NCBI RefSeq assembly: GCF_001269385.1
Contig: NZ_CXOO01000010.1
Coordinates: 62,001-126,000, forward strand
From: Limnohabitans sp. DM1
GTDB lineage: Bacteria > Pseudomonadota > Gammaproteobacteria > Burkholderiales > Burkholderiaceae_C
Reading direction: 5' to 3'
DNA length: 64,000 bases
Both the position numbers and the translations under genes were made by a program. A model generated the notes under the pieces. That model was not told the DNA's origin. It made no database searches and saw nothing but the letters and a program-made list of their open reading frames with translations. Positions 1 through 64,000 of the stretch are shown here, one piece after another (position 1 is the first letter of the stretch; each line of letters begins with the position of its first letter).

Positions 1-668
1 GTGGCCAGTTTCTCGCGCAGCTTTTCAGCGGCAGGCTTCATCAGGCTCGAATGGAAAGGCGCCGACACGGGCAAGAGCAGCGCACGCTTGGCACCCATGC
101 CCTTGAGCACTTCGCAAGCTTTGTCCACCGCCGCTTTGCTGCCCGCGATCACGGTTTGCGCGGCGTCGTTGAAGTTCACGGCTTCAACCACTTCGGCGCT
201 GCCCGCTGCAAAAGTGGCTTGGGCTGCCTGGCAGCCTTCGATCACTTTGTCTGAGGCCAAGCCCAAAATGGCGGCCATGGCGCCCACGCCCACGGGCACG
301 GCTTCCTGCATGGCAGCCGCACGCAGACGCACCAGTGGGGCGGCTTGCGCGAGCGTCAACACACCCGAAGCCACCAGGGCACTGTATTCACCCAGCGAGT
401 GACCGGCCACGACGGACGGCTTGGCCCCGCCTTCGGCGAGCCAAGCGCGGTAAGCGGCCACAGCCGACACCAGCATCACGGGCTGGGTGTTGGTGGTCAT
501 CGCCAGCGCTTCTTTAGGGCCTTCGTGTATGAGTTGGGCCACGTCTTCGCCGAGGGCGTCCGAGGCTTCTTTCAGGGTTTGGAGCACCACGGGGTGGTCA
601 CCCCAGGCGTCCAGCATGCCCACCGATTGGGAGCCCTGGCCGGGAAAAACAAAAGCAAATGTGGTCAT
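1..668 (-). CDS. fabD: Malonyl-CoA:ACP transacylase FabD (3' end cut by window edge)
   Basis: Transfers malonyl from malonyl-CoA to acyl carrier protein, supplying extender units for cytosolic type II fatty-acid synthesis. The reading frame begins MTTFAFVFPGQGSQSVGM at an ATG at 668 and stays open to base 1, giving 222 codons of a protein that is usually about 310 aa. The N-terminal FPGQGSQ motif and the nucleophile elbow GHSLGEYSA (Ser near residue 91) are diagnostic. It lies 91 bp downstream of fabH in the same direction, as the last visible gene of the rpmF-plsX-fabH-fabD cluster. The C-terminal part, including the catalytic His region, lies outside the window. No strong Shine-Dalgarno sequence precedes the ATG. 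Confidence 0.96.
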   Translation of the reverse strand, partial: MTTFAFVFPGQGSQSVGMLDAWGDHPVVLQTLKEASDALGEDVAQLIHEGPKEALAMTTNTQPVMLVSAVAAYRAWLAEGGAKPSVVAGHSLGEYSALVASGVLTLAQAAPLVRLRAAAMQEAVPVGVGAMAAILGLASDKVIEGCQAAQATFAAGSAEVVEAVNFNDAAQTVIAGSKAAVDKACEVLKGMGAKRALLLPVSAPFHSSLMKPAAEKLREKLA

Positions 669-759
669 GTGCAAATTTTTTTAATCAGGAAAGAATCCGT
701 GAAAGTGACATGGGGCGTGCCCTGCATCGCCGCCCCGGGCCTGTCAAATCAAGAGCGGG

Positions 760-1737
760 TCAATAACGCAACAGCACCGAGCCCCAAGTGAAGCCCCCGC
801 CCACGCCTTCGAGCATGAGGGTCTGGCCACGCTGGATGCGCCCGTCGCGCACGGCTGTGTCCAGCGCCAGCGGGATCGAGGCGGCCGAGGTGTTGCCATG
901 CTGGTCCACCGTCACGACCACCTTGTCAGCGCCCAGCTTGAGCTTGCGCGCTGTGCTTTGCATGATGCGGATGTTGGCCTGATGCGGGATCAACCAGTCG
1001 ATGTCGGCATCGGTCAAGTTGGCCTTGGCCAAGCTGGCGCGGGCCGTGTCTTCGAGCACACCCACCGCCAATTTAAAGACCGCCTGACCGTCCATCTTGA
1101 GCACCGGATCGCCCAAAATGCCGCCACGGTTGACATGGCCGGGCACGCACAAGATGTCCTTGTACTTGCCGTCGGCGTGCAAATCGGTGGCCAAAATGCC
1201 GGGCTGATCCGAGGCTTCGAGCACGACCGCGCCTGCGCCATCGCCAAACAACACGCAGGTCGTGCGGTCCTTGAAGTCGAGGATACGGCTGAACACCTCC
1301 GAGCCGATCACCAAAGCACGTTTTGCCGAGCCGGACTGGATCATCGAGTCGGCAATGGTCAGCGCGTAAATGAAGCCACTGCACACGGCCTGCACGTCAA
1401 ACGCCGGGCAACCTGCGGTGCCCAGCTTGTGCTGCACCATGGTCGCCACCGAGGGAAACACCATATCGGGAGTCGATGTGGCGACGATGATCAGGTCCAG
1501 GTCGTGGGCCGAAATGCCTGCAGCAGCCAGCGCCTGGCGTGCAGCTTCGGTCGCCAGATCGCTGCTGCCCTGATGGTCGGCCGCAAAGTGACGGGCACGG
1601 ATACCGGTGCGATCAACGATCCAGTCGTCGGAAGTTTCGACGCCTTGTTGCGCCAGTTCGGCCGCTAGGTCGGCATTGGTCAGGCGTTTTTCCGGCAGGT
1701 AGCTGCCGGTGCCCAGAATGCGGGAATAAATTCTCAT
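760..1737 (-). CDS. fabH: Beta-ketoacyl-ACP synthase III FabH
   Basis: Condenses acetyl-CoA with malonyl-ACP, the first elongation step of fatty-acid synthesis. The 325-aa protein has the family's normal length and an intact catalytic triad: Cys near 119 in [10 protein letters not shown], His near 252 in PHQANIRIM, and Asn near 282 in [10 protein letters not shown]. The C-terminus ends [15 protein letters not shown], as is usual for FabH. Its ATG overlaps the plsX stop codon (ATGA), so the two are translationally coupled, and fabD follows. The order plsX-fabH-fabD is the standard bacterial lipid-initiation cluster. Confidence 0.98.
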
Positions 1738-2795
1738 GGTGTGGTGACCGCTTCTGAGCGCTCGGCTTGCGCCCCCATCAACAAGGGAGCTGCATGCGCG
1801 ATGCGTTCACGAACGCGATCCAGCAATTGGTTTCGGGCTGCATCATAAGCCCGGTTCAGCGCCGTCTCGAAAGCCACCTCATCGGCCGAGCCATGGCTCT
1901 TGAACACCAGACCGCGCAGCCCCAACAAGGCCGCACCGTTGTAGCGGCGGTGGTCTACACGATTTTTAAATGCAGATAGAACCGGATAAGCTAAAAGTGC
2001 TGCAATTTTCGTGAAGATGTTGCGTGAAAACTCAGTTTTCAAGAAGCCGCCAATCATGGTTGCCAGACCTTCGCTGGCCTTCAAAGCCACGTTGCCCACG
2101 AAACCATCGCACACCACAATGTCCACGGTGCCTTTGAAAATGTCATTGCCTTCGACGTTGCCATGAAAATTCAAATCACCCGAACTGCCCGCAGAGCGCA
2201 GCAATTCACCGGTTTTTTTGATGATCTCATTGCCCTTGATGGCCTCTTCGCCAATGTTGAGCAAGCCCACTGTGGGGTTTTGCTTGTTTTGCAAGACGGA
2301 GACCAGTGCCGATCCCATGACGGCAAACTGAAGCAAATGTTCGGGCGTGCAGTCTACATTGGCACCCAGGTCGAGCATGGTGGTGCCGCCGCCCTTGAAG
2401 TTGGGCATCTGCCCTGCAATGGCCGGGCGGTCAATGCCGTCCATGGTTTTGAGCACATAGCGGGCAATCGCCATGAGCGCGCCCGTGTTGCCCGCAGACA
2501 CCGCAGCACCGGCTTTGCCGTCACGCACCTGCTCGATGGCCACGCGCATGGACGAGTCTTTTTTCTTGCGCAACGCCACTTCGAGCGGATCGTCCATTTC
2601 GACCACTTCAGTAGCAGCCACCACTTCGGCGCGAAGATCGACAAAACCGGCCAATGCTTCTGAACGGCCCACCAGCAAAAGGCGTGCATCGGGATGGGTC
2701 AACAAAAAGCGGCGGCAGGCCGCCAGCGTGACGCGGGGACCATGGTCACCACCCATGCAATCGACAGCCACGGTGATTGGAGTGGGCGAGGTCAT
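1734..2795 (-). CDS. plsX: Phosphate acyltransferase PlsX
   Basis: Makes acyl-phosphate from acyl-ACP for phospholipid synthesis by PlsY; it is a peripheral membrane enzyme. The 353-aa product starts with a polar [20 protein letters not shown], and the [11 protein letters not shown] segment is the PlsX signature. AGNTGALMA and [11 protein letters not shown] further along are also typical. It lies 112 bp downstream of rpmF and overlaps fabH by 4 bp. Length and motifs are normal for the family. Confidence 0.98.
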
Positions 2796-2907
2796 GGAAT
2801 CCTTGGGCTCAAAAACGAAAAGTACAAAACAAAACCTACAAAAACAAAAGCCCGATGCTACTTAAAAAGTAGCGCCGGGCCTCTGGCGGCTTGAGGGCTG
2901 ACGCCGA

Positions 2908-3090
2908 TCAGGCTTCAGATTTGTTTTTCAACACCTGACGACCACGGTAAAAACCGTTGGGGCTGATGTGGTGACGCAGGTGTGTTTCACCGGTGGTGGG
3001 TTCCACAGCGATACCAGGCACATTCAGTGCGTTGTGTGAACGGTGCATGCCGCGCTTGGAAGGCGATTTTTTGTTTTGCTGAACAGCCAT
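2908..3090 (-). CDS. rpmF: 50S ribosomal protein L32
   Basis: Small ribosomal protein of the large subunit, 60 aa, beginning [19 protein letters not shown], the classic L32 N-terminus. A good Shine-Dalgarno (AAGGAG) lies about 6 nt upstream of the ATG. It is cotranscribed with yceD upstream and plsX-fabH-fabD downstream, the arrangement known from many proteobacteria that links ribosome production to lipid synthesis. The C-terminal zinc-binding cysteines of some L32 proteins are absent here, which is common in this group. Confidence 0.97.
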
Positions 3091-3183
3091 GATGGCTCCT
3101 TGGAAGCTTGTGGAGGCCGCGCAAATACAACGCAGCTTCTGGTTGATGACAGTGTCCCCCAGTCAAACTGGGCGAAGCCATTG

Positions 3184-3214
3184 ATTATAGCCCAAGCCGG
3201 AACACTTTCCCCAA
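3184..3214 (-). promoter_or_regulatory. Putative promoter of the rpmF-plsX-fabH-fabD operon
   Basis: On the minus strand a perfect -10 hexamer TATAAT (complement at 3184-3189) is preceded 19 bp upstream by a weak -35 TTGGGG (complement 3209-3214). It lies in the 141-bp gap between the yceD stop and rpmF and would give a leader of roughly 85-90 nt before rpmF. The spacing is longer than ideal, so the -35 assignment is tentative. Confidence 0.5.
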
Positions 3215-3231
3215 TTGCTCAGTCCAAGAGA

Positions 3232-3777
3232 TCAAGATGACGACTTTTTCAACCCCGCCAGCACGCCGAAGGGATTGGGACGCTCAGCGGCCTGCTCAAA
3301 CTCCGGGTCTACGGCAGACATGGGCAAGGCCTCGGGGCAAACCTCATGCAAAGGGACAAGGGGCAAGGACAAAATCAGCTCATCTTCGACCAGCGCCAAG
3401 GCGTCGAAGTCGCGGCTGACCACCAAAATATCTTCTTCCGCCTCGTCATCCAGCGCCGCAGCCGTGGCCTCGTCGGCCACAAAACGAAAAGACCGCTGGG
3501 CCTGAACTGTCTCCAAAACAGGCGTCAAGCAACGTTGGCACTGCATAGGCAAAGCCACCGAAGCTTCCAAATCGAGCCAGACATGGTCAGCCCCACCCGA
3601 TTGGGGCTCCAGCCGCCCCTCCAGGTGCCAGACCACGGGCCCGGCCAGCACATCCCCATCGACCTGCTCTTGACACAAACGGGACATGGCCTGCAAAGCA
3701 CCTTGCCCTTCCAAAACGGCCTCATCGCGGGCAAACGCCACAACATCCAAGTGTTGGGGATCAAACTTTTTTTCCAT
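3232..3777 (-). CDS. yceD: YceD/DUF177 family protein (23S rRNA accumulation protein)
   Basis: A 181-aa DUF177 protein; in E. coli and plants members are needed for 23S rRNA accumulation, though the biochemical role is unclear. The family signature CQRCLTPV lies near residue 80, followed by the acidic segment EEDILVV and, near residue 140, the LPLVPLHEVC element. The protein ends with a short serine tail. It lies upstream of rpmF in the same direction, its usual position, and is divergent from maf with only 26 bp between start codons, so the two promoters must overlap the neighbouring coding sequences. Confidence 0.9.
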   Translation of the reverse strand: MEKKFDPQHLDVVAFARDEAVLEGQGALQAMSRLCQEQVDGDVLAGPVVWHLEGRLEPQSGGADHVWLDLEASVALPMQCQRCLTPVLETVQAQRSFRFVADEATAAALDDEAEEDILVVSRDFDALALVEDELILSLPLVPLHEVCPEALPMSAVDPEFEQAAERPNPFGVLAGLKKSSS

Positions 3778-3803
3778 GTGCGCAGTGTAAGAGAATCACC
3801 CCC

Positions 3804-4445
3804 ATGAGCATTTCTTCCATGGCACCCCATTCCCCCATTCCCTCCAGCCAGGTCAGCCGCACAGTGGTCCTGGGTTCGACCTCGCGCTATCGCCGCGAAC
3901 TCCTGGAACGCCTGCGCATTCCCTTCACCGTCGCGGCTCCCGACGTGGATGAAACACCCGCTGTAGGCGAATCCCCAAGCGACCTGGCCCGGCGCCTGGC
4001 TCTGGCCAAAGCCCAAGCGGTGGCCGCCAAACACCCCGAATCGGTGGTGATTGGCTCCGATCAAGTCGCCGACCTGGCTGGTCAGCCGCTGGGCAAGCCC
4101 GGCGAACATGCCCGCGCCGTGCAACAACTGCGGCAAATGCGTGGCCAGACCGTGATTTTTCAGACCGCGCTCGCCGTGGTGTGTCTGGCCACCGGCTTTG
4201 AAGCGGTCGATTTGGCGGCTGTGCGGGTGGTGTTTCGCGACCTGAGCGATGCAGAGATCGAAGCTTATTTACAGGCTGAAAAACCCTATGACTGCGCGGG
4301 CAGCGCCAAAAGCGAGGGTTTGGGCATCGCCTTGCTGGAATCCATTGACAACGACGACCCGACCGCTTTGATCGGCTTGCCGCTGATCCGCACCGCACGC
4401 ATGCTGCGTCAGGCTGGAATCCAACTGTTGCGAGCCACGCCATGA
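3804..4445 (+). CDS. maf: Maf-family nucleoside triphosphate pyrophosphatase
   Basis: Cytosolic nucleotide pyrophosphatase of the Maf fold; the YceF subgroup hydrolyses modified nucleotides such as 7-methyl-GTP. The motifs LGSTSRYRRELL, DVDET, and GSDQVADL near residue 75 are all typical. The 213-aa length includes a 15-residue polar N-terminal extension, so a start at the sixth-codon ATG is possible. It overlaps the downstream methylase by 4 bp (ATGA). Position next to yceD-rpmF-plsX supports the YceF assignment. Confidence 0.92.
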   Translation: MSISSMAPHSPIPSSQVSRTVVLGSTSRYRRELLERLRIPFTVAAPDVDETPAVGESPSDLARRLALAKAQAVAAKHPESVVIGSDQVADLAGQPLGKPGEHARAVQQLRQMRGQTVIFQTALAVVCLATGFEAVDLAAVRVVFRDLSDAEIEAYLQAEKPYDCAGSAKSEGLGIALLESIDNDDPTALIGLPLIRTARMLRQAGIQLLRATP

Positions 4446-5200
4446 CCCCAGGCCGACTTTTTCTGGTTCCGACGCCGCTGGATTTTGGCTGCACAGAGCA
4501 AGCCCCCATCACCGATGTTTTACCCAGCACGACACTGGCCGCCGCCGCTGGCCTGCAGCACTGGGTCTGCGAAAACGCCAAAACAACCCGGGCATTCCTC
4601 AAACGCGTGGGCGCAACCCACCCGCTGTGTGCGCCACTGGCCGAACAGCAGATCACCGAATTGCCGCGTCATGTGCATAAAAAAGGCGATCACCAGTCCG
4701 GCTTTGACGGCAAACCGCTGCTGGCCGCCGCCTTGCAAGGCCACGACATGGGCTTGATCAGCGAAGCAGGCATGCCTGCGGTGGCCGACCCCGGCAGCTC
4801 GGTGGTGCGCGCAGCGCACGACCTGGGCCTGAGCGTGGTGCCCCTCGTGGGCCCCGTGTCCTTGCTGCTGGCCTTGGCGGCCAGTGGCCTCAACGGTCAA
4901 AACTTCGCCTTTGTCGGCTACCTGCCACAAGACGCCAACGAACGGGGTGCGCGGCTCAAACAACTGGAATCACTGGCCCACAAAACAGGTCAGACCCAGC
5001 TGTGGATTGAAACGCCCTACCGCAACGCCGCCATGCTGAGCGCTTTGCTGCAAAGCCTTCAGGGCGTCACACGCCTGGCCATAGCCAGCGGCCTCACGCT
5101 GCCCTCGGCACGCATCCAGAGTCACAGCGTGGCCCAATGGAAAAAGGGCCTCAAAGGCCCCGATGCGCACACCCCGGCGGTGTATGCGATTGGGCCTTGA
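4442..5200 (+). CDS. RsmI-like SAM-dependent methyltransferase (tetrapyrrole methylase fold)
   Basis: The 252-aa protein begins GRLFLVPTPLDFG and has SEAGMPAVADPGSSVV near residue 110, the substrate/SAM loop typical of RsmI (16S rRNA 2'-O-methyltransferase, C1402) and its paralogs. The family glycines and the VGPVSLLLALAASGL segment are present. However the N-terminal segment is not the usual LVPTPIGNLGD of true RsmI, so this looks like the shorter paralog found beside maf in Burkholderiales, whose substrate is unknown. Translation is coupled to maf through an ATGA overlap. Confidence 0.85.
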   Translation: MTPGRLFLVPTPLDFGCTEQAPITDVLPSTTLAAAAGLQHWVCENAKTTRAFLKRVGATHPLCAPLAEQQITELPRHVHKKGDHQSGFDGKPLLAAALQGHDMGLISEAGMPAVADPGSSVVRAAHDLGLSVVPLVGPVSLLLALAASGLNGQNFAFVGYLPQDANERGARLKQLESLAHKTGQTQLWIETPYRNAAMLSALLQSLQGVTRLAIASGLTLPSARIQSHSVAQWKKGLKGPDAHTPAVYAIGP

Positions 5201-5235
5201 GACAACCCTTGCATAGAGGGTTGACGCTGAGAATT

Positions 5236-5260
5236 TCGGACTCTGCGAGTGCCGACCTAC
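5236..5260. repeat. REP-like hairpin, copy 1
   Basis: A short imperfect hairpin in which TCGGACTC and GAGTGCCGA flank a TGC loop, followed by CCTAC. The same sequence recurs at 41.4 kb and, with small changes, at 12.1 and 51.8 kb. It lies between the convergent methylase gene and sppA. Confidence 0.7.
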
Positions 5261-5308
5261 AAGAACAGGTCGTCGAAATCGCGACGTTGAACCGCTCAGC
5301 GCAAAAGA

Positions 5309-6319
5309 TCAACGAACAGTGGCGCCCAGGCGCAAGGCGTGGACAGCGCCTTCGCCCACGGCCGCGCCAAAGCGTTTGGCCAACCGCTCGGCCACGTTTT
5401 CGTGGCGCGAATAATCCACCACTTCAGGGGCTTTGACCACATCGCGGGCCACGCCGTCCAGGCTGCCCAAGGCATCGGCCAGCCCCATGTCCACGGCTTG
5501 CTGGCCGCTCCAGAACAGGCCGCTGAACATCTCCGGCGTTTCCTTCAGGCGCTCGCCGCGTCCTTTGCGGACCACGTCGATGAACTGGGCATGGATTTGG
5601 TCCAACATGGCCTGTGCATGCTTGCGCTGCGCCTCGGTTTGGGGGCTGAAGGGATCAAGAAAGCCCTTGTTGGCCCCAGCTGTCATCAAGCGCCGCTCGA
5701 TGCCCAGCTTGTCCATGAGTCCGGTAAAACCAAAACCATCCATCAGCACACCAATGCTGCCCACGATGCTGGCCTTGTCCACATAAATCTTGTCAGTCGC
5801 CGCCGCAATGTAATACGCCGCCGATGCACAAGACTCTTCCACCACCGCATAGATCGGCTTTTTGTGCAGCACCTTGAGGCGGTGAATTTCATCGTTGATC
5901 AAGCCCGCCTGCACAGGGCTGCCGCCAGGCGAATTGATCAAGAGCACCAAAGCCTGCGAGCCGGAGTCTTCCAGCGCATTGCGCATGGACGCCATGACAT
6001 TTTCAGCGCTGCCTTCGCCCTCCGAGCCAATTTCGCCGCGAATGGAGACCATCGCGGTATGCGGCAAGCTGGGATTAATGGTGGGTGTGGTGTAGCTGAA
6101 GGCCTGCCAAAAGACCACTGCCAGCAAGACCAGCCAGGCCAGACGCAAACCGACCTTCCAACGCCGGGCTGTTTGCTGTTCACGCAGCGTGGCAAAGGCC
6201 AACTGTTCCAGCACCTTGCGCTCCCAGCCTGAGGCCGATGCGGTCTGCGCAGCTGTAACAGGAGAAGAAACAGGATCAGCCGGAGGGACTGCGGACACGT
6301 TGTCCAGAGGGTCTTGCAT
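5309..6319 (-). CDS. sppA: S49 family signal peptide peptidase SppA
   Basis: Membrane-anchored serine protease that degrades cleaved signal peptides. A polar N-terminus is followed by one transmembrane segment (LAWLVLLAVVFWQAF, about residues 63-78), then the S49 domain. The segment EESCASAAYYIAAA carries the nucleophilic serine and SIVGSIGVLMDGFG is the conserved strand after it. The ~336-aa size matches single-domain SppA. I prefer the ATG at 6319; a TTG at 6325 overlapping the upstream stop codon is an alternative. It is the last gene of rluC-gph-Rieske-sppA. Confidence 0.92.
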   Translation of the reverse strand: MQDPLDNVSAVPPADPVSSPVTAAQTASASGWERKVLEQLAFATLREQQTARRWKVGLRLAWLVLLAVVFWQAFSYTTPTINPSLPHTAMVSIRGEIGSEGEGSAENVMASMRNALEDSGSQALVLLINSPGGSPVQAGLINDEIHRLKVLHKKPIYAVVEESCASAAYYIAAATDKIYVDKASIVGSIGVLMDGFGFTGLMDKLGIERRLMTAGANKGFLDPFSPQTEAQRKHAQAMLDQIHAQFIDVVRKGRGERLKETPEMFSGLFWSGQQAVDMGLADALGSLDGVARDVVKAPEVVDYSRHENVAERLAKRFGAAVGEGAVHALRLGATVR

Positions 6320-6321
6320 GG

Positions 6322-6687
6322 TCAAAATTCAAGGGGTTTCAAGTTGTAGGCAGTATGCCAGTGAACCACACCGTCCCGTTCTGAAAGGTCTATTTTCACC
6401 AGCCCGCCACGGCACGGCCCGCCCGTGCAGGCGCCGGTTTCGGGTTGGTAGGTGGCGCCATGCGTGGCGCACATCAACCAACGCCCGGTGTCGTCAAAAA
6501 AACGGTCTGGCTGGTAGTCCATCTCCATGGCCACATGGGTGCAACGATTCAGGTAGGCGTGCACCTGCCCCTGGTAACGGATGGCAAAAGCGCGGCAGGT
6601 CTGTCCGGCATACACAATGTCAAAGGGAACAGCCCGCCCGCCATTGAGCAAATCGGAACTGTTGCACAAAGGGATCATCGGCTCCAT
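6322..6687 (-). CDS. Rieske 2Fe-2S domain protein
   Basis: A soluble 121-aa Rieske ferredoxin-like protein. Both halves of the cluster-binding motif are present: CTH (near residue 42) and CATHGA (near residue 68), with a PCRGGLVKI tail typical of small Rieske proteins. Electron partner and function are unknown. The start at 6687 is chosen because GGAG precedes this ATG by 6 bp; upstream TTG/GTG codons overlap the phosphatase gene. It lies between a HAD phosphatase and sppA in one operon, a pairing common in Burkholderiales. Confidence 0.9.
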   Translation of the reverse strand: MEPMIPLCNSSDLLNGGRAVPFDIVYAGQTCRAFAIRYQGQVHAYLNRCTHVAMEMDYQPDRFFDDTGRWLMCATHGATYQPETGACTGGPCRGGLVKIDLSERDGVVHWHTAYNLKPLEF

Positions 6688-6701
6688 GGGGATCTCCACA
6701 C

Positions 6702-7370
6702 TCAAGCGTGTTGCAGCAGCCAGTCGTGCAAATCACGCACACTGTGCGCCACATGGCGCGGCTTCAAGGCATGAAAGGCCTCGGGCTCATGCGCCCCATA
6801 ACTCACACCCACACTGGCGCAACCCGCGTTCAGCGCCATTTGCAAATCGTGTGTGGTGTCCCCAATCATCAAGGTGCGCTCGGGCTCCACGCCAAACTCG
6901 CGCATCAACTCATGCAACATCAAGGGGCTGGGCTTGCCCGCCGTCTCATCGGCTGTGCGTGAGCCATCGAACACATGGCGCAATTCCACCGCCTGCAAGG
7001 CTTCGTTCAACCCATGACGGCTTTTGCCTGTGGCCACGGTCACCCAGTGGTGACGCGATTTCAGATCGGCCAGCAAGGGCAAGACACCCTCAAACAGGCT
7101 GATGTCGTTTTGATGCACCAGGTAATGGTGGCGGTAGCGCTCCCCCAAGGCCGGGTACTTGTCTTGGGGCACATCGGGCGCAGCATGGGCCAGCGCGGGC
7201 AAAAGAGACATGCCGATCACATAAGAAGCGGCTTCCCGGCTGGGCTCGGCCCCCCCCACATCGACCACTGCCCGCTGAATGCAGCGGGTGATGATGGCCG
7301 TGGAATCAAACAAAGTGCCATCCCAATCGAAAGCGATCAGGTCAAACTGGCGAGGACGTTGGGCGGGCAT
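6702..7370 (-). CDS. gph: HAD-IA family hydrolase, phosphoglycolate phosphatase-like
   Basis: Haloacid-dehalogenase phosphatase of 222 aa. Motif I is FDWDGTLFDS (two catalytic Asp), motif II is VATGKS (Thr), motif III Lys lies in GKPSPLML, and motif IV is MIGDTTHDLQMA, all intact. The helical cap after motif I marks subfamily IA as in Gph, which removes 2-phosphoglycolate; exact substrate is inferred. Its 5' end overlaps rluC by 29 bp and its stop abuts the Rieske gene, showing a compact operon. Confidence 0.88.
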   Translation of the reverse strand: MPAQRPRQFDLIAFDWDGTLFDSTAIITRCIQRAVVDVGGAEPSREAASYVIGMSLLPALAHAAPDVPQDKYPALGERYRHHYLVHQNDISLFEGVLPLLADLKSRHHWVTVATGKSRHGLNEALQAVELRHVFDGSRTADETAGKPSPLMLHELMREFGVEPERTLMIGDTTHDLQMALNAGCASVGVSYGAHEPEAFHALKPRHVAHSVRDLHDWLLQHA

Positions 7371-8343
7371 GTGTGATGAAGTCTTTCAATTCAGGTGGTA
7401 AATCGGCTTGCAGGGCCACACGCTCGGCGGTCACGGGGTGGTTGAACTGCAAGCGCCAGGCATGCAAAAACATGCGCTTTAGTGCGGGTCGGGCGCCCTG
7501 CTTTTGAATCTGGCGATTCCACTCAAAATCACCGTATTTATCGTCTCCAGCAATTGGATACCCCTGCGAGGCCAGGTGCACCCGAATCTGGTGGGTGCGC
7601 CCGGTTTTGATCGTCACCTCCAAGAGCGTGGCGCCCGGCAGGCGCTCGGCCACCTTGACCAGCGTGATGGAACGCATGCCGTCCGGGTCTTCCATCGTGG
7701 TCACCTTCACGCGCCGCTCGCCGTCGGGCAGCAAAAATTTGTGCAAAGGCTGGTCAATCACCTTGAGCTTGGCGGGCCATTCACCCTTGACCAGCGCCAG
7801 ATAGGTCTTGCCCGTCTCGCGCTCGCGGAACTGGTCTTGCAGGTGTTTCAAGGCGCTGCGCTTTTTGGCCACCAGCAAAATACCGCTGGTTTCCCGGTCC
7901 AGCCGGTGCACCAACTCCAGCAACTTGGCCTGGGGCCGGGCCTGACGCAACTGCTCGATCACGCCAAAGCTCACACCCGAGCCGCCATGCACCGCCACCC
8001 CAGCTGGTTTGTCGATGGCCATGAGGCTGTCGTCTTCAAAAAGAGTAGGAAATTCCCGTCCCGGCGCCGGATGCGCGGCCTTTTCGCCGACTTTTTCGGA
8101 AATTCGTACCGGGGGCAGTCGCACTTCATCACCGGTTTCGACCCGGGTCTCTGCGCTGGCGCGGCCTTTGTTAATGCGCACCTCGCCGCTGCGGATGATG
8201 CGGTAAACGTGGGTTTTGGGCACCCCTTTGAGGTGACGCATCAAAAAATTGTCCAATCGCTGACCGGCAGATTCTTCGTCCACCAACAACCATTTCACGG
8301 CAGGTGCCGTGGCCACGGTTTGGCCCCCTATAATGTGATTCAC
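7342..8343 (-). CDS. rluC: 23S rRNA pseudouridine synthase RluC-type (RluA family)
   Basis: Isomerises specific uridines of 23S rRNA. The 333-aa protein has an N-terminal S4 RNA-binding domain (about residues 25-85, with QRLDNFLMRHL and RSGEVRINKGR) and an RluA catalytic domain with HRLDRETSGILL, whose Asp is the nucleophile. The start codon is GTG. It is divergent from rne, the conserved rluC/rne arrangement of proteobacteria, which supports RluC over RluD. The 578-bp gap to rne holds the rne leader. Confidence 0.94.
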   Translation of the reverse strand: MNHIIGGQTVATAPAVKWLLVDEESAGQRLDNFLMRHLKGVPKTHVYRIIRSGEVRINKGRASAETRVETGDEVRLPPVRISEKVGEKAAHPAPGREFPTLFEDDSLMAIDKPAGVAVHGGSGVSFGVIEQLRQARPQAKLLELVHRLDRETSGILLVAKKRSALKHLQDQFRERETGKTYLALVKGEWPAKLKVIDQPLHKFLLPDGERRVKVTTMEDPDGMRSITLVKVAERLPGATLLEVTIKTGRTHQIRVHLASQGYPIAGDDKYGDFEWNRQIQKQGARPALKRMFLHAWRLQFNHPVTAERVALQADLPPELKDFITHARPTSSPV

Positions 8344-8921
8344 TGGCTATTGGCTGTAAGTGGTTGATTCAAATGGAAATGAATTCCTGAGGACAGGAGT
8401 TTAGTCCACCACCACCGCGCCAAACCAGATGGTCGATGCCACCCCCGGCTCGATTTGCAAACTGAAGGCCAACGCCAACAGTGGCAAAACGCCCCGGAGG
8501 TCAGGTCGACGCCCAGAAACCCAGATACGGAATTCCCCAAGTCCAGCATCTTTGAAGAGTTGCTGGACGGATCAAAGCGAGATGGTTGTGTTGTTCGGAA
8601 CGATGCTGATGTGGATGGAGTGGCTCACGAAGCCCGGCTCTGTCGTCACGCCTTGTGCCCGGCAGTTTGTCTTGGACACCGGGGGAAGCCCCCGGAAGTG
8701 GACGAATCTCTGCACACCTTTGTCCTCGCCCCATCCACGCGCCACGATCCCCATTCCTGCGCTCACGCGCAGCTGAGTGGTCGATCATCTTCGGCAATTC
8801 CCTTCGTTTCAGGCGTCAGCTGCGGCAACGTGGACCCCTCAAGGGTCAGAACGTAAACCGGTCGTGCGCGTGCAATCCAACAGCACCGCCCGGCCGACAC
8901 TGATTAAAGAAGGAACGCATC
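8329..8921 (+). promoter_or_regulatory. rne promoter candidate and long structured 5' leader
   Basis: No gene is visible in the 578 bases between rluC and rne. A perfect -10 hexamer TATAAT lies at 8329-8334, inside the rluC start region; no good -35 is seen 16-18 bp upstream. If used, the rne mRNA would carry a leader of about 580 nt. Several strong hairpins are readable, for example ACCGGGGGAAGCCCCCGG near 8680, CTGCGCTCACGCGCAG near 8758 and TGGACCCCTCAAGGGTCA near 8830. In enterobacteria the rne 5' UTR mediates autoregulation by RNase E; the same role here is an inference. A good SD (AAGGA) precedes the rne ATG. Confidence 0.5.
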
Positions 8922-11900
8922 ATGAAACGGATGCTGATCAACGCCACGCAAGCTGAAGAGCGCCGCCTGGCCATCGTCGACGGACAAAAACTCCTCGACT
9001 ACGAAATCGAAATCGAAGGCCGCGAGCAACGCAAGGGCAACATCTACAAAGCCATCGTGACCCGCGTCGAGCCCTCGCTCGAAGCCTGCTTTGTGGACTA
9101 TGGCGAAGACCGCCACGGCTTTTTGCCCTTCAAGGAAATCTCGCGCCAATACTTTGCCGAAGGCGTGTCCGTCAGCCAGGCCCGCATCCAAGACGTCATC
9201 AAAGAGGGCCAGTCCCTGCTGGTGCAAGTCGAAAAAGAAGAGCGCGGCAACAAGGGGGCTGCTCTGACCACCTTCGTCAGCCTGGCAGGCCGCTACGTGG
9301 TGCTCATGCCCAATAACCCCCGTGGTGGTGGCGTCAGCCGCCGCATTGAGGGCGACGACCGGGCCGAGCTCAAAGAAGCGATGGACCAGTTGGAGTACCC
9401 CAAAGGCATGTCCATCATTGCCCGCACCGCAGGCATCGGCCGCTCAGCGCCCGAACTGCAGTGGGACTTGAACTATTTGCTCAAGCTGTGGACCGCGATT
9501 GACGGCGCCACCAAGGGCAAAGGCGCTTTCCTGATCTATCAAGAATCCTCGCTGGTCATCCGCGCGATTCGTGACTATTTCAACAACGACATCGGCGACA
9601 TCCTGATCGACACCGATGACATCTACGACCAGGCTCAGCAATTCATGAGCCACGTCATGCCCGAGTTCGCCCCGCGCGTGAAGCGCTACCGCGACGACGC
9701 ACCGCTGTTCAGCCGCTTCCAGATCGAACACCAGATCGAATCGGCCTATGCCCGCACGGTGCAGTTGCCGTCTGGCGGCGCCATTGTGATCGACCACACC
9801 GAAGCCCTGGTGTCGGTGGACGTGAACTCGGCCCGGGCCATCAAAGGCGGTGATATCGAAGAAACCGCCACCCGCACCAACCTGGAAGCCGCCGACGAAG
9901 TGGCCCGCCAGATGCGCCTGCGCGATCTGGGCGGCCTGATCGTCATCGACTTCATCGACATGGACGAGTCGAAAAACCGCCGCGATGTGGAAAACCGACT
10001 TCGTGACGCACTGCGCCAGGACCGCGCCCGCGTGCAGTTCGGCACCATCAGCAAGTTCGGCCTCATGGAAATGAGCCGTCAGCGCTTGAAGCCTGCGCTG
10101 TCCGAAGGTGCGTCCATCCCCTGCCCACGTTGCGGCGGCGCTGGCCACATCCGTGACACCGAAAGCTCGGCACTGCAGATCCTGCGGATCATCCAGGAAG
10201 AGTCCATGAAGGACAACAGCGCCGCCGTGCACGCCCAAGTGCCCGTCGAAGTCGCGTCTTTCCTGCTCAATGAAAAGCGTTCCGAGATTGCCAAGATCGA
10301 ACTGCAGCAACGCATCAACGTGCTGCTGGTGCCCAACAAGTCGCTGGAAACGCCGCATTACAAGCTCGAGCGCTTGAAGCACGACGACCCACGTCTGGAC
10401 CGCATCGAAGCCAGCTACAAAATGGCCGAAGAAATCGAAGATGCGACCACCGTGACGCGCCGTTCGCAAGAACCCACCAACAAGCAAACCCCGGTCATCA
10501 AGGGCGTGCTGCCCGATGCCCCAGCGCCTGTGGCCCCGGTCAAAGCCGAAGCCCCGGCCCCTGTGGCTGCCAAGCCTGCAACCAAAGCAAGGCCTGCTGC
10601 GGCAGCTGCCCCGCAAGCTGCTGGTGGCTTCTTCGGCTGGATCAAGAGCCTGTTCGGCGGCGCTACCGCAGCAACGCCTGCTGTCGCTGACAAGAAAGAA
10701 GAAAAATCCCGCGAAGGCCGCCGTGACGGCGAGCGCCGTGAAACTGGCCGCGAAGGCAGCCGAGACGGTCGCCGTGGTGGCCGCCGCAACGAAGGCCGCG
10801 GTGAAGGCGCCCCCGCTGAAGTCCGCGCACCCCGCGAAGGCGGGCGCAGAGGTGAAGGCCGCGAAGGACGCAACGAACTGCGTGAAGGCGAAGCCCGTCC
10901 CCCACGCGGCGAACGTGCCGAGCGCCCAGCAGGTGAACGCCCCCCTCGCGAAGGCCGTCGCAACGAGCGTGGAGAGCAGCGCCAAGAGCTGCGCAACGAG
11001 ACCCCGGCTGAGTTGAACGGCGAAGGCAGCGAAGCCCGTACCGAACGCGCCCCTCGCGCTGAACGTGGTGAAGGTCAAGGCCGCCGTGAACGTGGCGAAC
11101 GCGGCGAAGGTCGCCGCGAGCGTGGCGAGCGTGGCGAGCGTGGCGAGCGCCGCAACGAAGAACGCGCCCCGAGCGAGTTCAACCAGGCAGATGCCGCCCC
11201 AGTGACCGAAGGTCAAGATGCGCAAACCTCGCCTGAAGCAGGCCCAGGGTTTGAAAACAACGGTGAACGCCGCGAACGCCGCTCACGCGACCGCTATGGC
11301 CGCGACCGTCGCGAACGCGCTGGTGAGCCTCGTACAGATCGTCAAGACAACGCTGCCGATGTCGATAGCCAGGCTGAGTCCAACGCAGCGCCCGCAGCCC
11401 AGAACGCGACGGGTGAAGACCGGCCGGCCGCACGCTCTTACTTTGAGCAACGCGCACAACAAGCGTCTGCCGCAGTGACGCCTGCCCCATTGGCCGCTGA
11501 AAACCTGGCGCCAAGCGTGCCCGAATCTGCACAAACTTCAGCACCTGCCGAGGCTCCAGCGCCTGAGAGCACGCTGGCCAGCGCACCGCTTGCGCCAGCG
11601 CCCAGTCCAGAGGCTGCACCTGTTGCGATGGCTGTGGCCGCGCCCTCGGCTGCCCCTACAGCAGCCCCCACCCCAGAGCCTGCGGCGGCACCTGTCGCCG
11701 CTGCCTCGGTGTCCCAGCCAGCGCCCGCTCAAGCTGGCCTGCCGGCAGTCACCGCGTACAAGCTGCCCATTGAAAGCCTGCAGCAAGTGGCTCAGGACTC
11801 CGGTCTGGTTTGGGTGAACTCGGATGCAGACAAAATCGCCAGCGTGCAAGCCGCCATTGCCGCCGAACCCCAGCCCGTGCGCGTGCCGCGTGAGCGTCCG

Positions 11901-11981
11901 CCCGCAGTCGTGCTCAACGAAGGGCCCTTGGTTCTGGTGGAAACACGCAAAGACCTGAAAGACCTGAACGTGCCGTTCTGA
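8922..11981 (+). CDS. rne: Ribonuclease E
   Basis: Central endoribonuclease of mRNA decay and rRNA/tRNA processing and scaffold of the degradosome. Of 1019 aa, about the first 520 form the catalytic part: S1 domain from about residue 35, DNase I-like site with the metal-binding aspartates in [13 protein letters not shown] and IDFIDMDES, and the zinc-link CPRC near residue 403. The rest is low-complexity: a Pro/Ala segment with an amphipathic-looking [13 protein letters not shown] near 568 (likely membrane-targeting), an Arg/Glu/Gly-rich RNA-binding stretch (about 600-830), and an Ala/Pro tail ending with a conserved [14 protein letters not shown] terminator follows at 12017. Confidence 0.98.
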
Positions 11982-12016
11982 AGCCTGCGCTGACCTCGCG
12001 TCAGCCTGGATCAGAC

Positions 12017-12045
12017 AAACCGGACCTGAGGGTCCGGTTTTTTTT
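12017..12045 (+). terminator. Rho-independent terminator of rne
   Basis: Ten-base-pair stem (AAACCGGACC / GGTCCGGTTT) with a TGAG loop followed by a run of T, 36 bp after the rne stop. Confidence 0.93.
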
Positions 12046-12097
12046 GTCTCTTCAAGCTGTTGATTCAGCCCTGTGAAGTTTTCAAAGCGCAAAGATG

Positions 12098-12173
12098 CAG
12101 GTCGGCGGCTTCAGCCCCGACATGGGCCTGTGCCGAAACCCATCATGTCGGACTCTGCGAGTGGCGACCTGCG
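12098..12173. repeat. REP-like compound element, copy 2
   Basis: A 76-bp element bounded by inverted ends GCAGGTCG and CGACCTGC. Inside are two hairpins, GTCGGCGGCTTCAGCCCCGAC and GTCGGACTC-TGC-GAGTGGCGAC, separated by a small ATGGG...CCCAT stem. Both hairpin types recur elsewhere in the window. It lies between the convergent rne and hemY genes, after the rne terminator. Confidence 0.85.
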
Positions 12174-12222
12174 AGATGACCTTTTTCACCCTTTTCAAAC
12201 TTCAGCGTGCGGATTGATAGGT

Positions 12223-13509
12223 TCAAACTTGCGCCGCTTGCTTCCAGGCTTGGGTGGCCGCAATAGAGTCCTGGCGTTGTTCGGCCAGCTCAGCCAAGGC
12301 GCACCAGGCACGTCGGCGCAGTTCGGCGTCTTGCAATCCCTTGACGGCCTGGGTTAGCAGGTTGTGTGATTTGCCCCACAGTTGGTGCCGCAAACAGGCC
12401 ATGCCCGACAGGTACTGCAAAAGAGCGTCTCGCGGTTGGGCCTGCTGGGCCGTCTCCACGCGCGCCAGCCATTGACGGGCATCTACCGCCTCCACATCGG
12501 CCAGGCTGGCTTCCAGGGCGCGCACAAAGCGAACGCGCTGATCGGCTGTCCATTTGACAGGAACGGCGAGCAACTGAGGCCACAAAGGCAGCAACCACTG
12601 GCGCGCCACAGAGGCCGAACCGCCTTGCGCCATGAAGCGCAAAACCACTTCGGCCGCCACATCGGGCATGCTGCGCTGCGCCGGGCTCAAGGCATTCCAC
12701 ACGCCTTGGGTCGCCTCGGGATCATGCACATGCGTCAACCATTCCATGATCAAACCGCGCACCAGGCTGTCGGCCGCCTCCGGGGTGAAGGCCCGGTGCT
12801 TGGCCAGCAATGCAGCAGTATCCAGCGCTTGGGCGGGTTGACCGGCCAGGCGTGCTGCCGTGAGCTGCAATCGCATGGCCACCATGCGCCGCCCGACAGC
12901 AGGCGACAGCGCTTTCAATTGCGCCAGGCTGGCTTGCGCATCCCGGTCATCAAGAAGCCAGCGCGCTGCTCGCAAATGAGCGCCTTCCGTGAGCGTCTGC
13001 CGGTCAGCGGCATCTGCCTGATTGGCTTGCAACAAGGCCTGGTCCAGATGCTGTTGACGCAGCCCTGTGTCTTGCAAGGCATGGGCCGATTCCGCGGCCA
13101 GGATGTGAGCCACCGTGCGCAAAGAAACGGCATGGTCGAGGTTCATGCCCGCTTCACTGAGCAGCGCTTCTTTGTCCAGCACGGTTTGCGCAGCCTTGCG
13201 GGCGCGCAAAAAACGCCCGGCCATGAAATGGCTGATCGCCTCCAGCAAAGCCGCATGGGCTGCGCGTTCTTTTTGCTGCACACGCCAGCGCTGAGCCTGC
13301 TTGGGCAAAGACAACAGGGCCGACAAGGCCTGCTGCGCCAGCACCACAACCAACACCACACCACCCAGCACCAGCAGCACCAGGTTGAGCGACACATCTA
13401 CCCGATAAGGGGACAGGAAAAATGCCACCGTTCCATTGTTATGACCGGCCAACCAGGCCCCCGCCACGGCCAGGGCAAACAAACTCAAAAGCCAAAGTGC
13501 TGCGCGCAT
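12223..13509 (-). CDS. hemY: HemY family tetratricopeptide-like membrane protein
   Basis: A 428-aa inner-membrane protein encoded at the end of proteobacterial hemCDX operons; its exact role in heme synthesis is unresolved and it is unrelated to the Gram-positive oxidase of the same name. Two transmembrane segments lie at the N-terminus (about residues 4-20 and 42-62), followed by the HemY_N region and a helical TPR-like C-terminal domain rich in Ala, Leu and Gln. It starts 9 bp after hemX ends, in the same operon. Confidence 0.92.
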   Translation of the reverse strand: MRAALWLLSLFALAVAGAWLAGHNNGTVAFFLSPYRVDVSLNLVLLVLGGVVLVVVLAQQALSALLSLPKQAQRWRVQQKERAAHAALLEAISHFMAGRFLRARKAAQTVLDKEALLSEAGMNLDHAVSLRTVAHILAAESAHALQDTGLRQQHLDQALLQANQADAADRQTLTEGAHLRAARWLLDDRDAQASLAQLKALSPAVGRRMVAMRLQLTAARLAGQPAQALDTAALLAKHRAFTPEAADSLVRGLIMEWLTHVHDPEATQGVWNALSPAQRSMPDVAAEVVLRFMAQGGSASVARQWLLPLWPQLLAVPVKWTADQRVRFVRALEASLADVEAVDARQWLARVETAQQAQPRDALLQYLSGMACLRHQLWGKSHNLLTQAVKGLQDAELRRRAWCALAELAEQRQDSIAATQAWKQAAQV

Positions 13510-13518
13510 ATGGCCTCC

Positions 13519-14562
13519 TCAGCGGCCAGCGGCGGCGGTGGCCAGCGCGGTCAAAGACGCCTCCAGGCGCGGCATGTCACCGGCCTTCATCTGCTGGCCG
13601 GACTGCTCCAGCATCTGCAACAACTGTGTAGTTTTGCGGGAACTGGCGTCGGCATAGCGGCGCACAATGACCGCGGCAGAAGCCAAGTCGGCACGGGCTG
13701 CGTCTTTTTGGCGGGCCAGCAAACCCAAGCGCGCATTGAGCAGCTTGAGCTTGAGGTTTTCGCGCAAGAAAAACGCTTGTTCCGGCGAGAGCAAAGCCGC
13801 CTCGGGCGAATCAATACGGCTCACACGCACCAAGCCCTTGAGTTGCTCGCCCCACTGCGCCAATCCGGTCATCCACCAAGGGGCTGGTGAGGGGCCCTGC
13901 CCCTGTTCGGAGGGGTTACGCGGCGCGCCAATTGCAGCCAGTTGCTGGTTCGCCAATGGCAGCCCATCGACCAGGGCCACGCCCTCATCGAGCTTGATCA
14001 GCAAGCCGGGCAAATCAAACACCTGCGCTGCGTTCATGCGTTCCAGGTCTTTTTCGAGGGCGCGCTGCAAGGGCGCCAAACGGGGTTGCGCCGCACGCTG
14101 CACCCGCAGCTGGGCCGATTTGAGTGCGGCCAGCAAAGGCTCGATGCTGCCCGTCAATTGCGCCTGCTGCTGCGCCATGCGCAATGCCGCTTCAATGTCC
14201 ACCACCAAATTTTCATCGCGTGAGCGTGACAGGCTCTGCATCAGCTCCTCGAGCTGGCTGCGTTGCAGCGCCACCTCGCCCAGCCGGGCCTCTACCAAGG
14301 CCAGCCGGGCGGAGCTGTCCTGCACGGTTTCCTGTGCCTGCTTGGCCCAGGCTTTGGCTTCGAGCGACTGCTGCCCGGCGTCGGCACTTTGGCGGGCCAG
14401 TTGCTCCTGAATGCGCGAGAGTTTTTGCCAAAGCAAAACAGACACCAGCAAAGCCAAGGCCCCCAGCACCCCGGCCAACCACAAGCCCCAAGGACGCGAC
14501 GGGGGTGAGGCCACGGGCAAAGGCGCTGCATGGGGTTGAACAGTTTCGGGCGAAGAAGTCAT
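13519..14562 (-). CDS. hemX: HemX family protein
   Basis: A 347-aa protein of the HemX family, annotated in many genomes as uroporphyrinogen-III C-methyltransferase although the family lacks the methylase domain. A short polar N-terminus precedes one transmembrane helix (GLWLAGVLGALALLVSVLLW, about residues 25-45), then a coiled-coil region (SRIQEQLARQS onward) and a helical periplasmic domain. The start MTSSPETVQ is chosen because its ATG overlaps the hemD stop (ATGA); a longer in-frame extension would run deep into hemD. Confidence 0.9.
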   Translation of the reverse strand: MTSSPETVQPHAAPLPVASPPSRPWGLWLAGVLGALALLVSVLLWQKLSRIQEQLARQSADAGQQSLEAKAWAKQAQETVQDSSARLALVEARLGEVALQRSQLEELMQSLSRSRDENLVVDIEAALRMAQQQAQLTGSIEPLLAALKSAQLRVQRAAQPRLAPLQRALEKDLERMNAAQVFDLPGLLIKLDEGVALVDGLPLANQQLAAIGAPRNPSEQGQGPSPAPWWMTGLAQWGEQLKGLVRVSRIDSPEAALLSPEQAFFLRENLKLKLLNARLGLLARQKDAARADLASAAVIVRRYADASSRKTTQLLQMLEQSGQQMKAGDMPRLEASLTALATAAAGR

Positions 14563-15398
14563 GCCAGCGATTTTATAGACACCGCCTGTGCGCCAAGGCC
14601 CGCTGGCACCAGATCGACGCGGCCCCAGCCTGCTTGCTGCAAACGCTGCGCAATGCGCGGGTGCGTGGCCAGGGCGCGGGCACGCCCCAATTCCAGCCCA
14701 GGACAAGCGGCAAGCAAGTGCTGCGCCGCCTCAGAGCTGCTGAACAGCCAGCAGCTGCCATCGGTCATGGCCTGACGGGCACGCTGCTGCATGGCCGGGT
14801 TGAGTTCGGGGGCCTGGCGCACATAGGCCACGGCTTGCAAGACCTGCGCGCCCGCCGCCTCCAGTTGCAGCGCCAGCCAGTCGCGCCCCGCCAACTGGCC
14901 TTGCGCATCGGCGCCGCGCACGATCAAGACCTTGGGCGCCGCGCTGGGCCCTTGTTCTTGGTTTGGCCTCGACACGGCGGCCCGCACCTGGTCGGCCACC
15001 ACGGCCCACAGGGCTTCCGAGTCGTATTGCTCAGACTGCGCGTGGGGCGAGTCAACTTGCTCCGGCGGCCAGCCTGCCTCCAACAAGGCAGCCTGTGTGC
15101 CCGGCCCGGTGGACCAGGCCCGGCACAGCTGGCCATGTGTTGGGGGCCGCGCCTCCATGAAAAACCGCACCGCATTGGCGCTGACAAACATCACCGCCAG
15201 GCACTCGGGCACTTGCGCCCAGGCTGCTTGCACACCCGAAACGTCGGGCAAAGGGGCGATCTCGATGAGGGGAAAGATTTCGGCCTTCAGGCCCTCGGCT
15301 TGCAAAGCCTTGGCCCAGGGCAGTGCTTCGCGCTCTGGCCGAGTGACGATGACCGCAGGGCCTGGGTCTGACATGGCCATGTCAAGCCACCCCGTCAA
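14559..15398 (-). CDS. hemD: Uroporphyrinogen-III synthase
   Basis: Cyclises hydroxymethylbilane to uroporphyrinogen III with inversion of ring D. The 279-aa protein has the HemD signature start [17 protein letters not shown] and an FPLIEIAPL segment; sequence conservation in this family is always low. Its ATG overlaps the hemC stop (ATGA) and its own stop overlaps the hemX start, so hemC-hemD-hemX are translationally coupled. Confidence 0.93.
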
Positions 15399-16312
15399 TG
15401 CGCCCCGTCGCGTTGCAGGGCTTGCGCGACACGCAGACCCAAAGCCTCGGCCCCGGCCAGGTCTTGGGCGGGCACACCCTCGGCGGCGGTCACCAGCGTG
15501 GCCGCCCCTTCCGGATCACCCCAGGCCGCTTGCAGCTTCAGCACACCGCCCTCAATGGTGGCGTGCGCGGCCAAAGGCATGGAGCAGCTGCCGCCCATGG
15601 CGCGGCTGACGGCACGCTCGGCGGCTACACGCTGCCAGCTCACGCTGTCGGCCAGCGGTGCCAGCAAGGCGCGTAAATCGGGCCGGTTGCTGCAAATTTC
15701 GATGCCCAGTGCGCCCTGCCCTGCAGCAGGCAGCATCTCGGTGGTTTCAAAGATATGGCGAATGCGCTCAGACAAGCCCAGGCGCTTGAGGCCCGCTGCC
15801 GCCAGCACAATGCCTGCGTACATCCCTTCGTCCAGCTTGCGCAGGCGCGTGTCCAGGTTGCCGCGCAGGGGCTCGATTTTCAAATCGGGGCGCAGCGCCC
15901 GCAGCAACACCGTACGGCGCAGGCTCGATGTGCCCACCACCGCGCCTTGTGGCAAATCCTCCAGGCTGGCGTATTGCGGCGAGACCCAAGCATCGCGGGG
16001 GTCCTCGCGCTCCATCACGCAGGCCAGCTCGAAGCCTTCGGGCATATCCATGGGCACATCTTTGAGCGAATGCACGGCGATGTCGGCGTGGCCCTCTTGC
16101 AGCGCCACCTCCAGCTCCTTGACGAACAAGCCCTTGCCGCCCACTTTGGACAAGCTGCGGTCCAGGATCTGGTCACCCTGAGTCGTCATGCCCAGCAACT
16201 TGACCGAGCAGCCAAGTCCCTCCAGCAAAGATTTGACATGCTCGGCTTGCCACAAAGCCAATCGGCTCTCACGGGTGGCGATGACGATGGAGGGTTGGGT
16301 GGTCTCGGTCAC
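15395..16312 (-). CDS. hemC: Hydroxymethylbilane synthase (porphobilinogen deaminase)
   Basis: Polymerises four porphobilinogens to hydroxymethylbilane in heme synthesis. The 305-aa protein begins with GTG and shows [30 protein letters not shown] and [13 protein letters not shown], the last containing the cysteine that carries the dipyrromethane cofactor. First gene of hemC-hemD-hemX-hemY and divergent from ppc. Confidence 0.97.
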
Positions 16313-16331
16313 GGTAGGGTTCCTGAAAATA

Positions 16332-16350
16332 ATTTTGATCCCATCAAAAT
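16332..16350. promoter_or_regulatory. Palindromic operator-like site between hemC and ppc
   Basis: A perfect inverted repeat ATTTTGAT-CCC-ATCAAAAT, 20 bp upstream of the hemC GTG and 130 bp upstream of the ppc ATG, in an AT-richer patch. Its position between two divergent genes and its symmetry suggest a transcription-factor site; the factor is unknown. Confidence 0.5.
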
Positions 16351-16479
16351 GAAATCAATTGGTAATTTTGTCTCTCTTGGCGATGCTAGCATGACGTCAA
16401 GGCTGATTGACACCGGCCGCAGCCCCCCTTGCCAAAGTATTTGCCCACCGATCCATATCCCCTTTTTGCGCAGCACCCC

Positions 16480-19335
16480 ATGAAACAGGCCCTCCCTAAA
16501 ACCACCCCGCCCGTCAAAAGCAGCGCCAGCGCCCCCAACAAAAGCGAAAAACGCGACAGCGAACGCCCCCTGGTCGAAGACATTCGCTTGCTGGGCCGCA
16601 TTCTGGGCGATGTGATCCGGGTGCAAGAAGGCCCCGAGGCTTTTGAACTGGTCGAGCAGATCCGCAAGCTGTCGGTGGCTTTCAGGCGCGATGCCGACCA
16701 CGAGGCCGACAAGGCCCTGAAAAAACTGCTCAAAAGCCTGAGCGGCGAACGCGCCGTGAGCGTGATCCGCGCCTTCACCTACTTCAGTCACCTGGCCAAC
16801 CTGGCCGAAGACCGCCACCACATCCGCCGCCGCGCCATCCATGAGCGGGCGGGCCACACGCAAGAAGGCAGCATCGACGTGGCGCTGCAGCGCCTGCGCT
16901 GGGCGGGCATCACGCCGCGCAGCATCTCGGACATGCTGGCCACCAGTTATGTCTCGCCCGTGCTCACGGCCCACCCCACCGAAGTGCAGCGCAAAAGCAT
17001 CCTGGACGCCGAGCGCGACATCGCCCACCTGCTGACCGAACGCGATGCCATCAAGGCCCGGGCCGCCGTGGTCAACGCCGCCAAAGACGCCCTGACGCCC
17101 AAAGAGCTGGCTGCCAACGAGCTGCAAATGCGCGCCCGCGTGATGCAGCTGTGGCAAACGCGTTTGCTGCGCTTTACCAAACTCACCGTGGCCGACGAGA
17201 TCGAAAACGCGCTGAGTTACTACGAAGCCACCTTTTTGCGCGAAATCCCCAAGCTCTACGCCGAACTCGAACACGCCCTGCCCGGCCAGCCCATTGCCAG
17301 CTTTTTGCGCATGGGCCAGTGGATTGGCGGCGACCGCGACGGCAACCCCAATGTGACCGCCCCCACGCTGGCACACGCCCTGACCCGCCAAAGCGATGTG
17401 GCCCTGCGCCACTACCTGACCGAGGTGCATTTTTTAGGCAGCGAGTTGTCGCTGTCGGCCATGCTGGTGCCGTTTGGCCCCGAGATGCTGGCACTGGCCG
17501 AGCGCTCACCCGACACCAACGAACACCGCCAGGACGAACCCTACCGCCGGGCGCTCACGGGCATTTATGCACGCCTGGCCGCCACCCTGAAAAATCTGAC
17601 CGGTGGTGACGCCGCCCGCCACGCGGTGGCCCCGCAAAACCCCTATGCCAGCGCTGAAGCCTTTTTGGCCGACCTGCGGGTGATTGAAGCGTCTTTGTGC
17701 AGCCACCACGCCGAAGCCCTGGCTGCCCAGCGCCTGCACCCGCTGATCCGTGCGGTGGAGGTGTTTGGCTTCCATCTGGCCACGGTGGACCTGCGCCAAA
17801 GCTCGGACAAGCACGAAGACGTGGTGGCCGAGCTGCTGACCACCGCCCGCGTGGAAAAGCATTACAGCCAGCTGGACGAGCACGCCAAACAAGCCCTGCT
17901 GCTGGGCCTGCTGAACGACGCCCGCCCACTGCGCGTGCCCGGTGCGGACTACAGCGAACACAGCGTGTCGGAGCTGGCGATTTTTGAAACCGCCAAGCGC
18001 ATGCTCAGCACCTTTGGCAGGCAGGCCATTCGCCACTACATCATCAGCCACACCGAAACCGTGAGCGACTTGCTCGAAGTGCTGCTGCTGCAAAAAGAAA
18101 CAGGTCTGCTGCGTGGCACGCTCGACAGCGAGGCGATCAACGACCTGATCGTGGTGCCGCTGTTCGAGACCATCGAAGACCTGCGCAACGCCGCGCCCAT
18201 CATGCGCGACTTTTACGCCCTGCCTGGCGTGGCCGCGCTGATCCAGCGTTCGGGTGGCGAGCAAGACATCATGCTGGGTTACTCCGACAGCAACAAGGAC
18301 GGCGGCATCTTCACCAGCAACTGGGAGCTGTACCGCGCCGAAATCGCGCTGGTCGAGCTGTTTGACAAACTCGAACGCAGCCACGGCATCACCTTGCGCA
18401 TGTTCCACGGCCGAGGCGGCACCGTGGGCCGGGGCGGCGGCCCCAGCTACCAGGCCATCCTGGCGCAGCCACCCGGCACCGTGCGCGGCCAGATCCGCCT
18501 GACCGAGCAAGGCGAAGTCATTGGCGCCAAATTCGCCAACCCCGAAATCGGCCGACGCAACCTCGAAACCCTGGTCGCCGCCACTTTGGAGGCCACCTTG
18601 CTGCAGCCCACCAAACCCGCCACACGGGCGTTTTTGGACGCTGCCGCCGAATTGTCTGAAGCGAGCATGGACGCTTACCGCGCCCTGGTCTACGAAACCC
18701 CCGGCTTCACCGACTACTTTTTTGGCGCCACCCCGCTCAAGGAATTGGCGCAGCTCAACATCGGCTCGCGCCCAGCGTCGCGCAAAGCGCTGGAGAAGAT
18801 TGAAGACCTGCGGGCCATCCCCTGGGGCTTCAGCTGGGGCCAATGCCGCCTGACCTTGCCCGGCTGGCTGGGCTTTGGCTCGGCGGTGGCGGCCTTTTTG
18901 GACAAGCCCGACGCGGCCGAGCGCAAAGCGGCGCTGGCCCTGCTGCAAAAGATGTACCGCCAGTGGCCGTTTTTCCGCACCCTGCTGTCCAACATGGACA
19001 TGGTGCTGGCCAAGAGCGACCTGGCCCTGGCCTCGCGCTATGCCGAACTGGTGGGCGACGCCCGCCTGCGCAAAAAAATCTTCTCCGCCATCGAGGCCGA
19101 ATGGCACCGCACCGCCGATGCGCTCACGCAAATCACCGGCGAGAAAAATCGGCTGGAAAGCAACCCCGCCCTGGCCCGCTCGATCCGCCACCGTTTCCCC
19201 TACATCGACCCGCTGCACCACTTGCAAGTCGAGCTGATCCGACGCTACCGCGCAGGCTTGGCCGACGAGCGCGTGCAACGCGGCATTCACATCTCGATCA
19301 ACGGGATTGCGGCGGGGTTGCGCAACACGGGTTGA
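16480..19335 (+). CDS. ppc: Phosphoenolpyruvate carboxylase
   Basis: Carboxylates phosphoenolpyruvate to oxaloacetate, the main anaplerotic reaction in the cytosol. The 951-aa product carries [13 protein letters not shown] with the catalytic His, [27 protein letters not shown] and [14 protein letters not shown], and ends in NTG, as the family does. The N-terminus is Lys/Ser/Pro-rich for about 30 residues before the conserved fold begins at [18 protein letters not shown] use the ATG at 16480; an upstream TTG (16429) would add 17 residues. Confidence 0.97.
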
Positions 19336-19365
19336 GGCGTCAAGAGCATCCAAGCCATTGATGCC

Positions 19366-20847
19366 TTAACTCGGCGGCTTGTTCGGCAGTGCTGTCACGC
19401 GCCAGATCGTATTGCCCACATCGTCGGCCACCAGAAGGGCGCCCTGTCGATCCAGGGCCAAGCCGACTGGACGGCCCTGCGCCTGGCCGTCGGCGGTGAG
19501 AAAGCCGGTCAGCACATCAATGGGGGCCTGGTTTTGCGGTCGGCCATTCGCAAACGGCACAAAGACCACCTTGTAGCCGCTGTGAGGCTTGCGGTTCCAC
19601 GAGCCGTGCTGGCCGACAAACATGCCGTTGGCAAATGCAGCAGGTAAAGTGGTCCCCACTGAAGAGGCCAGCCCCAAGGGTGCAACATGCGCACCCAGGG
19701 CATAGTCCGGCACCTTGGCTCGTGCCAACAGATCGGGGCGTTGTGGGCTGACGCGTGCATCCACATGCGTGCCGTAATAGCTGTAAGGCCATCCATAGAA
19801 GTCGCCATCGTGCACCGCTGTCAGGTAATCCGGCACCAAATCACTGCCCAGTTCATCACGCTCATTGACGACCGCCCACAGCATGCCGCTGTGCGGCTCC
19901 CAGGCCAGGCCCACCGGATTGCGCATGCCAGAGGCAAATGTGCGGTGGCTGCCGCTGCCCACATCCACCTGCCAGATGGCTGCACGCTCAGCTTCCACAG
20001 CCATCCCCCGCTCAGCCACATTGCTGTTGGAGCCGACCGCCACATACAAGCTGCGTCCGTCGGCACTGGCGATCAGATTTTTGGTCCAATGGTGATTGAT
20101 GGCCCCTCCTGGCAATGTCACCAGCGGCTCTCCGGCCGCCTGAATGTGCGTGTCACCGGGTGAGTAGGGAAATCGCAACACCGCATCCGTATTGGCCACA
20201 AACAGCTTGTCACCCACCAGCGCCATCCCGAATGGGGAATTCAGACCGTCCAGCAACACCGTGCGCACATCGGACACACCGTCTCCATCCGTATCGCGCA
20301 GCAGGGTGATGCGGTTCGCGCTGGGAACTGCCGCACCGGCGCGCTTCATGACAAAACTCATCACCCAGCCCTTGATGCCGCGGCCATCGTCTGGTTTGGG
20401 TGGGGCATTGGTCTCGGCCACCAACACATCGCCATTGGGCAGCACCAGCATCCAGCGCGGGTGATTCAGGTTCCTTGCAAAAGCCACAACCTGGGTACCG
20501 GGTGCGGCCGTTGGCTTGGCACCGCTGGCCCAGCCCACGGCCGGTGCAATGTGCACGGTAGGAATCAGCGTGGAAACGGGTGGCGGCAGCATCGGCGTGA
20601 GGCCTGTGCCTGCCGATACGGGTAACTTGGCCACATCGCCGCAGGCCGTCAGCAGCAGTGCGGCCATCACACCCAAGGCTGATGCCACTCCACTGAGCCA
20701 GGACAGCAACACTGACGCGGTTTTGGTGACATCGCGGTTCAAGGCGACCCAGCCAAATGGCTGATCTTCCGCCCGGCCTGCGGCGGGGCCGAACCCGCTA
20801 TCGGTGGTGAGGATGGCAAAATTTTTCAAGTCTTTCGCAGAACGCAT
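19366..20847 (-). CDS. L-sorbosone dehydrogenase-like PQQ-domain lipoprotein
   Basis: Six-bladed beta-propeller of the glucose/sorbosone dehydrogenase type, about 493 aa. Features of the fold are [66 protein letters not shown] and [17 protein letters not shown] hydrophobic segment ending LLLTACGD (about residues 45-70) looks like a lipobox, placing it outside the inner membrane. About 40 residues precede that signal, so the true start may be internal. Substrate and PQQ dependence are inferred from the family only. It converges with ppc and appears to stand alone. Confidence 0.8.
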
Positions 20848-21198
20848 CACAGTGATCTCCCGCTAAAGACTGGGGTGCAAGGCACCGTGAAGAGGATGAA
20901 GCCACCAGACAAGCCAGCCATTCAAGCTGACGGTATTGTTGCCACTGTGTCAGCAAAGTACAGCCATGACGGTGCGCTGAAATACCCGCAGCAATGAACA
21001 CCGTTTCCTTTCTGTGGCGCATGTTTTGCTATCGCGTGCCAAAGGAAATGAATATGAAACGATGGCCCCTCCTGAAATTGCACATGGTTCACTCAATGAG
21101 AAAACAATCCATTTTTGCGGGAGTACGTCAGTTCGTTGCCGCGCTGAATAAAAAATATCTCTGTTGCAAAGTGAGATTTTTAATTTTGTGAAACCGCC
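20848..21198. other. AT-richer intergenic region without a convincing gene
   Basis: About 350 bp between the divergent sorbosone-dehydrogenase-like gene and asmA, visibly richer in A/T than the flanks. It must hold both promoters. Short open frames exist (for example 20994-21191) but have no Shine-Dalgarno and no recognisable product. A T-rich tract GTGAGATTTTTAATTTTGTG at 21171-21190 could contain a -10 for asmA. Confidence 0.4.
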
Positions 21199-21288
21199 AT
21201 GTCCAAGCCATTGAACCCTGACAAGATTGAGGTTTTGTGCTGTGTTTCGCACGGCCTTCTTGTCGCGCAACATGGGGTTTTGGCTTGA
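21199..21288 (+). CDS. Possible 29-aa leader ORF ahead of asmA
   Basis: An ATG at 21199 opens a 29-codon frame (starting MSKPLNPDKIEV) whose TGA overlaps an in-frame TTG of the asmA frame (TTGA at 21285-21288). If the asmA product starts at that TTG, the two would be translationally coupled. No homolog is recognised and there is no clear ribosome-binding site, so this is a weak call. Confidence 0.2.
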   Translation: MSKPLNPDKIEVLCCVSHGLLVAQHGVLA

Positions 21289-23288
21289 TCAAGCCTTGGC
21301 ATTGGGTTCCTGCGGCTTTGGTGCTGATCTTGGGCGTGGGCCTGGCCGTGGGTGAGTCGATGGGCTGGCCTTTTCTGGCGGGGCCATTGCAAAGTCAGTT
21401 GCAACAAAAGCTCGGGCGCGATGTGCGCCTGAGTGCGACCAAAGACAATGGCCAGGCCTTGGTGTCACTGCAATTTTGGGGCGGCATCCGTTTGCAAAGT
21501 CGCTTCCTGGAAATCGGCGCACCGGCCTGGAGTCGTGCGCCGTATTTTCTGTCGGCGCAAGACGTTGATTTGCACCTGCGCTACAGCGATGTGTGGCGTG
21601 CATGGCAGGGGCAGCAACTGCTTGTGCAGAGCCTGGCTGCCCGGCAGCTCACGGTTTATCTGGAGCGTACGGCCGATGGTCAAGCCAGCTGGCAAATGGC
21701 CAAGAGTGGCGCTGCGCCCAAGCCGCCACGCATTCAAAACGTCGATCTGCCCGCTGGCACAGTGCATTACGCCGATGTGCCCCTGGCCTTGAACTTTGAA
21801 GCCCAACTGAACCTGAGCAGCCCTGCACGCTCGTCCTCCGCCCCGCTGGTCTCACAAAACCGCGTTTTACGCAGTACCGCCCGTGGTCACTACCAGCAAA
21901 ACGCATTCCAAATCACCTTGCAATCCACCGGCGCACTGCCTTGGGAAGTGGACGCGGGTCAGGGCACGCCGGTGGCTGTCAAGCTGGCGGCCAGCTTGGG
22001 CCAAGCCAGCCTGAATTTTGAAGGCCTTGCACGCGACTTTCTTCACCTCAATGGCCTGGACGGCACGTTCATCGTGAAAGGTCCGTCACTGGCAGTCATC
22101 GGTGAGCCCTTGGGCGTGACGCTGCCCACCACACCGGCTTTCAACGCCAATGGTCAGGTGCAGCGCAGCGGCGCAAATTGGACCGTGGCTTTGCACAAAG
22201 CCCGCGTGGGCAGCAGCCAATTCAGCGGTGACTTTGTGTTCGATAAAGCAAGCACACCGCCTCGGCTGAGCGGACAGCTGAACGGCACACGCTTGAAACT
22301 GGTGGATCTGGGACCGGCCGTAGGCGCGCCCCAGGCATCCAACGCCAGCGCATCTCGAGCCAAGGTCCTGCCTTCCCGGCCCTTTGATCTGGCCTCTTTA
22401 CGCGCCATGGATGCCGATCTGCACATCGCCTTCCAGCAAGTCGACACCCACACCCAGTGGCTTGAGCCCCTGCGTCCTTTCAAGGCGCATTTGACGCTGA
22501 TCAACGGCGTGCTCACGCTGTCCAGCATCGAGGCCCGAACGGCCCAGGGCCATCTGGCTGGCACCCTGTCGCTCAACGGCCAACGAAACACTGCGAACTG
22601 GGTGGCTGCCCTGAATTGGGACGGCGTGCAACTGCAGCGCTGGATTCATCAAAAGCGCCCCGCAGGTCGGCCACCTTATGTGTCTGGTCTGTTAGAGGGT
22701 CACGCCAAGGTGCAAGGCCAAGGACGTTCCACCGCTGAAATCCTGGCCACGCTAGAGGGTGATATCCATGCCAGCGTGGTCAATGGCACGGTGTCGCATC
22801 TGCTGGTGGAGATGGGGGGACTGGATGTGGCCGAATCTCTGGGCGTGTATTTCCAAGGCGATAAGGCCTTGAAACTGGCCTGCGCTCTGGCAGACCTGAG
22901 TGTGTCGGCTGGCACTCTGCGCCCGCGTTTATGGGTGCTTGACACCACTGACTCGACACTCTGGGCAGATGGCAGCCTATCCCTTGCCACAGAAAAGCTG
23001 GACTTGCGTGCCATGGTGGCGCCCAAGGATTTCAGTGTGTTGACGCTGCGCGCGCCTGTGCTCATCCAGGGCAGTTTTTCACATCCGCTGGTGACCGTGG
23101 AAAATGGCCCTCTGGGCATGAAGCTGGGTTTAGCGCTGCTGCTGGGACTGATGAACCCGCTGACGTCTGTGCTGCCCTTGGTGGATGCGGGTGACGCACA
23201 AGAGGCCGAAGCCAAAGCCGCCGCATGCAAAGCGCGCATGCACAAAAAACCGCAAGCAGCCCAGCCAACTGGAACACCCAAACGCTAA
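21237..23288 (+). CDS. AsmA family protein
   Basis: A 683-aa AsmA-like protein, a bridge-like family linked to outer-membrane lipid and protein homeostasis. It has one N-terminal transmembrane helix (WVPAALVLILGVGLAVG), an AsmA N-terminal segment (FLAGPLQSQLQQKLGRDVRLS) and the typical C-terminal half with AKVQGQGRSTAEILATLEGDIHA, VNGTVSHLLVEMGGLDVAES and LWADGSLSLATEKLDL. The start is uncertain: GTG at 21237 gives a non-standard N-terminus and TTG at 21285 gives MIKPWHWVPAAL. No partner genes are adjacent. Confidence 0.88.
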   Translation: MLCFARPSCRATWGFGLIKPWHWVPAALVLILGVGLAVGESMGWPFLAGPLQSQLQQKLGRDVRLSATKDNGQALVSLQFWGGIRLQSRFLEIGAPAWSRAPYFLSAQDVDLHLRYSDVWRAWQGQQLLVQSLAARQLTVYLERTADGQASWQMAKSGAAPKPPRIQNVDLPAGTVHYADVPLALNFEAQLNLSSPARSSSAPLVSQNRVLRSTARGHYQQNAFQITLQSTGALPWEVDAGQGTPVAVKLAASLGQASLNFEGLARDFLHLNGLDGTFIVKGPSLAVIGEPLGVTLPTTPAFNANGQVQRSGANWTVALHKARVGSSQFSGDFVFDKASTPPRLSGQLNGTRLKLVDLGPAVGAPQASNASASRAKVLPSRPFDLASLRAMDADLHIAFQQVDTHTQWLEPLRPFKAHLTLINGVLTLSSIEARTAQGHLAGTLSLNGQRNTANWVAALNWDGVQLQRWIHQKRPAGRPPYVSGLLEGHAKVQGQGRSTAEILATLEGDIHASVVNGTVSHLLVEMGGLDVAESLGVYFQGDKALKLACALADLSVSAGTLRPRLWVLDTTDSTLWADGSLSLATEKLDLRAMVAPKDFSVLTLRAPVLIQGSFSHPLVTVENGPLGMKLGLALLLGLMNPLTSVLPLVDAGDAQEAEAKAAACKARMHKKPQAAQPTGTPKR

Positions 23289-23513
23289 GGGTTTGTTGTG
23301 CCGAAAAGCACCCTCAAACTGCCGACCCGACGCTTGCAAACCTACTTCTGTGCAGACCACCGATTTGGGCTGGCCCACGGGCTTGAGGATGTAACTCTTG
23401 GCGTGCAAGCGTTCCATCACGTCCCAGTCAAAGCTTTTCCAGGCACGGTTGCCCTCGTGCAGGCCCAGCTGCAACAGTGCCAAAACGGCGTTGTCAATGC
23501 GTTCTGTATCCAT
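23130..23513 (-). CDS. DUF6429 family protein with unusual C-terminal extension
   Basis: The first ~70 residues (MDTERIDNAVLALLQLGLHE..., then RAWKSFDWDVMERLHAK and VGQPKSVVCTEVGL) match the pattern of small DUF6429 proteins, whose function is unknown. An AAGGAG Shine-Dalgarno lies 10 nt before the ATG at 23513. Members I know of end near residue 75; here the frame continues for some 50 more residues across the 3' end of asmA on the opposite strand (159-bp convergent overlap). The extension is Phe/Gly/Cys-rich and looks non-native, suggesting loss of the original stop. Confidence 0.6.
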   Translation of the reverse strand: MDTERIDNAVLALLQLGLHEGNRAWKSFDWDVMERLHAKSYILKPVGQPKSVVCTEVGLQASGRQFEGAFRHNKPLAFGCSSWLGCLRFFVHARFACGGFGFGLLCVTRIHQGQHRRQRVHQSQQQR

Positions 23514-23582
23514 GTTCGTGGCGCTCCTTTTGGGGTGGAAATGATGACGGCTCATTGCTTGGGCTCGGGCACTTTTCGGGGC

Positions 23583-23606
23583 TGTAGCCACCAACCTACG
23601 TCATCG
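23583..23606. repeat. Possible fragment of the REP-like family
   Basis: The sequence GCTGTAGCCACCAACCTACGTC resembles GCTGAAGCCACCAAGCTACGTG of the copy at 55.0 kb. It is short and stands alone, so it may be a decayed remnant. Confidence 0.35.
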
Positions 23607-23661
23607 TGAACCCTTGAAGACTTCACAGGGCCGGAACAATAGTCTTGTTGGGACCGGATTC

Positions 23662-23693
23662 GAGTGCTACCATGAGCACCTTTAAAAGCACTC
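23662..23693. promoter_or_regulatory. Operator-like repeats upstream of the toxin-antitoxin pair
   Basis: GAGTGCT (23662-23668) and AGCACTC (23687-23693) form an inverted repeat, and a further AGCAC at 23675-23679 pairs with the GTGCT of the left arm. The cluster ends 10 bp before the antitoxin ATG, where RelB/Phd-type antitoxins normally bind to repress their own operon. Confidence 0.5.
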
Positions 23694-23703
23694 GGATCAG
23701 CTC

Positions 23704-23952
23704 ATGACACATCAAATCCTGTCCGAAACCGTGGCCAGCATTTCGGAACTCAAGCGCAACCCCATGGGCACAGTGGCTGCCGGGGATGGCTTTCCTGTGG
23801 CCATCCTCAACCGCAATGAGCCTGCCTTTTATTGCGTACCGGCGGCTTGGTTCGAAAGCATGATGGCGCAGCTGGAAGACATGGAGCTCAACGCCATCTC
23901 CGAGGCACGTAAAGGCCAAAAAGTGGTGAAGGTCAAACTCGATGAGCTTTGA
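23704..23952 (+). CDS. Type II antitoxin, Phd/YefM (StbD-like)
   Basis: An 82-aa antitoxin with the N-terminal Phd/YefM DNA-binding pattern (ETVASISELKRNPMGTVAAGDGFPVAILNRNEPAFYCVP) and a charged C-terminal tail (KGQKVVKVKLDEL) expected to wrap the toxin. It overlaps the toxin gene by 11 bp and is preceded by operator-like repeats, fitting autoregulation. StbD-like is the closest subgroup by pattern. Confidence 0.85.
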   Translation: MTHQILSETVASISELKRNPMGTVAAGDGFPVAILNRNEPAFYCVPAAWFESMMAQLEDMELNAISEARKGQKVVKVKLDEL

Positions 23953-24223
23953 GCTGGCCTTTCTGGAAGAGGCACTGGCCGAATGGCAACGCTTGGACGG
24001 CGCCATTCGGACACAACTGAAAAAGAAACTGGCTGAACGCCTGCAAGCGCCTCGCGTACCCGCATCCCAACTCAGCGGCCACCCCGACCGCTACAAAATC
24101 AAACTGCGTAGCGTCGGATACCGTCTGGTCTACGAAGTGCGCGACCAACAAGTTCTGGTGGTGGTGATCGCGATGGGCAAACGAGACCGCAACGTGGTTT
24201 ATCGCGCTGCGGCACAGCGCTGA
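23942..24223 (+). CDS. Type II toxin, RelE/ParE superfamily (StbE-like)
   Basis: A 93-aa toxin with the RelE-fold pattern: FLEEALAEWQRLDGAIRTQLKKKLAERL, then SGHPDRYKIKLRSVGYRLVYEV and VVVIAMGKRDRNVVYRAA. The RYKIKLR...YRLVYEV core and C-terminal GKRDRNVVY are those of ribosome-dependent mRNA interferases of the RelE/StbE type. No inactivating change is seen. It starts inside the antitoxin gene. Confidence 0.88.
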   Translation: MSFELAFLEEALAEWQRLDGAIRTQLKKKLAERLQAPRVPASQLSGHPDRYKIKLRSVGYRLVYEVRDQQVLVVVIAMGKRDRNVVYRAAAQR

Positions 24224-24349
24224 GACCGGTGGGCTCAGGGCTGTCTTTTCCACAAAATCCCGAGCAGGACTGTGGGGTGTTTTGGTAGGGGTTTGCCCTG
24301 TCAGCAATCTCTCGCACACCACCACCCCAGCCATCGCCTGCAGGGCTGT

Positions 24350-25333
24350 CTACCGGAGAACAGGTGGCTCACGGTCTTCCAGAGCAGCTTGGGCTTCTTG
24401 CATCTGCTGGGCCACAAACCGTCGGAACACGGCCATCATGGGTGCCTCGGTGCGACCGGCCAGGGTCACCAGGGCCAGGCGAGCAGCACCAACAAAGGCC
24501 GGGCTCAGTTGCATTTCGACCAGTTCGCCACTTTTCAAGCCGTGTTGCGCCGCCGCGATGATGCCCAGGTAAACGGCATCGGTGTGGCGCACGGTGTCCA
24601 TCAGGCTGGCAATCTCCTCGCAGCGCAGCGTGGTCATGCGCTGCGGGTCGGCGGCCGCCCCGTAATGGGCCACAAGAATGCGCGCCACTTCGTCCGACAA
24701 GGGGGTGGAGGCAATGGGGTAAGCCAGCAAGGCTTCGAATGTGATGGTCTGGCTCATGGCCCCCGTATCGCCGTGCTGCGCGGCTTCACTCAAGTTACGC
24801 AGCAGCGGATGCCCCTTGCGACAGACAAATCCGGCGCGCAAATCGGCCATGACCTCGATCTGCAAATCGGCGGCAGGCGCCACACGGCGCACATCCACCA
24901 CCAGCGCATCGAGTTCACGCTCTCGCAATTGCTGCAGCTGCAATTCGGTGGCGCCGCGCCCGATGGACACCTGCACGCCGGGGTGGTGCACAGCCACATG
25001 GCGCAGCCAAGGGGTCATGAGCAATGCGCCCGGCCCTGAGCCCAGCCCCACCCTGAGGCTGCCCAGCCCCCCTTGTTGCAGCAAGGCAGCCCCCTGCTTG
25101 AGTTCGGCCGCTTCGTGCACGATGCGCCGCGCCCGCTCCAGCACGGTGAGGCCCAAGGGCGTGAGTTCGTTTTTTTTGCCGATGCGGTCCACCAAAGGTC
25201 CGCCCAGCTCGTCTTCAAGCACCTGGATGCTGCGGCTCAGGGCCGACTGCGTGATGTGCAGCTTTTCAGCGGCGCGGCTGAAGGACCCGGTTTCGGCCAA
25301 AGCCAGCCAGTGGGACAGGTGTTTGAGGTTCAT
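24350..25333 (-). CDS. LysR family transcriptional regulator
   Basis: A 327-aa LysR regulator with the N-terminal winged helix-turn-helix (LSHWLALAETGSFSRAAEKLHITQSALSRSIQ written here in two parts: LALAETGSFSRAAEKL and ITQSALSRSIQVLEDEL) and a C-terminal effector-binding domain. It is divergent from the Bug binding protein gene, and the shared gap contains a LysR-type inverted repeat. It therefore probably controls the 25455-27665 transport and amidohydrolase genes; the inducer is unknown. Confidence 0.92.
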   Translation of the reverse strand: MNLKHLSHWLALAETGSFSRAAEKLHITQSALSRSIQVLEDELGGPLVDRIGKKNELTPLGLTVLERARRIVHEAAELKQGAALLQQGGLGSLRVGLGSGPGALLMTPWLRHVAVHHPGVQVSIGRGATELQLQQLRERELDALVVDVRRVAPAADLQIEVMADLRAGFVCRKGHPLLRNLSEAAQHGDTGAMSQTITFEALLAYPIASTPLSDEVARILVAHYGAAADPQRMTTLRCEEIASLMDTVRHTDAVYLGIIAAAQHGLKSGELVEMQLSPAFVGAARLALVTLAGRTEAPMMAVFRRFVAQQMQEAQAALEDREPPVLR

Positions 25334-25334
25334 G

Positions 25335-25351
25335 CATTCATTTTAAGAATG
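25335..25351. promoter_or_regulatory. LysR-type binding site candidate
   Basis: CATTC-N7-GAATG, with the internal T-N11-A pattern of LysR operators, begins 2 bp upstream of the regulator's own start codon and lies about 100 bp upstream of the divergent Bug gene. Such placement fits autorepression and activation of the divergent genes. Confidence 0.5.
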
Positions 25352-25371
25352 AAAATTAGAAAAATAAGTCA

Positions 25372-25401
25372 TTGGACACATGGATTTGGGCTTCCTACGA
25401 T
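25372..25401 (+). promoter_or_regulatory. Putative promoter of the Bug/M20 genes
   Basis: TTGGAC (25372-25377) and TACGAT (25396-25401) are separated by 18 bp, just downstream of the LysR-type site and about 53 bp before the Bug ATG. Confidence 0.4.
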
Positions 25402-25454
25402 CCGCTTGTGGCTTTTGAACCACCCACCCATTCAAACATTCAATCGGAGACACC

Positions 25455-26432
25455 ATGAACATCAAAACCCTCTTGTGCAGCCTGGTTGTGGCCTCCAGCG
25501 CTTGGGGCGCTGCCTGGGCGCAAACCTACCCTGCCAAACCCATCAGCCTGATCGTGCCCTACCCCGCTGGTGGGCCCTCGGACTTTTTTGCCCGCAAAGT
25601 GCAGCCCGACGCAGCGGCCAAACTCGGCCAGCCCATGATCATCGAGAACATTGGCGGTGCCGGTGGTGCGATCGGCATGAGCAAACTGGTCAACGCACCC
25701 GCCGACGGCTACACCCTGAGCCTGGGCAGCCCGATGGAGCTTGTGCTGGCCCCCATGGCCATTCAGGGCGTGAAGTACAAATCCGAAGACTTCAAGCTGG
25801 TGGCGCAATTCGCTACCACCACGACCATCCTGGCCGTGCGCAACTCGCTCAACGTCAAAACCGTGGATGAACTGCTGGCATTGGCCCGCAAGAATGCCGA
25901 CAAACCCCTGAGCTACGGCAGCGTGGGCCCCGGCTCGCTGTACCACCTGGTGGGTGAAAAATTCTCCCAGCTCACCAAAGTCCAGATGCTACACGTCCCC
26001 TACAAAGGCATAGCACCACTCTTGACCGACCTGATGGGGGGCCAGATTGACATGGCTTTCCTGCCCATGGCCGGATCGATTCCGCAAACCCTCATCGACG
26101 GAAAGGTCCAGGGCCTGGCCGTGACCGCCAAAACCCCGCACGCGCTGTTCAAGCAGTTCCCGGCCATGGCCACCATGAAGGGACTGGAAGGCATGGACTT
26201 TGACCTCTGGGCCGGTGTGCAGGTGCACAAAAACACCCCGGACGCTGTGGTCAACACCCTGAACAAGGCCTTCTATGCGGCGGTTGAAGTGCCCGAAACC
26301 CGCAAGGCCCTGGAAGGCAGCGGGAACGTGGTGTTGCCTTCGCGCACGCCCGCCGAGCTGGCCCGCATTTACCTTGGAGACATCGAGCGCTACCGTGCCA
26401 TTGCCAAATCGATTAATCTGCAAGCTCAGTAA
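25455..26432 (+). CDS. Bug-family tripartite tricarboxylate transporter solute-binding protein
   Basis: Periplasmic ligand-binding protein of 325 aa. A signal peptide (MNIKTLLCSLVVASSAWGAA, cleaved near AWA-Q) precedes the Bug signature YPAKPISLIVPYPAGGPSD and FARKVQPDAAAKLGQPMIIENIGGAGG (second part GQPMIIENIGGAGGAIGM). Bug proteins bind carboxylates or related small ligands and are far more numerous than the TctAB membrane partners, none of which is present here. The gene is followed after 21 bp by the M20 amidohydrolase, suggesting the ligand is its substrate. Confidence 0.93.
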   Translation: MNIKTLLCSLVVASSAWGAAWAQTYPAKPISLIVPYPAGGPSDFFARKVQPDAAAKLGQPMIIENIGGAGGAIGMSKLVNAPADGYTLSLGSPMELVLAPMAIQGVKYKSEDFKLVAQFATTTTILAVRNSLNVKTVDELLALARKNADKPLSYGSVGPGSLYHLVGEKFSQLTKVQMLHVPYKGIAPLLTDLMGGQIDMAFLPMAGSIPQTLIDGKVQGLAVTAKTPHALFKQFPAMATMKGLEGMDFDLWAGVQVHKNTPDAVVNTLNKAFYAAVEVPETRKALEGSGNVVLPSRTPAELARIYLGDIERYRAIAKSINLQAQ

Positions 26433-26453
26433 TCCCCCCCCAAGAGGCCCTCC

Positions 26454-27665
26454 ATGAACGCACCCAGCGAAGCTTTTCTGCACGACAAACTGCACGCCCT
26501 GCATGCCCAGGCGGATGAATTCATCGCGGTGCGCCGCGACATCCACCAGCACCCGGAGATGGGCTACAAGGAGTACCGCACCAGCGATCTGGTGGCTGAG
26601 CAATTGAGCGCCTGGGGCTACCAGGTCACGCGCGGTCTGGGCGGCACGGGCCTGGTCGGCCAGATCAAAAAGGGCACGGGCAGCAAAAGCATCGGTATCC
26701 GCGCCGACATGGATGCCCTGCCCATCGACGAAGCCACCGGCCTGCCTTATGCCAGCTGCAACGTGGGCATCATGCACGCCTGTGGTCACGACGGGCACAC
26801 CGCCATGCTGCTGGCAGCGGCCAAGCACATCGCGCAAAAAGGCGCGTTCTCGGGCACTGTGAACCTGATTTTCCAGCCCGCCGAAGAAGGCTTGGGCGGC
26901 GCCAAGAAGATGATGGAAGACGGTCTGTTCAAGCAGTTCCCGTGTGACGCCATTTTTGCCATGCACAACATGCCCAGCCACCCGCAAGGCCACCTGGTCT
27001 TGCGTGACGGCTCGGCCATGGCGTCCTCTGACAACGTCACCATCACCTTGCATGGCAAGGGCGGGCACGGTGCCATGCCGCATGTGGCCGCCGACCCGGT
27101 GGTGGCCGGATCGGCCATCGTCATGGGGCTGCAAAGCATCGTGGCCCGCAATGTCGACCCGCAGCAAATGGCCATCATCACGGTGGGCGCGTTCAACGCC
27201 GGGGTGGCCAACAACGTGATTCCGCAAACCGCCACGCTCAAACTGAGCGTGCGCTCGCTGGACCGCGATGTGCGCATCCTGCTCGAAAAGCGCATCACCG
27301 AACTGGTCCATGCCCAAGCCCAAAGCTATGGTGTCACGGCAGACATCGACTACCAACGCGGCTACCCGGTCTTGGTCAATCACCTGGCTGAAACCGATTT
27401 TGCCCGCGATGTGGCCGAAGAGTTGGTGGGCGCCGACAAAGTGGTGCGCCAGGGCCGCGCCCTGAACGGCAGCGAAGACTTCGCCTTCATGCTCGAAGAG
27501 GTGCCAGGCAGCTACTTGTTGATTGGCAATGGCGATGGCTCGGGCGACGGCCATGGCGCTTGCATGGTGCACAACCCGGGCTACGACTTCAACGACAAGA
27601 ACGTGGCCGTAGGCTCGGCCTACTGGTCCTTGCTGGTGGAGCGCTTCTTGCCAGTCGCAGCGTGA
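26454..27665 (+). CDS. M20 family metallo-amidohydrolase (hippurate hydrolase-like)
   Basis: A 403-aa M20D-type amidohydrolase that cleaves an amide bond of an N-acylated amino acid or similar compound. Metal ligands are in HACGHDGHTAML and QPAEEGLGGAKKM, with GKGGHGAMPH and GSEDFAFMLEEVPGSY also present. It follows the Bug gene in the same direction and is probably part of the same LysR-controlled unit. The actual substrate cannot be read from the sequence. Confidence 0.92.
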   Translation: MNAPSEAFLHDKLHALHAQADEFIAVRRDIHQHPEMGYKEYRTSDLVAEQLSAWGYQVTRGLGGTGLVGQIKKGTGSKSIGIRADMDALPIDEATGLPYASCNVGIMHACGHDGHTAMLLAAAKHIAQKGAFSGTVNLIFQPAEEGLGGAKKMMEDGLFKQFPCDAIFAMHNMPSHPQGHLVLRDGSAMASSDNVTITLHGKGGHGAMPHVAADPVVAGSAIVMGLQSIVARNVDPQQMAIITVGAFNAGVANNVIPQTATLKLSVRSLDRDVRILLEKRITELVHAQAQSYGVTADIDYQRGYPVLVNHLAETDFARDVAEELVGADKVVRQGRALNGSEDFAFMLEEVPGSYLLIGNGDGSGDGHGACMVHNPGYDFNDKNVAVGSAYWSLLVERFLPVAA

Positions 27666-27668
27666 AGG

Positions 27669-27700
27669 GCAGGTCTGGCCCCTGTGGCGGCCAGACCTGC
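27669..27700. terminator. Hairpin downstream of the amidohydrolase gene
   Basis: Perfect 12-bp inverted repeat GCAGGTCTGGCC / GGCCAGACCTGC with an 8-nt loop, 3 bp after the stop codon. It lacks a T-run, so it may act as a mRNA 3'-end stabiliser or a weak terminator. Confidence 0.5.
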
Positions 27701-27747
27701 GGGACTGGATCAGGCAAGTGCCCTCCGAGGTCTGAGACAATCGGGGG

Positions 27748-28416
27748 GTGAATATCTCTGAACTCATTCAAACCGTCCTGATCTACGCCCTGCCGGTGAT
27801 CTTTGCGATCACCCTACATGAGGCGGCGCATGGCTTTGTGGCGCAGCGCCTGGGCGACTCGACCGCCGCCATGCTGGGCCGCGTCACGCTCAACCCCCTG
27901 CCCCACATTGACCCTATAGGCACCATCTTGATGCCGCTGCTGCTGTATTTCAGCACTGGCGGCGCTTTCCTGTTTGGCTATGCCAAACCCGTGCCGGTGC
28001 GCTTTGACCGCCTGCATCACCCCAAACGCGACATGGTCTGGGTGGCCTTGGCCGGGCCAGCGTCCAATTTGCTGCAAGCCTTGTTGTGGGGCGTGCTGCT
28101 CTATGTACTGGTGGGCAGCGGCGTCACCGAGCGCTTTTTTCTGGAGATGTGCAAGGCCGGCATGCTCACCAATGTGGTCATGTTCGCTTTCAACCTGTTT
28201 CCGCTGCCACCCCTTGATGGGGGCCGCATTGTGGTCGGCCTGCTGCCGATGCGCCAGGCGCTGATGTTTTCCCGCATGGAACCCTGGGGGTTTTTCATCG
28301 TGATGGCCCTGGTCATCACCGGCGTGGTCAGCAGTTTGTGGATGCAGCCCCTGATGGGTGTGACCTTTGATCTGATCAAGATGGTCCTCAGCCCCTTGTC
28401 ATTCCTGGTCCCTTGA
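27748..28416 (+). CDS. Site-2 protease family membrane metalloprotease (M50)
   Basis: A 222-aa polytopic protein with the zinc motif HEAAH in ITLHEAAHGFVAQRLGD and the second ligand motif NLFPLPPLDGGRI, which together define short S2P homologs (YwhC-like). Four to six hydrophobic segments are visible. Substrate is unknown. The start codon is GTG at 27748. Its stop is 41 bp before the trpS ATG; pairing with trpS is common in Burkholderiales. Confidence 0.92.
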   Translation: MNISELIQTVLIYALPVIFAITLHEAAHGFVAQRLGDSTAAMLGRVTLNPLPHIDPIGTILMPLLLYFSTGGAFLFGYAKPVPVRFDRLHHPKRDMVWVALAGPASNLLQALLWGVLLYVLVGSGVTERFFLEMCKAGMLTNVVMFAFNLFPLPPLDGGRIVVGLLPMRQALMFSRMEPWGFFIVMALVITGVVSSLWMQPLMGVTFDLIKMVLSPLSFLVP

Positions 28417-28457
28417 ACCAGTGCTTTTTTGATTTACCTTTCGCCCACTCGATTCAC

Positions 28458-29750
28458 ATGACTTCCCAGCCCCGCACACGCGTTCTCACCGGCATCACCA
28501 CCACCGGCACCCCGCACCTGGGCAACTATGTGGGCGCCATCCGACCCACGGTGCAAGCCAGCCGCAACGCCCACAACGACGGTTTTTATTTTCTGGCCGA
28601 CTACCACGCGCTCATCAAATGTGATGAGCCCGCACGCATTCAGCGCTCCACGCTGGAGATCGCCGCCAGTTGGATCGCCTCGGGCCTGGACACCGACAAG
28701 GTCACCTTCTATCGCCAGTCCGACATCCCCGAAATTCCCGAACTCACCTGGTTGCTGACCTGTGTCACAGGCAAAGGCCTGCTCAACCGCGCCCACGCCT
28801 ACAAGGCGGCCATGGACAAGAACCACGAAGCAGGCAAGGACACCGATACCGATGTGAGCGCAGGACTGTTCATGTACCCGGTGCTGATGGGTGCTGACAT
28901 TTTGATGTTCAAGGCGCACAAGGTGCCGGTGGGCCGCGACCAGATCCAGCACATCGAGATGGCGCGCGACATGGCGTCGAGTTTCAACCACCTGTATGGG
29001 GAACACTTCGTGCTGCCCGAAGCGGTGATCGAAGAGTCCGTGGCTCTGCTGCCCGGCCTGGACGGCCGCAAGATGAGCAAGAGCTACGACAACACCATCC
29101 CGCTGTTTGCCCCGGCTGCACAGATGCGCAAACAGATCGCCGCCATCGTGACCGACTCCAAGGCACCGGGCGAGCCCAAGGCCACGGAAGGCTCAGCCCT
29201 GTTCCAGATCTACCAGGCCTTTGCCAGCGCCGAAGAAACCGCCACGCTGGCCAAAGCCTATGCCGATGGCATTGGCTGGGGCGATGCCAAGCAGCTGCTG
29301 TTTGAGCGCATCGACCGCGAAGTGGCCCCCATGCGCGAGCAGTACCAAAGCCTGATCAACAACCCCGCCCAGCTCGACAAGATTTTGCTGGCGGGCGCCG
29401 ACAAAGCACGCCAATTGGCCACGCCTTTCATGCGCGAATTGCGCCATGCCGTGGGCCTGCGTGCCCTGGCCTCGGGTACCTCGACCCGTGCAGTCAAAGA
29501 CGACAAATTGTCCCTGCCCAGCTTCAAGCAATACCGCGAGAACGATGGACAGTTCTATTTCAAATTCGTCGATGCACAGGGCCAAGTGCTCCTGCAAAGC
29601 CTGGCCTTTGTGTCACCACAAGAAGCCGGTCAAACCATTGCCCGCCTGCAAAAAGAAAAAAGCACCGCCTTAAGTGAACTGGCGCCCGTTTTCGAGCCGA
29701 TGACCCCCGAAAAACACCGCCTTGTCTGCGAAAATCTCGACCTTCTATGA
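28458..29750 (+). CDS. trpS: Tryptophanyl-tRNA synthetase
   Basis: Class I aminoacyl-tRNA synthetase charging tRNA-Trp. The 430-aa form has the HIGH-like GTPHLGNYVGA and KMSKS in GRKMSKSYDN, with GLLNRAHAYKAA and DQIQHIEMARDMA in the Rossmann domain. It is longer than the ~330-aa E. coli enzyme because of a C-terminal extension (about residues 335-430), as in many betaproteobacteria. I use the ATG at 28458; an upstream TTG overlapping the M50 stop would add 15 residues. Confidence 0.96.
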   Translation: MTSQPRTRVLTGITTTGTPHLGNYVGAIRPTVQASRNAHNDGFYFLADYHALIKCDEPARIQRSTLEIAASWIASGLDTDKVTFYRQSDIPEIPELTWLLTCVTGKGLLNRAHAYKAAMDKNHEAGKDTDTDVSAGLFMYPVLMGADILMFKAHKVPVGRDQIQHIEMARDMASSFNHLYGEHFVLPEAVIEESVALLPGLDGRKMSKSYDNTIPLFAPAAQMRKQIAAIVTDSKAPGEPKATEGSALFQIYQAFASAEETATLAKAYADGIGWGDAKQLLFERIDREVAPMREQYQSLINNPAQLDKILLAGADKARQLATPFMRELRHAVGLRALASGTSTRAVKDDKLSLPSFKQYRENDGQFYFKFVDAQGQVLLQSLAFVSPQEAGQTIARLQKEKSTALSELAPVFEPMTPEKHRLVCENLDLL

Positions 29751-29767
29751 CTTTTGCGCCAAAATGA

Positions 29768-29787
29768 TTTTGTTGTTTTCAACAAAA
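29768..29787. promoter_or_regulatory. AT-rich inverted repeat upstream of the response regulator
   Basis: TTTTGTTG-TTTT-CAACAAAA, with another CAACAAAA at 29801-29808. It lies directly upstream of a plausible promoter (TTGCAA at 29791, TATCCT at 29815, 18-bp spacer) and 66 bp before the regulator ATG. It may be an operator, or less likely a trpS transcript end. Confidence 0.45.
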
Positions 29788-29852
29788 AACTTGCAAACAG
29801 CAACAAAAGTCTGATATCCTCATACTTTCAGATTAACGCCGAGATTCAAATC

Positions 29853-30455
29853 ATGACTGTTTACGTCATCGACGACCACCCCCTGATGCGCGACGCGCTG
29901 ACCATGCTGGTTCACCGCGTCAAACCTGGTCTCAAAATCATTCCCGTCCCTAAATTGAACGTGGTTGAATCCACGGTCGAGAAGAATGGACCTGCGGAAC
30001 TTTTTTGCCTGGATTTGCAACTGCCCGACACCTTGGGCATGTCCGGTGTCCAGGTACTCAAGTCCAAATTTCCGGACGTGCCCTTGGCTGTGGTCACCAG
30101 TTCCAGCGCCAGCGAATATGAAGACCGCTGCCTTGAAGCGGGGGCCGATGCTTTCATCGAAAAATCGAGCAGTCCCAATCAAATCATTGCAGCCCTGCGC
30201 ACCTTGTTGGTGACTGAGGAGGAGCCTTCAGATGAAGAAACCACCACGGCCGGGCCCACCAAGCTGTCCAAGCGGCAAAAACAGCTGATCCTGATGCTCG
30301 ACCAAGGCCTGTCCAACCGCGACATCGCTGAAAAACTCGACATCAGCGAACACACGGTCAAGGTCCACTTTTGGCGCCTGTTCCGCCGATTGGGCGTCAA
30401 CAGCCGCACACAGGCGCTGCACTTTGCACGCACCAACGGGTGGCTGGGTATCTGA
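29853..30455 (+). CDS. Orphan LuxR-family (NarL-type) response regulator
   Basis: A 200-aa two-domain regulator. The receiver has DDHPLMRDAL at the acidic pocket, the phosphoacceptor Asp in CLDLQLPD, the switch Ser in VVTSSS and the Lys in FIEKSSS. A short acidic linker (EEEPSDEETTT) leads to a LuxR helix-turn-helix (LSKRQKQLILMLDQGLSNRD, then IAEKLDISEHTVKVHFWRLF). All key residues are intact. No histidine kinase is encoded nearby, so its input is unknown. It has its own AT-rich promoter region after trpS. Confidence 0.92.
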   Translation: MTVYVIDDHPLMRDALTMLVHRVKPGLKIIPVPKLNVVESTVEKNGPAELFCLDLQLPDTLGMSGVQVLKSKFPDVPLAVVTSSSASEYEDRCLEAGADAFIEKSSSPNQIIAALRTLLVTEEEPSDEETTTAGPTKLSKRQKQLILMLDQGLSNRDIAEKLDISEHTVKVHFWRLFRRLGVNSRTQALHFARTNGWLGI

Positions 30456-30470
30456 TCACCCGCTTGAACG

Positions 30471-32310
30471 ATCGGCATAGGGGGCCTCCATTGTAGGAGG
30501 CGCCCCTGCCACACCACCCGGCGTGCGGGTCCGCACCGGGCGGTTCGAGAGCTTGAGGTCAGGACAGCCTGGGTACCCCCAGCTGGTCAAAGTACGCAAT
30601 AGGCAAGGCACTGTTGAGCAGCATCGCGCTGTTGCGCCACCACCGGTGGCAGTTGCCCGCCACCTGCTTGGCCACATCTTGCGATGCCCCCAACACCTTC
30701 AGTTCCCGGTAGATCGTCTTTGACCTCTTCCAGTGCTTGAGCTGGATGGCCCTCAATCGGTGACGCAGCCATTCGTCCAGCTCTCGCCAGACCCCCGGCG
30801 TTTGCGCCATCCCAAAGTACGCCTTCCAGCCCAGCACGTAGGGCCTGAGTTCCTCCACCACCTGCGCCATGCTGCGCCCGCCCGAGCGGCGCGTGAGTTG
30901 CCGTATCCGGGCCTTGAAGTTTTACAGCGGCTTTTGAGCCACCTTGCATTTGACTTCCCGGCCCTTGGCCACCCACAGCGCATACCCCAGAAACTTGCGC
31001 CCCAAGGCGTTGGCCACCGCACTCTTGGCTTCATTGATCTGAAGCTTCAAGCCTGTGTACAGTTTCCGCAGGTACGTCATCACCCGTTCGCCAGCCTTCT
31101 TGCTGCATACGTCACGCAAGCAGTCGTCGGCGTAGCGCGCAAAGCTGTAGCCTCGCGCCTCCAACGCCTTGTCCACCTCGTCCAGCAGCACGTTGGCCAG
31201 CAGCGGGCTGAGCGGCCCGCCTTGCGGCGTGCCCAGATGGCGATCAACCACCACCCCGCCATCCATGATCCCGGCGTTCAGGTACGCCCGTATCAGTCGG
31301 ATCACTCCGGCATCGTCGATGCGCTTTCTGCGTCTGTCGATCAGGATGTCGTCATTGACCCGGTCAAAGAATTTGGCCAAGTCCACGTCCACCACCACAC
31401 GTTTGCCCGATTGGACGTATGCACGCGCGGCCTTGACCGCATCGTGCGCACGCCTGCCCGGTCGAAACCCGTGGCTGTGTTCGCTGAAGGTGGGATCAAT
31501 CAATGGTTGCAGCACTTGCAAAAGGGCTTGCTGGATCAATCGATCTGTCGCCGTCGGGATGCCCAGCTCGCGCTGGCTGCCGTCCGGCTTGGGAATCAAC
31601 ACCTTGCGTACCGGACTGGGCCGGTAGCTGCCTGCCAGCAGCGCTTGGCGAATGTCCGGCCAGCTCGTTTGCAACATCCGGGCGGTTTGCTCGATATCGA
31701 GCCCGTCCACACCGGCTGCACCTTTGTTGGCCTTGACCCGCTTCCACGCCGCTTGCAGGTTCTGTCTCGTCAGCGCCGCCTCCAGCAGGCCGCCAGTGCC
31801 CGTTGTCGGCTTTGCCAACCCTGTGCGCGGGTGCTCAAGAGGCGGACCGCAGGCTTCGTCGCTGGCAAGATCGCTCACGGCTTCACCGCTTGCTACGCTT
31901 GCCCGCCCGGGTTGGCCCGGCATCTGACTTCGGTCCTTCGCTCTTGCCTTGTGGCCTCAGCGGCCCCGGCTCCAACTACTACGACCTCTGCTGACTTCTC
32001 GCTCCGGCACAAGCCGTCGCCCTTTCAGGCACAAGGCGAGATCTCCCCAGGTAAGGGTCACACACCTTCATCGCACAACCGCCGCATCTACGCCGCCCAA
32101 GCCTTGGTCACAAGAGCTTCGTGGTCTGAGGCCCACTCGCCCTGCTTGGCTGCGCCTTCTATGCAGTTCTTGTTCATCGGCTCGCGATTTACGCTCCACG
32201 CTTCCTTCCCACGCTCGGTCGCCCTCACGCAGTTGCGCAACACTCAAGCTCATTGTGACCAGCTCGCAGCGGGACTTGCACCCGCAGGTGTGCGCCCATG
32301 CTGGGCGCAC
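30471..32310 (-). mobile_element. Group II intron (class C-like), 1.84 kb
   Basis: The minus strand begins GTGCGCCCAGCATGGGCGCA and continues with CCTGCGGGTGCAAGTCCCGC, the classic 5' end and domain I start of bacterial group II introns. Near the other end (about 30498-30555) a domain V-like hairpin is readable (AACCGCCCGGTGCGGACCCG...CGGGTGGTG), followed by a domain VI-like hairpin (GGCGCCTCC / GGAGGCCCC) and an end in CCGAT at 30471. It encodes one reverse transcriptase frame with a nonsense codon. The 5' end lies 3 bp behind a rho-independent terminator, the insertion habit of class C introns. Exact ends are inferred from the consensus. Confidence 0.85.
30559..31923 (-). pseudogene. ltrA: Group II intron reverse transcriptase/maturase, interrupted by a stop codon
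   Basis: From ATG 31923 the frame shows the RT fingers and palm (GLDIEQTARML, LIPKPDGSQRELGIPTATDR, FRPGRRAHDAV, VDVDLAKFFDRVNDD, GTPQGGPLSPLLANVLLDE) and the catalytic YADD in ARYADDCLRD. At 30922-30924 an in-frame TAA follows AQKPL; 17 codons later in the same frame the maturase domain continues (RPYVLGWKAYFGMAQTPGVW...). Without the stop the protein would be about 454 aa and complete, with no endonuclease domain, as in class C introns. One base change explains the break; the truncated 333-aa product lacks the maturase part. Confidence 0.88.
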
Positions 32311-32313
32311 CAC

Positions 32314-32343
32314 AAAAAAGGGCCTTCACTGAAGGCCCTTTTT
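32314..32343 (-). terminator. Terminator of the small lipoprotein gene, next to the intron
   Basis: Stem AAAAAGGGCCTTC / GAAGGCCCTTTTT with a 3-nt loop; T-runs on both strands. On the minus strand it follows the small lipoprotein stop by 7 bp, and its T-run is immediately followed by the intron 5' end at 32310. Confidence 0.9.
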
Positions 32344-32350
32344 GCTGGGA

Positions 32351-32524
32351 TTATTTTTTCTTGTTGACGATGTCGGGTGTCACGGCATCCAGCACGTTCA
32401 CCGTGGTCTTGACACCGTACACCACCGCAGACCCTGCCGCGTCGGCAATGGCCAAGACCGTGCAAGCTTGCAGCAATACAGACATGGCCAAGACGGAAAA
32501 AACACAGCGCAGAATTTTGATCAT
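32351..32524 (-). CDS. Small conserved lipoprotein (57 aa), unknown function
   Basis: MIKILRCVFSVLAMSVLLQAC is a lipoprotein signal with lipobox LLQAC; the mature part is only about 36 residues (TVLAIADAAGSAVVYGVKTT then VNVLDAVTPDIVNKKK). The start at 32524 is chosen because the signal peptide begins there; the frame is open further upstream only through tRNA sequence. A terminator precedes it (after the tRNA) and another follows, so it should be monocistronic. A hairpin GCGCATC-CAT-GATGCGC lies in its 54-bp upstream gap. Function not recognised. Confidence 0.75.
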   Translation of the reverse strand: MIKILRCVFSVLAMSVLLQACTVLAIADAAGSAVVYGVKTTVNVLDAVTPDIVNKKK

Positions 32525-32580
32525 GAACAGTCCCGTATGAAAGCCCCACAAAGCGCATCCATGATGCGCAACGGGGACAG

Positions 32581-32606
32581 AAAAAAACCCCGACGCAGCG
32601 GGGTTT
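32581..32606 (-). terminator. Terminator after tRNA-Ser
   Basis: On the minus strand, AAACCCCG and CGGGGTTT with a 6-nt loop followed by seven T in all; it lies 8 bp after the CCA end of the tRNA. Confidence 0.88.
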
Positions 32607-32613
32607 GATTCGT

Positions 32614-32704
32614 TGGCGGAGCAAGAGGGATTCGAACCCTCGATACGGTATAACCGTATACCGGATTTCGAGTCCGGCGCATTCGACCACTCTGCCATCG
32701 CTCC
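32614..32704 (-). tRNA. tRNA-Ser (anticodon CGA)
   Basis: The minus strand gives a 91-nt class II tRNA: acceptor GGAGCGA / TTGCTCC, D-arm GCAGAGTGGTCGAATGC, anticodon stem-loop CCGGA-CTCGAAA-TCCGG with anticodon CGA (codon UCG), a long variable arm (TACGGTTATACCGTA), T-arm GAGGGTTCGAATCCCTC and an encoded CCA. It lies 37 bp downstream of the lipoprotein gene that follows serS, so the synthetase and one of its substrate tRNAs are on the same strand and may share a transcript. Confidence 0.97.
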
Positions 32705-32741
32705 TGAGTTTCTTGTCGAAGCCGTGATTCTAACAGAGCCG

Positions 32742-34558
<1,817 letters not shown>

Positions 34559-34612
34559 TCAGCATTTGTAAGCGCCCCAGCTGGCGCTGATACCCTTTGC
34601 GACTGCCCCAAC

Positions 34613-34735
34613 TGAATTGCCGCGTCACAAGCTCCTCGCAATGACTAAAAGCACGCCATCCTTACGTCGTGGCGAGCGCACTTCACACCGTCATGGCGAG
34701 CGAAGCGTGGAAAACCATTGCGTCAATCCAGCTTG
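34613..34735. repeat. Degraded dispersed repeat (CCTCGCAATGAC / GTCATGGCGAGCGAAGC type)
   Basis: TTGCCGCGTCACAAGCTCCTCGCAATGAC and, 60 bp further, CCGTCATGGCGAGCGAAGCG are recognisable forms of a repeat pair seen in many bacterial genomes (GTCATTGCGAGGAGCGAAGC...). They are in opposite orientation and imperfect. The right part runs up to the ispH stop codon. Confidence 0.55.
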
Positions 34736-35655
34736 AGGCCTTTGGGCAAAGGGAACTTGATGTGTTCTTGGATGCCGTCCAAGGTGCGCACCGACACCAC
34801 GCCCAACTCGCGCAGCCGCGCAATCACCTCTTGCACCAGCACATCCGGCGCTGATGCCCCGGCCGTGAGCCCCACTTTTTGGGCCTTGTCCAGCCAATGG
34901 GGCTGCAGTTCTGCTGCACTGTCCACCATGTAAGCGGGTGTCCCCAGGCGATCGGCCAGCTCACGCAAGCGGTTGCTGTTGGAGCTGGTGGGACTGCCCA
35001 CGACGATGACCACATCCACTTGGGGGCTGAGCAGTTTCACCGCGTCCTGCCGGTTTTGGGTGGCGTAGCAGATATCCTGCTGCTTGGGTTCGCGCACCTG
35101 CGGAAACCGCGCCTTCACGGCCGCCACGATCTCGGCGGCATCGTCCACGCTCAAGGTGGTCTGGGTGACGACGGCGAGCTTCTCGGTTTGAGCGGGTTGC
35201 ACCTTGGCCACATCGGCCACGTCTTCCACCAGATGGATGCCGCTGTCGAGCTGGCCCATGGTGCCTTCCACTTCAGGGTGGCCCTTGTGGCCGATCATGA
35301 GGAATTCGTAGCCCTCTTTGTGCAACTTGGCCAGCTCCACATGCACCTTGGTGACCAAGGGGCAGGTGGCGTCAAAGATGCGAAAACCGCGCCGCTCGGC
35401 CTCTTGCTGTACCGCCAGGCTCACGCCATGGGCGCTGAAAATCAAGGTCGCACCGGGTGGGACTTCGGACAATTCCTCAATGAAAATCGCCCCCTTGGCC
35501 TTGAGGTCGTTGACCACATAGGTGTTGTGTACGATTTCATGGCGCACATAAATCGGCCGACCAAACTTGGCCAGTGCGTGCTCAACAATATCAATCGCGC
35601 GATCCACACCCGCACAAAAGCCACGGGGTTCGGCCAGCAAAACTTCAGTGGTCAT
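34723..35655 (-). CDS. ispH: 4-hydroxy-3-methylbut-2-enyl diphosphate reductase IspH
   Basis: Last enzyme of the MEP isoprenoid pathway, a 4Fe-4S protein making IPP and DMAPP. The 310-aa protein has the three cluster cysteines in [22 protein letters not shown] and [10 protein letters not shown], plus [10 protein letters not shown] with the catalytic Glu. The ATG at 35655 overlaps the upstream fkpB stop (TGATG). fkpB-ispH is a standard proteobacterial pair. Confidence 0.97.
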
Positions 35656-36098
35656 CACAAGACTCCTATCAACTGCACTTCAAAGGTCACCGGCTGCCCG
35701 GCCAAGGGGTGGTTGAAGTCAAACAGCACCGCGCCCTCTTCGCCCACTTGCAAAACGGTGCCCGCATAGGCGCCCAGGCCATCGGGTGTCGGAAACTGCA
35801 CCACATCGCCAGCGGCGTACTTTTCCATCGGATCACCCAGCTCATTGAGCAGCTTGCGCGCCACCCACTGCTGCATGTCGGGGTTGTGGTCCCCAAACGC
35901 CTCGCCAGCGGGCAGCTCCATGACGGTGCGGGTGCCTTCTTGCAGGCCCATCAGGCGCTGCTCCATGGCAGGTGTCAACTCACCCGAACCCAGCGACAAG
36001 GTCGCCGGTTTCTCGAGGAAGGTGTTGATGATGTCCCCCTGCGGACCGGCCAGGCGGTAGTGGAGCGTCAAAAAGGAACCGGGTTGAACAGTGGACAT
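35655..36098 (-). CDS. fkpB: FKBP-type peptidyl-prolyl isomerase FkpB/SlpA
   Basis: A 147-aa SlyD-like isomerase: FKBP core around [19 protein letters not shown] with the inserted chaperone flap ([15 protein letters not shown]). It lacks the long His/Cys-rich metal-binding tail of SlyD, which together with ispH downstream identifies FkpB. It is divergent from radC. Confidence 0.92.
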
Positions 36099-36228
36099 AA
36101 GGGTTTTCTGGAATGCCGCAATCGCGGCGGAACAGGCATAAAGAAGCCACTATTGTAAAAAGCCGGGCCGACCCGCTCCAGCACAGGGGCAAGTCAGGCA
36201 CCAGGCGGCTCCAGGGAGGGGCATTCAC

Positions 36229-36900
36229 ATGAGCATCAAGGACTTGCCAGCCGATGCGCGGCCCCGTGAAAAATTGCTGGCCCGAGGCCCACAGGCCCTG
36301 AGCGATGTCGAACTGTTGGCCATTTTGCTGCGCACCGGCATGGCGGGCAAAAACGTCTTCCAGCTGGCCCAGGAGCTGCTGGACATGGGCGGCATTGCCG
36401 GTTTGCTGCAAGCCAGCCCCGCCTCGCTCAAAACCGTCAAAGGCCTAGGTCCGGCCAAAAAAGCAGAATTGCTGGCCGTGTTTGAAATCGCCCGCAGGGC
36501 GCTGAGCCAGCGGCTGCAAGAGCGCCAGGCCTTTCACACGCCCGATGCCGTCAAGCAATACCTGCAGTTGCAGCTGGGCCATAAAAACCACGAAGTGTTC
36601 GCCGTGCTGTTCATGGACAGCCAAAACCGGTTGCTGGCCTGGGAAGAGCTGTTTCGAGGCACGCTCAGCCAGACGAGCGTCTACCCCCGCGAAGTCGTCA
36701 TGCGCGCCCTGCACCACCAGGCCGCCGCCGTAGTCCTCTCACACAACCACCCCAGTGGCTCGGTCCAGCCCAGCCGCGCCGATGAAGCCCTGACCCAATC
36801 GCTCAAAGCCTCGTTGGCCCTGGTCGACGTGCGCGTGCTCGACCACATCATCGTGGGCCAGGGACAGGCCCTGTCCATGGCAGAGCAGGGTTTGATGTGA
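36229..36900 (+). CDS. radC: RadC family JAB-domain protein
   Basis: A 223-aa protein with an N-terminal helix-hairpin-helix region ([39 protein letters not shown]) and a C-terminal MPN/JAMM domain with the metal motif [16 protein letters not shown]. The historic DNA-repair assignment is doubtful; JAMM activity is inferred. Chromosomal, monocistronic and of normal length. It is followed by a REP-like cluster. Confidence 0.95.
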
Positions 36901-36913
36901 ACCGAAGTGCACC

Positions 36914-37063
36914 CATGTCGGAATTTGCCGACATGGGGCGTCATTTGCAGGTCAGCGGCTTCAGCCCCGACATGGGGCCTGCGCCAGAGCCAGCTATGTC
37001 GTAGCTTAAGCTATGACCTACGGGGACCGTGTTTTCCGAAGGTCGGCGGCTTCAGCACCGACC
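36914..37063. repeat. REP-like cluster, copy 3 (four hairpins)
   Basis: Four hairpins in tandem fill the radC to PfkB gap: CATGTCGG-AATTTG-CCGACATG (36914-36935); GTCAGCGGCTTCAGCCCCGAC (about 36951-36971); GTCGTAGCTTAAGCTATGAC (36998-37017) followed by CTACGGGGACC; and GGTCGGCGGCTTCAGCACCGACC (37041-37063). Hairpins two and four match the CGGCTTCAGC type of the copy at 12.1 kb. Confidence 0.85.
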
Positions 37064-37149
37064 AATGCGTGTTTGACTGGCCATACATGCCATTCCAGGC
37101 CCCCCATGGTGCACCGGTAAACTCGCTGCTTTTCATTGCCCTGCTGACC

Positions 37150-38148
37150 ATGTCTCATTACCACCTCTACGCCATCGGCAATGCCTTGGTCGATACCGAA
37201 TACGAAGTCTCTGACGCACTGCTGCAGACCATGGGCGTGAGCAAACGCCACATGACCCTCATCGACACCCCGCAGCGCGCCGAACTGCTGCGCCATGTGC
37301 AGGGCTTGCACGCCCGCCGCACCGGAGGAGGCTCGGCGGGCAACACCGTGGTGGCCTTGGCCCAACTGGGGGGCAAGGCGTTTTACTCTTGCCGCGTGGC
37401 CGATGACGAACTGGGGGCTTTTTACAGCCAGGATTTGCAAGCCAACGGCGTGGCCACCAACCTGACCCACACCCGGCCACAGCCCGGACAAACCGGCAGC
37501 TGCATGGTGCTGGTCACGCCCGACGCAGAGCGCAGCATGTGCACATTTTTGGGTGCCACCTCTGAGCTGGACGCCAGCGCCTTGCACCCGCACGACATTG
37601 CCAAATCACGCATTTACTACATGGAAGGCTACCTGGCCGCCTCGCCCACAGGGCTGCAAGCGGCTGTGCAAGGTCGCCAGATCGCCACGCAACACCAAGT
37701 GCAAACCGCGCTCACGCTCAGCGATGTGAGCATGATCAATTTCTGCCGCACCGGGCTGGAGGCCATGATCGGAGACGGCCTGGACTATCTGTTTGCCAAC
37801 GAAGAGGAAGCGCAAACCTGGTGCGGCACCACCGACCTGGAGGTCATCATCGGCCAGTTGTCGCAGCTGGCCCGCACGGTGTGCCTGACGCGTGGCCCCA
37901 AGGGCAGCATCGTGGTGCAAGGTGCGCAGCGCACCGACATCCCGGCCGTACCCACCCAGGCGGTGGACACCAATGGTGCAGGCGACATGTTTGCCGGGGC
38001 CTTCTTGTTTGGCATCACCCACGGCCACAACCCCGAAGAATCGGCGGCGCTGGCCAACCGTGCGGCTGCAGCCGTGGTCGGTCAGCACGGCAACCGCCTG
38101 AGCACGGCGCAAACACAGGCCATTTACGCGCACTTCCAGACCCACTGA
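37150..38148 (+). CDS. PfkB family carbohydrate kinase (adenosine kinase-like)
   Basis: Ribokinase-fold sugar or nucleoside kinase of 332 aa. It has GNALVDTEYEV at the N-terminus, RRTGGGSAGNTVVALAQLGG near residue 55 and the catalytic anion-hole motif AVDTNGAGDMFAGAFLFG near the C-terminus. This layout matches the adenosine kinase-like PfkB group common in proteobacteria; substrate is inferred. The frame is open upstream through the REP-like cluster, but that part is not protein-like, so the start is the ATG at 37150. Confidence 0.92.
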   Translation: MSHYHLYAIGNALVDTEYEVSDALLQTMGVSKRHMTLIDTPQRAELLRHVQGLHARRTGGGSAGNTVVALAQLGGKAFYSCRVADDELGAFYSQDLQANGVATNLTHTRPQPGQTGSCMVLVTPDAERSMCTFLGATSELDASALHPHDIAKSRIYYMEGYLAASPTGLQAAVQGRQIATQHQVQTALTLSDVSMINFCRTGLEAMIGDGLDYLFANEEEAQTWCGTTDLEVIIGQLSQLARTVCLTRGPKGSIVVQGAQRTDIPAVPTQAVDTNGAGDMFAGAFLFGITHGHNPEESAALANRAAAAVVGQHGNRLSTAQTQAIYAHFQTH

Positions 38149-38157
38149 AGCCCTGAA

Positions 38158-38841
38158 TCAGGCCTGAATCAGACCATCCACCACCTGGATGGTCTTGTCA
38201 CAGCGCAGGGCCAGCGCCGTGTTGTGGGTCACCAGCAGCACCGTGGTGCCCTGCGCCTGGTTGATGCGCCGCAGAAGATCAAACACCGCATCGGCACTTT
38301 TGGTGTCGAGGTTGCCGGTGGGCTCGTCTGCCAGCAGCAAGGCGGGGTTCATGGCCAGCGCACGGGCCAGCGCCACACGCTGCTGCTGGCCACCGCTCAT
38401 ATTGCCCGCCAGGTTGTTTTGCCAAGGTGTCAGGCCCACGCTTTCCAGCAATTGCTCAGCCCGTTCGCGCATGGCCGCATTCGGAAAACCCGAGGCGCCC
38501 AGCATGGGCATCATCACGTTTTCAAGCGCCGTGAAGGCCGTGATCAGGTGGTGGTATTGAAAAACAAAACCTATGCTGTGACCGCGCAAGCGGGTCAGGT
38601 CTGCTTCCCCCAGGGTGGTGGTTTCTTCGCCCATCAGCTGCAAGCTGCCCGAGGTGGGGCGGTCGAGCAGGCCGATGATGTTGAGCAAGGTGCTTTTGCC
38701 CGAGCCCGAGGGTCCCATCACCGCACAGAAATCACCGCGCCAAAGCCTCAAGTCAATGCCATGCAAGACCTCGGTCTCGATGCCCGTGCCCACGTTGAAG
38801 GCCTTGCGCACGCCTTGCAATTGAACCACCACATCAGCCAC
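38158..38841 (-). CDS. ABC transporter ATP-binding protein (MacB/LolD type)
   Basis: ATPase subunit of a type VII-like ABC system, 227 aa. Walker [10 protein letters not shown], signature [16 protein letters not shown], Walker [14 protein letters not shown] and H-loop VTHN are all present. The start is taken as the GTG at 38841, which overlaps the permease stop. With the permease and adaptor upstream it forms a complete efflux-type set; LolD of LolCDE is the closest paralog group but no adaptor belongs to LolCDE. Confidence 0.92.
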
Positions 38842-40057
38842 GGATTGCCTCCACAGGGTTGAGCCTGGCCGCCCGCAGGGCCGGGGCAAAGGCGGCCAGC
38901 AAGCCCGTCATCGAAGCCAGGCCCAAGGCGAGCGCAAACAAATTCGGGTCCAGCACCAGAGGAAACAAGGGCGTGCCATCGGCATTGAGCGCCAGGCGTT
39001 GCCACAGCACCAAACCACCGGCCCCCACCAGACAACCCAGCACCGCGCCCCCGAAACCCAGCACCCCACCTTGCAACAAGAACACCCGCAGGATTTGCCC
39101 CCGGGAAATGCCCATGGCCCGCAAAATGCCGATCTCGCGCGACTTTTGCACCACCGACACGACCAACACACTGGCAATGCCAAACGCCACCGACAGGCCC
39201 ACAAAAAAGCGGATGGCCGTGTTGGCGGTGGTCTGTGCACTGACAGCCGCAAAAAACTGTGCACTGCTCTTGATCCAGCTGTCGGCCTGCACCCCCAGGG
39301 CAGAGCTGATGCGCTGGGCGATGATTTCTGCGGCATACACATCGCGCACCGTGACTTCCATACTGGTGACACCGCCGGGCAAGCCCAACAGGCTTTGGGC
39401 TGTGCGCAGTGCCACAAAGGTGCTGCGCTGGTTGGCGCCTTTGCTCCCCAAGTCAAACACGCCCGACACCGTGAGGGTGAAGGCCTCCCCTGACGCGTTG
39501 GTCACACGCAATTTGTCGCCCACGCCCACGCCCAGATCGCTGCCCAACTCCAGGCCAATCAAGATGTCCTGACCCGTCAAGCGGGGCTCGCCAAACACGA
39601 TTTTTTCGGGCAGCTTGACGATCTGAAAATACGCCTCGGGCTCCACTCCCGTGAGCGAAATCGCCCGACTGGCACTGCCGCGCACCGCCAGCGCAGAACC
39701 ACTGACCACCGGCGCCACCACCAACACCCCCGGCATGCTGCCAATCTGGCGTTGCAGGGCCTGCCATTGGTCAATCGATTTGAGCCGCTGCAAGGGCGGC
39801 TGAACAATGGCGGCATTGACACTGTCTTCGCGCAGTGATCGCGTCACTTCTTTTGGGGGCAGCAACTGAATGTGCGCTTGCGCCGACAAGACCCGCTGAA
39901 TGAAATTGCTTTGCAAACCCGCCAGCAACGCTGACATGAACACAATCACGCCCACGCCAATGGCCACACCGGTCAGGATGAACACGGTCTGCAAACGCCC
40001 CTCGCGCAAAAAGCGGATGGCCACAATCCATTCGAACGGTATCCAGGTCTTGTACAT
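38834..40057 (-). CDS. ABC transporter permease (MacB/FtsX-like)
   Basis: A 407-aa permease with the FtsX/MacB plan: one N-terminal transmembrane helix ([20 protein letters not shown]), a periplasmic domain of about 220 residues, and three C-terminal helices ([40 protein letters not shown] and [20 protein letters not shown]). The final segment [12 protein letters not shown] is the usual MacB/LolC ending. Start at ATG 40057; a TTG 9 bp upstream adjoins the adaptor stop. Confidence 0.92.
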
Positions 40058-40066
40058 GGCCTGCAA

Positions 40067-41290
40067 TCAGGGGACTGAGACGGACTGCAAGCGCACGCGC
40101 TGACCCACACGCAAATTGACGGGCGCCTCCAGCACCGCATCGCCTTCGCGCAAGCCCTGCAGCACCTCAACCCAGTCCCCGCCGCGCAAGCCCAATTGCA
40201 CCGGTGTGTGCTCGGCATGCCCCGCCACCACCCGCCACACCCAGGGCGCGCCGCTCGAGATGTCATGCACCGCATTCAGGGGCAAGGCCAGGGCTTTGTC
40301 GCGCCGCGCCACTTCCATGTCCACCGACACCGTCATGTCCTGCTTGAGGAACTCGGGCTTCTCGGGCACATCCAGGCGCACCTCCACCGCGCCGGTTTGT
40401 GCATTGACGCCTGGATGGATGAAGGCCACCACCGCCTTGAAATGCTGCTGGGCATAGGCATCGGCCGAAGCCAGCGCCTGTTGACCCAGTGAAATGAGGT
40501 GCAGGTTTTTCTCATCAATCTGAACCACCAGCTGCGTGCGCCCTTCGGGCGACAGCGTCATCAAGACCTTGCCCGCCTGCACCACATCACCAGCTTCCAC
40601 ATGGCGCGTGATGACTTGTCCTGCCACAGGGGCCTCAATCCTTGCATAGCGGGCGCGTGCACGGGCGGTCTGGGCATTGGCCTGGGCCTCGGCCACCGCC
40701 CCCAAAGCCAGCGCATGCTCACTGCCCGATGGATTGGCCGATTCCAGTTGCTTGCGGGCAGACAGCGCCTGTGCATCGGCCAGCGCCAGCGCTTTGCGCG
40801 ATTCATCCAGGGCTGCTTGCCCGACAAAGCCTTGGTCAAACAACTCTTTTTGACGCTGCCAGTTAGATCGGGCCAGATTGGCCTGGGCCAGCGCCTGATG
40901 CAAGGTTTGCTGCGCCACAGGGGCTTGCAAGTCTTGCAGCTGCCGCAAGCGCCCTCGGGCCTGCACCACGGCCATTTCGGCTTGCCGCTGCAAGGCATTC
41001 AACTCCGCAGACACCAGCTCGATCAACACCTCGCCCTGACGCACCGTCTGCCCCTCCACCGCTGACACACGGGCCACCGTTCCGGTGATTTGAGCGCCCA
41101 TGTCCACACGGTGCGGCGTCTGCACCCGCCCCGTGGCCACCACGGTCTGCACCAAATCGCGGCGCTGGATGGACTGCGCCACCACTTGCGGCCCCATCCA
41201 CCAGTGCCATCCCAGCGCCGCCACCAGAAACAAGGCACAGCCCACCAGCAAATGCCAGCGGTATGCGCGAACCCAGGTCAAAGCCAACAT
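40067..41290 (-). CDS. Efflux RND/ABC periplasmic adaptor subunit (MacA-like)
   Basis: Membrane-fusion protein of 407 aa: N-terminal membrane anchor (LLVGCALFLVAALGWHWWM), lipoyl halves (TGTVARVSAVEGQTVRQGEV and EAPVAGQVITRHVEAGDVVQ), a long alpha-hairpin between them (about residues 110-215) and beta-barrel regions. It is the first gene of adaptor-permease-ATPase, so the set resembles MacAB. An outer-membrane TolC partner is not encoded here. Cargo unknown. Confidence 0.92.
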   Translation of the reverse strand: MLALTWVRAYRWHLLVGCALFLVAALGWHWWMGPQVVAQSIQRRDLVQTVVATGRVQTPHRVDMGAQITGTVARVSAVEGQTVRQGEVLIELVSAELNALQRQAEMAVVQARGRLRQLQDLQAPVAQQTLHQALAQANLARSNWQRQKELFDQGFVGQAALDESRKALALADAQALSARKQLESANPSGSEHALALGAVAEAQANAQTARARARYARIEAPVAGQVITRHVEAGDVVQAGKVLMTLSPEGRTQLVVQIDEKNLHLISLGQQALASADAYAQQHFKAVVAFIHPGVNAQTGAVEVRLDVPEKPEFLKQDMTVSVDMEVARRDKALALPLNAVHDISSGAPWVWRVVAGHAEHTPVQLGLRGGDWVEVLQGLREGDAVLEAPVNLRVGQRVRLQSVSVP

Positions 41291-41415
41291 CCACTCCCCA
41301 ATGAATCACGTCCGGCAGCCCAAACCGCCGCGCAGATCAGATTCATTGTGTTCAAGGCCTGAACATGCTCACCTGATGCAGATCAAGAAATCGCCTGTCA
41401 TAGGCGCCAAGCGTC

Positions 41416-41482
41416 GTCCGACTCTGCGAGTGCCGACCTACGGGGACCGCGCTGCCGTAGGTCGGTGGTCGAAGACTCCGAC
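41416..41482. repeat. REP-like element, copy 4
   Basis: Two hairpins and a larger stem: GTCCGACTC-TGC-GAGTGCCGAC, then CCGACCTACGG (41433-41443) pairing perfectly with CCGTAGGTCGG (41455-41465), then GTCGGTGGTCGAAGACTCCGAC. It shares its first hairpin with copy 1. It lies between the adaptor start and the livF terminator. Confidence 0.85.
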
Positions 41483-41525
41483 AGATGACTGCCAACCCGC
41501 AGTGCATGGGTCATGGGTACATCCC

Positions 41526-41562
41526 CAAAAAGCCAAAGGGCCGGTGCACCGGCCCTTTGGCA
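41526..41562 (-). terminator. Terminator of the livHMGF operon
   Basis: Perfect palindrome CCAAAGGGCCGG-TGCA-CCGGCCCTTTGG (41533-41560); on the minus strand it is followed by CTTTTTGGGG. It begins 21 bp after the livF stop. Confidence 0.9.
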
Positions 41563-41580
41563 TCTCAGCGCCTGAAGCGA

Positions 41581-42297
41581 TCACTCGCCCAGGTAGGCGG
41601 CCCTGACTTTGGGGTCTTCGAGCATGTCCTTGCCCACGCCCGTCATGGTGATGAGACCGGAGTCCATCACATAACCCCGGTCGGCAATGGCCAAGGCACG
41701 GCTGGCGTTTTGCTCCACCAGCAGCACCGTGACGCCCTGAGCGTAAACATCGCGCACCACCTCGAAGATCTTGTCGACCATGATGGGTGACAAGCCCATG
41801 GACGGCTCATCCAGCAGCAAGACCTTGGGGCGGCTCATCAGGGCGCGGCCCATGGCCAGCATTTGCTGCTCGCCGCCGGACATGGTGCCGGCCAGCTGGT
41901 CCTTGCGCTCGCGCAGACGCGGGAAGATGGTGAACATCTTCTCAATGTCGTCGGCGATGCCTTTTGTGTCCGAACGGATGTACGCGCCCATTTGCAGGTT
42001 TTCGGTGATGGTCATGCGGGTGAACACGCCACGGCCTTCGGGCACCATGGCCAGGCCTTGCTTGACCAGATCCCAAGGGCCTTGACCCTTGATGCTCTTG
42101 CCCAGGTATTCGATGTCCCCCACCTGCAAAGGCAAGGTGCCCGTGATGGCCTTCATGGTGGTGGTTTTGCCCGCACCGTTGGAGCCGATCAGCGACACCA
42201 GTTCGCCCTCGCGCACCTCCAGGCTCACGCCCTTGACCGCCTGAATGCCGCCGTAGCCGACTTGCAGGTCTTTGACTTTCAAAAGAACATTGGCCAT
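41581..42297 (-). CDS. livF: Branched-chain amino acid ABC transporter ATPase LivF
   Basis: Second ATPase of the HAAT-type importer, 238 aa: Walker A GSNGAGKTTT, signature TMSGGEQQMLAMGRAL and Walker B VLLLDEPSMGLSP. The start is the ATG at 42297, one base after the livG stop. Together with LivG it powers the LivHM channel. Last gene of livH-livM-livG-livF; a terminator follows. Confidence 0.95.
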   Translation of the reverse strand: MANVLLKVKDLQVGYGGIQAVKGVSLEVREGELVSLIGSNGAGKTTTMKAITGTLPLQVGDIEYLGKSIKGQGPWDLVKQGLAMVPEGRGVFTRMTITENLQMGAYIRSDTKGIADDIEKMFTIFPRLRERKDQLAGTMSGGEQQMLAMGRALMSRPKVLLLDEPSMGLSPIMVDKIFEVVRDVYAQGVTVLLVEQNASRALAIADRGYVMDSGLITMTGVGKDMLEDPKVRAAYLGE

Positions 42298-42298
42298 C

Positions 42299-43072
42299 TC
42301 AGTGCCCTCCCGTGCCCAGATAGGCCTCAATCACTTTTTCATTCTTCTGCACATCTGCAGGCGTGCCTTCGGCAATTTGCTTGCCGTAGTCGAGCACCGT
42401 CACACGGTCACACAAGCCCATGACCAGCTTCACGTCATGTTCAATCAGCAAAATGGTGCGGTTGTCCTTGCGGATCTGGTCGATCAACTCGCGCAATTGC
42501 ACCTTTTCGGTCGCGTTCATGCCGGCCGCTGGTTCGTCCAGGGCAATCAGTTGTGGATCGGTGGCCAAAGCGCGGGCAATTTCCAGGCGACGCTGGTCAC
42601 CATAGGACAAGGTGCGGGCTTTGTAGTCGGCGTATTTGCCGATGCCCACATAGTCCAGCAGTTCGTGCGCCCGTTTGGCAATGGCGGCTTCCTCGGCCTT
42701 GAAGCCGGGTGTGCGAAAAATGGCCCCGAGCAAACCGGAGTGGCTGCGCACATGGCGGCCCACCATCACGTTTTCGAGGGCGGTCATTTCGGCGAACAAG
42801 CGGATGTTCTGGAACGTGCGGGCAATGCCCGCCTTGGCCACTTCGTGCACGGCAGTGGGCTGGTAAGGCTTGCCTGCCAGCTCAAACGAGCCGGTATCGG
42901 GTGTGTACAGGCCAGTGATCACGTTGAAGAATGTGGTCTTGCCCGCGCCGTTGGGGCCGATCAGGCCATAAACCTGGCCGCGCTGGATGGTCATGCCCAC
43001 ATCAGTCAGGGCTTGCAGACCGCCAAAACGTTTGGAAATGCCTGCAACTTGGAGAACGGTATCTTGTGTCAT
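42299..43072 (-). CDS. livG: Branched-chain amino acid ABC transporter ATPase LivG
   Basis: First ATPase of the importer, about 257 aa (E. coli LivG has 255): Walker A GPNGAGKTTFFNV, the LivG-type ARTFQNIRLFAEMTALENVMV, a variant signature LSYGDQRRLEIARAL and Walker B LIALDEPAAGMN. An ATG at 43087 that overlaps the livM stop is an alternative start. Confidence 0.95.
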   Translation of the reverse strand: MTQDTVLQVAGISKRFGGLQALTDVGMTIQRGQVYGLIGPNGAGKTTFFNVITGLYTPDTGSFELAGKPYQPTAVHEVAKAGIARTFQNIRLFAEMTALENVMVGRHVRSHSGLLGAIFRTPGFKAEEAAIAKRAHELLDYVGIGKYADYKARTLSYGDQRRLEIARALATDPQLIALDEPAAGMNATEKVQLRELIDQIRKDNRTILLIEHDVKLVMGLCDRVTVLDYGKQIAEGTPADVQKNEKVIEAYLGTGGH

Positions 43073-43083
43073 GTGCAGGTCTT

Positions 43084-44160
43084 TCATTTCGTCTTGAGCG
43101 ATTTGCCGTGTTCGGGCGATGGCCACAAGCCACGAGGACGCATCAACATGATCACGATCATGGCCAAAGCCACCAACAGCTGGCGCATGATGGACGCGTC
43201 CAATCGGCCGCCGGTCATCTCTTGCAAAGGACCGGCCACGTAGCGCAACACTTCGGGCAATGCCGACAACAAAATCGCGCCCAAAATCACGCCCGGCAAA
43301 TAACCCAGCCCCCCCAACACCACCATGGCCACGATCATCACCGACTCCATCAGGCTGAAGGATTCGGGCGAGATGAAGCCTTGAAAGCCTGCAAACATGG
43401 CCCCCGACACACCACCAAATGTGGCGCCCATGCCAAATGCCAACAACTTCAGGTTGCGGGTGTTCAGGCCCATGGCCTTGGCCGCGATTTCGTCTTCACG
43501 AATGGCCATCCAGGCGCGGCCAATGCGCGAAAACTCCAGACGGTGCGAGATCAAAATGGCCAGCAGCACCAGGCTCAGGAACAGGTAGTAGTAGAGCGAC
43601 ACCGAGGAAATTTCGAAGTCACCGATCATCAGTTTCTTGCCCAGGTTGATGCCAAAAATGGAAATCGGGTCGATCTGATCGAGCCCTTTGGGGCCGTTGG
43701 TGATGTTGACGGGGTGGTCCAGGTTGTTCATGAACACGCGGATGATTTCGCCAAAACCCAAAGTGACGATGGCCAGGTAGTCCCCTCGCAACTTGAGCGT
43801 GGGCGCCCCCAGCAGCATGCCAAAAATGCCCGCCAAAGCCGCACCCACGGGCACGATCAGCCAGATGGGCATGTGCATGCCCTCCGGAAAGGCTGCCGCG
43901 ATCCACGCGAAGGTGTTGAACAGGTGGGGCGACGACAGCAGGCCATACATGTAGGCCCCCACTGCGAAGAAAGCCACATAGCCCAAATCGAGCAAGCCGG
44001 CATAACCCACCACGATGTTCAGGCCAACGGCCAACAAGATGTAAAGCAAGGCCATGTCGGCAATGCGCACCCAGGCGTTGCCAAAGCCCTGAAGAATCAG
44101 GGGCAGCACGATGAGCGCCACGCCAATCAGGATGTATTGAAGTGTTTTGTTGATTTTCAT
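43084..44160 (-). CDS. livM: Branched-chain amino acid ABC transporter permease LivM
   Basis: Inner-membrane permease, 358 aa, with about 10 hydrophobic segments. The EAA-like cytoplasmic loop is the WMAIREDEIAAKAMGLNTRN motif typical of LivM. The start at 44160 is preferred because AAGGG lies 9 bp upstream. The operon carries no periplasmic binding protein gene in this window, so the ligand could be a branched-chain amino acid or another amide or acid handled by HAAT systems. Confidence 0.95.
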   Translation of the reverse strand: MKINKTLQYILIGVALIVLPLILQGFGNAWVRIADMALLYILLAVGLNIVVGYAGLLDLGYVAFFAVGAYMYGLLSSPHLFNTFAWIAAAFPEGMHMPIWLIVPVGAALAGIFGMLLGAPTLKLRGDYLAIVTLGFGEIIRVFMNNLDHPVNITNGPKGLDQIDPISIFGINLGKKLMIGDFEISSVSLYYYLFLSLVLLAILISHRLEFSRIGRAWMAIREDEIAAKAMGLNTRNLKLLAFGMGATFGGVSGAMFAGFQGFISPESFSLMESVMIVAMVVLGGLGYLPGVILGAILLSALPEVLRYVAGPLQEMTGGRLDASIMRQLLVALAMIVIMLMRPRGLWPSPEHGKSLKTK

Positions 44161-44177
44161 GACAGGGGTCCCTTCCA

Positions 44178-45107
44178 TCAAGCCCGGTCGGCCACGCGTT
44201 CACCCATCAGGCCCGAAGGGCGCAGGGTCAGCACAAAGATCAACACAATGAACGCAAAGATGTCGGTGTAGTGGCTGCCCAACACGCCGCCTGTCAGCTG
44301 GCCAATGTAGCCCGAGCCGATGGCCTCAATCAGGCCCAGCAAGATGCCGCCCACCACCGCGCCCGACAAGTTGCCAATGCCACCAAACACGGCAGCCGTG
44401 AAGGCTTTGAGTCCGGGCAAAAAGCCCATGGCGTGCTGCGCCGTGCCGTAGTTGGAGGCGTACATCACGCCTGCAATGGCCGCCAAAATCGCGCCGATCA
44501 CAAAGGTGGCCGAAATCACCATGTCGGGCTTGACGCCCATCAAACCGGCCACGCGGGGGTTTTCAGCCGTGGCGCGCATGGCGCGACCCAAACGGGTGTA
44601 ATTGACCAGCCACATCAGGACCGCCAAAGACACCGCTGTCACGCCCAAAATCATGATTTGCGTGGGGGTGATGACCGCACCACCGAGATTGATCGGTGTG
44701 CTGGACAGCAAGGTGGGATAAGCTTTGTAGTTGGGCTTCCAAATGATCATGGCCACGGTCTGCAACAAGATGCTCATGCCAATGGCCGTGATCAGGGGGG
44801 CCAATTTGGGGCTGTTGCGCAGCGGGCGGTAGGCGACTTTTTCAATCGTGAAGTTCAGCACGACAGCCACCACGCAGGCAATCAGGGTGGCCAAGATCAA
44901 AATGATCCAGCCCGGGGTGCCCGGCATGGCACTCTGCATCATGCCGATGGCGGACCAGCTCGTCAAAGCGCCCACCATCAGCACTTCACCGTGCGCAAAA
45001 TTGATCAGGTTGATGATGCCGTACACCATGGTGTAGCCCAAGGCCACCAAAGCGTACATGCTGCCCATGACCAGGCCATTGATGACCTGTTGCAGGAAGA
45101 CGTCCAT
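44178..45107 (-). CDS. livH: Branched-chain amino acid ABC transporter permease LivH
   Basis: Inner-membrane permease, 309 aa: MDVFLQQVINGLVMGSMYAL start, LGYTMVYGIINLINFAHGEV, and the cytoplasmic RAMRATAENPRVAGLMGV motif. A GGAG lies upstream of the ATG. First gene of the liv operon; its promoter must lie in the ~100 bp before the rarA terminator. Confidence 0.96.
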   Translation of the reverse strand: MDVFLQQVINGLVMGSMYALVALGYTMVYGIINLINFAHGEVLMVGALTSWSAIGMMQSAMPGTPGWIILILATLIACVVAVVLNFTIEKVAYRPLRNSPKLAPLITAIGMSILLQTVAMIIWKPNYKAYPTLLSSTPINLGGAVITPTQIMILGVTAVSLAVLMWLVNYTRLGRAMRATAENPRVAGLMGVKPDMVISATFVIGAILAAIAGVMYASNYGTAQHAMGFLPGLKAFTAAVFGGIGNLSGAVVGGILLGLIEAIGSGYIGQLTGGVLGSHYTDIFAFIVLIFVLTLRPSGLMGERVADRA

Positions 45108-45205
45108 ATTTCATTTCTCCGTGTTTTGACCTGCGCTTAGCAGACCACGCTTCGGTTGTTGTAATGAAGTCAAGAAACACCTTTTGGGTGAGCCCTGACA
45201 ACTAG

Positions 45206-45242
45206 CAAAAACCCCGCCAGATCGATGCAAGGCCTGGCGGGG
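45206..45242 (-). terminator. Terminator of ftsK-lolA-rarA
   Basis: CCCCGCCAG / CTGGCGGGG with a 13-nt loop; on the minus strand the stem is followed by TTTTTG. It lies 54 bp after the rarA stop. Confidence 0.88.
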
Positions 45243-45296
45243 TGGCGGGATTGTAGTGAAAGAAAACATGGCATCAGTATTCAATTCCCTACGGAA

Positions 45297-46589
45297 TTAC
45301 CCTGCCGCCAAATTCTTCTTTCGCAGTTCTTCCAGTTTGTCAGCGATTTTGATCTCCAAACCCCGGCGCACGGGCCTGTAAAAACCTGGATCGGCCATGC
45401 CATCGGGCAGGTAATGCTCACCCGCTGCAAAGCCATCTTCCTCGTCGTGAGCGTAGCGGTAACCTTTGCCGTAATCGAGGTCTTTCATCAGCTTTGTGGG
45501 CGCGTTGCGCAAGTGCATGGGCACGGGGCGTGTGCCGTCTTTTTTGACAAAGGCGCGGGCTTCGTTGTAGGCCTTGTAGGCGGCGTTCGACTTGGGCGCC
45601 ATGGCCAGATAAATCACGCATTGGGCCAGGGTCAACTCCCCTTCCGGGCTGCCCAGGCGCTCATACACCTCACAGGCATCGAGCGCCATGCGCAAGGCCC
45701 GGGGATCGGCCAGGCCCACGTCTTCACTGGCCATGCGGATCAATCGCCTGGCCATGTAACGCGGATCGGCACCGCCATCGAGCATGCGCACAAACCAATA
45801 CAGTGCTGCGTCAGGGTCCGAACCACGCACGGATTTGTGCAGGGCGCTGATGGTGTCGTAAAACTGCTCGCCACCCTTGTCATAGCGGCGCATGCGTTCG
45901 CCCAGCACGCGCAGCAGCCACTCGTCGGTCACAGGGTCAACGCCTTGCTGCTTGGCCGCCATCGACAAGGTTTCCAGTGTGTTGAGCAAGCGCCGGGCAT
46001 CGCCATCGGCATAGGCCAGCAAACGGCTCAGGGCCTGGGGCTCAATGGGCGGCACAGCTTGTATGGATTGCGCGCGCAACACAATGTTGTTCAGATCGTC
46101 TTCATTGAGCGGCTGCAAGACGTACACCGCCGCCCGAGAGAGCAAGGCCGAATTCACCTCAAACGAGGGGTTTTCCGTGGTGGCCCCGATGAAGGTGAAC
46201 AGCCCGCTTTCCACATGCGGCAAAAACGCGTCTTGCTGGCTTTTGTTGAAGCGGTGCACCTCATCGACAAACATGATGGTGCGCTGCGGGTGCAGGCCGC
46301 TGCGGGCCAGTTCTGCTTTTTCCACCGCTTCGCGGATGTCCTTGACACCCCCCAGCACCGCGCTGATGCTCAGGAACTGGGCATCAAAGGCATCGGCCAT
46401 CAAACGGGCAATGGTGGTTTTGCCCACGCCCGGCGGCCCCCACAAAATGCAGCTGTGCGGCTGGCCTGACTCGAAAGCCAGTCGCAAAGCCATGCCTTCG
46501 CCCAACAAATGCTGCTGACCAATCACCTCACCCAAGTGACGGGGACGCAGGCGCTCAGCCAGTGGCGCATGGGGTGGGGCTGCAGGCAT
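45297..46589 (-). CDS. rarA: Replication-associated recombination protein A (RarA/MgsA)
   Basis: AAA+ ATPase acting at stalled replication forks, 430 aa. It shows LAERLRPRHLGEVIGQQHLL, Walker A GPPGVGKTTIARLMAD, Walker B MFVDEVHRFNKSQQDAFLP and sensor GATTENPSFEVN, with the C-terminal MgsA tetramerisation domain. Start at ATG 46589; a TTG 9 bp upstream is possible. Gene order ftsK-lolA-rarA(-serS) is conserved, but serS is about 11 kb away here. Confidence 0.95.
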   Translation of the reverse strand: MPAAPPHAPLAERLRPRHLGEVIGQQHLLGEGMALRLAFESGQPHSCILWGPPGVGKTTIARLMADAFDAQFLSISAVLGGVKDIREAVEKAELARSGLHPQRTIMFVDEVHRFNKSQQDAFLPHVESGLFTFIGATTENPSFEVNSALLSRAAVYVLQPLNEDDLNNIVLRAQSIQAVPPIEPQALSRLLAYADGDARRLLNTLETLSMAAKQQGVDPVTDEWLLRVLGERMRRYDKGGEQFYDTISALHKSVRGSDPDAALYWFVRMLDGGADPRYMARRLIRMASEDVGLADPRALRMALDACEVYERLGSPEGELTLAQCVIYLAMAPKSNAAYKAYNEARAFVKKDGTRPVPMHLRNAPTKLMKDLDYGKGYRYAHDEEDGFAAGEHYLPDGMADPGFYRPVRRGLEIKIADKLEELRKKNLAAG

Positions 46590-46605
46590 GGCGTTCAAAA
46601 AGGCT

Positions 46606-47271
46606 TCAAGGACGGATCACATCCACCCCGGCAGGCACCCGAAAGGCAAAGGTCTGTGTAGGCAAAGCGGGGTTGAGTTCAAAGACTGAAAAGCTCAGCA
46701 CTGAGCGCTGGCCCAGGCTGTCTTGCACATCAAGCACCGACAAGACCACCCCTTGATCGGTGCTGCGCAAGCCCACGAGCACAGTCTGGATTTGGCCTTC
46801 CGACCTTTTGGGCGTGGCACGCACCCACTGCAAACCGTCCTTGTCGGGCTCGGACTTGAACTGGAAATCGGCTTTCAGGGCCTCCAGATCGGAGGCCGCC
46901 GTGAGCAAGGCAGCAGGCGTGGCGCCCAGCATCTGGGCTTGGGGGCGCGCCGTCACCTGATTGAGATCCAGATCGTGCAGCCACAAGGTCTGGCCGTCGG
47001 CCACCAGGGTTTGCACAAAGGGCTTGCGGTAGTCAAACCGGAACTTGCCAGGCCGTTGGAACTCGAAGCTGCCGCTGGAGGTTTTGACACGCGGCGGCTG
47101 CCCGGCTTTGGCGGGCGATGTGACCACCTGCGTGAACTGTGCACGGCCACTGCGGGCCTGCTTCATGAATTGCGACAGGGCTTCCAGGCCATCGGCGTGC
47201 ACCCAAGGGCTGGCCAGCATGGCCACACCCAGACACCAAACACCGATCCAATCACGACGAAAAATGTTCAT
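46606..47271 (-). CDS. lolA: Outer-membrane lipoprotein carrier protein LolA
   Basis: Periplasmic chaperone carrying lipoproteins from LolCDE to LolB. About 221 aa with a signal peptide (WIGVWCLGVAMLASPWVHA, cleaved before DGLEAL) and LolA features SGSFEFQRPGKFRFDYRKPF and LVADGQTLWLHDLDLNQVT. An alternative GTG start at 47280 overlaps the ftsK stop. Between ftsK and rarA, its usual place. Confidence 0.94.
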   Translation of the reverse strand: MNIFRRDWIGVWCLGVAMLASPWVHADGLEALSQFMKQARSGRAQFTQVVTSPAKAGQPPRVKTSSGSFEFQRPGKFRFDYRKPFVQTLVADGQTLWLHDLDLNQVTARPQAQMLGATPAALLTAASDLEALKADFQFKSEPDKDGLQWVRATPKRSEGQIQTVLVGLRSTDQGVVLSVLDVQDSLGQRSVLSFSVFELNPALPTQTFAFRVPAGVDVIRP

Positions 47272-47276
47272 AAGAC

Positions 47277-50870
<3,594 letters not shown>

Positions 50871-50954
50871 ATCACTGCCGCGATCGCACTCGAAAGGAAA
50901 CCTGAGCCCTGCGATCCAGAAGTTGACTGCCAACGAACAGCGAATGGGTGCAGG

Positions 50955-51012
50955 GGGTGCCTGCCGGGGTGATGTGGCAAAGCGAAGCGCCTCTGAACCC
51001 CGGCAGGCACCC
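50955..51012. repeat. Constant-core, variable-stem element, copy A
   Basis: A perfect 16-bp inverted repeat (GGGTGCCTGCCGGGGT at 50955-50970; complement at 50997-51012) encloses a 26-nt core (50971-50996) that begins GATGTGGCAAAG and ends GCGCCTCTGA. The same 26 bases occur in reverse orientation at 58092-58117 within entirely different stem arms. It lies 85 bp after trxB, in the gap before rpmB. Confidence 0.9.
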
Positions 51013-51095
51013 GCAACGACTCCCCACCAAGGCTCGAACCACCCTGAATGGGTCACAAAAGACCGACCAAGGAGTCCCAGCCCCTGCTTTCTGGC

Positions 51096-51101
51096 TATAA
51101 T
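51096..51101 (+). promoter_or_regulatory. Putative -10 of the rpmB-rpmG promoter
   Basis: Perfect TATAAT in GGCTATAATCTGAGG; no convincing -35. It would give a leader of about 160 nt to rpmB containing a hairpin CCCGAATGTCATTCGGG-like (51121-51142) and a GC-rich region. Confidence 0.5.
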
Positions 51102-51266
51102 CTGAGGCTTTGCTGGAACTGCCCGGAATGTCATTCGGGATCACGGAGCCAGCGATCTGGGATACCGCCACCCATCTTGGCGAGGTGAGGCTGGAGCGCC
51201 AGGCCCCGTGCAAATCTGCACGAGACCCATCGGCACCGGCTGTTTAAAAAGTATCGGAGTGTCCAC

Positions 51267-51500
51267 ATGGCACGCGTTTGCGACGTAACGGGCAAAGGCC
51301 CAATGACGGGAAACAACGTTTCCCACGCCAACAACAAAACCAAGCGCCGGTTCCTGCCGAACCTGCAATACCGTCGTTTCTGGGTTGAAACAGAAAACCG
51401 TTGGGTGCGTCTGCGCGTCTCCAGCGCTGCTCTGCGCCTGATCGACAAAAACGGCATCGATGCCGTGCTCGCAGACCTGCGCGCACGCGGTCAAGCCTAA
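51267..51500 (+). CDS. rpmB: 50S ribosomal protein L28
   Basis: Large-subunit protein of 77 aa: [20 protein letters not shown] start, [11 protein letters not shown] and [18 protein letters not shown] end, all typical of L28. It is followed after 26 bp by rpmG, the standard pair. Confidence 0.98.
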
Positions 51501-51526
51501 ACCCAGAACATTAGGAGTCATACACC

Positions 51527-51697
51527 ATGGCAACCAAAGGCGGACGCGAAAAAATCAAGCTGGAATCCACAGCTGGCACTGGTCACTTCTACACGACCAG
51601 CAAAAACAAGAAAACCATGCCCGAGAAAATGTCGATCATGAAGTTCGACCCCAAAGCTCGCAAGCACGTTGAATACAAGGAAATCAAGCTGAAGTAA
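51527..51697 (+). CDS. rpmG: 50S ribosomal protein L33
   Basis: A 56-aa large-subunit protein: [40 protein letters not shown] and a basic end [13 protein letters not shown]. No zinc-binding cysteine pairs (the Cys-minus type). AGGAG lies 11 bp before the ATG. It is cotranscribed with rpmB and followed by a strong terminator. Confidence 0.97.
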
Positions 51698-51714
51698 TTC
51701 AGCCTGAGCCTTGC

Positions 51715-51750
51715 AACAAAAAACCCGCTGTTCACACAGCGGGTTTTTTT
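51715..51750 (+). terminator. Terminator of rpmB-rpmG
   Basis: AAAAAACCCGCTGT / ACAGCGGGTTTTTTT hairpin with a TCAC loop, 20 bp after the rpmG stop. Confidence 0.95.
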
Positions 51751-51772
51751 ATGTCCGAAACAGTGGTGGTTG

Positions 51773-51880
51773 CAGGTCGTCTGTCGAAGACCCCGACAAA
51801 TGCTTACCCATCATCCACGCCCATGTTGGCATGTACCCTTGGGACGCCAACAACGTCGGACTCTTCGAGTACCGACCTAC
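51773..51880. repeat. REP-like element, copy 5
   Basis: Two hairpins of the family: GTCGTCTGTCGAAGACCCCGAC (51776-51797) and GTCGGACTC-TTC-GAGTACCGACCTAC (51855-51880). Between them GTTGGC and GCCAAC can pair. It lies between the rpmG terminator and the desaturase terminator. Confidence 0.8.
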
Positions 51881-51904
51881 GGGGGCCGCAACCCGGAAAC
51901 CCTC

Positions 51905-51936
51905 CCCAAAACAAACAGGGCCCGAAGGCCCTGTCT
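51905..51936 (-). terminator. Terminator of the desaturase gene
   Basis: ACAGGGCC-CGAA-GGCCCTGT (51915-51934); on the minus strand followed by TTGTTTTGGGG. It lies 21 bp after the desaturase stop. Confidence 0.85.
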
Positions 51937-51955
51937 GGATGTGTTCGCTTGAAAA

Positions 51956-53170
51956 TCAGGCGGCGGTCTGACGCACGGCGCGCAGCTTTTCAGAGAAGTC
52001 ACGCAAAGCAGCGATGCCGCTTTCTTCGGCGCGGCGGCACCAGGCTTGCAGGTCAGCCGCCAACTGCTCACGCGAGTGTGAGGTGTTCAGCCAGATCTGA
52101 CTGAGTTCTTCACGCATTTGCAGCATTTTGTCGAGCACCGGGCTGGCCGCACGGGCCTGCGTGAGCTGAACTTGCGCATCAGCCGGCACCTTGGCCGCGT
52201 CGCGGTGCAACCAACGTTTGGCCGTCTGCAAGACATCTGCATCTAGCTTGAGTTTGCCGGCTTCCTCCTGCATCACAGCTCGCACATTGCGGGCATAACC
52301 CGCCATCACTTCGTAGCGGTTGGCGATCAAGGCTTCCAGAGTCTTTTCGTCGGCCACAGGACGAATGTCACCATAAGCCAAGCGGGGAGGTGTTTTCTTG
52401 ACAGTGGCCATGCCCAGGGTTTCGAGCACACGGATATACAGCCAGCCGATGTCGAACTCGTAAGGCTTGACCGACAGCTTGGCCGATGTGGGGTAAGTGT
52501 GGTGGTTGTTGTGCAACTCTTCACCACCGATCAGGATGCCCCAAGGCGAGATGTTGGTGCTGGCGTCGTGCGCCTCAAAGTTGCGATAACCCCAGTAGTG
52601 GGCTGCACCGTTGATGATGCCGGCCGCCGTGATCGGGATCCATGCCATTTGCACAGCCCAGACTGTCAAGCCAATAAAGCCGAACAAGGCCACGTCGATG
52701 ATCAACATCAGGGCCACGCCTTGCCAGGAAAATCTGGAATACAGGTTGCGCTCAATCCAGTCATCAGGCGTGCCGTGACCGTAGCGCTTGAGGGTGTCCA
52801 AGTTCTTGGATTCCTTGCGGTACAGCTCGGCGCCCGTGAACAACACGGTTTTGATGCCATGCACATGGGGGCTGTGCGGATCTTCGGCTTGCTCGCACTT
52901 GGCGTGGTGCTTGCGGTGAATGGCCGCCCACTCCTTGGTCACCTGGCCTGTGGTCAACCACAGCCAGAAACGGAAGAAGTGCGAGGGAATGGCGTGCAGG
53001 TCCAAGGCGCGGTGGGCCTGGTGACGGTGCAGGAAAATGGTGACGCTGGCAATGGTGATGTGGGTCAGGCCCAAGGTGATCAACACCATTTGCCACCAGG
53101 ACAAATCAAACAGGCCGTGGCCCATCCACTGCACCACCGCATCCAAAAAAGCCCAATCAGGCAACAACAT
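51956..53170 (-). CDS. Membrane fatty acid (acyl-CoA/acyl-lipid) desaturase
   Basis: Integral-membrane di-iron desaturase, 404 aa. All three histidine boxes are seen: HRHQAHR near residue 49, HRKHH in WAAIHRKHHAKCEQ, and HNNHH in GEELHNNHHTYP. Hydrophobic segments flank them as in DesA/stearoyl-CoA desaturases. The C-terminal ~130 residues form a helical extension. Start at ATG 53170, where a hydrophobic N-terminus begins. It probably adjusts membrane unsaturation; bond position is not predictable. Confidence 0.92.
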   Translation of the reverse strand: MLLPDWAFLDAVVQWMGHGLFDLSWWQMVLITLGLTHITIASVTIFLHRHQAHRALDLHAIPSHFFRFWLWLTTGQVTKEWAAIHRKHHAKCEQAEDPHSPHVHGIKTVLFTGAELYRKESKNLDTLKRYGHGTPDDWIERNLYSRFSWQGVALMLIIDVALFGFIGLTVWAVQMAWIPITAAGIINGAAHYWGYRNFEAHDASTNISPWGILIGGEELHNNHHTYPTSAKLSVKPYEFDIGWLYIRVLETLGMATVKKTPPRLAYGDIRPVADEKTLEALIANRYEVMAGYARNVRAVMQEEAGKLKLDADVLQTAKRWLHRDAAKVPADAQVQLTQARAASPVLDKMLQMREELSQIWLNTSHSREQLAADLQAWCRRAEESGIAALRDFSEKLRAVRQTAA

Positions 53171-53282
53171 GTCTTTGTCTTTCTCATAACGCCTGATTTC
53201 AGGCAATTTGTCGATTTTAAGTTTTTCGGCACAAAAAAGACAGTGTTTTCAACTGTCTCAATGACATTTACCGGAAAAAATA

Positions 53283-54575
53283 TTACTTTTTAACCCACGC
53301 TGCGGCAAAAAATCCGTCCGTACCGTGTCTGTGTGGCCACAGTCGCAAATACATGCCCGAAGCCTGAATCTGCCCCGAGTCGGCCATTTCTGGCGTACAT
53401 AAGCGGGCTGCATCGGGCACTTTGAGGCGCTCCAGTTCCTGGGCCACATTCAAGGGCATGAAATCCGGGTTGGCGGCGCTGAAGGCTTGCGCAATCAGCT
53501 CGTTTTCCTCGGGCAACACGCTGCAAGTGGCATACACCAAACGACCGCCAGACTTCACCAGACGCGAGGCGCTTTGCAAGATGGCTTGCTGCTTTTCGGT
53601 CAACTCTTGCACAGCTTGGGGTTTTTGCCGCCACTTCAAGTCGGGGTTGCGCCGCAAGGTGCCCAGCCCCGAGCAAGGCGCATCGACCAGCACACGGTCG
53701 ATCTTGCCGGACAGGCGCTTGACGCGTTCATCGCGCTCGTGCGCAATGGCGGCCGGGTGCACATTCGACAAGCCGCTGCGGGCCATGCGGGGTTTGAGGG
53801 CATCGAGGCGGTGGCCCGACACGTCAAACGCGTACAAACGGCCCGTGCTGCGCATGGCTGCGCCCAGCGCCAGCGTTTTACCGCCCGCGCCCGCGCAAAA
53901 GTCCACCACCATCTCGCCCCGGTGGGCGTCCACCAGCAAGGCCAGCAGCTGCGAGCCTTCGTCCTGCACCTCGATCGCGCCCCGGGTGAAAGCGTCGGTT
54001 TTTTGCAAAGCGGGTTTGCCTTGCAGGCGCAGGCCCCAAGGCGAGTAAGGCGTGGGCTCGGAAGCGATACCCGCTTGCGCGAGCTCTTTTTGGATGTCGC
54101 TGCGTTTGGCTTGCAGCATGTTCACGCGCAGGTCCAGCGTGCCGGGCTGCTGCAAATGCTCGGCCAAGTCCCAGAAATCCTCGCCCAATTGGGCTTGCAG
54201 GGCTTGGGCCATCCACTCGGGCAGGTTGTGGCGGTGCGGGGCCATCAGGGCGTCGGCGGGAATCGCGTCACAGGTCGCGAGCCATTTTTTCTCGGTGTCG
54301 TTGAGCGCTGAGGCCAGAAAATCGCGCGGCCCAAAAAAACCCAAAATCGCCAGCTTGCGCTCTTTGGGGCCGGAGCCCGAGCGGGCCAGCTGCTCGAACA
54401 GCAGTTTTTTGCGCAGCACCGCAAAAGCGGTTTCGGCCAAAGTGGCGCGTTCGCGGGGGCCCAAAGAGCGGTGTTCACGGAAATAGCGCGACACGACAGC
54501 GTCGGCGGGATGTTCAAATTGGAGGACCAGCCTGACCAGATCGGCGCAGGCGTCTAAAAGGGCTTTTGGATGCAT
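53283..54575 (-). CDS. RsmB/NOP family class I SAM-dependent RNA methyltransferase
   Basis: Probably a 16S rRNA m5C methyltransferase (RsmB-like). The 430-aa protein has an N-terminal NusB-like helical part, SAM motif VVDFCAGAGGKTLALGA, motif IV RVLVDAPCSGLGTLRRNPD and the catalytic Cys in YATCSVLPEENE. The gene is separate from fmt and so may be a paralog of the usual rsmB. Start at ATG 54575. Confidence 0.9.
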   Translation of the reverse strand: MHPKALLDACADLVRLVLQFEHPADAVVSRYFREHRSLGPRERATLAETAFAVLRKKLLFEQLARSGSGPKERKLAILGFFGPRDFLASALNDTEKKWLATCDAIPADALMAPHRHNLPEWMAQALQAQLGEDFWDLAEHLQQPGTLDLRVNMLQAKRSDIQKELAQAGIASEPTPYSPWGLRLQGKPALQKTDAFTRGAIEVQDEGSQLLALLVDAHRGEMVVDFCAGAGGKTLALGAAMRSTGRLYAFDVSGHRLDALKPRMARSGLSNVHPAAIAHERDERVKRLSGKIDRVLVDAPCSGLGTLRRNPDLKWRQKPQAVQELTEKQQAILQSASRLVKSGGRLVYATCSVLPEENELIAQAFSAANPDFMPLNVAQELERLKVPDAARLCTPEMADSGQIQASGMYLRLWPHRHGTDGFFAAAWVKK

Positions 54576-54627
54576 AGGGGTGTATTGTCCCATTCCTGCC
54601 CTTTGCCCAAAAACCCACAGGAATCAC

Positions 54628-54864
54628 ATGACCGAAACTTTGCCGCCCCTGATTGAAACGCCCAAAGGCCTCTACCATCATTACAAAGGCGGGCAGTACC
54701 GCGTGTTGGGTACCGTGCGCCACAGCGAAGACCTGCAACCCATGACGCTGTACCAGGCGCTCTATGGCGAACAAGGCCTTTGGGTGCGGCCCGCCGCCAT
54801 GTTTACCGAAGTGGTCGAGTTCAATGGCCAATTGCAGCCGCGCTTTGAGCGCGTGGGGGATTGA
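54628..54864 (+). CDS. DUF1653 domain protein
   Basis: A 78-aa DUF1653 protein: KGLYHHYKGGQYRVLGTVRH, SEDLQPMTLYQALYGEQGLW and RPAAMFTEVVEFNGQLQPRF. This beta-rich module is widespread and of unknown function. ACAGGA precedes the ATG at 54628. Divergent from the rRNA methylase. Confidence 0.88.
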   Translation: MTETLPPLIETPKGLYHHYKGGQYRVLGTVRHSEDLQPMTLYQALYGEQGLWVRPAAMFTEVVEFNGQLQPRFERVGD

Positions 54865-54895
54865 ACGTCTGATGCAGTTACGGTCAGCGCTTGCC

Positions 54896-55014
54896 CATGT
54901 AGGAGCTGAAACCACCAAGCTGCAACACGGACTCTTCGCAGGTCGGCAGCTTCAGCTTCGACATTGCAGGCTCCGGCACAGCCCCATGTCGGAGCTGAAG
55001 CCACCAAGCTACGT
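54896..55014. repeat. REP-like element, copy 6, with a 26-bp direct repeat
   Basis: CATGTAGGAGCTGAAACCAC... (54896-54921) and CATGTCGGAGCTGAAGCCAC... (54985-55010) are direct repeats differing at 2 of 26 positions. Between them is GGTCGGCAGCTTCAGCTTCGAC, the family hairpin, with GGACTCTTCG upstream. The right copy contains the purN stop codon. Confidence 0.85.
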
Positions 55015-55596
55015 GTTCTGGGTCCACAGAAATTGAGCCACGGCACGCGGATAAATCAAATGCTCTTGCGTGAGCACCCGCGCCGCCAGCATGGCGGCCG
55101 TGTCACCCGCCAGCACCGGCACCACCGCTTGCGCCAAGATGGGGCCATGGTCCAGATCGGCTGTGACCTGATGCACCGTGGCCCCAGCGAACTTGCAACC
55201 CGCATCAATGGCCCTCTGGTGTGTGTTGAGCCCGGGAAAAGCTGGCAGCAAAGAAGGATGGATATTGAGCAAGCGCCCGGCATAGTGCGCCACAAAACCC
55301 GGTGTCAGGATGCGCATGAAACCGGCCAGCACCACAAGACTGGGCGAGAACTGGTCAATCTGAACCATCAAGGCCGCATCAAACGCCTCGCGACTGGCAA
55401 ACGCCCTGTGGTCCAACACAGCTGTGGCAACGCCCTGCGATTGGGCCAAGGCCAGACCTTGGGCATCGGCCTTGTTGCTGATCACGGCGGCCACCCGCAC
55501 ATTCAAGCGTTCAGCCCAACGTTCCTGCTCGGCCGCATGCAAGATGGCCCCCATGTTGGAGCCCGAACCTGAAATCAAAATAACGATGTTTTTCAT
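55009..55596 (-). CDS. purN: Phosphoribosylglycinamide formyltransferase PurN
   Basis: Transfers formyl from 10-formyl-THF to GAR in purine synthesis. The 195-aa protein starts MKNIVILISGSGSNMGAIL; catalytic residues are in LLNIHPSLLPAFPG (Asn, His) and GATVHQVTADLDHGPI (Asp). The stop codon TAG lies inside a repeat copy, so the last residues (LWTQNT) may have been shaped by the repeat insertion. Confidence 0.97.
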   Translation of the reverse strand: MKNIVILISGSGSNMGAILHAAEQERWAERLNVRVAAVISNKADAQGLALAQSQGVATAVLDHRAFASREAFDAALMVQIDQFSPSLVVLAGFMRILTPGFVAHYAGRLLNIHPSLLPAFPGLNTHQRAIDAGCKFAGATVHQVTADLDHGPILAQAVVPVLAGDTAAMLAARVLTQEHLIYPRAVAQFLWTQNT

Positions 55597-55749
55597 GAAG
55601 TGGGCGATTATCCCTGCCCTCAAGCCTTGACAAGACTTTTGTCGCACCAAGGACAAGCCGAATCGGTCTGCGCATGATAAAAAGCACGGTCGTTTGATTT
55701 TGCTTGAACTGCACTCAAAAACACCCACCCCCAACGGAGAGATTCCCCC

Positions 55750-56931
55750 ATGGATTTGGCATTCACCCCCGAAGAGCTCGCGTTCCGCGACGAGATCCGC
55801 ACCTGGGTCAAGGCAAACTTGCCCGCTGACATTTCACAAAAAGTGCACAACGCCATGCGCCTGACCCGAGAGGACATGCAGCGCTGGGCCAAGATTTTGG
55901 GCAAAAAAGGCTGGCTGGGCCATGGCTGGCCCACGCAGTTTGGCGGCCCGGGCTGGACCGCCGTGCAAAAGCATTTGTTCGAAGAAGAATGCGCCCTGGC
56001 CGGCGCCCCCCGCGTCGTGCCTTTTGGCCCCGTGATGGTGGCCCCAGTCATCATGGCTTTTGGCAACGCCGAGCAGCAGCAGCGCTTTTTGCCCGGCATC
56101 GCCAGCGGCGAAGTCTGGTGGAGCCAGGGCTACAGCGAGCCGGGCTCCGGCTCTGACTTGGCGTCGCTGAAAACCCGCGCCGAGCGCGTGGGCGACAAAT
56201 ACATCGTCAACGGCCAGAAAACCTGGACCACGCTGGGCCAATACGGCGAGTGGATCTTCTGCCTGGTGCGCACCAGCACCGAGGGCAAGCCCCAAACCGG
56301 CATTTCCTTCTTGTTGATCGACATGAAGTCGCCCGGCATCACCGTGCGCCCCATCAAACTGCTCGACGGCGAGTGCGAAGTCAACGAGGTCTGGTTTGAC
56401 AACGTCGAAGTGCCAGCCGAGAACCTGGTGGGCGAAGAAAACAAGGGCTGGAACTACGCCAAGCACCTGCTGGCCCACGAGCGCACCAACATCGCCGACG
56501 TGAACCGCGCCAAGCGCGAGCTCGAGCGATTGAAGCGCATCGCCAAAGCCGAAGGCGTGTACGACGACATGCGCTTCCGCGACGAAATCGCCAAGCTCGA
56601 AGTCGACATCGTGGCACTCGAAATGCTGGTGCTGCGCGTCCTGTCCGCCGAAAAGTCGGGCAAGAACTCGCTCGACATCGCAGGCCTTTTGAAGATCAAG
56701 GGCAGCGAGATCCAGCAACGCTACACCGAGCTGATGATGCAGGCTGCGGGCCCCTTTGCCCTGCCCTTCATCTTCGAAGCCATGGACGCCGGCTGGCAAG
56801 GCGACTTCCCCGGCGGCACGCTGGCCAATGCGCCACTGGCCGCCAACTACTTCAACATGCGCAAGACCACCATTTACGGCGGCAGCAACGAAGTGCAACG
56901 CAACATCGTCGCCCAGACAGTTCTGGGTTAA
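55750..56931 (+). CDS. Acyl-CoA dehydrogenase, large-subunit type (PimC-like)
   Basis: FAD-dependent acyl-CoA dehydrogenase of 393 aa with FTPEELAFRDEIRTWVKANL, WSQGYSEPGSGSDLASL, VNGQKTWTT and IYGGSNEVQRNIVAQTVLG at the end. The position equivalent to the catalytic Glu of IYEGTSEIQ enzymes is Gly (IYGG), as in the paired dehydrogenases such as pimeloyl-CoA dehydrogenase. It is followed after 10 bp by a second, divergent dehydrogenase gene. Confidence 0.9.
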   Translation: MDLAFTPEELAFRDEIRTWVKANLPADISQKVHNAMRLTREDMQRWAKILGKKGWLGHGWPTQFGGPGWTAVQKHLFEEECALAGAPRVVPFGPVMVAPVIMAFGNAEQQQRFLPGIASGEVWWSQGYSEPGSGSDLASLKTRAERVGDKYIVNGQKTWTTLGQYGEWIFCLVRTSTEGKPQTGISFLLIDMKSPGITVRPIKLLDGECEVNEVWFDNVEVPAENLVGEENKGWNYAKHLLAHERTNIADVNRAKRELERLKRIAKAEGVYDDMRFRDEIAKLEVDIVALEMLVLRVLSAEKSGKNSLDIAGLLKIKGSEIQQRYTELMMQAAGPFALPFIFEAMDAGWQGDFPGGTLANAPLAANYFNMRKTTIYGGSNEVQRNIVAQTVLG

Positions 56932-56941
56932 GGAGACACAC

Positions 56942-58057
56942 ATGGATTTCGATTTTTCTGACGACCAGCAACAACTGCGCGACGCGGTGCGCAAATGGGT
57001 GGACAAGGGCTATGACTTTGACCGCCGCCGCGCCATCGTCGCAGCCGGCGGTTTTGACCGTGCCGCTTACGGCGAAATGGCCGAACTGGGCCTGACGGGC
57101 CTGTACGTGAGCGAAGATCACGGCGGCATGGGCATGGGCCCGACAGAAGCCATGGTCACCATGGAAGAACTCGGGCGCGGCATCGTGCTCGAACCCCTGA
57201 CCCAAACGCTGATTTGCAGCGCCACGCTGCAAACCCACGCCCCCGCAGCCCTGCAAGCCACTTGGTTGCCGCGCATGGCGGCAGGCGAAGCGATCGTCGT
57301 GCTGGCGCAGCAAGAGCGCGGTGCCCGTTATCAGCTGAACCGCTGCACCGCCCAGGCCAGCGAGTCTGGCGGCGCATGGGCCGTGAGCGGCACCAAAAGC
57401 GTGGTCGCCGTGGGTGACCAAGCCGACGCTTTTGTGGTGCCCGCCGCCGTCAACGGTCAAATCGCTTTGTTTTTGGTCGAGCGCAGCGCCAGCGGCGTGA
57501 GCACTCAGGCCTACGGCACACAAGACGGCTCACGCGCCGCCGAAGTGGTGATGAACCAAGCCCCCGCGCAACTGATCACCTTGAACGGCCCGGCCGCTTT
57601 GGAAGAGGCGGTGGACATTGGCATCGCCTGCACCTGCGCCGAAGCCGTCGGCGTGATGGACAAGACTTTGGCCATCACCGTGGACTACATGAACACGCGC
57701 AAGCAGTTCGGTGTGAACATCGCCAGCTTCCAGGCCCTGCGTCACCGCGTGGCCGACATGAAGATGCAGCTGGAGTTGGGCCGCTCGATGAGCTACTACG
57801 CCAGCCTGAAACTGCATGCGCCTGCTGACGAGCGCCGCCGCGCCTTGGCCCGTGCCAAGTACCAGCTGGGCGTGTCCATGCGCTTCATCGGCCAGCAAGC
57901 GGTGCAGCTGCACGGCGGCATTGCCGTCACGGACGAGTACATCGTGAGCCACTACTTCAAGAAATTGACGCAACTGGACATGAGCTTTGGCGACACCCTG
58001 CACCAGCTGGGCGAAGTGTCAGCCCGGATGCAGGAGACGGCGGGCGTGTTTGCCTGA
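56942..58057 (+). CDS. Acyl-CoA dehydrogenase, small-subunit type (PimD-like)
   Basis: A 371-aa acyl-CoA dehydrogenase fold with DFSDDQQQLRDAVRKWV, LTGLYVSEDHGGMGMG, DYMNTRKQFGVNIASFQALRH and QLHGGIAVTDEYIVSHYFKK. The chain stops without the GTSEIQ region of stand-alone enzymes, suggesting that it works as a heteromer with the preceding subunit. AAGGAG precedes the ATG. The actual acyl-CoA substrate is unknown; dicarboxyl-CoA or ring-cleavage intermediates are typical of this pair type. Confidence 0.9.
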   Translation: MDFDFSDDQQQLRDAVRKWVDKGYDFDRRRAIVAAGGFDRAAYGEMAELGLTGLYVSEDHGGMGMGPTEAMVTMEELGRGIVLEPLTQTLICSATLQTHAPAALQATWLPRMAAGEAIVVLAQQERGARYQLNRCTAQASESGGAWAVSGTKSVVAVGDQADAFVVPAAVNGQIALFLVERSASGVSTQAYGTQDGSRAAEVVMNQAPAQLITLNGPAALEEAVDIGIACTCAEAVGVMDKTLAITVDYMNTRKQFGVNIASFQALRHRVADMKMQLELGRSMSYYASLKLHAPADERRRALARAKYQLGVSMRFIGQQAVQLHGGIAVTDEYIVSHYFKKLTQLDMSFGDTLHQLGEVSARMQETAGVFA

Positions 58058-58067
58058 ATCGGGTAGA

Positions 58068-58141
58068 GCGGGACGGCGGCGCTGGCCGAGCTCAGAGGCG
58101 CTTCGCTTTGCCACATCGCCCGACCAGCGCCGCCGTCCCGC
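58068..58141. repeat. Constant-core, variable-stem element, copy B
   Basis: A perfect 18-bp inverted repeat (GCGGGACGGCGGCGCTGG at 58068-58085; complement at 58124-58141) encloses a 38-nt loop. Within it 58092-58117 is identical, 26 of 26 bases, to the reverse complement of the core at 50971-50996. Copy B lies 10 bp after the acyl-CoA dehydrogenase stop. Confidence 0.9.
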
Positions 58142-58180
58142 CTGGTGGCCAAACAATCACTCGCCATCGATCTGACATAC

Positions 58181-58218
58181 CAATGACAAAGGGCCCCACA
58201 AGGGGCCCTTTGTCATTG
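58181..58218. terminator. Bidirectional terminator between acyl-CoA dehydrogenase and brnA
   Basis: Perfect 17-bp inverted repeat CAATGACAAAGGGCCCC / GGGGCCCTTTGTCATTG with an ACAA loop, between convergent genes. T content after the stem is modest, so efficiency is uncertain. Confidence 0.75.
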
Positions 58219-58248
58219 CTCAGAACTTCCAGTGGGTTTGTCTGCGAA

Positions 58249-58542
58249 CTACACCGGGGAGTGGGCTCGCACCCAGTCACGCATGGCGTCATTCATTCGG
58301 GTCTGCCAACCCTTGCCGGTGGACCGGAAAGCTTCCAACACATCTGCATCAAAGCGGATGGTGATGCGTTCTTTGACGACCTCAGAGCGTGGTCGCCCGC
58401 GTGGCTTGAGCATCGTCTGTGCGGCCTGGGTTCCGAACAGCTCGGGCAACACCTCTGATGCAGGGCGGGCGCGGGCAAAGTCTGCATCCGTCCATTCCGG
58501 GTTGTCGTCATCTATCAGCTCTGGGTTTGGGCGTTTTGGCAT
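58249..58542 (-). CDS. brnA: BrnA family antitoxin
   Basis: A 97-aa antitoxin: an acidic N-terminal part (DDDNPEWTDADFARARPASE) that should contact the toxin, and a C-terminal ribbon-helix-helix (KERITIRFDADVLEAFRSTG, then KGWQTRMNDAMRDWV). Start at ATG 58542, 34 bp inside brnT. In BrnTA the toxin gene comes first and the BrnT-BrnA complex represses the promoter. Confidence 0.92.
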   Translation of the reverse strand: MPKRPNPELIDDDNPEWTDADFARARPASEVLPELFGTQAAQTMLKPRGRPRSEVVKERITIRFDADVLEAFRSTGKGWQTRMNDAMRDWVRAHSPV

Positions 58543-58798
58543 ATCTCTTGACCTCTCTCGAATTGGCCTTGCGCAGACTGATGACATGCACCTTGCCTTC
58601 GCGCGGCGTGAAAACAACGGCGTGCAACCGCCCCCCGATGAACCCCAGCACCTGAAATCGCCGCTCTCCATAGGCTTTGCGGGTGTCTTCCTCCATCAGC
58701 GCATGGGCCCAGTCAAGCTGCTCGACAAGCTCAAACGGCAAACCTCGGCTCGCTCTATTGGTGGCGTTTTTGGCTGGATCAAATCCAATCTTCACCAT
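58508..58798 (-). CDS. brnT: BrnT family ribonuclease toxin
   Basis: A 96-aa RelE-fold ribonuclease toxin. It shows the family pattern GFDPAKNATNRASRGLPFEL, AHALMEEDTRKAYGERRFQV, GFIGGRLHAVVFTPREGKVH and VISLRKANSREVKRY, where RKANSRE contains residues needed for RNA cleavage in BrnT. First gene of brnTA, apparently with a leaderless promoter. Confidence 0.93.
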   Translation of the reverse strand: MVKIGFDPAKNATNRASRGLPFELVEQLDWAHALMEEDTRKAYGERRFQVLGFIGGRLHAVVFTPREGKVHVISLRKANSREVKRYAKTPKPRADR

Positions 58799-58801
58799 TT
58801 T

Positions 58802-58830
58802 ATTGTATGCACATTAAATAAAGATTGCAA
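58802..58830 (-). promoter_or_regulatory. Strong promoter candidate of brnTA
   Basis: On the minus strand TTGCAA (58825-58830) and TACAAT (complement 58802-58807) are separated by exactly 17 bp in an AT-rich stretch. The -10 ends 3 bp before the brnT ATG, so transcription should begin at or next to the start codon, predicting a leaderless mRNA. Confidence 0.65.
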
Positions 58831-58861
58831 GTTTTTAGATGTTCTGAATATCCTTGATGGC

Positions 58862-59821
58862 TCACTCCGCCTCGCGCACCCGTAAAAAAGACGCAAAACG
58901 CGGCAAGCCCGAGGGCGTTCGCTCGCGGTAGCGGTAAGTCACCCAGGCCCCCACGGGCGGCGGGTTGCGGCGCTGGGCATCGCTCAATCCAGACCCCAAG
59001 GCAAAGCGCTGACCTGAAGGCATGTGCACCAGCAAAGCCCCGGTCATGCCTAGGAAACGTCCCTTGCCCTGCTGGTGGCCCACTACGAGTCCCTCCTCGT
59101 CCAGCTCGGGTTTGAGCTTGAACAGCGCGTCGGTGCGGCCGGGCTGCCAGAGGGCATCGGCCCGGTGCAGCATCAGCCCCTCGCCGCCTTGCCGCACTGT
59201 GTCCTGCAACAAGGCCTGCAAAGCGCGGGCGTCGCTCACCTCTCGCTGCGCCACGGGCATCAACCAAGGCTGCTGCGCTTGCGCCAGTGTGGATTGCAAA
59301 AAAGCCACCCGTTGGACAAACGGGGCAGCATGGCCCGGCGCGTCAAACACCAGGTACTTCACCGCCCGCCAAGCCTCGTCGTCAGGCTCGGTCTGGCGCA
59401 CCACGCCAGAGAGCCGGTCAAACGCCCCCCGCCCCATCCACAACTCGCCGTCGAGCGCGACCCGTGGCAGCGCCGACAAAAACCAAGCCGGGGCCGCAAT
59501 CACCCGGCCGCTGCGAAAACGCAAGACCTGCCCATCCCAGACGGCCCGAATGCCATCGAATTTTTCACTGACTGAAAACTCTTGTGGCGAACGCCCCGGA
59601 GGCCAAGGCATGGCCAGCTGAACGCCACTCGCGGCCCCTGACGGAACCGGACCCAAGGCCTGGGCCCAAACGCTAGGCATCAGCCAAGGCGACAAGAGCA
59701 GCGCAGACAAGCTGGCGCGTCGACCCAGGTCCGAAGTGGGTGCCTGAGGCTGGCGCGAAGCGCGGCCCTTGAGTGGGGCCGGGTCGAGGTCCGGCAAAAA
59801 GGCCAAAGATGGATGGGGCAT
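58862..59821 (-). CDS. ATP-dependent DNA ligase with signal peptide (Lig E-type)
   Basis: Minimal ATP-dependent DNA ligase of 319 aa. The adenylation motif I is EKFDGIRAVWDG (Lys nucleophile), with DGELWMGRGAF (motif III), GEGLMLHRADALW (motif IV) and FKLKPELDEEGLV (motif V), then a short OB domain; no DNA-binding domain. Upstream of the catalytic part, GRRASLSALLLSPWLMPSVW followed by AQA (about residues 33-55) reads as a twin-arginine-like signal peptide. Such exported ligases (Lig E) occur in many proteobacteria and are thought to act on extracellular or incoming DNA. Confidence 0.9.
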   Translation of the reverse strand: MPHPSLAFLPDLDPAPLKGRASRQPQAPTSDLGRRASLSALLLSPWLMPSVWAQALGPVPSGAASGVQLAMPWPPGRSPQEFSVSEKFDGIRAVWDGQVLRFRSGRVIAAPAWFLSALPRVALDGELWMGRGAFDRLSGVVRQTEPDDEAWRAVKYLVFDAPGHAAPFVQRVAFLQSTLAQAQQPWLMPVAQREVSDARALQALLQDTVRQGGEGLMLHRADALWQPGRTDALFKLKPELDEEGLVVGHQQGKGRFLGMTGALLVHMPSGQRFALGSGLSDAQRRNPPPVGAWVTYRYRERTPSGLPRFASFLRVREAE

Positions 59822-59955
59822 GGTCGGTCTCCCTGAGCACCCCTAGACCCAGAGTTGCCTAAAAAAAGCAATCTGGCGCGGGGTCTTTTGTTTTCAGGAA
59901 GTGATGATGCGACGCTTTGCGCATCCGCGCAAGCCGCGTCGCCTGGCCGTCTCGC

Positions 59956-60513
59956 TCAGGCCATCAAACGCGAACTCTTGGGCACATGCGCCATCAAAAA
60001 CTCCATCTGGTCGCTCAGGATGCGGCGGTTGCGCAAGATGAAGTCTTCCCACAGGCTGGGCACATAGGGCGCGTACAGCAGAGGCATCTTGGCTTGCTCG
60101 GGGGTGCGGCTGCTTTTGCGGTGGTTGCACGAGCGGCAGGCCGTGACCACGTTCATCCAGTGGTCGGGGCCGTTTTGGCACAGGGGCACGATGTGTTCGC
60201 GAGTCAGGTCTGCCTCATCAAAATCCCCGCCGCAATAGGCGCACACATTGCGGTCGCGCACAAAAAGTTTGGAGTTGGTCAAGCCCGGGCGCATGTCAAA
60301 CGGGTTGATGCGGGGCACACCCTGGGTGCCAATGATGCTGTTGACGGTGATGATGGATTGCTCGCCCGTGATGGCGTTGTGGCCTCCATGAAACACGGCC
60401 ACTTGCCCTCCCACTTCCCAGCGCACCTCGTCGGCGGCGTAATGGGTGACGGCTTGCTCCAGCGAAATCCACGACTGGGGCAGCCCTTGGGCTGAGAGTT
60501 TCAAGACCTTCAC
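59956..60513 (-). CDS. HNH endonuclease domain protein
   Basis: A 185-aa protein with KVLKLSAQGLPQSWISLEQA at the start and a C-terminal HNH nuclease: zinc cysteines in CAYCGGDF and CRSCNHRK, and catalytic REHIVPL. The start is the GTG at 60513 because AAGGAG lies 7 bp upstream; longer versions lack support. This family is conserved in betaproteobacteria near ribF, so it is probably cellular rather than selfish; role unknown. Confidence 0.88.
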   Translation of the reverse strand: MKVLKLSAQGLPQSWISLEQAVTHYAADEVRWEVGGQVAVFHGGHNAITGEQSIITVNSIIGTQGVPRINPFDMRPGLTNSKLFVRDRNVCAYCGGDFDEADLTREHIVPLCQNGPDHWMNVVTACRSCNHRKSSRTPEQAKMPLLYAPYVPSLWEDFILRNRRILSDQMEFLMAHVPKSSRLMA

Positions 60514-60698
60514 AAACGACTCCTTGGCACAGATGCACAGCACGGACATGGAAACGGGACTGTCTCGATCCGGTCAGATCAGGCGTGGTGCCGGGGTCTA
60601 AACGGAGCGGGCTCAGTCACAATATACCCTTTGAATTTCTCAAAACCATGACAAGGGCCAAAAGCCCCAAGTCCAGCACACCACAACGGCTCCAGCAC

Positions 60699-61736
60699 AT
60701 GAAGGTTTTCCGAGGCTTCCACCACCCCGACTTGGCCCCCGCTTGCGCCCTGACCATTGGCAACTTCGACGGCGTGCACCGCGGTCACCAAGCCATGCTG
60801 GCCCTCTTGCGCAGCGAAGCCGCGCACCGGGGCGTGCCCAGCTGCGTCATGACCTTCGAGCCCCACCCGCGCGACTACTTTGCCAAGGCCCTGAACAAGC
60901 CCGATCTGGCCCCGGCCCGCATCGCCACGCTGCGCGACAAACTGCAAGAACTCGAGCGCTGCGGCGTCGACCAAGTGGTGGTGGTGCCCTTTGACGCCCG
61001 CCTGGCCAGCCAGTCGCCCGAAGACTTCATCCAGCAGGTACTGGTGCAGGGCCTGGGCGTGCGCTATGTGCTGGTGGGCGACGATTTCCGCTTTGGCGCG
61101 AAACGCGCTGGCGACTACGCCATGCTCGACGCGGCCGGGCAAAACTTGGGCTTTGACGTGGCCCGCATGAACAGCTACGAGGTGCGCGGCCTGCGCGTGT
61201 CCAGCTCGGCCGTGCGCGATGCGCTGGCCAAAGGCGACCTGCCAGCGGTGCAGGCCCTGCTGGGCCGCCCTTACAGCATCAGCGGCCATGTGGTGCATGG
61301 GCGCAAGCTCGGGCGCGAGTTGGCCGCCACCGCAGAAGGCGCGGGCGACGGCTTTCGCACGCTGAATTTGCGCTTTTCGCATTGGAAGCCCGCCGCCAGT
61401 GGCATCTTTGTGGTTCAGGTGCATGGCCTGACCGATCAAGCCCTGAAGGGCGTGGCCAACTTAGGCATCCGCCCCTCACTCGACCCTAATGACGTGAACG
61501 GCGGGCGTGTGCTGCTGGAGACCCATGCCTTCGACTGGCCCGCCCAGCTGGGGGCCGAGGGGGGCTACGGTAAAATCATCCGCGTGGACTTGCTGCATAA
61601 ATTACACGACGAACTGAAATACGACGGTCTGGACGCCCTGACACGGGGCATCGCCAAAGACTGCGACGATGCACAAGCCTGGTTTGCTTCGCGCCATGGT
61701 GAAACCAGCCGCCAGACCACCCGCGACCGAATTTGA
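60699..61736 (+). CDS. ribF: Bifunctional riboflavin kinase/FAD synthetase
   Basis: Makes FMN and FAD from riboflavin. The 345-aa protein starts MKVFRGFHHPDLAPACALTI and has the nucleotidyltransferase motif IGNFDGVHRGHQAML, VGDDFRFGAKRAGD, SSSAVRDAL and the C-terminal kinase part (GRPYSISGHVVHGRKLGREL, GIFVVQVHG). An in-frame ATG at 60648 is possible but precedes a non-conserved segment. ribF-ileS order is conserved. Confidence 0.96.
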   Translation: MKVFRGFHHPDLAPACALTIGNFDGVHRGHQAMLALLRSEAAHRGVPSCVMTFEPHPRDYFAKALNKPDLAPARIATLRDKLQELERCGVDQVVVVPFDARLASQSPEDFIQQVLVQGLGVRYVLVGDDFRFGAKRAGDYAMLDAAGQNLGFDVARMNSYEVRGLRVSSSAVRDALAKGDLPAVQALLGRPYSISGHVVHGRKLGRELAATAEGAGDGFRTLNLRFSHWKPAASGIFVVQVHGLTDQALKGVANLGIRPSLDPNDVNGGRVLLETHAFDWPAQLGAEGGYGKIIRVDLLHKLHDELKYDGLDALTRGIAKDCDDAQAWFASRHGETSRQTTRDRI

Positions 61737-61756
61737 CGCTCCGGCCCTCGTTTGCC

Positions 61757-61850
61757 GCCTTCGACAGGCTCAGGGCAAACGACCTCCACGGCCCACCCCC
61801 TCTTGATCTCTCCGAATGGCTCAGCCGCTCGGGCTGAGCTTGTCGAAGCC
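61757..61850. repeat. Inverted repeat pair (TTCGACAGGCTCAGGG / GGGCTGAGCTTGTCGAA) in the ileS leader
   Basis: GCCTTCGACAGGCTCAGGGC (61757-61776) and GCTCGGGCTGAGCTTGTCGAAGCC (61827-61850) are inverted partners; GGCTCAGCC and GGGCTGAGC inside form another stem. The TTCGACAGGCTCAG/CTGAGCTTGTCGAA motif is a widespread dispersed repeat in proteobacteria. It ends 18 bp before the ileS ATG. Confidence 0.75.
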
Positions 61851-61868
61851 CTCTCGACCCGACGCACC

Positions 61869-64000
61869 ATGACCGACAAAACCCAGAACCCCGACACCCG
61901 CATCAACATGATGGACACCCCCTTCCCGATGCGCGGCGATTTGCCCAAGCGCGAGCCGGGCTGGGTGAGCGAGTGGAACGATGGCGGTTTGTACAAAAAA
62001 CTGCGTGCCGCCCGGCAAGGCGCCCCGCTGTTTGTGCTGCACGACGGCCCGCCTTACGCCAACGGCAAACTGCACATCGGCCACGCGCTCAACAAAGTGC
62101 TCAAAGACATGATCGTCAAGTCCAAGCAACTCGCTGGCTTTGACGCGCAATACATCCCCGGCTGGGACTGCCACGGCCTGCCGATCGAAAACGCGATAGA
62201 GAAACTGCACGGCCGCAACCTGAGTCGCGACGACATGCAAGCCAAGAGCCGCGCCTTTGCCACCGAGCAAATTGGCCAGCAGCGCGAAGACTTCAAGCGC
62301 CTGGGCGTGCTGGGCGACTGGGAACGCCCTTACCGCACCATGGACCCGGCCAACGAAGCCGGTGAAATACGCGCCTTCAAACGCGTGATCGAACGCGGCT
62401 TTGTCTACCGTGGCCTGAAACCCGTGTACTGGTGCTTTGACTGCGGCTCGTCCTTGGCCGAGTTCGAGATCGAATACGCCGACAAAAAGAGTGACACGCT
62501 GGACGTGGCTTTTGAAGCCGACAACAACGCCGCTCTGGCTGCTGCCTTTGGCTTGACCAAGCTGCCCGGTGAAAACAGCAAGAAGGCCTTTGCCGTCATC
62601 TGGACAACCACCGCCTGGACCATCCCTGCCAACCAGGCCCTGAACGCCCACCCCGAGCTGGAATACGCCCTGGTGGACACGCCCCGCGGCGTGCTGATGC
62701 TGGCCGCCAGCCTGGTCGAGAAGTGTTTGGAACGCTACAAACTGCAAGGCACCGTGGTCGCCACCGCCGTGGGCGAAAAACTGCGTGGCCTCGTCTTCCG
62801 CCACCCGCTGCACGACACCGTGACCGCCGAAGAAGGCGGTCCCTACAGCTACCGCCGCAAGTCCCCTCTGTACCTGGCCGAGTACGTGACCGCCACCGAC
62901 GGCACGGGCATCGTGCACTCGTCGCCCGCCTATGGTGTGGACGACTTCAACTCCTGCGTGGCCAACGGCCTGGCCTACGACGACATCCTCAACCCGGTGC
63001 AAGGCAACGGTGTGTATGCGCAAGAGCTCCCCTTCTTTGGCGGCCAACACATCTGGAAAGCCTGCGCCCGCGTGATCGAGGTGCTGGGCCAGAGCGACCG
63101 CCTGATGGCCACCGTGGAAATCACCCACAGCTACCCGCACTGCTGGCGTCACAAGACGCCCGTCATCTACCGCGCGGCCGCCCAGTGGTTTGTGCGCATG
63201 GACGAAGGCGAGGGCGTGTTCACGAAGGACAAAGCGCCCAAGACCCTGCGCCAGCTGGCACTGGACGCGATCGAACAAACCCAGTTCTACCCCGAAAACG
63301 GCAAATCCCGCCTGCGCGACATGATCGCCAACCGCCCGGACTGGTGCATCTCGCGCCAGCGCTCATGGGGCGTGCCCGTGCCCTTCTTCTTGCACAAGGA
63401 CAGTGGCGAGTTGCACCCGCGCACCATGGAAATCCTCGATCAAGCCGCTGACATCGTCGAAAAAGGCGGCATCGAAGCCTGGAGCCGCGTGACGGTGGAA
63501 GAGATTCTGGGCGCAGCCGACGCCCCCAGCTACACCAAGAGCACCGACATTCTGGAAGTCTGGTTTGACTCCGGCTCCACCTTCCAGCATGTGCTGCGCA
63601 CCAGCCACAAAGACGCGTATGGCGTTGCGCCCTTCCATGCCGAAGGCCCTGAAGCGGACCTGTACCTCGAAGGCCACGACCAACACCGCGGCTGGTTCCA
63701 CAGCTCGCTGCTGCTGGGCTGCGCCTTGTACGACCGCGCCCCTTACCGAGGCCTGTTGACCCACGGCTTTGCCACCGACGGCCAAGGCCGCAAGATGAGC
63801 AAGAGCTTGGGCAATACCGTCGAGCCACAAACCATCAACTCCAAGATGGGCGCGGAAATCGTGCGCCTGTGGGTGGCCAGCACCGACTACTCGGGCGACC
63901 TGAACATCGACGACAAAATCCTCGCCCGCGTGGTCGACGCCTACCGCCGCATCCGCAACACCTTGCGCTTCTTGCTGGCCAACGTGAGCGACTTCGACCC
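61869..64000 (+). CDS. ileS: Isoleucyl-tRNA synthetase (3' end cut by window edge)
   Basis: Class I synthetase charging tRNA-Ile. The visible 710 codons begin [20 protein letters not shown] and contain HIGH ([16 protein letters not shown]), the CP1 editing domain ([36 protein letters not shown]), [16 protein letters not shown] and KMSKS ([14 protein letters not shown]). The C-terminal tRNA-binding and zinc domains are outside. No clear Shine-Dalgarno is seen; the leader holds an inverted repeat. Confidence 0.97.

Follow-up and report, generated by a model that had tools for sequence, protein, structure and literature searches.

The window, a 64,000-nucleotide stretch of Limnohabitans sp. DM1, carries two hairpins, one between an oxidoreductase gene and rpmB and the other just behind an acyl-CoA dehydrogenase gene (Table 1). 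A sequence-only reading had described them as two copies of an identical 26-nt core within inverted repeats. This was confirmed when the arms were re-measured, the two cores agreeing at 26 of 26 positions, and the perfect stems of 16 bp (copy 1) and 18 bp (the outer part of copy 2) also hold, although the real unit is longer, at about 84 nt. An 18-nt part of the core, searched in the window with up to three mismatches, was found twice, both times exactly, against an expectation of 0.31, and 2 of 100 shuffled windows contained two or more such matches. When both copies were folded on both strands, each of the four folds beat 200 of 200 of its own shuffles. Copy 1 is judged from its relatives to be damaged, its outer left and right arms apparently coming from two different alleles, so that only the inner 16 bp pair. 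A third match, in genome G000, has lost part of its stem and part of its core.

Table 1. Features at the two hairpins (positions in the window)
Feature	Position	Strand
Pyridine nucleotide-disulphide oxidoreductase gene (Pfam; trxB in the sequence-only reading), upstream of copy 1	49860..50870	+
Hairpin copy 1, unit of about 84 nt (perfect pairing in the inner 16 bp; outer arms apparently of two alleles)	50942..51025	+
Left arm of copy 1, perfectly paired part (16 bp, 100% complementary)	50955..50970	+
Core of copy 1, 26 nt	50971..50996	+
Right arm of copy 1, perfectly paired part	50997..51012	+
Ribosomal protein L28 gene (rpmB), downstream of copy 1	51267..51500	+
Acyl-CoA dehydrogenase gene, ending just before copy 2	56942..58057	+
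Hairpin copy 2, about 84-nt unit	58063..58146	-
Arm of copy 2 (24 nt; complementarity with the other arm 92%)	58068..58091	.
Core of copy 2, 26 nt, same as the core of copy 1	58092..58117	-
Other arm of copy 2	58118..58141	.

The observation is correct, and the two hairpins are part of a larger family, which extends to some other genera of the family to which Limnohabitans belongs. The family, order and genus searches were samples, with stricter filters in those over 40 genomes; model matches per genome ranged from 0 to 32 in the genus sample, and the core recurs at conserved places throughout the freshwater genus Limnohabitans. Among the matches listed, 169 copies were defined as unique 106-mers with at most three core mismatches, leaving aside copies with N or too near a contig end (hereafter the listed copies). 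They comprise 10 shared sites and 14 singletons, and because copies at one site are kin, counts over them are not independent. The inverted repeat around the core mostly extends 25-31 bp outward, most commonly 29. Genes were called with a home-made caller that overlooked short ones, rpmB among them; 11 copies lie at contig edges, and a marker gene was assigned for all but 18 of the 169 listed copies. The place right after a gene's stop, to which the sequence-only reading had drawn attention, is not special: copies occur in every gene arrangement and in both orientations, including one site between the divergent genes for a DUF1841 protein and a thiolase, and 12 of the 169 listed type A copies lie inside predicted ORFs.

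The stem is defined by its pairing and its length. Across the 169 listed copies, the Watson-Crick fraction is 0.62-0.96 at distances 1-27 from the core and then falls sharply, from 0.65 at 28 and 0.56 at 29 to 0.17 at 30; the fitted stem length is 25-31 in 149 of them, with a mode of 29. The core does not occur mostly without a flanking inverted repeat, since 21 or more of the 29 Watson-Crick pairs are retained in 150 of the 169 unique listed copies. Stems vary between places, and also between species at one place, with pairing kept, and 27 stem alleles were distinguished among 150 well-formed listed copies. In 53 divergent representatives, picked without regard to pairing, all 29 of the 29 outer pairs had changed on both sides, paired cells made up 85.8% against 60.9% upon shuffling, and the covariation score was 0.604 against 0.170 for shuffled and 0.116-0.155 for slid alignments. 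A swap test at nine sites agrees that the stems are no plain conserved repeat: own arms pair at 0.78-0.98, and at a given site an arm of one species pairs with that of another at 0.58-0.88. Pairing of this strength is also rare: 20 loci of 20 kb offered 398,320 positions, and at only 17 of them did 24 or more of the 29 stem positions pair around a 26-nt spacer, with 13 family members and 4 others among the 17. Hence the constant core with a variable yet paired stem is supported, and the overall interpretation of the sequence-only reading partly so, its term "unrelated stems" being a little too strong. In nine of the 169 listed copies, several of them with recombinant arms or near contig ends, fewer than 20 of the 29 positions are paired; as six of the nine still have an exact core, decay of the stem is not always matched by decay of the core.

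The constancy of the core holds within the type A sub-family to which the window's copies belong, but beyond it relatives carry other loops. The stem of about 29 bp leads into an internal loop (5 x 5), which generally reads GATTT/TATGA but in the window's sub-family GATGT/TCTGA, and then into a small inner hairpin that is often closed by a GNA triloop; outside the sub-family the arrangement is GATTT, a variable mini-hairpin and TATGA. Judged from its letters, the internal loop of the folded strand might form a stack of G.A, A.G and T.T, then a single Watson-Crick pair (T-A or G-C) and a last T.T. Tandem G.A and U.U pairs are frequent RNA motifs, and d(GCGNAGC) mini-hairpins are unusually stable in DNA. 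Of these, d(GCGAAGC) and one relative are named in PMC10527192. Loop sub-types A and B coexist in some genomes. In G430, the type A copy at the enoyl-ACP-reductase site has a type B-like one (L303) about 250 nt away, so that mixed A/B pairs do exist. Twenty-one loci not belonging to the type A set (15 from G000 and G087, plus L173-L178) were tested for type A places, and six gave marker matches, five to paralogues and one (L268) to the ileS-type gene that lies some kilobases from site S7.

One strand appears to be the one that folds. In the listed copies, mismatches read on the core-plus strand are G.T in 129 and A.C in 34 stem-allele cells, and the ratio is 60:17 where the core runs with the marker gene and 62:14 where it runs against it. 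Since G.T exceeds A.C whichever way the gene runs, the core-plus strand seems to be the folded strand; the preference does not discriminate between RNA and DNA, and part of it could come from a mutation bias specific to one strand. Relative to the marker gene, 82 listed cores run with it, 69 against it and 18 are unassigned, where four pair sites have equal orientations by construction (43 of the 82 and 43 of the 69). Neighbours less than 400 nt apart are inverted in 49 of 49 pairs of the listed type A set, with gaps of 13-125 nt; close pairs in the same direction occur outside these 49, in G418 (C15, 27490 and 27612) and at L205. In three genomes with weak skews, 16 hairpins were lagging-like and 6 leading-like, a set in which two were scored by hand from the skew and all were taken as single copies, at least two of them (G433 C1:440571 and C1:657966) having a type B-like match within 300 nt. 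The excess hints the wrong way for a simple fork-template model.

Copies also lie within coding sequence. In valS, 20 of 30 alleles read (40 genomes searched) contain a hairpin insert; lengths differ by multiples of three, an open frame was shown for two (L267, L178), TATGAG is gone in 10 of the 20, and the insert varies between species. Further in-frame copies were found in an MmeI-like methyltransferase gene, an assignment made by Pfam for L183 and by eye for the similar L184 and L186. Alleles lacking the hairpin exist at valS and at the oxidoreductase-rpmB site, no target duplication was evident by eye at either and no recent jump was seen; presence and absence there can be old insertion, loss or exchange. 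At the oxidoreductase-rpmB site (29 of 30 fetched loci read, 40 genomes searched), the core is reversed in 4 of 12 copies, two of which are flanked by arms that resemble the arms of a copy in forward orientation (G415/G189 and G433/G425). Outer arms at one site change as blocks, and five copies (L035, L060, L066, L078 and L029) apparently have arms from two families, one on the left and the other on the right. Such copies might point to site-specific inversion at paired cores, a possibility set aside here: its products would lose the hairpin, and three of the five mixed-arm copies come from one metagenome bin. The suggestion that the core builds its hairpin from the target found no backing: G-tracts recur in the stems at distances of about 2-4 and 14-17 from the core and the places are common to several species, and on these sequence patterns target-derived stems are not supported. 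A phage or plasmid origin found no support, with 0 stretches matched in three exact-pattern scans, all of them of viral contigs, and no plasmid match for one relative.

Searches of open-access papers turned up no description of a constant-loop, variable-stem design. Over the hairpins in window positions 50000-59000 and in six relatives, no Rfam family reached the gathering score, and sub-gathering hits were to microRNA models only (best E 3.1e-5). Integron attC sites are single-stranded DNA folds recognised by structure, their stem sequence being largely free; unlike in attC sites as so described, the constant part of the Limnohabitans hairpin is the loop. Fungal mitochondrial double-hairpin elements, small mobile hairpins of organelles with two hairpins each, are likewise small hairpins, a comparison at the level of this general description. 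REPs are described as short palindromes, often in inverted dimers and some of them intragenic (PMC3733652), with stems of 5-13 bp and loops of 2-20 nt (PMC3733652, Table 1), and complementary changes in their stems have been reported (PMC2817692). The Limnohabitans hairpins resemble REP/BIME/REPIN elements in being short and palindromic, with inverted neighbours and some intragenic copies, and differ in a stem of about 29 bp, a loop region of 26 nt and a number of 0 to 32 model matches per genome in the genus sample. Unlike in REPs, constancy lies in a structured loop of 26 nt instead of in a stem or GTAG/CGTC tag, the stems differ by place, and no cognate RAYT was found. The latter alone is not decisive, because CGTC elements too are without a RAYT (PMC3733652). 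Rickettsia palindromic elements (RPE) are described as lying in frame inside protein genes, as about 150 bp long and as encoding a conserved peptide (PMC10969869). On that account the Limnohabitans element is alike in lying in frame within valS and the MmeI-like gene, and unlike in its unit of about 84 bp, its free stem sequence and its mostly intergenic type A copies; no conserved element sequence or encoded peptide as in RPE was found, with 27 stem alleles among the matches listed and a valS insert that varies between species.

The explanation we tentatively prefer, at close to but short of an even chance, is a palindromic element of the REP/RPE type that was probably once mobile, is now mostly fixed and is kept for a folded single strand that is recognised. 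The core-plus strand, when single, would fold into the hairpin, and a candidate trans-acting factor would read the loop and the stem length, not the stem sequence; such recognition would freeze the core and let the stem drift via paired changes. The element probably spread once by transposition and would now, in Limnohabitans, be mostly inherited in place. By analogy with REP/IS200-type elements, single-stranded DNA is slightly favoured over RNA as the recognised form, given that orientation to genes is free, the hairpin can flip where it stands, neighbours at short distance are almost always inverted and some copies lie in genes. No partner protein was found, and recognition is thus inferred. 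It is possible, if on the doubtful side, that the hairpins form a new class of genetic element that is read by structure, in which a candidate host or selfish factor reads the fixed internal loop and measures about 29 bp of stem on one folded strand, whatever the stem's sequence. With such a structure-reading factor, the stem may, equally tentatively, have been rewritten at about ten shared places with shape, inverted neighbours and loop kept, and sub-types A and B might, with similar reserve, each have followed a partner of its own.

A hairpin that acts as RNA, in sense or antisense transcripts, for example as a UTR structure recognised by a protein or nuclease for stability or processing, is rather unlikely. 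Strong covariation with G.U-type tolerance, a very stable RNA fold (-62.4 to -77.1 kcal/mol in five members), the confinement of ORF-internal type A copies to 12 of the 169 listed and the commonness of tandem G.A and U.U pairs in RNA would all suit it. However, orientation to the marker gene is mixed, the core is reversed at one site, inverted neighbours leave little space for two promoters, some copies lie within coding sequence and no Rfam family reached threshold. Moreover, antisense copies show the G.T preference as well, which means that the message strand is not the one kept; the RNA structure that the sequence-only reading had offered as one option was not established, as the core-plus strand is kept foldable even where it is antisense to the marker gene. 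Neutral upkeep, in which a replication hot spot copies arm to arm by template switching, leaving stems perfect and seemingly covarying while selection acts on the core alone, we consider improbable. Cores reversed between similar arms suggest arm recombination or switching, and arms changing as blocks and exact cores in six of the nine listed broken-stem copies fit as well, but the process predicts equal G.T and A.C relative to the core, where 129:34 was found among the matches listed, and any stem length, where most listed copies are close to 29 bp.

An ordinary REP/BIME family moved by a resident Y1 (RAYT-like) transposase appears very improbable, even though REPs, too, form inverted dimers and have units within genes (PMC3733652) and 39 of 40 genus genomes have a Y1_Tnp match. 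This explanation had already failed on tag and on stem length (29 bp against 5-13 bp): near the hairpin base of the 169 listed copies, on both strands and sides, there were just 11 occurrences of GTAG and 10 of CGTC. Commoner was GGAG, read on the opposite strand (37 right, 18 left), a frequency that C-rich flanks would give. In addition, model R1 gave 0 matches near Y1_Tnp at 19 scanned of 20 fetched loci, and in the four loci examined the recurrent palindrome is a different one, leaving RAYT/REP unsupported as partner. Scarcely probable at all is a role in transcription termination or attenuation, the loop being conserved. The hairpins are indeed strong, GC-rich and often directly 3' of a gene, but no T tract follows the stem (T makes up 14% in the 11 nt on each side of the 169 listed copies), copies lie between the divergent DUF1841 and thiolase genes and inside genes, and terminators need neither a fixed loop nor a 29-bp length.

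A loop that hardly changes next to a stem that is rewritten yet stays paired suggests that the folded shape is recognised by something in the cell. It is usually sequence conservation that defines a repeat family; here the conservation is in loop and geometry, and thus ordinary repeat searches see little past the 26-nt core. The element is also carried in frame within an essential gene, valS. If the fold is recognised, the orthologous places, about ten in number and spread over many species, would make the family a natural experiment in covariation, and which protein reads the hairpin by its loop and stem length would be directly testable.

Across the 93 contigs of the genome (4.9 Mb) the exact core occurs twice, both times inside the window, and once more with three mismatches. 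The sequence-only reading had described two inverted repeats around this identical 26-nt core, GATGTGGCAAAGCGAAGCGCCTCTGA, and its positions were correct; the observation holds and extends further than was stated there, and chance is not a fair explanation for hairpins that share the core. With up to 3 mismatches, the core was found in 8/399 genomes of the taxonomic family (4/141 genera) and in four of the six sampled genomes of the window's own genus, and scanning a species-genome collection gave at least 119 stretches, which among the matches listed were mostly titled Limnohabitans, Comamonadaceae or Burkholderiales. The core is a marker of a family of elements, and 169 unique core copies (type A, internal loop GATGT/TCTGA), each with 40 nt per side, were taken for analysis.

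R1, a covariance model built from 14 copies, matched 29/40 genomes of the genus, among them 18/25 good genomes (E to 1e-3), and 24/299 genomes of the family, in 14/126 genera (E to 1e-6). R2, which includes more loops than R1, matched 35/40 genus genomes and 21/25 good ones, with 1 to 32 matches per genome where present (8 in the window's genome, 19 in genome G430), as well as 6/300 genomes of the order, all six belonging to the same taxonomic family. Outside type A the usual loop is GATTT-inner hairpin-TATGA; the pair at loop positions 4/23 is G-C in type A and T-A in relatives, and two representatives have C-G at 6-21. The inner hairpin is exchangeable, often with a GNA triloop retained: a script flagged 37/51 distinct loops, two of these 37 judged spurious.

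Hairpins, neighbouring features and examples of shared sites (positions in the window unless a locus is named)
Feature	Position	Strand	Remark
Hairpin copy 1	50942..51025	+	shared site oxidoreductase-rpmB
Hairpin copy 2	58063..58146	-	shared site after acyl-CoA dehydrogenase
Perfect 17-bp inverted repeat, 4-nt loop	58181-58218		beside copy 2; likely ordinary terminator
BrnA-type antitoxin gene	58249-58542	-	Pfam PF14384; beside copy 2
Shared site			between PPIC-type isomerase and peptidase U32
Shared site			between DUF1841 and thiolase
Shared site			between ETF alpha subunit and acyl-CoA dehydrogenase
Shared site			between HpcH/HpaI aldolase and FAA-hydrolase-type protein
Shared site			between enoyl-ACP reductase and Orn/Lys/Arg decarboxylase
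Shared site			after glyceraldehyde-3-phosphate dehydrogenase
In-gene hairpin, locus L183	160-241		MmeI-like methyltransferase gene
In-gene hairpin, locus L183	1501-1582		MmeI-like methyltransferase gene

We show that the hairpin shape is kept through paired changes. A consensus fold of 53 representatives with arms less than 80% identical, chosen blind to pairing, comprises 31 pairs; in 29 of them both sides have changed. In the full structure as written by hand, 85.8% of cells pair, versus 60.9% when shuffled and 37-47% with one side slid; the covariation score is 0.604 versus 0.170 when shuffled, with double changes in all 29 outer pairs, although related rows may outscore shuffles without structure, whereas the slid controls retain relatedness. 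At a given orthologous place, arms paired with their own partners at 0.78-0.975, but at 0.58-0.88 after swapping. Same-place comparisons of 146 copies, restricted to those with at least 24/29 pairs and thus filtered in favour of pairing, gave 17,797 identical, 6,438 doubly compensated, 2,659 one-sided but paired and 1,645 broken positions. At one place in two different species (loci L032 and L033), the stems are wholly different yet each is paired. The earlier description of the stems as unrelated goes slightly too far, since G-tracts recur near distances 2-4 and 14-17 from the core. In five loci (L035, L060, L066, L078, L029) the two arms of a copy seem to derive from separate stem families, through recombination between cores or misassembly; three of these (L035, L060, L066) lie in a bin titled Akkermansia muciniphila that contains Limnohabitans-type loci, the title being probably wrong or the bin mixed.

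Watson-Crick pairing across the 169 copies is 0.62-0.96 up to distance 27 from the core, 0.65 at 28, 0.56 at 29 and 0.17 at 30. The best-scoring stem end falls at 25-31 in 149/169 copies (mode 29, 70 copies), being longer (35-38) in 3 and shorter in 17, which makes the unit close to 29 + 26 + 29 nt, independent of stem sequence. On the core-plus strand, which reads the core forward, the left arm is rich in G (51%) and the right in C, with C/A-rich flanks on both sides.

Flanking DNA assigns the 169 copies to 10 shared sites, holding 32, 27, 25, 20, 13, 12, 11, 9, 4 and 2 copies, and leaves 14 singletons. At oxidoreductase-rpmB the hairpin is present in 12 of the 29 genomes read and absent in 17; four of these 12 hairpins have the core in reverse. 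All 49 pairs of neighbours less than 400 nt apart in this set are inverted (31 divergent, 18 convergent, 0 tandem), few places contributing; pairs beyond the set are inverted in most cases, with two same-direction pairs seen (C15 of genome G418; locus L205). A mixed inverted pair, type A (L287) and type B-like (L303), lies about 250 nt apart in G430 (C2:1710237 and 1710491), and locus L070 carries same-direction copies at 293, 1598 and 7257 (+), three within 8 kb of one contig.

Hairpins also lie inside genes. A hypervariable linker in valS of many Limnohabitans houses a type B-like hairpin, present in 20 of the 30 loci read (L325-L354) and absent from 10; length differences are in every case divisible by three, and 10 of the 20 inserts have lost the TATGAG motif. 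The open reading frame continues through the hairpin in loci L267 (1501-1582), whose gene is valyl-tRNA synthetase by Pfam, and L178. Three loci of other genera (L183, L184, L186) carry two inverted hairpins in a gene for an MmeI-like methyltransferase, inside its open frame (Pfam for L183 alone).

In stem-allele cells (27 alleles, 150/169 copies, Watson-Crick-only filter), core-plus strand mismatches were of G.T type in 129 cases versus 34 of A.C type. The ratio was 60:17 with the core along the marker gene of the site and 62:14 against it; given this preference in both orientations, foldability seems to be maintained on the core-plus strand, whichever strand carries the message. Among hairpins picked as single (L305-L324), at least two of which have a type B-like neighbour, this strand was lagging-like in 16 and leading-like in 6.

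We count as shown the paired-change shape, near-fixed length, fixed loop, preference for one strand, mostly inverted neighbours, old shared places and in-gene copies. A trans-acting factor would read the folded core-plus strand. That this strand is recognised as DNA ranks somewhat above its acting as RNA, given that hairpins lie in either orientation to genes, that some cores are reversed, that neighbours are mostly inverted, that copies sit inside genes and that GNA triloops occur; an RNA on the message strand is further opposed by the same G.T preference in the antisense class. A simple fork-template model has the weak lagging-like bias against it. The main non-functional rival, in which neutral copying of arms keeps the stems paired, fits the exact cores kept in 6/9 copies with broken stems but explains neither why one strand is preferred nor why the length is fixed. 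These copies, together with the two same-direction pairs, slightly lower our confidence in the favoured explanation.

No Rfam family matched at the gathering score, the element was not found in the viral contigs or plasmids searched, and no T tract lies beside the hairpin. The Limnohabitans hairpins share inverted dimers with the REP super-family; membership was rejected on tag and stem length, and RAYT flanks of REP type were not found. Y1-transposase-like loci of the genus (L240, L242, L243, L252) carry short palindromes of their own, TTTAATTGGGATC and its partner. Rickettsia palindromic elements, as described in PMC10969869, also lie in frame inside protein genes, as do the hairpins here in valS and the MmeI-like gene. 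We regard the Limnohabitans hairpins as palindromic repeat elements of a new form, and there is a fair chance that the family is something more unusual.
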